38,102 bases of DNA from Spirochaetota bacterium (GTDB lineage Bacteria > Spirochaetota > Spirochaetia > B11-G9), in contig JAJRQE010000295.1 in NCBI GenBank assembly GCA_024280415.1, forward strand, positions 1 to 38,102, given 5' to 3'. Position numbers and translations under genes: made by a program. The notes under the pieces are model-generated. The model searched no databases, was not told the origin of the DNA, and saw nothing but the letters and a program-made list of their open reading frames with translations. Shown piece by piece: positions 1-38,102 of the stretch. How positions within the stretch are numbered: position 1 is the stretch's first letter; the number at the start of each line of letters is the position of its first letter.

Positions 1-6016: not shown

Positions 6017-7288
6017 TTGGACAGGTCTATATATGATTATCAGTACTGGAAATTTTCTGCCTATGGTTTTCTCAAGAATTTAAGATTTTTTGATCCCTTC
6101 ATAGTTCTCTTCTTCCTTGAAACAGGGTTAAGCTATCTGGAGATTGGTCTGCTTATCTCTTTTCGGGAGATAATTATAAATATTTTTGAAATTCCTTCTG
6201 GTGTCGCAGCGGATTCTTTGGGCCGGAGAAAGAGTATGATTCTCTCTTTTTCTGCCTATATATTTTCCTTTATTATATTTTTCTACTCTAAAAATTTCTA
6301 TACACACCTTATTGCTATGTTTTTTTATGCTATTGGAGAAGCTTTTAGAAGCGGAACCCACAAGGCGATGATTCTCGAATATATACGTTCGAGAGGACTT
6401 CTCCATCTTAAAATTCTATACTATGGGCACACAAGGAGCTGGTCCCAGATAGGCTCTGCATTCTCGGCGGTAATAGCCGGGATAATTGTTTTTTTCAGTC
6501 CCGATTACAGTTATATTTTCCTTTTTTCAATTATTCCATACCTTCTGGGATTGTTACTCCTTTGGAGTTATCCCAGGGAGCTTGATTATTCTAAAGAGAA
6601 GAGTAAGTCTGAGAATTTAGGTGATATTTCTTATCTTAAACAGATAAAAGATACCCTGATTGATCTTTTGGGTATGATAAAGCAAAAAGAATCCCGGAGA
6701 GTAATTATAAATACAAGTATTTTTGATGCAGTTTTTAAGTCAATTAAGGACTATCTGCAGCCTGTTCTCCTTGCACTTGTAACCGGACTTCCGATTCTTT
6801 TAAATTTAAAGGAGGGTGAAAAGATATCTGTTTTATCTGCAGGTGTATATTTCATACTCTATCTTATTACCTCTTACGCCGCCAGGTCTGCAGGTAGTTT
6901 CTCAGATATATTCAGGAGCAGGGAGAAGGGGCTCAATATTACGTTCATTTCGGGAATCAGTTTTATTTTAGTCCTTGGAATTGTTCTTTACCTGGATCTT
7001 AATATTCTTCCTGTTATTATTTTTATAGTCTTCTATCTGCTTCAGAATCTAAGAAAACCTATAGTTATCGGTCTCCTGAGCAGCAGAATCCCTGCTGCTG
7101 CAATGGCCTCGGGTCTCTCTGTTGAATCCCAGTCTAAAACCCTTATTGTTGCTGTTCTGGCTCCTCTCCTTGGGTATCTGGTGGACACATTCGGGCTGGG
7201 GGTCTCTTTTATTATTCTTGCAGTTTCTCTGGGAGTAATTTATCCTTTTATTAAGTTGAAAGAATTTTCAGATACGGAGGGAACATGA
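6017..7288 (+). CDS. MFS transporter
   Basis: 423 residues with about twelve hydrophobic segments. The MFS motif-A-like loop between helices 2 and 3 reads GVAADSLGRRKSM (about residues 62-74), marking a major facilitator, probably an efflux or solute:proton transporter in the inner membrane. The substrate cannot be deduced. The start is a TTG at 6017 with GGAG upstream; the nearby ATG is out of frame, and the reading frame from the TTG gives the N-terminus expected for this subgroup (YDYQYWKFSAYGFLKNLRFF). The stop overlaps the next start as ATGA, so the two are co-translated. Confidence 0.8.
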   Translation: MDRSIYDYQYWKFSAYGFLKNLRFFDPFIVLFFLETGLSYLEIGLLISFREIIINIFEIPSGVAADSLGRRKSMILSFSAYIFSFIIFFYSKNFYTHLIAMFFYAIGEAFRSGTHKAMILEYIRSRGLLHLKILYYGHTRSWSQIGSAFSAVIAGIIVFFSPDYSYIFLFSIIPYLLGLLLLWSYPRELDYSKEKSKSENLGDISYLKQIKDTLIDLLGMIKQKESRRVIINTSIFDAVFKSIKDYLQPVLLALVTGLPILLNLKEGEKISVLSAGVYFILYLITSYAARSAGSFSDIFRSREKGLNITFISGISFILVLGIVLYLDLNILPVIIFIVFYLLQNLRKPIVIGLLSSRIPAAAMASGLSVESQSKTLIVAVLAPLLGYLVDTFGLGVSFIILAVSLGVIYPFIKLKEFSDTEGT

Positions 7289-8058
7289 TCTTTTTTTTTA
7301 TAAAAAAGGTATTTTTTGATACCTGGGATAATCTTATTACTATTGTTCTTTTTAACCTTGGGTTTGCTGTTATTCTTGGAGGGTTCTCCTATATAGCTTA
7401 TCTTTTTGAGCCTGCAGGAGTGGGATATTTTTTAACTGTAACAGCAGGAGTATTTGTTTTTAATATTTATGCCGGGGGAGTCTCAGGTTATACCAGAGAT
7501 CTTATTAGCTATAACTCTGTAGAACTTAGATCTTTTCCCGGGTATATAAAAAAAATATTTAAATCTGCAGTTATAATTTCTGTTATAAGTATTATTCAGA
7601 TCTCAGTTCTTTTTGTGGGGTTTCCCTTCTATTTTTCTGTTGGAGGTATTCCTGGACTCATCGGGCTTGTTACAATTTTCTGGATCTCTGTATTCTGGTG
7701 GGTTTCGGTACAGTATTTTTTTCCTGTCAGCTTTCAGTTGGAAAAGGATATAAAAAAACAATTCAAAAAAACATTTTTACTGTTTCTCGATAATACTTTT
7801 TTTTCGGTCTTCCTTGGAATCTACTCCCTTATAGTACTGAGTCTTTCTGTTTTTACAGCATTCCTTATACCTGGAGTTACTGTTATTCTTCTTGCCCATC
7901 AGACTGCAGTAAAACTTAGACTCTACAAGTATGATTATCTGGAGGAGAATAAAGACACCGGAAGAAAGAATATTCCCTGGAATACATTATTGTTCGATGA
8001 AAGAGAAAAAGTTGGTAAAAGAACCCTAAAGGGGATGATTTTTCCCTGGAAGGAATAG
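7285..8058 (+). CDS. Hydrophobic membrane protein of unknown function
   Basis: 257 residues with about six hydrophobic segments, loosely reminiscent of the DUF624/YesL-like layout. The soluble C-terminal tail ends NTLLFDEREKVGKRTLKGMI followed by FPWKE. ATG at 7285 overlaps the MFS stop (ATGA), so the two genes form a coupled pair and may work together at the membrane. I cannot assign a function. Transcription ends at the hairpin at 8065-8108. Confidence 0.6.
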   Translation: MIFFFIKKVFFDTWDNLITIVLFNLGFAVILGGFSYIAYLFEPAGVGYFLTVTAGVFVFNIYAGGVSGYTRDLISYNSVELRSFPGYIKKIFKSAVIISVISIIQISVLFVGFPFYFSVGGIPGLIGLVTIFWISVFWWVSVQYFFPVSFQLEKDIKKQFKKTFLLFLDNTFFSVFLGIYSLIVLSLSVFTAFLIPGVTVILLAHQTAVKLRLYKYDYLEENKDTGRKNIPWNTLLFDEREKVGKRTLKGMIFPWKE

Positions 8059-8064
8059 AAACGT

Positions 8065-8108
8065 GAAATAGACTAGAGACGCAAAATCCTGCGTCTCTAG
8101 TCTATTTC
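8065..8108. terminator. Bidirectional hairpin terminator between convergent genes
   Basis: Perfect 19-bp inverted repeat (8065-8083 with 8090-8108) around a 6-base loop, lying between the stop of the membrane protein (8058) and the convergent AAA ATPase. The right arm contains that gene's stop codon (8097-8099) and last codons. There is no long U-tract on either side, so efficiency is uncertain. Confidence 0.75.
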
Positions 8109-9848
8109 TCCTAGCAGCATCTTGAGATCCCTTATCTGAGAAACAAGTTTTTTCCTGTCAAGGTTCTGGAATTTTCTGGGAATCATTTCCCTGCTGGTGC
8201 ACTCAAGAACAGCAACCAGGTTCTGCAGTTCAATTTCGTGAGGATAGGATGGAGGGATAAAGTCTCTCATTGTATCTTCCAGATCCTGTTTTGTTACAAT
8301 TATATGGTTGTTCATTGTTGCATTAAATTTTGCTCTGATCAAAATTGCTTCCAGATCTGCCCCGGAAGAGTTGAAATGATATTTTTTAAGAAGATCACTA
8401 ATAGAAAAATTCTGAATTTTAAGTTTTAGTTTTTTTACAAGGGTCTGAAAAAGATCTTCCTTCTGTTCTGCCGTTTCAGGATAGAAAAGTGCAAGATGTT
8501 CCTCTGCCCTTCCCTGTCTTTTAAGGTCAATGGGAATAAGATCCGGTCTGCTGGAGAGGAGGAACCATATTATTTTTCCCCTGTATTCGGTATTTCCCAT
8601 AAAAGCGGCAATCTGTGCAAAAATTCTGTTACTGGTTCCTGCATCTCCTTCCTGATTTCTATCCCCTAAAAAAGCATCTGCTTCATCGATCATAACTCCT
8701 ACAGGAGCCATTGCCTTAAGGATATTCAGAGATTTTTCAAGATTGGATTCTGAGACGCCATTCCATCTGGATCGCAGATTTAGAAAGCGTACCATAGGGA
8801 TGCCTATGTCTGCAGCAAAGGCAGTTACCATAAAAGATTTACCCGTACCAATAGGGCCTGACACCAGATACCCCATAGGGAGTACATCCAGACGACCCTG
8901 TTTTATAGCTTTTACGGCACTGTGGAATCTGGATTTTACAAAGTTGTGTCCCGAAACATAGGATAAATTATGATTTGTTTCTACAAACTCAAGTAGACCT
9001 GCTGCTTCATTTTCTATAATCTCCTTCTTTTTCTTTTTAAGATACTCCAGGGTTACCGGTTTATCTTCCTGGAAGGATTCTGCAGCTATCTGATTAAGGT
9101 TCAAAAGATTAAGTCCGCTTGTAAGCTTTGCCATTTTTTCCGGAGTTAAGCGGTATTCCAGGATAAGTTCATCTTTTCTCTCCAGAAATTCCAGAAAACT
9201 TTTCCTTATACTTACATCTGGAATGGGTATTCCAACTTTTACTGTACTTGGTGACCGTACAAGAGAGACATTAAGATCAGAAAGATTTTCTGTTAAGAGT
9301 ATAACAGAAACATCCCCCTGGGTAAAAATAGGATCATGGGACCATCTGTTAAGGGTTACAAGGCAGTAGCGATCCTCTTCGGTCATATTTGTCAGATCTG
9401 TATTTGGAATGAGTGTTTCCACATAGTCAACAAGAAGGACAATTCGCAGATTATTTGGAATATTCATTAGAAAATACTTTTCCATGAGGTCAAAAGCCTT
9501 ATAGGGATCTTTTGGGAGGAACTCTTCCAGTTTCATATTGGGAAAGGTTTTCTTCATCTCCTCCAGATACTTTTTCTGCATCTCCATAGTGCAGAAGTTT
9601 ATTCCCGAGGATCTGTCGTAGTAGGCAATTATATCCTGATTCCCGAAGAGTACTTCCGATATAAACTCCTGTATCCTGACGAAGATAAATTCTCCTTCAT
9701 ACATCTTATTGGGGAGGAAATCCCGGATATTACCGTGAACAAGGTAGAGATTAGTGGTTTTAGAGCAGTATTTATATGAAAGATCCTGAGCCCATGCAGG
9801 AAGAACCTTTATAAAATCGAGATTTTTTAGAATTAGCTGTTCAGACAT
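8097..9848 (-). CDS. AAA-family ATPase with degenerate N-terminal ATPase-like region (Ycf46-like layout)
   Basis: 583 residues from ATG at 9848, directly behind GGGAGGGG; a TTG at 9860 is in frame but sits in that ribosome site. The C-terminal half is a full AAA module: Walker A GPIGTGKS (331-338), Walker B VGVMIDEAD (383-391), then sensor/arginine-rich segments (LLSSRPD, KRQGRAEEHL). The N-terminal half has an ATPase-like strand pattern (LYLVHGN, then LLVDYVETL near 140) without a Walker A, suggesting an inactive ATPase domain as in Ycf46-like proteins. A lysine-rich linker (KKKKKEIIE, about 271-279) joins them. No membrane segment or protease domain. Substrate unknown. It is a single gene, convergent with the MFS pair. 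Confidence 0.75.
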   Translation of the reverse strand: MSEQLILKNLDFIKVLPAWAQDLSYKYCSKTTNLYLVHGNIRDFLPNKMYEGEFIFVRIQEFISEVLFGNQDIIAYYDRSSGINFCTMEMQKKYLEEMKKTFPNMKLEEFLPKDPYKAFDLMEKYFLMNIPNNLRIVLLVDYVETLIPNTDLTNMTEEDRYCLVTLNRWSHDPIFTQGDVSVILLTENLSDLNVSLVRSPSTVKVGIPIPDVSIRKSFLEFLERKDELILEYRLTPEKMAKLTSGLNLLNLNQIAAESFQEDKPVTLEYLKKKKKEIIENEAAGLLEFVETNHNLSYVSGHNFVKSRFHSAVKAIKQGRLDVLPMGYLVSGPIGTGKSFMVTAFAADIGIPMVRFLNLRSRWNGVSESNLEKSLNILKAMAPVGVMIDEADAFLGDRNQEGDAGTSNRIFAQIAAFMGNTEYRGKIIWFLLSSRPDLIPIDLKRQGRAEEHLALFYPETAEQKEDLFQTLVKKLKLKIQNFSISDLLKKYHFNSSGADLEAILIRAKFNATMNNHIIVTKQDLEDTMRDFIPPSYPHEIELQNLVAVLECTSREMIPRKFQNLDRKKLVSQIRDLKMLLGEID

Positions 9849-9910
9849 TGCCCCTCCCAAAAGGCTTGGTACCTGTAATTATACGGGCAATGGGAGGGGA
9901 GGTCAATTGA

Positions 9911-9940
9911 GGGTTCCGTAAATACCAGGTAACAGAACCC
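9911..9940 (-). terminator. Hairpin downstream of the short lipoprotein gene
   Basis: Nine-bp stem (9911-9919 with 9932-9940, one G-T pair) with a 12-base loop, downstream of the gene ending at 10019 and upstream of the ATPase gene. It lacks a run of T, so it could be a terminator or a processing hairpin. Confidence 0.35.
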
Positions 9941-10018
9941 TGCAAAATTCAGTATTCAAACTCTCCTGTTTTATTATCCTTTGAATCGTAGCTGTACTCA
10001 ATTGTTTTATTACCCTTT

Positions 10019-10360
10019 TTAAAGGTATGGCTTTCCCTCCTGGAAATGTGCCTGGTCAGGTATTAAATTCCCTGTTTTTTCCTCTATTACCGTCCAGAAA
10101 CCGGGATCAAAGCTGTCAAAGTCATCCCGGTAAAAATCTATAATATTTTCTTCTGCAGAGGATGCTTCTTCCTCTCCGGCAGGCTGATCTGTATCTATTA
10201 TTTCCGGTGTATTCCCCTCTTCCCTCGCCGCAGAGACGGAACCAAGATCCACAAGAATGGTTTTCTTATCCGGATTAGCAGTTTGTGTTCCATTTTTATC
10301 CCCGCATGCAACGAGGAGAAGTGTAAAAGTTAGTGTTAAAATAAGTAATAAATTTTTCAT
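10019..10360 (-). CDS. Short putative lipoprotein, possibly truncated by a frameshift
   Basis: 113 residues with a signal peptide and lipobox (LLLVAC, Cys at residue 19), then an acidic low-complexity linker and a segment DDFDSFDPGFWTVIEEKTG that resembles the opening strands of concanavalin-like/GH16 domains. The protein stops soon after. Just beyond, another minus-strand frame stays open to 9949 and reads plausible sequence (SHTFKKGNKTIEYSYDSKDN), so a frameshift or deletion near 10020-10040 may have removed a larger domain. It is divergent from rnhA. Exported and membrane-anchored if expressed; function unknown. Confidence 0.5.
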   Translation of the reverse strand: MKNLLLILTLTFTLLLVACGDKNGTQTANPDKKTILVDLGSVSAAREEGNTPEIIDTDQPAGEEEASSAEENIIDFYRDDFDSFDPGFWTVIEEKTGNLIPDQAHFQEGKPYL

Positions 10361-10490
10361 AACCAGAAATATATCAGCTTGTCAGATTCTTGCAAGGGTT
10401 ATATATAAAAGCTTAAATGGTCTGTTATTGAAAATTTTAGTATAATAGGTTAAACAGGAATATAAATATCTTTATTCTGAGGAGCTTTTT

Positions 10491-10937
10491 TTGAATTCTT
10501 TAATTATCTATACTGACGGCGGCTGCAGAGGTAATCCCGGCCCCGGAGGATGGGCTTATATAATAAAATCAGAGAAGGGTAAGATATCAGGATCCGGAGG
10601 TGCTGTGAACACCACAAACAATAAGATGGAGCTGACTGCTGTTATAAGATCTCTTGAAATGGTAATTGGGGATCCGGGTCTGGCAGGAAAGCCTATTGAA
10701 CTCCATACCGACTCCCAGTATGTAAAAAACGGTATTACAAGCTGGATAAACAACTGGATAAAGAATGGATGGAAGACTGCTGCAAAAAAACCTGTAAAGA
10801 ACAGGGAATTATGGATAGAATTAAAAGATGTTTCGGATAAACTGAATGTAAACTGGAAATGGGTTAAGGGACATGCGGGTGATCCCCTGAATGAAGCCTG
10901 TGATACCATGGTCAACCAGGAGATGGATAGATTATAA
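10491..10937 (+). CDS. rnhA: Ribonuclease HI
   Basis: 148 residues, the usual length. It cleaves RNA in RNA-DNA hybrids. All catalytic residues are visible: D9 in IYTDGGCRGNPGPGG, E47 in KMELTA, D74 in HTDSQYV, H128 and D138 in VKGHAGDPLNEACD. The basic handle region (NNWIKNGWKTAAKKPVKN) is present. The start is TTG at 10491, seven bases after GGAG; it gives exactly the expected N-terminus. A TATAAT at 10441-10446 may be its -10 box. The htrA-like gene follows after 48 bases. Confidence 0.95.
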   Translation: MNSLIIYTDGGCRGNPGPGGWAYIIKSEKGKISGSGGAVNTTNNKMELTAVIRSLEMVIGDPGLAGKPIELHTDSQYVKNGITSWINNWIKNGWKTAAKKPVKNRELWIELKDVSDKLNVNWKWVKGHAGDPLNEACDTMVNQEMDRL

Positions 10938-10985
10938 ACAGTAAATTCTGATATTATTGCAGTTACATTAAACAGGAGGGAGTAA

Positions 10986-12206
10986 ATGAAACGTAATTTT
11001 AGTGGTCAGATATTTTTTTTAACGATTAGTTCCATGCTTCTTGTTTTTTTCCTGTTAATAGGGTTTGGAATAATTGAGATTAGTTTTGCAGGAAAGGAAA
11101 AAGAGATAAGTGTTATAGAGGAGCCTGTTTTTACACTTGAAACGAGTGTAGGAGATCAGATTTATCAGGTTGGCCTGTCGGATAACGAATTTACTGAATC
11201 TGAACGTGAAAATATTAGTATTTATGAAGCTCTTAACAAGGCTGTTGTAAATATCACAACAGAAAAACTGAGTCTAAACTGGTTTCTGGAACCTGTTCCT
11301 ACAGACGGGGGTACTGGGTCTGGATCTATTATAGATAAGCGGGGATATGTTCTTACCAACTATCATGTAGTAAAAAATACCTACAAGCTCTATATAAATT
11401 TATCTGATGGAAGTCAGTTTGAGGGAGAGGTTGTTGGGCACGATGCTGAAAATGATCTTGCAGTAGTAAAGTTTGATCCCGGCGATCTGGAACTTACAAC
11501 AATCTCTTTCGGAACATCTTCTTCTTTGAAAGTAGGGCAGAAAGTTCTTGCCATTGGCAATCCCTTCGGATACGACCGGACTCTGACTACCGGTATTGTT
11601 TCCGGTCTAAGCCGGCCTGTCAGAACGTCCAGGAATCTTGTAATTCAGGGAATGATCCAGACCGATGCCTCTATCAACCCCGGGAATTCAGGAGGTCCTC
11701 TTATTGATTCAAAGGGAAGGATGATTGGAATAAACACTATGATATACACCCCCTCAGGAGGCTCTGTCGGTATAGGGTTTGCAGTTCCTGTAGATACTGC
11801 AAGAAGAGTAGTTCCTGATCTTATCAGTTATGGTCATGTCAATCGTGGTTGGATTGATATTTTCCCTGTTCAGCTTGAACCGAATATAGTGAGGTATGCG
11901 AATCTTTCTGTTTCCAGCGGAATCCTTGTATCTAAACTTAAGACCGGAGGGAATGCCCAGGACGCAGGTATTCGAAGCGGTGATCCGGACAGACCCGTTC
12001 AGTACGGTAGATCGGTAATCTATCTTGGGGGAGATATTATTGTGGGAGTTGACGGCCTGAAGGTTGAAACTCTGGAGGATCTTTTTACCGCACTGGAGGA
12101 TAATAAACCGGGAGAGACTGTGGAAGTTAAACTGATCCGGGGAAAGAAAAATATTACAACATCAGTAATACTTTCGGTAAGACCGGAAGAGCTCATTACA
12201 GATTAG
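10986..12206 (+). CDS. HtrA/DegP-type serine protease with one PDZ domain
   Basis: 406 residues, preceded by AGGAGGG. An N-terminal hydrophobic segment (about 9-30) serves as signal or anchor, placing the protease in the periplasm. The trypsin-like triad is H127 (TNYHVV), D157 (AENDLAVV) and S235 (NPGNSGGPL). A C-terminal PDZ domain (about 300-395) includes YLGGDIIVGVDG and KPGETVEVKLIRG. One PDZ only, like DegS/HhoA-type members, so regulated proteolysis or quality control of envelope proteins is likely. An unusual insert (IRSGDPDRPVQYGRSVIYLG) sits in the PDZ domain. uvrB starts 6 bases after its stop. Confidence 0.9.
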   Translation: MKRNFSGQIFFLTISSMLLVFFLLIGFGIIEISFAGKEKEISVIEEPVFTLETSVGDQIYQVGLSDNEFTESERENISIYEALNKAVVNITTEKLSLNWFLEPVPTDGGTGSGSIIDKRGYVLTNYHVVKNTYKLYINLSDGSQFEGEVVGHDAENDLAVVKFDPGDLELTTISFGTSSSLKVGQKVLAIGNPFGYDRTLTTGIVSGLSRPVRTSRNLVIQGMIQTDASINPGNSGGPLIDSKGRMIGINTMIYTPSGGSVGIGFAVPVDTARRVVPDLISYGHVNRGWIDIFPVQLEPNIVRYANLSVSSGILVSKLKTGGNAQDAGIRSGDPDRPVQYGRSVIYLGGDIIVGVDGLKVETLEDLFTALEDNKPGETVEVKLIRGKKNITTSVILSVRPEELITD

Positions 12207-12212
12207 TATTAT

Positions 12213-14204
12213 ATGAAAAAATTTAAGGTTGAATCGAGCTATAATCCTGCAGGAGATCAGGGGGCTGCAATAGATGGCCTTGTCAGGGGGTTCAGGTCAG
12301 GACTTAATCCTCAGACTCTAAAGGGAGTTACAGGTTCGGGAAAGACCTATACCATGGCAAAGATAATAGAGGAACTTCAGGTTCCTGCACTGGTAATTTC
12401 CCACAACAAGACTCTTGCGGCACAGCTTTATAGAGAGTTTCAGTCTTTTTTTCCAAATAACGCTGTTGAATATTTTGTTTCCTACTACGATTACTACCAG
12501 CCCGAAGCCTATGTTCCCTCCAGAGATCTCTATATTGAAAAGGATTCTTCTATTAATGAAGAGATAGACAGAATGCGCCTTTCCACAACTATGTCCCTTA
12601 TGGAGAGGAAGGATGTTATAGTAGTCTCTTCAGTTTCGTGTATATATGGTCTGGGGAATCCTAAGTCATTTAAAGAGATGAGTCTCCGTCTGGAACTTGG
12701 TGAGGTTCTTGATATTTCAAAATTATCACGATCTCTTATATCCCTCCAGTTTACCCGGAATGATGCAATTCTAAAAAGGGCTGGGTTCCGGGTCAAGGGA
12801 GATGTTGTGGAAATTTATCCTGCCTATTTAAAAGATGCATACCGTATCGAACTTGACTGGGATAATCTTGCCCGAATAAGAAAAATAGATCCTCTGACAG
12901 GAGAAACAGTTGCAGAGCTGGATACAATAGTAATCTATCCTTCAAAGCATTTTGTTATGCCCGAGGATCAGCTTAAAATGTCTATGGGGATAATAAAGGA
13001 AGAGCTGTCGAAGCGTTACAGTGAGCTTAATAAACTAGGTAGAATAGTTGAGGCCGAGAGGTTGAAGACAAGAACAGAGTATGATCTTGAGATGATGGAA
13101 GAGATCGGATACTGTTCGGGAATAGAAAATTATTCTGCACCCTTAAGCGGAAGATCTGCAGGTGAACGTCCATCAGTGCTGATTGACTACTTCCCTGATA
13201 ACTTTATTACTCTCATTGATGAATCTCATGTTACGCTTTCCCAGATTGGAGCCATGTACGAAGGGGATCGTTCCAGAAAACTTAATCTTGTAAACCATGG
13301 ATTCAGACTCCCTTCTGCACTGGATAACAGACCCTTAGTCTTTTCTGAGTTTGAAGATCTTACAGATAAACTACTCTATATTTCTGCAACTCCCCGGAAA
13401 CAGGAGATAGAGAAAAGTGAAAATGTGGTTGAACAGATAATACGACCCACAGGTCTTCTTGATCCGGAAATAGATGTCAGATCCACTACAGGACAAATTG
13501 AAGATCTTTACAGTGAGATACTTAAACGCACCAAAAGGAATGAACGGATTCTGATAACAACCCTCACGAAGAAGATGTCCGAAGACCTTACCGATTACTA
13601 CGCCGGCCTTGGTCTGAAGATCCGCTATCTCCATTCAGAGATTGAAACTATTGAAAGGGTGGAGATTTTAAGGGATCTTCGTCTCGGAGTATTTGATATC
13701 CTTGTAGGTATCAATCTCCTGAGAGAGGGGCTTGATCTGCCTGAGGTTTCCCTTGTTGCTATTTTGGATGCTGATAAAATTGGGTTTCTCAGGTCGGCTA
13801 CAAGCCTTATACAGACCATAGGCCGGGCAGCACGAAATGTAAGAGGGACTGTTATTATGTATGCGGATAAATATTCCTCTGCCATGGAAGAGGCAATTGA
13901 TGAAACTAATTTACGCCGTGAAAAACAGAAGGCCTATAATCAGAAAAATGGAATAACTCCTGCGACAATTTTGAAATCTGTTAATGATATGCTTGTAAGA
14001 AAGAAAGATGATAAAAAGGTTTCCGGGAAACTAAACATTGATATTATTAGAGAGGGATACAATATACTAGTTGAAAAGGAGAGGAAGAAGCTGATCAGAC
14101 ATCTGAACAGGGTAATGCTGGAACATGCGAAAGATATGGAATTTGAGGAAGCTGCCCTGGTCAGGGATGAAATAAAAAGTATTGAGGATCAGTTCGGACT
14201 TTAA
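12213..14204 (+). CDS. uvrB: Excinuclease ABC subunit B
   Basis: 663 residues, the normal length. It is the DNA helicase-like damage-verifying subunit of nucleotide excision repair. Walker A GVTGSGKT at 38-45; the beta-hairpin segment YYDYYQPEAYVP; the helicase motif Asp-Glu region TLIDESHVTL; motif VI QTIGRAARN; and the C-terminal UVR domain (DMEFEEAALVRDEIKSIE) that contacts UvrC. Only 6 bases separate it from the protease gene and the ribosome site is weak, so translation may depend on the upstream gene. No uvrA or uvrC in the window. Confidence 0.97.
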   Translation: MKKFKVESSYNPAGDQGAAIDGLVRGFRSGLNPQTLKGVTGSGKTYTMAKIIEELQVPALVISHNKTLAAQLYREFQSFFPNNAVEYFVSYYDYYQPEAYVPSRDLYIEKDSSINEEIDRMRLSTTMSLMERKDVIVVSSVSCIYGLGNPKSFKEMSLRLELGEVLDISKLSRSLISLQFTRNDAILKRAGFRVKGDVVEIYPAYLKDAYRIELDWDNLARIRKIDPLTGETVAELDTIVIYPSKHFVMPEDQLKMSMGIIKEELSKRYSELNKLGRIVEAERLKTRTEYDLEMMEEIGYCSGIENYSAPLSGRSAGERPSVLIDYFPDNFITLIDESHVTLSQIGAMYEGDRSRKLNLVNHGFRLPSALDNRPLVFSEFEDLTDKLLYISATPRKQEIEKSENVVEQIIRPTGLLDPEIDVRSTTGQIEDLYSEILKRTKRNERILITTLTKKMSEDLTDYYAGLGLKIRYLHSEIETIERVEILRDLRLGVFDILVGINLLREGLDLPEVSLVAILDADKIGFLRSATSLIQTIGRAARNVRGTVIMYADKYSSAMEEAIDETNLRREKQKAYNQKNGITPATILKSVNDMLVRKKDDKKVSGKLNIDIIREGYNILVEKERKKLIRHLNRVMLEHAKDMEFEEAALVRDEIKSIEDQFGL

Positions 14205-14280
14205 TATTTAACAGGAATATGATGTTCTGTTTTAAAGCTGTTATTGTGTGTCATTCTTGATTTATGGTATATTAATATAT

Positions 14281-14658
14281 ATGAAAAAAATTATTATTTT
14301 TACTATTGCAATTTTGAGCCTGTTCATCTCCTGTAAAGATGATAAAACTGTTTTTGATATTGAACTCCCTGCCACCTCAGTTTTGTCTGTTCAGTCCAGA
14401 TGGAGTGTCATAAATTCAACCCACCTTCGGCTTCGGGAGAGACCCGATATAAACAGTAAGGCAATTACTACACTATGGAAAGGGTATATCCTTGAAGTAG
14501 TTTCCCAGGGTTCGAAAAAAGAAATTCTGGAAGATGAAGAGGGCTATTGGTATCAGGTGAAATATGGAGGGCTCCAGGGCTGGGTTTTTGGTGCATATCT
14601 TAAATTTTTTGAAACCAGAGATGCTGCTGAAAGAAGTTCAAGGGAGATAAAGGGATAA
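14281..14658 (+). CDS. SH3-domain lipoprotein
   Basis: 125 residues from ATG at 14281 (MKKIIIFTIAILSLFISC); a start at 14248 would add a less signal-like leader. Signal peptide with lipobox LFISC, Cys at residue 18. A bacterial SH3 domain follows: STHLRLRERPDINSKAITTL, then GYWYQVKYGGLQGWVFGAYL. Such domains bind peptides or cell-wall material, so a surface or periplasmic peptidoglycan-linked role is likely. The stop overlaps the next start (TAATG), making it co-translated with the DUF445 membrane protein. Confidence 0.75.
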   Translation: MKKIIIFTIAILSLFISCKDDKTVFDIELPATSVLSVQSRWSVINSTHLRLRERPDINSKAITTLWKGYILEVVSQGSKKEILEDEEGYWYQVKYGGLQGWVFGAYLKFFETRDAAERSSREIKG

Positions 14659-16229
14659 TGGATCTTTTTTTAAAAATAATTCCCTGGGTTCTGCCTCCTC
14701 TGATCGGTGCTTCAATTGGGTATATTACAAATGCTATAGCAATAACAATGCTTTTTCGCCCTCATAGGGAGAAGAGAATCCTCTCTATTCGTATTCCTAT
14801 GACTCCTGGGATAATTCCCAAACAGCGATATGAACTCTCTGTAAGTGTAGGGAATATGGTTTCCCGGGAACTTCTTACAGAAGATGCTGTTAGAAAGCAG
14901 ATACACTCCGAATCTTTTCAGAAGAGTCTGGAAAAAAGTGTACGGGCTTTCCTTGAACTAGGTATGGATACTCCTGCAGAAGATATGAAAATGCTTTTAA
15001 AGGGATCAACGTTGAATATTAAACAGGAAGGTTCTATAAAAGAATCATTTCTGCCCGAACTGCTTAATAATTTTCTGCAGTCAGATGGATTCACTATACT
15101 CCTGGATCAAGTTCTGGATAAGGGGATCTTATATTTGGAAAACAGATCCCTGAGTCGTCTTTTCCCAGCTTCTAGAGAAAAAATAATTTCAAAATTTATT
15201 ATGCTCATCTCCTCAGAAGATTTTGAAGAGCGGTTTGTTTCAACTATTGATAAATGGCTGGAAAAATCTGTCCATGATAATTTTAGAATATCTGAATTCC
15301 TGACTGAACAGAATATAGACAGAGCTGCTACTGTTTTTAGAAAATTTTTTATAAAAATTTTTCCCCATTTAATTCATTTTCTCAACAGTCATGAAGTGGC
15401 ATCTGAACTGGAAGTACATGGAAGAAAACTCCTGGAAGATATAATTAAAAAACTCAACAAGATACAGAGATTTTTAATTTCTGCAGGACAGTACGACAAA
15501 ACCCTGGATGAAAATATGGCCGAAATAGTTGTTGATACAATAAATAATATTAAGAATTATGGCGAAACAGAAAAAAATATCGAGACAATTGTGAATGGGT
15601 TTAGACGTAGAATGGTTTCTTTAAGTCAAAAGACTGCAGGGGAGCTTTTTTCCAGCTGGGACGGTGATCTGTTTGACGATATTCGAAATATTGAACGATC
15701 CTTTTTTGAATTTATCCGTAATCCGATAATCCTTGGGAATGTTGAAAACTGGATCTCTTCACTCTACAATAAATATGGGGATAAAGACTTGAAGACCCTG
15801 CTAAATGAGTGGTTCGGTCTGTCCTTTGATACAATAAAAAAATCTCTGATTCGCATGTTGATTTCAGGAGAAGATCCTCTGGTAAAAAAGTCCGGGAGTT
15901 TAGTTTCCAGTATATTTAATACCGTCACAGATAATGGAAGAAAATCTATTGGAGATATAATAAATATATCATCAGAATTACGTAATAGAATTAATATTAA
16001 TCTTTGCCGCTCTTTTGTTGGCATAATAGACAATAAGATACCCCAAATTCTCGAAAGTATAGATGTAAATACCCTTGTTGTAAATAAAATAGATACTTTG
16101 GATATGGCAACAGTGGAGAAGCTCATTCTCGATATTGTAAAAAAGCAGCTCCGCTGGATTAACCTTTTCGGAGCACTTCTGGGATCAGTTATCGGAGGTG
16201 CCCAGCTGCTTTTAAATATGTTTATGTAG
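14658..16229 (+). CDS. DUF445 family membrane protein
   Basis: 523 residues. N-terminal membrane segment and the family signature GYITNAIAITMLFRP (21-35) followed by PMTPGIIPKQR; a long helical, partly repetitive middle; and a C-terminal hydrophobic segment (FGALLGSVIGGAQLLLNMFM). This matches DUF445/YheB-like proteins, which are anchored at both ends. Function is not established. It is translationally coupled to the SH3 lipoprotein (TAATG), suggesting a shared envelope role. It is convergent with the thiamine operon, with only 18 bases between stops and no clear terminator. Confidence 0.85.
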   Translation: MDLFLKIIPWVLPPLIGASIGYITNAIAITMLFRPHREKRILSIRIPMTPGIIPKQRYELSVSVGNMVSRELLTEDAVRKQIHSESFQKSLEKSVRAFLELGMDTPAEDMKMLLKGSTLNIKQEGSIKESFLPELLNNFLQSDGFTILLDQVLDKGILYLENRSLSRLFPASREKIISKFIMLISSEDFEERFVSTIDKWLEKSVHDNFRISEFLTEQNIDRAATVFRKFFIKIFPHLIHFLNSHEVASELEVHGRKLLEDIIKKLNKIQRFLISAGQYDKTLDENMAEIVVDTINNIKNYGETEKNIETIVNGFRRRMVSLSQKTAGELFSSWDGDLFDDIRNIERSFFEFIRNPIILGNVENWISSLYNKYGDKDLKTLLNEWFGLSFDTIKKSLIRMLISGEDPLVKKSGSLVSSIFNTVTDNGRKSIGDIINISSELRNRININLCRSFVGIIDNKIPQILESIDVNTLVVNKIDTLDMATVEKLILDIVKKQLRWINLFGALLGSVIGGAQLLLNMFM

Positions 16230-16247
16230 GGGAAACAGGATATATTT

Positions 16248-17411
16248 CTAAGTTTTAATAAGCCAGCATTTTTCTGGGTTTACCGTAACTGTTATATTTT
16301 CACCTTCTGTAAGTGTACTGGTATAATAATAATCCATTTCTCTTATTTCTGTTTTAAGCAGAGTTTTCCCCCATCTGTATTCAACTGAAAGCTGTCTTCC
16401 AAAATATTCGGTAGATACTATTTTCCCGACAATACTATTTTCCTGTTTACCAGAGCTAAAATCACCACCTTTTACGGGTTTTATGGTAGAGGGTTCAGCC
16501 TTGTAAACCACCTCTTTTGGAGGTGGTTGTTGACTGAATTTATTTATAAAATTAATTTTTGTATCCTGGGGGCGAAAGAATAGCAGGTAGTTTTGTTTCG
16601 GGAGAATCTTCTCTCTCCAGGGAAGCCTGAAGAGGAGTTCAGTATTTTCTGTAGAAAGCAGGATCCCCTCTGTCCTGTCAGCTTTTTCGACAGTGCAGGG
16701 TATTGTATTTGAGTCTCCCAGAAAGTCTCCGCAGAATTTTGTTGCCGGACGATTGTAAAGCTCCCAGGGGGTTCCTGTTTGTTCAATCTTCCCCTTATTC
16801 ATAAGAACTATCCTGTCGCTTATGGAGAGAGCTTCCTCCTGATCATGGGTAACATATATTGTAGTAATCCCGAGTTTTTGCTGAATCTCCCTTATTTCCC
16901 GTCTCAGGCTTCTTCGCAGGGTTGCATCCAGGGCACTAAGAGGCTCATCCAGAAGAAGCAGCCTGGGCGATGGGGCAAGAGCCCTTGCAAGTGCTGTCCT
17001 CTGTTTTTCACCTCCGGAAAGGGATTCCACCTCTCTTTTTTCATAACCTCCAAGGTGTACCAGATCCAGCATTTTCTGACAGATTCCTTTAATTGTTTCA
17101 GAATCTTTTCTTCGAGCCTTTAGTCCGTAGGAGATGTTGGCAAGTACATTCATGTGGGGGAAGAGAGCATAATCCTGGAATACTATACCAATATCCCTAT
17201 CCCAGATGGGAACATCTGTAACTCTTGTGCTGCCGATAAAAATATTACCACTGTCAGGAGTCAGAATCCCGGAAATTAGGCTAAGAGTTGTTGTTTTTCC
17301 ACAGCCCGAAGGCCCTAGCAGAGTTACAAGTTCCCCCTTATTTATCGTTAAATCAATTTCAATATTAAAATCAGGAAACCTTTTTTTTATATTTTTAAGT
17401 CTTATTCCCAT
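16248..17411 (-). CDS. thiQ: Thiamine ABC transporter, ATP-binding protein
   Basis: 387 residues. Walker A GPSGCGKTT (33-41), Q-loop VFQDYALFPH, signature LSGGEKQR, Walker B LLLLDEPLSALD and H-loop VTHDQEEAL, so the ATPase is complete. It is much longer than the usual ThiQ (about 215-235 residues): residues beyond about 240 form a TOBE-like C-terminal extension, as in PotA/FbpC-type importers. Assignment to thiamine comes from the operon with thiB/thiP and the TPP riboswitch; alone it would read as a spermidine/iron-type ATPase. It starts 17 bases after the permease stop. Confidence 0.8.
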   Translation of the reverse strand: MGIRLKNIKKRFPDFNIEIDLTINKGELVTLLGPSGCGKTTTLSLISGILTPDSGNIFIGSTRVTDVPIWDRDIGIVFQDYALFPHMNVLANISYGLKARRKDSETIKGICQKMLDLVHLGGYEKREVESLSGGEKQRTALARALAPSPRLLLLDEPLSALDATLRRSLRREIREIQQKLGITTIYVTHDQEEALSISDRIVLMNKGKIEQTGTPWELYNRPATKFCGDFLGDSNTIPCTVEKADRTEGILLSTENTELLFRLPWREKILPKQNYLLFFRPQDTKINFINKFSQQPPPKEVVYKAEPSTIKPVKGGDFSSGKQENSIVGKIVSTEYFGRQLSVEYRWGKTLLKTEIREMDYYYTSTLTEGENITVTVNPEKCWLIKT

Positions 17412-17428
17412 TTATTGACTCCTAAGAT

Positions 17429-19099
17429 TTAATTATGTGATCCGAAATAATCCATCAGAATAAATGACAGACCGGTAATTACAATAAGAACTGTTCCAAG
17501 GGCACAGGCTGCAGTAAAGTTATATGCACCGATCAGTCTGTAAATCATTATGGGTATTGTAAGGGTGTTTTTATCTGCCAGCAGTATTGTTGCATTCATC
17601 TCTCCAATAGAGATGGCAAAAGCAAAAGCTCCTCCTGCAAAAATTGCTGATTTAATTAGTGGAAGTTCAATTTCGGTAAAAACTTTAAATGGCCTCTGCC
17701 CCAGACTGAGGGCTGCATAAAGCAAGTTTGGTTTAATTTTATCCAGAACAGGTTTTACAGATCTTGTTACAAAGGGGAAGGCTATTACTGAATGAGCAAA
17801 AATAATTAAAAGGGAGGAACCCTCTAAAGAAATATTTAAGGAAGATACTGTTTTAAGATAACCCAGTCCCAAAATAATCGAGGAAACAGAAACCGGCAGC
17901 ATAAAGAGAGTATCCAGATATTTTGAGATTTTGTTTCCGGAACGAAGAATATAGCTTATGGCAGTTCCCAGAATAATTGAAATAATTACACTGTAAAATG
18001 CAAAGGTTAACGAATTAATAATAGCCTGATATACGGGTAAACCGAAGTTTCCTCTGCTTTGTCCAAGTATTTCCATATAGGCGGCAAAAGTAAGATATTT
18101 GTATCCTCCTGAAGTTTTTATGAAGGACTTAACAATTACAGATAACACAGGAGCAGCAATAAGCAGCACCAATATCAGGATATAGACAGCTATAGCAGAT
18201 CTTAGAGCCGGAGAAGTTTTTTTATTTTTTTTATACATTTCTGAATTCTGTTTTATCTGATCATGATGAGTCATATCTGCCTGGAAGTGGACATTAAGAT
18301 ATACGAAAATCAGGGTAATAAAGATTCCCACTATGGCAAGAGCAGCTGCGGCATCCATATTGAGTGATATACGTGCCAGTCTGTATATTTCGACCTCTAT
18401 TGTTGTAAAGGAGGGACCTCCTCCTAAAACAAGTATTACTGCAAAGCTTGTAAAGCAAAAAACAAATATAAGAGCGGCACTGGCAAGGATAGCAGGAACA
18501 ATCTGGGGTAGTGTGATAGTAAAAAAAACCTTAGTCTTTCCTGCCCCCAAAGACTCTGCCGCCCTTGTAATAGTTGGATCAAGTTTCTCCCAGAGGGAGG
18601 CAACAATACGTAAAACTATTGGGAAATTATAGAAACCGTGGGCAAGAATTATTGCTTTCATAGAGTATAAAATCTTTAAAGGAGGATCAGTCTGTTTTGT
18701 AATACCCATAATTATTCTGTTTAGAAAACCATTGTTTCCGAAAAAAATAACAAAACCCAGGACAACAAGGATTGAGGGAAGTACAAAAGGCACAGCAGAA
18801 ATTCCCTTCAGAATATTTTTCCCGGGAAAGTTCTTTGTTGCAATAATCCAGGCTCCCGGGAGTCCAAGTAAAATAGCAAAGATAGTACTCAGCAGTGCCT
18901 GGACAATGGTAAAGAGTATTATTCTCTGATTGTAGGGGGAACCAAGGAGATTTGTTATATTCTTAAAAGAAAATGATCCCGAATCGGAAATAAATGCCCC
19001 TTTTAGAACCATAGATATTGGGAGATAGAAAAGTAGAAACAGAAATGCCCCTGCTGAAACGAGCAGCAGGGTATATCTCTGTCTATTCAGTAACGGCAT
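17429..19099 (-). CDS. thiP: Thiamine ABC transporter, permease (two fused permease domains)
   Basis: 556 residues with about twelve membrane segments. Two binding-protein-dependent permease domains are fused head to tail, each with its EAA loop: AAESLGAGKTKVFFTITLPQ in the first half and AALSLGQRPFKVFTEIELPL in the second. This duplicated form is typical of ThiP and of FbpB-type iron permeases. A charged linker (MTHHDQIKQNSEMYKKNKK) separates the halves. ATG at 19099 overlaps the end of thiB by 17 bases. Confidence 0.85.
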   Translation of the reverse strand: MPLLNRQRYTLLLVSAGAFLFLLFYLPISMVLKGAFISDSGSFSFKNITNLLGSPYNQRIILFTIVQALLSTIFAILLGLPGAWIIATKNFPGKNILKGISAVPFVLPSILVVLGFVIFFGNNGFLNRIIMGITKQTDPPLKILYSMKAIILAHGFYNFPIVLRIVASLWEKLDPTITRAAESLGAGKTKVFFTITLPQIVPAILASAALIFVFCFTSFAVILVLGGGPSFTTIEVEIYRLARISLNMDAAAALAIVGIFITLIFVYLNVHFQADMTHHDQIKQNSEMYKKNKKTSPALRSAIAVYILILVLLIAAPVLSVIVKSFIKTSGGYKYLTFAAYMEILGQSRGNFGLPVYQAIINSLTFAFYSVIISIILGTAISYILRSGNKISKYLDTLFMLPVSVSSIILGLGYLKTVSSLNISLEGSSLLIIFAHSVIAFPFVTRSVKPVLDKIKPNLLYAALSLGQRPFKVFTEIELPLIKSAIFAGGAFAFAISIGEMNATILLADKNTLTIPIMIYRLIGAYNFTAACALGTVLIVITGLSFILMDYFGSHN

Positions 19100-20111
19100 T
19101 TATCCATTCATCTATCCAGGAATCAAGGTTTTTATCAAGCTTTTCCGGATCAATCAGAAGGCTTTTTGGAGGTTTAGGTGCTGCCCTGAAGGATTCAGGA
19201 AGGGGCAGTTCGGTTCTTACAGGGTACATCCAGTTTGTCAGGGGAATGGCATTCTGGAATTTGCTTTCCAGAATAAAATCTATAAATCGTTCGGCTTCTT
19301 TTGGGTGTTTTGCTCCCTTTATTATTCCGGCACCTTCAATCTGCATGTAATGTCCCTGGGGGAAAATCGCAGCTTTGTAACGTTCAGAGTCTTCATATTC
19401 TTTATGGTAAGCAGGGCTTGTTGTGTAGCTTAAGACCATGGGAGCCTCTCCCTCGGTAAAGAGACCGTATCCGGAATCCCATCCATCGGTGATTGTAAGA
19501 ACCGAGGGCATCAGTTTCTTCCAGTATTCTTCGAACCCATCTCCCATCACACTTTTTGTCCAGAGCATAAAACCCAGTCCCGGACTGGAGGTTCTGGGAT
19601 CCATTAGTATTAGTGATTTACTGTACTCCGGTTTAAGGAGGTCTGCCAGAGACTCAGGAGGGGTGCTGATCTTCTCAGAGTCATAAATTATGGAGAAATA
19701 TCCATAGTCAAAGGGGGTAATGTGGTTTGTTTTGTCAAACCTAAGTTCGTTTGGAATCCTGTCCAGATTAGGGGATTTGTATGGAACAAGAAGATTTTCT
19801 CTAAGGGCTTTATAAAGAAGATTATTATCTATCCCTAAAAGTATATCCCCCTTTGGATTCTCCTTTTCCAGCATTGCTCTCTGAACCATCTGTCCGGCAT
19901 CTCCAGCAGATATGACAGTAACTTTTATTCCGTACTCCTCTTCAAATAATGGGAAAACAATAGGTCCGGGACCCCATTCCGAAACAAAAGAATCATAGGT
20001 ATATATTATTAAATCTGATGTGCCGGAATCCTTCTCTTTTTTATTAAAAAAAGAAAATACAGATACAGCTGCAATGAGAATAATGAAAAAAAATGTAAAA
20101 AATTTACGCAT
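19083..20111 (-). CDS. thiB: Thiamine ABC transporter, substrate-binding protein
   Basis: 342 residues from ATG at 20111, behind GGAGTG. An N-terminal hydrophobic signal (RKFFTFFFIILIAAVSVFSF) without a lipobox Cys suggests a periplasmic or membrane-tethered protein. The thiamine/TPP-binding family pattern is clear: YTYDSFVSEWGPGP, then NPKGDILLGIDNNL and EGEAPMVLSYTTSPAYHKE. A longer frame reaching 20213 exists only because the TPP riboswitch happens to be open, so it was not used. First gene of the thiBPQ operon. Confidence 0.9.
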   Translation of the reverse strand: MRKFFTFFFIILIAAVSVFSFFNKKEKDSGTSDLIIYTYDSFVSEWGPGPIVFPLFEEEYGIKVTVISAGDAGQMVQRAMLEKENPKGDILLGIDNNLLYKALRENLLVPYKSPNLDRIPNELRFDKTNHITPFDYGYFSIIYDSEKISTPPESLADLLKPEYSKSLILMDPRTSSPGLGFMLWTKSVMGDGFEEYWKKLMPSVLTITDGWDSGYGLFTEGEAPMVLSYTTSPAYHKEYEDSERYKAAIFPQGHYMQIEGAGIIKGAKHPKEAERFIDFILESKFQNAIPLTNWMYPVRTELPLPESFRAAPKPPKSLLIDPEKLDKNLDSWIDEWINAVTE

Positions 20112-20154
20112 AGAACACTCCATAGAGAAAATTTTGGAATGTGGGTAAGAATAT

Positions 20155-20240
20155 GTCTCGTTCCCTTCGCCGGCATTATCCGGATCAGGTTCAACGGGTT
20201 TAATCTCAGGCATGTATTAAAACAAACCACCCCACGACAG
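20155..20240 (-). promoter_or_regulatory. TPP riboswitch (THI element)
   Basis: The minus strand shows the THI-box order: GGGGTGG, then CTGAGAT, AACCCGTTGAACCTGATCC, GGATAATGCCGGCGAAGGGA. These match the conserved pyrimidine- and pyrophosphate-sensor cores. It lies about 45 bases upstream of thiB and immediately downstream of a promoter, so thiamine pyrophosphate should shut the transporter off. The expression platform before the start codon is short and AT-rich; with no clear U-tract, control of translation is more likely than termination, but this is inference. Confidence 0.95.
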
Positions 20241-20244
20241 AGCA

Positions 20245-20274
20245 ATAATAGACCTGTCTGCTTAAGTGTGTCAA
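20245..20274 (-). promoter_or_regulatory. Sigma70-type promoter of the thiamine operon
   Basis: On the minus strand, a perfect TTGACA (20274-20269), 18-base spacer, TATTAT (20250-20245). The transcript would begin right at the 5' edge of the TPP riboswitch. Confidence 0.75.
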
Positions 20275-20371
20275 TTGGTATAATCTCTTATTTAATAATT
20301 AATCCGGGCGTTGCCATGGATATGTTATCGAACAGTAAATAGAAGTTTAAGCTAAAGTATACTGAATTAAT

Positions 20372-20506
20372 TTAGTTAAAGCTTGTTTCCTTAATCCATT
20401 TTTGATGGGCTTCGTATAATTCTATGAGTTCATCATTTTTTGTAAAGGTATTAAATCTTTTATGGGCTTTTGTAAGCACCTTACTGTTATCTACTACTAT
20501 TTGCAT
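20372..20506 (-). pseudogene. 44-codon frame resembling an Rpn-family C-terminal segment
   Basis: ATG at 20506 follows a strong GGGAGG at seven bases. It encodes MQIVVDNSKV, then KAHKRFNTFTKNDELIEL and YEAHQKWIKE. The 'K..KRF..FT..DE...LYE' pattern recalls the region after the nuclease core in PD-(D/E)XK/Rpn transposase-like proteins, so this is most simply a relic of such a gene. It could instead be an expressed small protein, given the ribosome site. Similarity was judged by eye and is weak. Confidence 0.4.
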
Positions 20507-20528
20507 TATATCCTCCCTTAGGATGCAT

Positions 20529-20559
20529 AGGCGAGCAGCAACGGAGTTGCGACCAGCCT
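20529..20559. repeat. Imperfect hairpin within Rpn-like remnant
   Basis: Starts AGGC, ends GCCT, with an inner GCAAC/GTTGC pair around a short loop. It lies just upstream of the 44-codon frame. It may be a small mobile or repeated element; no second copy was seen in the window. Confidence 0.35.
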
Positions 20560-20692
20560 TTTCCCTTCATATTTAAAGAATATCTTTTGCCAGTTTTTTC
20601 AGATTATAGGGGTTTTTTACTGTTACATTAGTTATTTCCGGCAGGTCTGTCTGCCATGGTCTGGAACTCCCTTTTTCTGAATAATACTCTTT

Positions 20693-20719
20693 TTTGCTAT
20701 TAGCAAGACTAATAGCAAA
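20693..20719. repeat. Perfect 11-bp inverted repeat upstream of leuB
   Basis: TTTGCTATTAG (20693-20703) pairs with CTAATAGCAAA (20709-20719) around a five-base loop, 150 bases before leuB. On the minus strand no T-run follows, so it is not a typical terminator in that direction. It could be a protein-binding palindrome or a weak terminator. Confidence 0.5.
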
Positions 20720-20868
20720 TTATCAAGTTTAACGCATAAATTATAACTATTGTATTTAATTTATATAAAAAAATCCAAGTGTTAATTTTATTAGACTTTT
20801 ATTGACTTAAAAACGAAAATACCATAGCCTTTGGGCAAAAATATAAGATATTAATTCAGGAGATATAG

Positions 20869-21939
20869 ATGGGAGATAAGTATAGTATTGCCGTACTGCC
20901 CGGAGACGGAATAGGGCCGGAAGTTATGGCAGAAGCCTTAAAGGTACTGGAAAAGATAGAGGAATCTTTTAAGATTGAATGCAGCACGACAGAAGCTGAT
21001 TTCGGCGGAATAGCTATAGATAATCATGGAGAGGCCCTCCCTGACTCAACTTTAGACCTTTGTAAGAACTCAGATGCGGTTCTGCTGGGTTCCATAGGGG
21101 GTCCTAAATGGGAAAACCTTCCTCCTGAGCAGCAGCCTGAGCGTGCAGGTCTTCTTCCCATACGTAAAGAACTTGGGCTTTTTGCAAATCTAAGACCTGC
21201 CATAATATTTCCCCAGCTGACAGCTGCATCTCCATTAAAAGATGAAATTCTGAAAGGGGGAATGGATCTTCTGGTGGTGCGTGAACTGACTGGTGGTATC
21301 TATTTTGGATCTCCAAAGGTAAGAGAGGGGGATAAAGCTCTGGATACCCTTGTATACACAAAACCTGAGATTGAAAGAATTGCCCATGTGGCTTTTAAGG
21401 CGGCAGAGCAGCGTCAGGGTAAGGTAACTTCCATAGACAAGGCGAATGTTCTAACCTCCATGGTTCTCTGGAGGGAGGTTGTTACCGAACTTGCGAAGGA
21501 GTATCCTGAAGTTGAGGTAAACCACATGTATGTGGACAACGGAGCAATGCAGCTTGTACGAAACCCGAATCAGTTTGATGTAATTCTATGCGGAAACATG
21601 TTTGGGGATATTCTTTCTGATGAGGCCTCAATGATTACAGGATCTCTTGGAATGCTTCCAAGTGCATCTCTTGGCGAGGGTAATTTCGGTCTTTATGAAC
21701 CTTCCGGTGGGAGTGCCCCTGACATAGCCGGAAAGGGTATTGCAAATCCAATTGCACAGATCTTATCCCTGGGTATGATGTTTAAGCATAGTTTTAACCG
21801 TAAAGATATCTATGATGCAGTATTTCAGTCAATTTCCGGGGTTCTGGAAGCAGGATACCGAACTAAGGATATTTATACTCCGGATTGTACAGTAGTAGGC
21901 ACTTCAGAAATGGGAACAATGATTACAGAGAAATTATAG
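20869..21939 (+). CDS. leuB: 3-isopropylmalate dehydrogenase
   Basis: 356 residues, normal length; ATG follows AGGAGA at six bases. It oxidises and decarboxylates 3-isopropylmalate with NAD in leucine synthesis. Family features: [10 protein letters not shown] at the N-terminus; the substrate loop with [25 protein letters not shown] and D residues in SIDKANVL and [10 protein letters not shown]; the metal-binding [13 protein letters not shown]; and [14 protein letters not shown]. The [16 protein letters not shown] segment fits isopropylmalate rather than isocitrate dehydrogenase. No other leu gene is near, so it stands alone here. Confidence 0.97.
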
Positions 21940-22056
21940 AAAATTTGGAGATTTTAGATAAAAATAGTACAAGATGGGTGAATTTATGGTAGTATAGCAG
22001 AGGCAGCAGTTCTGGGTTAATAATTTTGGGGATTGCTTGTAAATAGGGGATTTTTT

Positions 22057-23661
22057 ATGGACGATGCAGTAAAGAAGAAAATGATTGGGCTTATGGAAGC
22101 CTCAACAAAATTACAGCAGGAAGTTGCCGGTAATGTATGGGATCTGTTCTCTGTAGCCAACCTTAACAGTGCATATGTTACAGAGATGATTAATTCGGCA
22201 GCCACAAGTGATTCGGATGTTGAAGTGATCCATTCCAAGCTTAAGGATATAACAGATGCAGCAGACAGGATTGTGGATAATATAGAAGATTCATTAAAAG
22301 AGTTACATATTGGTAACAAATCATTTGATCAGACCTCCAGGGTAATGGATGAGTTTCTTAACGGATTAAAACAGATGGGAGATCAGTTTCGTAACTTTAA
22401 GAATGTTTTTTCCGAGGTACAGCAGGCAACCAGCAAAATTAGTAAAACTGTACATGCCATTGCAGATATTTCTGAACAGACGAACCTTCTTTCCATAAAT
22501 GCGGCAATAGAAGCTGCCAGAGCCGGAGAGCATGGAAAGGGCTTCAAGGTTGTTTCTGATGAGGTTAAAAAACTTGCGGAAAAAAGTAAAAACTTAACAA
22601 CTGATATTTCAAAACTCCTTAATACCCTGGAAAAGAATATAAGCTCCTCGGAAAATAATCTGATTGTCTATGAGAATATAAGTAACGGACTCAACGAGAA
22701 AGTGGAAACGGCACGGACTGATCTTTCTGTGACCTCCGGTTCCCTTTCCAGGATTGACAGCAACATGAATAATAATGCTGAATCTGTAAGGAGTCAGTCG
22801 GATAACATTGAACGTATCTATCACTATGTAGGGCAGCTCAGTAATTCCTATACCCTTCTTAACAGCAGTTCAAAACATATAATAAATAATATGAAGTACC
22901 AGGATGACATTATCAATTCCATGAAAGAGCAGGATCATGACAGCAAACAGGTAATTGAGCTCCAGGAAGATATTCTAGAGGATATGGGAATTTACAGTGA
23001 TAAAAGCAAGTTTGTAAGGGTGGGGCACGATGTTGCATATCCCCCATGGGTGTTCATTAAAGCAGGAGTCTCTTCCGGGGTGAGTGTTGATATTATGAGA
23101 ATTATTAACGAAAAACTGGGTCTGCATTTGTACTTTCAGCCCGATCAGTTTATATCAATTACCGAAGGTCTTTTAAGCAGAGATATTAAAGTAATACTAA
23201 ATGTAGGCTGGCCCAATGATTTCCTTGCAAGTAAACCTATAATTGCCACTAACCCCTATTCTGTTTTTAAACCTGTAGCATTTATGCATAAAGATTCTCT
23301 GACAGCTAATGAATTGCTTCCTTTGAATTTTTTAAATGGTAAAAAAATAGCAGCCCAGAAGGGCTCCTATACCATTGAAGAACTGAAAAACTACGATTGT
23401 AAAATAGTTCCTGTTATTAATGAAATAGAGGGTTTAAGTAAACTGATATGGAAACAGGTCGATGGAGTTATAACAGATAAACAGGTAGGTACCTATTTAT
23501 CCCGTAAATATTTTCAGGATGAGATAGTTGCTGTGACAGCTCCCTATAAGGAGCTTGATGTGGTAATGGTTCTTCATGAAAAAGATATCGAATTGAGAGA
23601 TAAAATTAATACAATACTCAAAATGGAAGATATAAACAGGAAAATAAATTCTCTGTTATGA
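22057..23661 (+). CDS. Soluble chemotaxis transducer fused to a solute-binding (SBP_bac_3) domain
   Basis: 534 residues from ATG at 22057, behind AGGGGA. No signal peptide or membrane segment is visible. Residues about 90-230 carry an MCP signalling hairpin: the tip is [20 protein letters not shown] followed by [19 protein letters not shown]. The C-terminal 205 residues (from [16 protein letters not shown]) form a family-3 periplasmic-binding domain ([50 protein letters not shown]). The order, signalling domain first and binding domain last, with no membrane crossing, implies sensing of a cytoplasmic solute that feeds CheA. The arms of the MCP domain are short. The stop overlaps the convergent phoR stop by six bases. 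Confidence 0.8.
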
Positions 23662-25455
23662 GGGGATTCTAATAATAAATTCCGTTCCGGAATCCTGGCT
23701 GCTTACTAAGTTTATTTCTCCCCTGTGGGCGAGAATAATGTGTTTTACAATAGCCAGACCCAGGCCTGTACCTCCCAACTCCCGGCTTCTTGCCTTATTA
23801 ACGGTGTAAAATCTCTCAAATACTCGGGGGATATCTTTTCCTGGTATGCCGGGACCGTTATCAGAAATTTTAATAAGTGTATAATCTTTAAACGCCTCTC
23901 CGGAAATTGTTATAGTACTTTGTTCCGGACAGTATTTAACTGCGTTATCAATTAAATTTATAAGTGCCTGTTCAAAAAGAGAGGGATTAACCTTAATTAA
24001 AAGATTTTCCGGAAATAACATTTCTGTAACAATATCTTTTGCCTGGATTCTTTTACTGCAATTTTTAAACGCAGAGGAAACACTTGCAGCCAGAGTGATA
24101 TCTGCCAGATCAAGGGGGGTGTTTTCAAAAGATTCCAGTTTCGAAAGACTAAGGAGGTCACGGATAATTGTATCTAGTCTTCTGGATTGAGACTCGATGA
24201 TATCCAAAAACTCATGTGTATCCTGACTGTTATTAATTGCTCCATCCTTAAGGGTTTCCACAAAACCGAGTATAGAGGTAACTGGTGTTTTAAGTTCATG
24301 GGAAACGTTCGCTACAAAATCTTTTCGGATACGTTCAAGGGTTTTTATTTGTGTAATATCGTGTAATACGACAATAATACGTGTCTGTAAATCTTCCGTT
24401 TCAATAATGGCAGTATTAATCTGCAGGTATATATCTCTGGATGTAAATTTATTATTTCCGAATTCATCACTTTTATTATTAAATTGCTCCTTTAAATGGA
24501 TGGTTCTGTTCTGTGATGATTTTTCCAGTAATGTTTTTTCTGCTGTTTCAATTAACTCTCTGTTAAGAGTAACCTGAATAAGTGATTTTCCTCTGGCTGA
24601 GTCTGCTTTAAACAGTTCGAGAGCAGCATTATTTATATCCTTAATAATGAAATTTTTATCAACAACAATGATTGATTCAATTAATGCGGAAAAAACTGTA
24701 TTAAGTTCCATCCTCCGGCGGTTTGCTGAGTTGAATTTTTGTTCGAGAATCCCTGACATTTTTTTTAAATTTAGTGAGAGGTTATAAATTTCCAAAGGAC
24801 CGTCAATGGTTTTTAATGATGAAAAGTCCAGGGATGATATATCGTTACTCATTATTTCAAGGAGTTTTACCGGACGGGAAATACTACGGGTAATGTAGTA
24901 GTTCATTAATAGAACCGATACTGCAATAACTAATAAAATAAGAAATATTTTTAGATAGGTGGTTTTTAGAATTGATCCGGATATTTCCATGGGCAGGGAT
25001 ATTCGTATTACTCCCGCTATTCCCTTATCTGTTTTTACAGGCAGAGCGAAATAATACATTTTCATGTTTAGACTTGTACTAAAGCGTTCTGAGAATCCTT
25101 CTTTTCCTGCCAGTGCTTTCTGTACTTCCATCCTGGAAATATGATTTTCAAGTTTTTCCGGGTCAACATGGGAATCTCCTGAAACCACTCCGTCAGGGAG
25201 CATTACAGTTATCCGGAAATCAGTATTTTCCGAAATATTGATCGAAAAAGCAGTCATAATTTCCTTATCACTGATATCTTCAAAGGGTAAAACATTTCTG
25301 ACAAGATAAGCAGTTTCTCTTATAGTTTTATATATCTGATCATTAAAGATATCACTTACACTCCCTGTGCTTACAATGTAAAGTAATATCAGCGGTAGAA
25401 TTGTTAAAATAACAAGAAATGGATAAATTGTACCGGGTAAAGTTCTACGTTTCAT
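23656..25455 (-). CDS. phoR: Phosphate-sensing histidine kinase PhoR
   Basis: 599 residues. Membrane segments at about 10-30 and 168-188 flank an extracytoplasmic region of about 135 residues; then a HAMP-like stretch, a PAS domain (about 250-370; [17 protein letters not shown]), HisKA with H386 ([19 protein letters not shown]), and an ATPase with N-box [12 protein letters not shown]1 SDNGPGIPG and G2 [13 protein letters not shown]. This layout is that of PhoR/PnpS kinases with a large sensory region. Its start overlaps phoB by 11 bases, so it is translated with it. Last gene of the phosphate operon. Confidence 0.9.
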
Positions 25456-26152
25456 TTACAGCTTCTGCCATTCTGTATCCAATACCACGGACAGTTTCAA
25501 GAAATTCCCCCTGATTTTTTAGTTTTTTTCTTATTCCCAGAATCTGAACATCCACGGATCTCTCAGTAACGGGATAGTTTTCCCCTTTGACAGCACTTAT
25601 TATCTGATTTCTTGAGTAAACCCATCCAGGATTTCTACATAGAAATGTAAGTATTGCAAACTCTGTAAAACTTAATTCTACTTGGGATCCTTCTGTCGTA
25701 ACCTCATGTTTTTCCAGGTTAATATATATTTTATGAATACTTATAGCAGTTTGAAGTGAAGTATCAGGATTGTTCTTATGCGCTCTTCGAAGAATCGTTT
25801 TAAGCCTGGCAATTAGAATTTTAGGACTAAATGGTTTTGTAATGTAATCATCTGCACCGGCTTCCAGACCCTCAATTATATCGCTGTCATCACTACGTGC
25901 TGTCAGCATTAAAATTGGTATATGAGATGTCCGTTTATCTTTTGAGAGCAGTCGGCAAACTTCCAGTCCGTTCAGCCCCGGAAGCATAAGATCCAGTACT
26001 ATTATATCGGGGGTAATTTCGAAAGCTTTTGATAAGGCTGATTCTCCACTTGCAGCTGCAGCTGTTTTGTAACCATCATTCTCAAGATTATATTTAATAA
26101 GTTTTAAAATACTCTCTTCATCATCTACTATCAGTACTGTTTCTTTCGGCAT
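25445..26152 (-). CDS. phoB: Phosphate regulon response regulator PhoB
   Basis: 235 residues. The receiver domain has phospho-acceptor D54 (IIVLDLMLPGLNG), acidic pair at 10-11, T/K switch residues (LTARSDD, ITKPFSP). The C-terminal OmpR-type winged helix ends with the recognition region NQIISAVKGENYPVTERSVD and RKKLKNQGEFLETVRGIGYR. Likely binds the 11-bp repeats upstream of pstS. It starts two bases after phoU ends and overlaps phoR. Confidence 0.92.
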   Translation of the reverse strand: MPKETVLIVDDEESILKLIKYNLENDGYKTAAAASGESALSKAFEITPDIIVLDLMLPGLNGLEVCRLLSKDKRTSHIPILMLTARSDDSDIIEGLEAGADDYITKPFSPKILIARLKTILRRAHKNNPDTSLQTAISIHKIYINLEKHEVTTEGSQVELSFTEFAILTFLCRNPGWVYSRNQIISAVKGENYPVTERSVDVQILGIRKKLKNQGEFLETVRGIGYRMAEAVNET

Positions 26153-26154
26153 AT

Positions 26155-26817
26155 TTATCCCAGTTCCACATGTTCACCGGTTGTCGAATAGACAATCCAT
26201 TCACATATATTTTTAATATGATCTCCAAATCTTTCAAGAAACATATTTATAAATAACAGGGTAGTTGCATTTTGCTGGTCTTCCTGAGTACTCATTAATT
26301 TTTCGAATACATCTCTTATAACCTTATTATGTATAAGATCAACCTCATTATCAAGTAATGCAACGGATCTTGCTTCTTCAGCATCTTTCTCTATGTATGC
26401 ATTGAGAACCCTGTGAAGCATCTCTTTTACTATAGCAGCCATTTCCGGCATATTGAAGAGGGGGTTTTTCCCTGTATTGTTTTCTTTAAGAAGACGTATT
26501 ACACCTTTTGCGATGTGCACAGCATGGTCACCCATTCGTTCAAGCTGAGTACTTATTTTAAGGGCTGTAATTAAAATACGTAAATCTCCTGCCACCGGCT
26601 GCTCTGTAGCAATAAGCAGAATACAATGATCCTCAATACTTATTTCCATATTATTGATAGTTTCATCTTCGGAAATTACTTCTTCTGCCAGTTCAATATC
26701 CATGTCGACAAGACTGTCCATTGCTTTATTCAGGGCTTGTTCTACAAAAATTCCCATTTTGACAATTTCATTGTTAAGTTTAGATATTTTTTCGTTATAA
26801 TCAACTCTTATTTTCAT
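26155..26817 (-). CDS. phoU: Phosphate transport regulator PhoU
   Basis: 220 residues from ATG at 26817 behind AGAGG; a longer frame to 26910 overlaps pstB and is not needed. Two PhoU three-helix repeats are visible, each with its metal-binding signature: QLERMGDHAVHIAKG and LERFGDHIKNICEW. PhoU links Pst transport activity to PhoR and keeps the regulon off when phosphate is plentiful. It starts 10 bases after pstB. Confidence 0.95.
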   Translation of the reverse strand: MKIRVDYNEKISKLNNEIVKMGIFVEQALNKAMDSLVDMDIELAEEVISEDETINNMEISIEDHCILLIATEQPVAGDLRILITALKISTQLERMGDHAVHIAKGVIRLLKENNTGKNPLFNMPEMAAIVKEMLHRVLNAYIEKDAEEARSVALLDNEVDLIHNKVIRDVFEKLMSTQEDQQNATTLLFINMFLERFGDHIKNICEWIVYSTTGEHVELG

Positions 26818-26827
26818 TTTATTCCTC

Positions 26828-27598
26828 TTATCCGAATCGACCGGATATATAATCTTCTGTTTTTTTATTTTTTGGATTGATAAAGATAGAACTGGTTTTA
26901 TCATATTCAACCAGATGTCCTGCTCTGTCTTTATCAGTCATTAAAAATGCAGTAAAATCAGATATTCTTGATGCCTGCTGCATATTATGGGTAACAATAA
27001 TTATAGTAAAATCTTTGGATAAAGTCTTCATTAAATCTTCTATTTTTAATGTAGCAATAGGGTCCAGAGCAGAGGCCGGCTCGTCCATCAATATTATTTC
27101 CGGTTGGACTGCTATAGTTCGGGCTATACATAATCTCTGCTGCTGGCCTCCAGAGAGCCGTAAGGCATTTTCATTCAGTTTATCCTTTACCTCATCCCAA
27201 AGAGCGGCACTCTTTAGAGATTTTTCTACCAGCTCTCCCATATCCCCCTTGTATCCGTTTATTTTGGCTCCCCAGGTAATATTATCCGAAATACTCTTTG
27301 GAAAGGGATTTGGTTTCTGAAATACCATCCCTATCCTTTTTCTTAAGGATACAGCATCTGTCCCGGGAGAATTTATATTTTTGTCCTGAAAAATAATTTT
27401 TCCTTCAGTCCTGGCTCCTGCAATCAGATCATTCATTCTGTTTATTGCTCTTAGAACTGTACTCTTACCGCAACCTGACGGGCCAATAAAAGCTGTTATT
27501 TTATTTTTTCTGATATCAAGGTTTATATCTCTGACAGCCTTGAAATTTTCGTAATATACATTTAAATCTTTTAGACTTAAGATATAATTGTCTTTCAT
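26828..27598 (-). CDS. pstB: Phosphate ABC transporter ATP-binding protein
   Basis: 256 residues, standard length. Walker [10 protein letters not shown] (39-47), PstB-type Q-loop [16 protein letters not shown], signature [18 protein letters not shown], Walker [14 protein letters not shown]-loop [12 protein letters not shown]. The KPNPFP motif is specific for PstB. It starts 6 bases after pstA stops. Confidence 0.97.
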
Positions 27599-27604
27599 AT
27601 TTTT

Positions 27605-28816
27605 TTAACCTTTCTTTTTCCTGTTATGATGATTGTGTAAAAATATTGCACCGGCATTAAGGGTAAGGAGTAGTATTAACAGAACAATAATTGCAGCAGC
27701 TGCTACCTTTCGAAACTCAGGCTGAGGCCTGGCAGTCCATTGATATATCTGAATCGGAAGTGCAGTAAACTTAGCGAAAATAGAATCAGGTTTCTGAGCC
27801 ACAAAAGTAGACGCTCCGATAACTATTAAAGGAGCAGTTTCCCCCAGAGCCCTGGATACTGCAAGTATGGAACCAGTAAGAATACGATCCATAGAATAGG
27901 GGAGAATGTGATGCCATATTGTCTGCCACTTTGTTGCTCCGAGTCCGAAACTGGAAAATTTCAATGAATTGGGTACACCCCGAATTGCTTCCTGTGCATT
28001 TATAATTATTATTGGAAGAATAAGTACTCCAAGGGTTAAGCCTGCGGATAGTATAGTTCTTCCATTTGCTGTGTTGTTTATTGCAGAACTAAAAATTTTA
28101 CCGCTTGTTACAGGCTCAAGAAATCTTACAAAAACTGCCAGTCCGAGCATTCCGTATATTATCGACGGGATACCTGCAAGATTGTAAATATTGAGTTGTA
28201 TCAGACTGGTAAAACTGTTGGGTTTTGCATATTCTTCAAGATATACAGCTGTACCCACTCCCAGAGGAAATGCTACTACCAGGGCTATTATCAAGAGCAT
28301 TAGACTACCTGTCAGTGCTGTAATTATGCCTGTTTTTTCAGGAATACTGGATTGATGTGATAAAAGAAAATGAATGGATAACCATGATCTGAATTCCAGA
28401 TTACCCTCAGGATAGTCCCTATACAGGGTTTCCAGTATTTTCTTTTTTTCAAAGAGTGAGCTGGTCAGGGACCATGCTTTTACAACCTGAGGGTTAACTA
28501 CTTCCGTCAATACAAGTTCAAGAATATTCTCAGAACTCCTTTCGGTAAAGGAGAGTTCTGAATTGAACCTTCTCATAAGTCCTTTTGATATATTTTCTTC
28601 AAGGATTAAAATTAATTCCTCTTTCGATGCGTCTCCTAAATTTTTTTCAGAATCGTAAATTTCTTTAGGAGATTTTTCATTTACAAAAATTACATATCCA
28701 AAGGCTTCATTAAAAATAGAGAACAAAAGTAGTAGAAGAGTAAAAATACCTATAATCGTAGCCAGCTGGAATATAATTCCGGCAATTCTGTTTTTTTGCT
28801 GTCTCATTAGATCCAT
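27605..28816 (-). CDS. pstA: Phosphate ABC transporter permease PstA with large N-terminal insert
   Basis: 403 residues from ATG at 28816, which overlaps the pstC stop (TGATG). The C-terminal about 250 residues are a typical PstA permease with EAA loop FGLGATKWQTIWHHILPYSM and ALGETAPLIVIGA. Between the first membrane segment (about 12-38) and the second (about 165-190) there is a hydrophilic stretch of about 125 residues, so the protein is roughly a third longer than the common form of about 290. The extra part probably faces the periplasm. It contains no motif I recognise. Confidence 0.9.
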   Translation of the reverse strand: MDLMRQQKNRIAGIIFQLATIIGIFTLLLLLFSIFNEAFGYVIFVNEKSPKEIYDSEKNLGDASKEELILILEENISKGLMRRFNSELSFTERSSENILELVLTEVVNPQVVKAWSLTSSLFEKKKILETLYRDYPEGNLEFRSWLSIHFLLSHQSSIPEKTGIITALTGSLMLLIIALVVAFPLGVGTAVYLEEYAKPNSFTSLIQLNIYNLAGIPSIIYGMLGLAVFVRFLEPVTSGKIFSSAINNTANGRTILSAGLTLGVLILPIIIINAQEAIRGVPNSLKFSSFGLGATKWQTIWHHILPYSMDRILTGSILAVSRALGETAPLIVIGASTFVAQKPDSIFAKFTALPIQIYQWTARPQPEFRKVAAAAIIVLLILLLTLNAGAIFLHNHHNRKKKG

Positions 28817-29748
28817 CAATCATAAATCTCCCTATAGCGACTGATAATAATCTGACTGATAAAATTTAATACCAGGGTTATAACAAAAAGGAATATACCA
28901 ATTGCAAATATTGAGTTGTAATCCATAGTGTCATAACCAATATCTCCTCCGGAGATTCTTGCAATATACCCTGTCATTGTTTCTGCAGATTTGAAAGGAT
29001 TAAAAGTAAAGTTGGATCCTGCACCGGCGGCAAGAGCAACTATCATGGTTTCTCCCACAGCTCTTGATAAACCTACGATAAATGCTGCCATAATACCAGA
29101 AACGGCCTAGGGGAGAATAATCTCTGTGGAGACTTCAAGTTTGGTTGCCCCCAGACTGTATGCGGCTTCTCTTAAACCACCCGGGACTGCCGAAAGGGCA
29201 TCTTCGCTCATAGAGGCTATTAGAGGGAAACTAAGAATTCCCATTGCTATACCTGCAGAAGCGGTGTTGTATACATCCACCATCTCTGTACCAAAAATAT
29301 TTTTCAGAAAGGGTGTTATAAAGGTTAGTGCAAAATATCCGTAAACTATTGTAGGAATACCTGCTAAAACCTCAAGGACAGGTTTTACTCTGGATTTGAA
29401 TTTGTCGCTGGCATATTCACTCATATACACTGCGGCAAAGATTCCGAGAGGTCCTGCAACCAGCATGGCAATAAAACTTGTCATCAGTGTTGAATTGAGT
29501 AATGGCAGAATCCCGAATTTACCTATAACAGGCTGCCATTCCCTGGATGTAAAAAATTCCCCTATAGAGACTTCACCGCCGGAAAAAAACAAAAAAGCCT
29601 CTGTACCTAAAATATATACTATACCCAGTGTAATACTAATGGAAATAATTGCAGAAAAGTTAAGAAGCCCCTTTATAAGGAGCTCCTTAATAAGTAAACT
29701 TTTAGAAGTACTCTTGTTAAAAAGAGCCACACCAAAGGAGGAATCCAT
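28816..29748 (-). pseudogene. pstC: Phosphate ABC transporter permease PstC, split by an in-frame TAG
   Basis: The frame from ATG at 29748 reads a PstC permease up to AAYSLGATKLEVSTEIILP, meets TAG at 29109-29107, and continues in the same frame as AVSGIMAAFIVGLSRAVGET to the TGA at 28816-28818. Without the stop the protein would be 310 residues, normal for PstC. The interruption lies in the EAA loop that docks PstB, so the first half alone could not work. A CAG or AAG to TAG change would explain it. A reinitiation ATG at 29091 has no clear ribosome site. It overlaps pstS by one base (TAATG). TAG is an ordinary stop elsewhere here (for example 8056-8058), so recoding is not indicated. Confidence 0.85.
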
Positions 29749-30749
29749 TAGAGTTTGCCTTCCATGGCTTTAACCCAGTTCCTCTTGGCTGTATCAAGAT
29801 CTTCTTTTGCTGCAGGGAAATAACCAACATCCCTGATCTCCTCATTTACATAAGTGAGATAGAATGCAATAAATGCCGCAACCTGTGGTTTTTCCTGCAT
29901 AATATTGGCACTGCTGTACATAAATACAGGTCTTGCCAGTGGGTATGTAGCGTTGTCTACAGTTGCACTGCTTGGCTGGACGCCCTCTATACTTAATACA
30001 TTGAGTTTATCGGAGTTTTCTGCATAGTATGCAAATCCAAAGAACCCTATTGCATATTTGTCACCTTCCACACCCCTTACCAGGATATTGTCATCCTCTG
30101 AGAGCTGTGTATTTGAAGCTGACAAAATAGGTTCTTTATCTTTGTCGAAAACTTCTTCTACGAAATAGTCAAATGTACCACTGTCTGTACCTGGTATAAA
30201 TCTTTTTATTTCAGCATCAGGCCATGATGGGTTTACATCAGACCATTTTTCTGCAGAAGAGAAGATCAGGGCAAGCTCTTTCAGGCTTACACTGGATACA
30301 AAATCATTTTCAGGGTTTATAACCACTGCTAAAGCATCTGTTCCCAGTCTGAACTCAATTGGCTCTCTTCCGTTTCCTCTTGCTGCCTTTATTTCCTTCT
30401 CTTTTATGGGTCGGCTGGCATTTGATATATCAGATTCCGCCTGAACAGCCCATCTTTCAAAACCTGCACCGCTTCCAATACTATCCAGTGTAATATTTCC
30501 GCTGTATCCCTCATTTTTAAATCTTTCGATCATTCGTTCAGAAAGGGGAAAAACAGTTGAGCTTCCGGCAGCAGTTATTGCTCCTTTTACCTCAAGAGGG
30601 TTAACCCCTGGAAGTATGGAGTCATCTGAATCGTCCATGATCCATCCATAAGCCCCGGAACTGTTCTCTGCACCCGATTCCTTATCTCCACCTGCAAAAA
30701 CTGCAGACACTGAAGTAAGTACCAGTAATAGAATTAAAATCTTCTTCAT
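29748..30749 (-). CDS. pstS: Phosphate-binding protein PstS
   Basis: 333 residues, preceded by AGGAGG. A cleavable signal peptide (MKKILILLLVLTSVSAVFAG) with no lipobox Cys makes it periplasmic. The phosphate-pocket motifs are present: AAGSSTVFPLSERM, DSIGSGAGFERW, NASRPIKEKE and GTDSGTFDYF. It is first in the seven-gene operon and is preceded by a Pho box; its stop overlaps the pstC start. Confidence 0.95.
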   Translation of the reverse strand: MKKILILLLVLTSVSAVFAGGDKESGAENSSGAYGWIMDDSDDSILPGVNPLEVKGAITAAGSSTVFPLSERMIERFKNEGYSGNITLDSIGSGAGFERWAVQAESDISNASRPIKEKEIKAARGNGREPIEFRLGTDALAVVINPENDFVSSVSLKELALIFSSAEKWSDVNPSWPDAEIKRFIPGTDSGTFDYFVEEVFDKDKEPILSASNTQLSEDDNILVRGVEGDKYAIGFFGFAYYAENSDKLNVLSIEGVQPSSATVDNATYPLARPVFMYSSANIMQEKPQVAAFIAFYLTYVNEEIRDVGYFPAAKEDLDTAKRNWVKAMEGKL

Positions 30750-30792
30750 TACAAACCTCCTGTGTTTGTTTAATGTTTCTTTTGATGGTTGT

Positions 30793-30846
30793 AATGTAGA
30801 GCTGCTGTGTTCTGTAACTGTTAGGGAAATGTTAGATTTATGTTAA
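30793..30846 (-). promoter_or_regulatory. Pho box and promoter of the pst-pho operon
   Basis: Read on the minus strand, four copies of a six-base element lie exactly 11 bases apart: TTAACA (30846-30841), CTAACA (30835-30830), CTAACA (30824-30819) and AGAACA (30813-30808). This is the spacing and consensus of PhoB/PhoP direct-repeat sites of the TTAACA type. A -10-like TACATT follows at 30798-30793, with the last repeat near the -35 position. The pstS start is 44 bases further on. Confidence 0.8.
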
Positions 30847-30859
30847 ACTGGAAATTCTC

Positions 30860-30894
30860 AAAAAAAAGGTTTCTGCCAGTAAAAGACAGAAACC
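30860..30894 (-). terminator. Intrinsic terminator of the lipoprotein/beta-barrel operon
   Basis: On the minus strand an 8-bp stem (30894-30887 with 30875-30868) is followed by eight T (30867-30860). It lies 30 bases past the stop at 30924 and just before the Pho box, insulating the phosphate operon. Confidence 0.85.
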
Positions 30895-30923
30895 CTTAAA
30901 AGTTAAAAAAATAAAGAACTGTT

Positions 30924-31607
30924 TTACAGTCCCCCGAATGCTCCCGGGAAATATCCGGTATCTTTAGAGCCTGTTACCTGAATAGACTGATCAATAAGAT
31001 CCATTTTAGATCCCGGACTTGGAAAGCTTAAGCCTGGAGAGATGTAGGTTACAATCCAGATACCCTCTTGTTTAAGTATTTGATTAATAACAGCGCTGTT
31101 ATTAATTTCTGTACTATTTGTTATAACTGAGTTTCCTGTTACTTCAATTGGTGATGACGGAGATCCAATCATTGAAACCCAGCCATAACCATCTGCAGTA
31201 ATAGGATCACGATCCTTGTATGTTGCAGTAAGCCAGACTTGTTCGGCGGGAGTTGTTCCATAACCACCTGAACTTGTTGTAAAGAGTGTAGGTATATTAT
31301 TATTACTTAGTGTTGCATCACCAAATAAAGATAAACGAACTTCAATATTAACAGCAGTTGTACCTTTATTGTTAAATGAATAATTATATATTAATTTATC
31401 CAGATCTATTCCATAAGTACCTGTTTCTACATAAGTCTCAATTTTTATAATATATCCAGCTCCGACTAATACTTCAATATCCATGTCAATAACATCATCG
31501 GGATTAAGACTGACATCGAAACCTGCCTGTCCGCAGGAAGCAATGAGTAACAGTGCAATAGCAGCCAGGGTAAACAGGGTGCCCTTTTTATATTTTAGTA
31601 AATTCAT
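30924..31607 (-). CDS. Lipoprotein of unknown function
   Basis: 227 residues behind AGGAGA. Signal peptide with lipobox LLIASC, Cys at about residue 25. The mature part is rich in Ser, Thr, Gly and Asn with alternating hydrophobic strands, suggesting a beta-sandwich. No known domain recognised. It follows the beta-barrel gene after 11 bases, so the two are probably co-transcribed and may form a surface complex. Ends with an intrinsic terminator. Confidence 0.65.
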   Translation of the reverse strand: MNLLKYKKGTLFTLAAIALLLIASCGQAGFDVSLNPDDVIDMDIEVLVGAGYIIKIETYVETGTYGIDLDKLIYNYSFNNKGTTAVNIEVRLSLFGDATLSNNNIPTLFTTSSGGYGTTPAEQVWLTATYKDRDPITADGYGWVSMIGSPSSPIEVTGNSVITNSTEINNSAVINQILKQEGIWIVTYISPGLSFPSPGSKMDLIDQSIQVTGSKDTGYFPGAFGGL

Positions 31608-31618
31608 TTTATTCTCCT

Positions 31619-32404
31619 CTAAAACCTGTAGGCCACATTAAAAACCGGAATTACCGGCAGGTTCAGGCTTGTTTCGTTTCCGGTATTCGGGTCTGTTCCC
31701 AGGGGCATGTTTATTCCGGGATATATAACCCCCAGATCCATGTTGAAATGATCACCCAGATAGAATCTTATTCCTCCATCAGCATAAAACTCTGTTACAA
31801 GGGTATTAAAAAAGATTGCCTGAGAAGATGAGGTTGATACAGGCAGATCGAAAAAGAGCCCGGCATTGGTAAAAACAGAGAGTTGATGATCAAAAAAGGT
31901 TTTCTCCAGACCCAGAGTAGCTTTTGAAAATTGGGGAGTGTTAATTGATTTATAAATACCGTAATTTGCATTTATGTTGAATCCGTATACCGGAATCATA
32001 AGGGCAAAATAGATTTTCTGTCCCTCTAACCCGAGATTAAGGCTGTTTATGGTTATTCCTGTACTTGCCGCAGCCGAAGCAGCAATACTTGTAAGAAACT
32101 GATCTTCGTTCAGATAGAACCATGTGTATCCGGCAGCTATTCTTAAATCAAAAAAATTCTTAAAATGGTAGCCTCCTTTTACACCAATATTGTAGAGTCC
32201 CAGGGCATCAAATGTTATGTTTGTTTTTAACGAAACCACCTCAAACAGGTTAAAGGTCGAATCCATTAACCCGATATTTGCATAAGAACTATCGATAAAA
32301 GCTGTTTCGGTACCTGCGAGTTTTCCTGAAGAAACAGGAACGGCATAAAGAGCAGCCGATAATGAGACTATAGTAAAAATAAGCAGATAGTTTTTAAATT
32401 TCAT
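31619..32404 (-). CDS. Putative outer-membrane beta-barrel protein
   Basis: 261 residues from ATG at 32404, directly behind GGAGGA; an ORF start at 32440 lies in the leader. A signal peptide (FKNYLLIFTIVSLSAALYAV) is followed by repeated amphipathic strands with aromatic girdles (IGVKGGYHFKNFFDLRIAAG, DGGIRFYLGDHFNMDLGVIY), ending in a terminal Phe (VFNVAYRF), the hallmark of barrel insertion. Short for a porin, perhaps 10-12 strands. Specific function unknown. First gene of a two-gene operon with the lipoprotein. Confidence 0.7.
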   Translation of the reverse strand: MKFKNYLLIFTIVSLSAALYAVPVSSGKLAGTETAFIDSSYANIGLMDSTFNLFEVVSLKTNITFDALGLYNIGVKGGYHFKNFFDLRIAAGYTWFYLNEDQFLTSIAASAAASTGITINSLNLGLEGQKIYFALMIPVYGFNINANYGIYKSINTPQFSKATLGLEKTFFDHQLSVFTNAGLFFDLPVSTSSSQAIFFNTLVTEFYADGGIRFYLGDHFNMDLGVIYPGINMPLGTDPNTGNETSLNLPVIPVFNVAYRF

Positions 32405-32429
32405 AAATCCTCCTATATATAAAATATTA

Positions 32430-32459
32430 AGTATAGACAATATATTACCAATATTTCAA
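32430..32459 (-). promoter_or_regulatory. Sigma70-type promoter for the beta-barrel/lipoprotein operon
   Basis: On the minus strand, TTGAAA (32459-32454), 18-base spacer, TATACT (32435-32430), 26 bases before the start codon. Confidence 0.6.
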
Positions 32460-32471
32460 TAAAACAACTTT

Positions 32472-32499
32472 TTGATACTATTAAAACAGAAAATATAAC
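32472..32499 (+). promoter_or_regulatory. Candidate promoter for the murG operon
   Basis: TTGATA (32472-32477), 16-base spacer, TATAAC (32494-32499), about 90 bases before murG. A TATTAT at 32515-32520 is an alternative -10. No ribosome site is obvious right before the murG ATG. Confidence 0.35.
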
Positions 32500-32589
32500 T
32501 TATCCTGAATAGTGTATTATACATGGATATTTACAAGATCCCTGTTAAATGGCTGTAAAAATAATTTCAGCTGTGTTAATCTGTGAGCT

Positions 32590-33696
32590 ATGAAGCAGTA
32601 TAATGTAGTCTTTACAGGTGGCGGTACCGGAGGGCATGTATTCCCCGGAATTGCCGTTGCAGAGAAATTAATTGAATCATCAAAAGAGGGTAATCTTAAA
32701 CTCCACTGGGTTGGAAACAGGAAAGGGATGGAGAAGGATATTGTTGAAAGATTTAACTTCTCTTTTTATTCAATTCCGGCTGGTAAGCTGAGACGTTATT
32801 TTTCCATACAGAATTTTATTGATATTTTTAAAATAGCTGCTGGTTTTTTTGTATCAATCCTGATTTTAAGGAAATTAAAGGCAGATCTTCTGTTTTCGAA
32901 GGGGGGCTTTGTAACTGTACCTCCTGTTCTGGCTGCAAAACTGTTGGGAATACCTGTAATTTCCCATGAGTCAGACCTGGATCCCGGTCTTGCAACAAGA
33001 ATTAATGGGCGGTTTTCTGATATTATGCTCTTTGCCTATCTGGAAACTATGAATTTATGGAAGAAACCTTTTTCCGAACAGAAAGTTTTTGTATATGGGA
33101 ACCCTGTCCGGAAGGAGATTACAAAGGGGAAAGCTGAGAAGGGGAGAGCTCTGCTGAATATACCCGTAGGAATGAAGGTTATTCTTGTTCTCGGGGGAAG
33201 TCAGGGTGCATTAGAGGTCAACAAATTAATCGAAGAGATTTCACAGGAACTGTGCCGGGAATATTTTGTAGTACATCAGATGGGCTCTCTTACTTTTAAG
33301 GAATCAGTTCTGAAAAATTATGTGACCAGGGCTTTCTTTACAGATGAATTTCCTGATATTCTTGCATCAGCAGATCTTGTTGTCTCCCGGGCAGGAGCAG
33401 GTACCCTTTGGGAAAGTGGTGTAATGGGGAAACCTTCTGTCCTTATACCCCTTGGTACAGGCAGTTCCAGGGGAGATCAGATGAGGAATGCAGAGTATTT
33501 TGTTTCCAGAGATGCTGCTGTAGTTCTAACGGGGGACGGGGTAACACCCACAGCTCTTTTATCGCAGATAAAGCAAATTATGGATAACAGAGGGTTTTCC
33601 GAACAATTGAGCAGGTCTGTAAATAAAATTTGTAATGGAAACAGCAGTGAAATGATTGCTGAGATTATAGAAAAAAAACTTTCAGGAGGAGTTTAG
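32590..33696 (+). CDS. murG: UDP-GlcNAc:undecaprenyl-PP-MurNAc-pentapeptide transferase
   Basis: 368 residues. It makes lipid II from lipid I on the inner face of the membrane. The diphosphate loop GGGTGGHVFPGIAVAEKL lies at 10-27; further GT28 motifs are SKGGFVTVPPVLAAKL, HESDLDPGLATRI, LVLGGSQGALEVN, and the UDP-GlcNAc site VVSRAGAGTLWESGVMGKPS followed by GDQMRNAEYF. First of five plus-strand genes with gaps of 1-3 bases or overlaps. Confidence 0.97.
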   Translation: MKQYNVVFTGGGTGGHVFPGIAVAEKLIESSKEGNLKLHWVGNRKGMEKDIVERFNFSFYSIPAGKLRRYFSIQNFIDIFKIAAGFFVSILILRKLKADLLFSKGGFVTVPPVLAAKLLGIPVISHESDLDPGLATRINGRFSDIMLFAYLETMNLWKKPFSEQKVFVYGNPVRKEITKGKAEKGRALLNIPVGMKVILVLGGSQGALEVNKLIEEISQELCREYFVVHQMGSLTFKESVLKNYVTRAFFTDEFPDILASADLVVSRAGAGTLWESGVMGKPSVLIPLGTGSSRGDQMRNAEYFVSRDAAVVLTGDGVTPTALLSQIKQIMDNRGFSEQLSRSVNKICNGNSSEMIAEIIEKKLSGGV

Positions 33697-33697
33697 G

Positions 33698-34183
33698 GTG
33701 AATATTGTTGCATTTGATATTGTAAGTATAATAGTGCTGCTGATATTGGCAGTTCGGGGGGCTTTCAGAGGGTTTATTGCAGAGATAATGGCAATGGCAT
33801 CTCTTATTGTAGGGATAATAATAGCAGTTATTTTTACCCATCCGGTTTCGATTCTTCTTCAGAAATATATTGGCGAATCGTTCTGGAATACCATTATTGC
33901 ATTTCTGGGACTTTTTCTAATAAGTTATTTAATTATAAAAATATTTGAAAATTCTCTCAATGCACTGGTAGAAAAGGTTCAGCTGGAAAAACTCGATCAG
34001 TCCCTTGGGTTTTTCCTGGGACTGATCGAGGGCGTCCTTCTTCTTATTATTATTGTTTTTCTTTTAAGAGTACAGCCTCTTTTTAATATTGAGACTCTGT
34101 TTCAGGACAGCTTTGCTGCATCAGTGGCTGATAAAATAATTCCCTACGGAACTAAAATTATTGAAGAAGGGATAAACAGCTAA
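33698..34183 (+). CDS. CvpA family membrane protein
   Basis: 161 residues from GTG at 33698, behind AGGAGG and one base after the murG stop. Four hydrophobic segments and the CvpA pattern near the start (DIVSIIVLLILAVRGAFRGF) are visible. CvpA-like proteins were named for colicin V production; their cellular role is unsettled but is envelope-related. Sits between murG and the clamp-loader gene. Confidence 0.8.
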   Translation: MNIVAFDIVSIIVLLILAVRGAFRGFIAEIMAMASLIVGIIIAVIFTHPVSILLQKYIGESFWNTIIAFLGLFLISYLIIKIFENSLNALVEKVQLEKLDQSLGFFLGLIEGVLLLIIIVFLLRVQPLFNIETLFQDSFAASVADKIIPYGTKIIEEGINS

Positions 34184-34185
34184 AG

Positions 34186-35382
34186 GTGTTTGAAAATATT
34201 CTTAACCATCCTGAAGTCGTAACCGGCCTTGCAGAGGAGATTAATGGGAAAACACTTCCTGCTTCTCTCCTGTTTTACGGAGATAAGTATACCGGAAAAT
34301 TAACTACTGCTCTTGAGCTGGCAAGGATTCTTTCCTGTGAAAATAATGGCCTTTGGACTTGCAGCTGCAGATCCTGTGAAGAGCACAGGGTTCTCATTTC
34401 TCCATCTACTGTTATGCTTGGAAACCGTTATTTTCTTGAAGAGATAGAGGCCTGTGCGGATATACTGAACCGCCACAGGCAGTTAACAGGTCAGTATCAG
34501 TTTGTCCGATCCATAAGAAAACTTACCAGAAGGTTTGATCAGTATATCTGGAAAGGAATGGAGAACAAAATAAAAGGGCTCCCGGGAGAGCTGGAAAAAA
34601 TTGGGACAATACTCGAATTATTAAATCCCGGAAAAGAACTTCCTGCCGGGAAAAAACTTGAAAAACTTACTTCGAATGCTTTGAAGATATGCACTAAGAT
34701 TACAGAATATATCAGCAGCGATAATATTCCTATTAATCAGATTCGAAATATTACATACTGGACCCATACAACTTTTTCCGGCAGAGCAAGAATTGTAATT
34801 ATTGAAGGTGCTGAGAGTATGGGAGAATCCTCCAGAAATTCACTTCTTAAAATACTGGAGGAACCTCCGGCAGGGGTTTATTTTATACTGATCAGTACCC
34901 GGAAAAACCTTATAATTCCCACACTGCTCTCCAGGGTTCGCCCATATAATTTCCGTACAAGAACCAATATTGAAGACCGGGCTATTATAAAAAGAATTTT
35001 CAGGGATGACTCCGATGGTTATATAAATTTAAGAGATTTTTTTATGGGAATGAATGGAGTAAACCTTACTCTTTTGCGGCAATATTCATCCCATGCTTTG
35101 GATATTCTTATAAATAAAAAAGAGATTAGAATTGATGATTTTTCAGAAGTACTCTCTATTATTGATGAAAAACATATTCTGCGGATTTTTTTAGAGGAAC
35201 TTCTGATTCTTATTCAGGATAAATGTATTGGAACTATCGATCCGGAAATTGATATTCCCCTCAATACACTTCAGAAATGGAATCTATTGATACAGCAGAC
35301 AATGCATAACCGAATTAGTTATAATCAGAATACACGACTTCTTTTTGAGACACTACTATACAGGATGAGGGAAGCAGTTTGA
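34186..35382 (+). CDS. holB: DNA polymerase III delta-prime/DnaX-type clamp-loader subunit
   Basis: 398 residues from GTG at 34186, two bases after the cvpA stop. The AAA clamp-loader fold is visible: a degenerate P-loop (GDKYTGKLT, 32-40), zinc cysteines at about 51, 59, 61 and 64 (WTCSCRSCEEH), then IIEGAESMGESSRNSLLKIL, EEPPAGVYFILIST and LSRVRPYNF. The weak P-loop, lacking the GxxGxGKT consensus, fits the non-hydrolysing delta-prime subunit better than DnaX. An insert of about 90 residues (about 85-175) separates the zinc module from the Walker B-like region. The stop overlaps the next start. Confidence 0.8.
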   Translation: MFENILNHPEVVTGLAEEINGKTLPASLLFYGDKYTGKLTTALELARILSCENNGLWTCSCRSCEEHRVLISPSTVMLGNRYFLEEIEACADILNRHRQLTGQYQFVRSIRKLTRRFDQYIWKGMENKIKGLPGELEKIGTILELLNPGKELPAGKKLEKLTSNALKICTKITEYISSDNIPINQIRNITYWTHTTFSGRARIVIIEGAESMGESSRNSLLKILEEPPAGVYFILISTRKNLIIPTLLSRVRPYNFRTRTNIEDRAIIKRIFRDDSDGYINLRDFFMGMNGVNLTLLRQYSSHALDILINKKEIRIDDFSEVLSIIDEKHILRIFLEELLILIQDKCIGTIDPEIDIPLNTLQKWNLLIQQTMHNRISYNQNTRLLFETLLYRMREAV

Positions 35383-36539
35383 GAAAATTTTTTCAGAAGG
35401 CACTTAAGAAAATTGATAAACTCGGTATTGATCAGATAAGGGATCTGTTAAAGGATCTTACAACCGAAAATGAGCTCCTGGAAATAGTTCTTGACTCTAT
35501 GACAGATGGAATTCTGGTTACAGATACAAATAACAGACTAATATTTCACAACCGACGGTCTGAACGCCTTATCCCTTTCTTTTCCGGGGATCCTGACGAT
35601 TCCATAATATGGGAAGTAATTGATGACAGGGATATTGCCGGTTTTGTCGAAAAATCGATACTCAATGCGGAAAAGGGGAGTGAGGAAGAATTTACAATAA
35701 ATATCCGGGGAGTTACTAAAACTCTGTGGCTGGATATTATGCCTGTAGTTAAAGATGGTTCAATTCAGGGTAATTTACTGCATATTTCTGATGTAACCGA
35801 AAGGAAAAAAAGAGACAGCAGACTTCGAAGGGCAGAGAATCTTGCTTCTCTTACAACTCTCGCGGCAGGTGTTGCCCACGAAATTAAAAATCCCCTGGGG
35901 TCAATCGGTATTCACATTCAGCTTATGCAGAAGTCCCTTAAAAGAGATCATAAGCTGGAGGAGGTAAAAGCTGGAAGATATCTGGAGATTCTTAATGAGG
36001 AAGTTGAGCGCCTTAATGATATTATTGTAGACTTTCTGTTTGCAGTCCGACCCATGAATCCTACTATGGAAAAATCTGATTTAAATAAAGTTATCTCTGA
36101 ACTTTTGGAATTTGTGAAGTTTGAACTTGAAGAAGCATCTGTAACTATTGACTGTGATTTGCAGCAGGGGCTTCCTAAACTGGAAATAGATGAAAAATAT
36201 ATGAAACAGGCACTCCTGAATATTATAAAGAATGCAGTTGCCGCCATGCCGAAAGGGGGAGTCCTCTATTTTAAAACTGCCCGAGATGATTCCTTTATAC
36301 ATATCTATATCTGTGATACAGGTATCGGAATATCAGAAGAAAACATGGCAAAGATATTTGAACCCTATTTTACAACTAAGCAATTTGGTTCGGGTCTGGG
36401 ACTTACTGTTGTCTATAAAATTATCAAGGAACATGGCGGTGATATAATTCTTGAATCTGTAGAGGGGGAGGGTACGACTTTTACAATAAATCTCCCCATT
36501 CCTCAGGTAGACAAGAGGCTGCTGGACTGGAAGGGGTAG
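35379..36539 (+). CDS. PAS-domain histidine kinase (NtrB-like)
   Basis: 386 residues from TTG at 35379, overlapping the holB stop (TTGA). No membrane segment, so it is cytoplasmic. An N-terminal helix, a PAS domain at about 35-140 (MTDGILVTDTNNRLIFHNRR), HisKA with H167 (LAAGVAHEIKNPLGSIGIHI), and an ATPase with N-box NIIKNAVAAMP, G1 CDTGIGIS and G2 SGLGLTVVYKIIKEHGG. The H-box is of the NtrB/AtoS type. Phosphorylates the adjacent NtrC-type regulator; the signal is unknown. Confidence 0.88.
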   Translation: MRKFFQKALKKIDKLGIDQIRDLLKDLTTENELLEIVLDSMTDGILVTDTNNRLIFHNRRSERLIPFFSGDPDDSIIWEVIDDRDIAGFVEKSILNAEKGSEEEFTINIRGVTKTLWLDIMPVVKDGSIQGNLLHISDVTERKKRDSRLRRAENLASLTTLAAGVAHEIKNPLGSIGIHIQLMQKSLKRDHKLEEVKAGRYLEILNEEVERLNDIIVDFLFAVRPMNPTMEKSDLNKVISELLEFVKFELEEASVTIDCDLQQGLPKLEIDEKYMKQALLNIIKNAVAAMPKGGVLYFKTARDDSFIHIYICDTGIGISEENMAKIFEPYFTTKQFGSGLGLTVVYKIIKEHGGDIILESVEGEGTTFTINLPIPQVDKRLLDWKG

Positions 36540-36542
36540 GAC

Positions 36543-37898
36543 GTGAAACTGAATATACTTATAGTGGATGACGAAAAGAATATCAGAGAGGGTCTTGGAC
36601 AGTCACTCGAGATGGACGGTTATAATATTCTTCTTGGAAAGAACGGTAGAGAGGGGCTGAATTTAATTAATAATAATGAAGTGGATCTTGTCATAACAGA
36701 TTTAAGAATGCCGGAAATGTCCGGAGCGGAGCTTCTAAAGCAGGTTACAGCCTCTAATCCTACCTTGCCCGTAATTATTCTTACAGGACACGGAACTATT
36801 GAATCTGCAGTAACTGCCATGAGAGATGGTGCTTTTGACTTTCTCACCAAGCCTGTCAATCTGGATAGACTTTCTCTTCTGGTAAAAAGAGCCCTCGCCA
36901 ACAGACAACTGGTTCTTAAGCACAGAGAACTACAGGATGAGATCGATAAGCTTAGCAGACGGAACAAATTTTCAAGTATAATCGGCAAGAGTGCTCCTAT
37001 GCGCAGGGTTCTGGATATTGTTGAACAGGTGGCTGCAACTAAGGCTTCTGTCCTTATTACCGGAGAAAGCGGTGTTGGGAAGGAACTTGTTGCTCATGCA
37101 ATTCATAATCTTTCTCAGCGTAAGAATAAGAAAATGGTGGAAGTACACTGCTCTGCTCTATCTGAATCTTTGCTGGAAAGTGAATTATTCGGTCACGAAA
37201 AAGGTTCCTTTACCGGTGCCATTGCCAGAAAAATAGGACGTTTTGAGGCCTCTGACGGGGGAACGATTTTTTTGGATGAAATTGGTGAGATATCTCCCCA
37301 TGTTCAGATAAAACTTCTAAGAGTTTTGCAGGAGAAGAAATTTGAGAGAGTAGGCGGAGAGACTACTCTCGAGGTGGATATCAGGATCCTTTCTGCTACC
37401 AACAGGGATCTAAAAGAGGAGACAGAAAAAGGAAACTTCAGGGAAGATCTTTTTTATCGCCTCAATGTTGTTAATATTCATGTTCCCCCGTTGAGAGAGC
37501 GGAAAGAGGATGTCGAATTACTGGCAGCCGCATTTTTAAAAGAATTTTCCGAAGAAAACGGAAAAAATATTACAGGTATTGATCAAAAAGCACGTCTTGC
37601 GCTTTATAATTACAGCTGGCCTGGAAATATACGTGAACTTCGTAATTGTCTCGAAAGTGCCGTAGTTATGTGTAAGAGTTCTATTATAACCAGAGATGAT
37701 CTGCCTGCTACTATAAGCTCCGGTTCAGATGAGGATTCAGTTAAAATACCAATTGGAATAAGTATGGATGAAGCAGAAAGAGCTATTATAAAAGCTACTC
37801 TCTTCCATGAAAACGGGAATAAGACGCGCACTGCAGAGATACTTGGAATAGGGAGGAAGACCCTTCATCGTAAAATTAATGAGTATGGTCTGAACTAA
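36543..37898 (+). CDS. NtrC-family sigma54-dependent response regulator
   Basis: 451 residues from GTG at 36543, behind AAGGGG and three bases after the kinase. Receiver with D53 (LVITDLRMPEMSG); AAA+ domain with Walker A GESGVGKE (174-181), the sigma54-contact loop GSFTGA (221-226), Walker B GGTIFLDEIGEI and arginine-finger region FREDLFYRLNVV; and a C-terminal Fis-type helix-turn-helix (TRTAEILGIGRKTLHRKINE). It activates sigma54 promoters. The kinase-regulator pair at the end of a murG operon resembles Treponema; regulated genes are not evident here. Confidence 0.92.
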   Translation: MKLNILIVDDEKNIREGLGQSLEMDGYNILLGKNGREGLNLINNNEVDLVITDLRMPEMSGAELLKQVTASNPTLPVIILTGHGTIESAVTAMRDGAFDFLTKPVNLDRLSLLVKRALANRQLVLKHRELQDEIDKLSRRNKFSSIIGKSAPMRRVLDIVEQVAATKASVLITGESGVGKELVAHAIHNLSQRKNKKMVEVHCSALSESLLESELFGHEKGSFTGAIARKIGRFEASDGGTIFLDEIGEISPHVQIKLLRVLQEKKFERVGGETTLEVDIRILSATNRDLKEETEKGNFREDLFYRLNVVNIHVPPLRERKEDVELLAAAFLKEFSEENGKNITGIDQKARLALYNYSWPGNIRELRNCLESAVVMCKSSIITRDDLPATISSGSDEDSVKIPIGISMDEAERAIIKATLFHENGNKTRTAEILGIGRKTLHRKINEYGLN

Positions 37899-38102
37899 CT
37901 CTGTCTCGCGATTTCCCAGGCTTTAATTCGCTGGAATGAGATATTGAGGGATTTGGTTTTGTCTGTAGCACTGTAAAGCAATTCCTTCGAACTGTTGTTT
38001 TTGTCGGGATGATATTTAATAATCAGCTGTTTGTAAGCCTTTTTAGCTACAGGAAAATCTGCTCCAAACGGAATACCGAGTAATTCATAATCAGGCTTTA
38101 GA
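37895..38102 (-). CDS. Protein with C-terminal J domain (partial)
   Basis: The minus strand from the right edge reads 68 codons ending at TAG 37897-37895. They form a J domain: DYELLGIPFGADFPVAKKAY, then the invariant HPD motif in IKYHPDKNNSS and a last helix ISFQRIKAWEIARQS. The J domain is at the C-terminus and its third helix is shortened or diverged. It would stimulate DnaK. Because the start is off the window, the N-terminal part is unknown. Its stop overlaps that of the convergent regulator. Confidence 0.75.
   Translation of the reverse strand, partial: LKPDYELLGIPFGADFPVAKKAYKQLIIKYHPDKNNSSKELLYSATDKTKSLNISFQRIKAWEIARQS

Follow-up and report, generated by a model that had tools for sequence, protein, structure and literature searches.

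A soluble spirochaete chemoreceptor with a C-terminal solute-binding domain and an altered ligand pocket

Domains of the PF00497 family are usually extracytoplasmic, and the presence of one at the C-terminus of an apparently soluble chemoreceptor in a Spirochaetota genome raises the questions of whether this architecture is real, where the domain resides, and what it might sense. The gene lies in the window, by which we mean the whole 38,102-nucleotide stretch analysed (contig JAJRQE010000295.1 of assembly GCA_024280415.1), and comprises the following elements:

22057..23661, + strand: whole gene, soluble MCP with a C-terminal GWPN-type solute-binding domain, 534 aa
22063..22521, + strand: MCP hairpin helix 1, residues 3-155, about 22 heptads (AlphaFold full-length model)
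22525..22983, + strand: MCP hairpin helix 2, residues 157-309, continuing into the solute-binding domain (AlphaFold full-length model)
22378..22839, + strand: MCPsignal PF00015 match, residues 108-261, with the conserved CheA/CheW-contacting tip at about N148-V166
23005..23658, + strand: C-terminal solute-binding domain, residues 317-534, SBP_bac_3 PF00497, type II flytrap fold

An uninterrupted frame runs from the ATG at 22057 to a stop codon ending at 23661 and encodes 534 residues; a Shine-Dalgarno-like AGGGG is found 8-12 nt 5' of the ATG. Pfam scans place MCPsignal first and SBP_bac_3 second, each over its gathering score: PF00015 matches residues 108-261 (E 2.6e-31; 109 bits against a cutoff of 34.6) and PF00497 matches residues 320-522 (E 3.5e-9; 37 bits against a cutoff of 26.4). 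A sequence-only reading of this DNA had proposed that a family-3 solute-binding domain follows the MCP hairpin, in reversed domain order; the Pfam matches and the AlphaFold model bear out the first point, and the order is retained in full-length relatives, which preserve the architecture at 26-77% identity. A frameshift or annotation artefact was rejected, as the frame is open in dozens of genomes, and a chance profile match was likewise dismissed on the strength of the independent fold prediction, the clade described below, and the architecture kept by these relatives. A soluble MCP with a C-terminal solute-binding domain is thus confirmed as a real architecture.

The full-length AlphaFold model (a monomer, with a moderate pTM of 0.59) consists of helices at residues 3-155 and 157-309 followed by the solute-binding fold. 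At the hairpin tip, N148, E152, G160, F163 and V165 are invariant among 20 homologues and R155 is almost so; the roles of these residues, which we take from Tsr to be contact with CheA/CheW and the formation of receptor trimers, are presumably shared. The canonical methylation consensus is matched at a single site of the window protein; the match is weak and unconserved in homologues, and spirochaete sites may differ. Because this motif is unconserved in the alignment, adaptation, and even a true chemotaxis output, are uncertain. The window genome encodes an 815-aa CheA-like frame with a CheW domain, together with CheW and CheR genes, and a chemotaxis system therefore appears available to the receptor. 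As a separate observation, CheW and CheR domains share an apparent single 440-aa frame beside a CheA-like gene (G000:C63:28706-29881, + strand; loci L117 and L122); this frame of the window genome resembles CheWS, a CheW-CheR-like SAM sensor of Treponema denticola (PMC10653840).

The earlier reading had also placed the protein in the cytoplasm, having seen neither a signal peptide nor a membrane segment. Topology and structure prediction agree with this view. The peak 19-residue Kyte-Doolittle hydropathy is 1.38 and falls within the solute-binding domain, a hydropathy scan of the N-terminus revealed no hydrophobic stretch, and Pfam and hydropathy scans found no HAMP domain or transmembrane segment such as would mark a transmembrane chemoreceptor. 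Neither a signal peptide nor a lipobox precedes the solute-binding domain, which directly trails the hairpin, so that both the soluble topology and the MCP-fused position support cytoplasmic placement. Homologues are also soluble if translated from the conserved start; at two loci (L015 and L124) a hydrophobic stretch appears only in an upstream-extended reading, which in L015 is an in-frame extension outside the conserved protein. Some cytosolic proteins are known to match profiles of solute-binding proteins (PMC9602780).

The same architecture was sought in other spirochaetes, and it recurs there while being uncommon, as had been anticipated. Fifty-nine near genomes yielded 12 long relatives at 29-77% identity, followed by a steep fall to generic MCP matches; all 12 keep the MCP-then-SBP order and are soluble from the conserved start. 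Across Spirochaetia, the solute-binding domain is present in 42 of 395 sampled genomes (about 11%) and in 26 of 133 genera. Two of 399 sampled Bacillota genomes were positive, both from one taxonomic order, within which 7 of 71 genomes were positive (the order searches around genomes G816 and G436 cover this single Bacillota order, and centres G425 and G426 a single phylum). In a looser phylum-wide search, members of the clade scored E <1e-59 with frames of roughly 500-570 aa, and beyond a gap came ordinary solute-binding proteins at E ~1e-19, mostly of 250-300 aa with an N-terminal hydrophobic segment. A whole-protein scan of genome contigs returned two close relatives and otherwise generic MCPs only, and a tblastn search of plasmids returned weak matches in ordinary solute-binding proteins only. 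Elsewhere, a single protein (L067:1-3561, + strand) carries four tandem SBP_bac_3-like domains (6-218, 252-464, 499-710 and 744-955) plus a membrane segment.

In a tree, the solute-binding domains of the clade are monophyletic (support 100/100), and all share an invariant GWPN motif. The N-terminal segment of the Bacillota MCP fusions shows no recognisable kinship with that of the spirochaete proteins, although their hairpin scores above generic MCPs; the sequences would fit either one fusion event or two.

Modelled alone, the solute-binding domain adopts a closed type II fold (pLDDT 94; AlphaFold). Its best match is closed glutamine-binding protein (GlnBP; TM 0.89), with 1wdn at 0.87 and the open form, 1ggg, at 0.59, and its closest solved relatives are amino-acid binders. 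Alignment with these relatives locates several pocket positions:

23026..23031, + strand: H324-D325, invariant; D325 aligns with GlnBP D10
23206..23217, + strand: G384-W385-P386-N387 (GWPN), invariant; replaces the carboxylate-binding G-x-T/S of amino-acid solute-binding proteins
23227..23229, + strand: A391, at the carboxylate-arginine position (GlnBP R75 / LAO R77); Arg never occurs in the clade
23476..23478, + strand: D474, Asp or Glu in all members; amino-group aspartate position (GlnBP D157)

The list of GlnBP ligand contacts and its numbering are taken as background, the residue letters having been confirmed computationally. In all 24 GWPN domains aligned, GlnBP D10 corresponds to Asp (D325), A67 to Asn (N382), G68 to Gly (G384) and T70 to Pro (P386), and D157 to an acidic residue at position 474 (D or E, depending on the member). 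The carboxylate-binding arginine, GlnBP R75, is found in none of the 24 at the position of A391, as compared with 46 of 47 secreted relatives in the joint alignment, and every further locus checked has the GWPN motif and lacks the arginine. The pocket itself is well kept: the mean frequency of the majority residue is 0.81 at contact positions versus 0.50 over the domain (24 domains), and N382, GWPN and W331 are new invariant residues of the clade. A ligand pocket thus appears to be present, and of the two results that would have told against the earlier reading, a membrane segment or export signal and a missing pocket, neither was seen. With its contacts conserved and the clamp arginine gone, the pocket is apparently under selection yet altered on its carboxylate side. 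These patterns suggest that the clade descends from amino-acid-binding proteins, having lost the carboxylate clamp and retained both acidic anchors on the amine side.

The GWPN-type domain also occurs behind a different partner, a putrescine-aminotransferase-like domain, in four Bacillota genomes:

L094:7645-9726, + strand: GWPN-type solute-binding domain behind a putrescine-aminotransferase-like domain
L095:9181-11151, + strand: the same arrangement
L096:7309-9423, + strand: the same arrangement
L097:988-3072, - strand: the same arrangement

All four genomes belong to one Bacillota order, and in each the GWPN domain comes after a domain of the class III aminotransferases (PF00202; the one fusion scanned gave E 1.4e-83), to which, among solved structures, PigE-type and putrescine aminotransferases are closest. 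The catalytic-lysine site, LAKALGGG in the E. coli enzyme, reads LPR or LPC in all four, and the catalytic lysine therefore seems to have been lost, R or C standing in its place. The fusion is an apparent pseudo-enzyme sensor. In the tree, its four solute-binding domains cluster together (100/99) within those of Bacillota, beside the MCP fusions. Because the GWPN domain is joined as well to this aminotransferase-like protein, whose enzyme fold is normally cytosolic, it would be expected to work in the cytoplasm, and the second fusion offers independent sequence support for that location.

What, then, might the receptor bind? The sequence-only reading had suggested an internal amino-acid pool, which the pocket does not support, given the clamp arginine in 0 of 24 domains against 46 of 47 secreted relatives and proline always at the position of GlnBP T70. 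With the clamp lost and both amine-side acidic anchors kept, a standard alpha-amino acid is an improbable ligand, although H324, N387 or Q434 could hold a carboxylate in place of an Arg at column 391. Amine sensors of the dCache_1AM type evolved from sensors of amino acids through loss of a carboxylate arginine (PctA R126) and retention of an aspartate (PMC10104139), and this parallel makes an amine a reasonable guess. We tentatively regard an amine, be it a diamine or another cationic metabolite, as the single most likely class of ligand, with which the aminotransferase-like partner family is at least compatible. A broader proposal is possible but doubtful: that the GWPN domains are a distinct cytosolic flytrap family, derived from secreted amino-acid binders by loss of the clamp and sensing an amine such as putrescine. 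With this family spirochaetes would navigate by an internal amine pool, and in one Bacillota order the domain would have been moved from a chemoreceptor onto a dead putrescine-aminotransferase-like protein to yield a second kind of regulator.

Two other candidates are suggested by the neighbouring genes, which are given as context and are not part of the receptor:

20869..21939, + strand: leuB, 117 nt upstream of the receptor on the same strand
16248..20213, - strand: ABC transporter (ATPase, ThiP-like permease and TIGR01254 thiamine-type binding protein)

The receptor could share an operon with leuB: no terminator-like site was found between them, but promoter matches are at chance level. The family of the window has a locus order of thiBPQ-like transporter, leuB and receptor, with leuB adjoining the receptor only in the window's own genus; two sister genera have thiBPQ-like genes nearby and a citramalate synthase just downstream of the receptor. 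The earlier remark that the gene follows leuB therefore stands for the window and its genus and fails for the sister genera and other families, where no leuB is adjacent, and the linkage was rejected as a functional clue because it is confined to one genus. Outside the family no shared neighbour of the receptor was found, the immediate neighbours identified by Pfam scans being FtsK, a UPRTase-domain protein, TldD, sigma-70, an amylase and PEPCK. Two further features of the window were noted: a cluster at 23656-27598 (- strand), convergent with the receptor, whose translations resemble a PhoR-like kinase, a PhoB-like regulator, a PhoU-like protein and a PstB-like ATPase, and which we read as a phosphate-regulation cluster; and a 523-aa protein without an NCBIfam match at 14658-16229 (+ strand), conserved in a sister genus (L102:3153-4745).

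Sensing of a branched-chain-pathway amino-acid or keto-acid pool, with other residues replacing the arginine clamp, would account for leuB and citramalate synthase beside the receptor and accords with the amino-acid ligands of the closest solved relatives; we consider it unlikely, since the arginine is missing from all 24 domains and the further loci, the T70 position is always proline, leuB adjoins in a single genus, and loci elsewhere have no linked amino-acid gene. The divergent transporter, which lies near the receptor in each of the family's three genera where the contig extends far enough, could instead import the ligand, and thiamine, thiamine phosphate or a related cation would suit a pocket with acidic and aromatic invariant residues. 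Its binding protein passes TIGR01254 (299 bits against a cutoff of 93) but falls below the thiB equivalog cutoff (252 against 317), its ATPase resembles other transporters better, and the linkage is confined to one family and may reflect shared ancestry of the locus, all of which renders this reading distinctly unlikely. It is also conceivable, if improbable, that the domain has ceased to bind a small molecule and now plays a structural or protein-docking part, determining the spacing of cytoplasmic arrays or the choice of partner within them: its canonical clamp has gone, and some SBP-like receptor domains, such as that of BvgS, function without a ligand. Against this, pocket positions are better conserved than the rest, the new invariant residues do not look like drift, and the pocket persists in two phyla and with two fusion partners. 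Finally, an enzyme could have arisen here as cyclohexadienyl dehydratase did from the same stock, AncCDT-1 and CDT-Anc1 being among the nearest solved relatives; these two are ancestral binding proteins, however, matches to GlnBP and to ancestral arginine-binding proteins are at least as good, and residue 474 varies between D and E, making catalysis highly improbable.

We therefore favour, with moderate confidence, a cytoplasmic chemoreceptor whose flytrap senses an internal metabolite, perhaps an amine, and reports it to CheA/CheW arrays. The N-terminal 310 residues would make up a long MCP hairpin of antiparallel helices with a CheA- and CheW-binding tip, and the C-terminal 220 residues a cytoplasmic Venus flytrap, sited at the hairpin end equivalent to the membrane side of transmembrane receptors. 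Binding of a small cytosolic ligand would close the flytrap and alter its packing on the beginning of helix 1 and the last part of helix 2; the CheA-controlling state of the tip would change in consequence. By analogy with other cytoplasmic receptors (PMC3964821), we infer entry into CheA/CheW arrays through the tip; dimerisation, closure as the switch and the sign of the response are likewise inferred.

Such a receptor would be a case of solute-binding domains, as a rule regarded as sensors of the outside, being reused inside the cell and swapped between partners, and would mean that a spirochaete cell may steer by one of its own internal small molecules, possibly an amine. To our knowledge, few cytoplasmic chemoreceptors have a known signal; a well-predicted soluble flytrap with a clearly altered pocket makes the question of an internal signal directly testable by binding screens. 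Our literature search, to which subscription journals were mostly closed, turned up no account of SBP_bac_3 placed behind an MCP. Cytoplasmic MCPs are known, and it is the C-terminal cytosolic solute-binding domain of a distinct subfamily that we provisionally regard as new, having sampled Spirochaetota and Bacillota.

Among known systems, GlnBP, LAO, ArgBP and AncQR share the fold, the PF00497 family and the acidic anchors D10 and D157; the receptor domain differs in having no export signal, transporter partner or carboxylate arginine, and in its invariant GWPN. The 3h7m histidine kinase, RmcA (7ejg) and BvgS also use such a domain as the sensor for a signalling output, but theirs precedes the output and lies outside the membrane, whereas that of the receptor is cytoplasmic and C-terminal. 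The dCache_1AM sensors display the pocket change proposed here, a lost carboxylate arginine and a retained amine-side acid, in an unrelated, extracytoplasmic fold and with measured amine specificity (PMC10104139), where ours is proposed from sequence. R. sphaeroides TlpC/TlpT and the V. cholerae cytoplasmic arrays likewise have an MCP hairpin without membrane segments (PMC3964821), and the receptor would be expected to pack with CheA/CheW in similar arrays; their sensor parts are other or unknown, in contrast to its recognisable C-terminal domain. H. pylori TlpD and S. Typhimurium McpA are soluble MCPs with a ligand-binding domain after the hairpin, and TlpD also lacks canonical methylation sites (PMC12871147). 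What they carry at the C-terminus is CZB, a zinc-binding domain of four helices that is unrelated to solute-binding proteins and to which a Pfam scan of the receptor gave no match, and TlpD adds an N-terminal PAS domain. In structure, TlpD is nonetheless the closest precedent for a soluble MCP that carries a ligand-binding domain, albeit a different one, behind its hairpin (PMC12871147).
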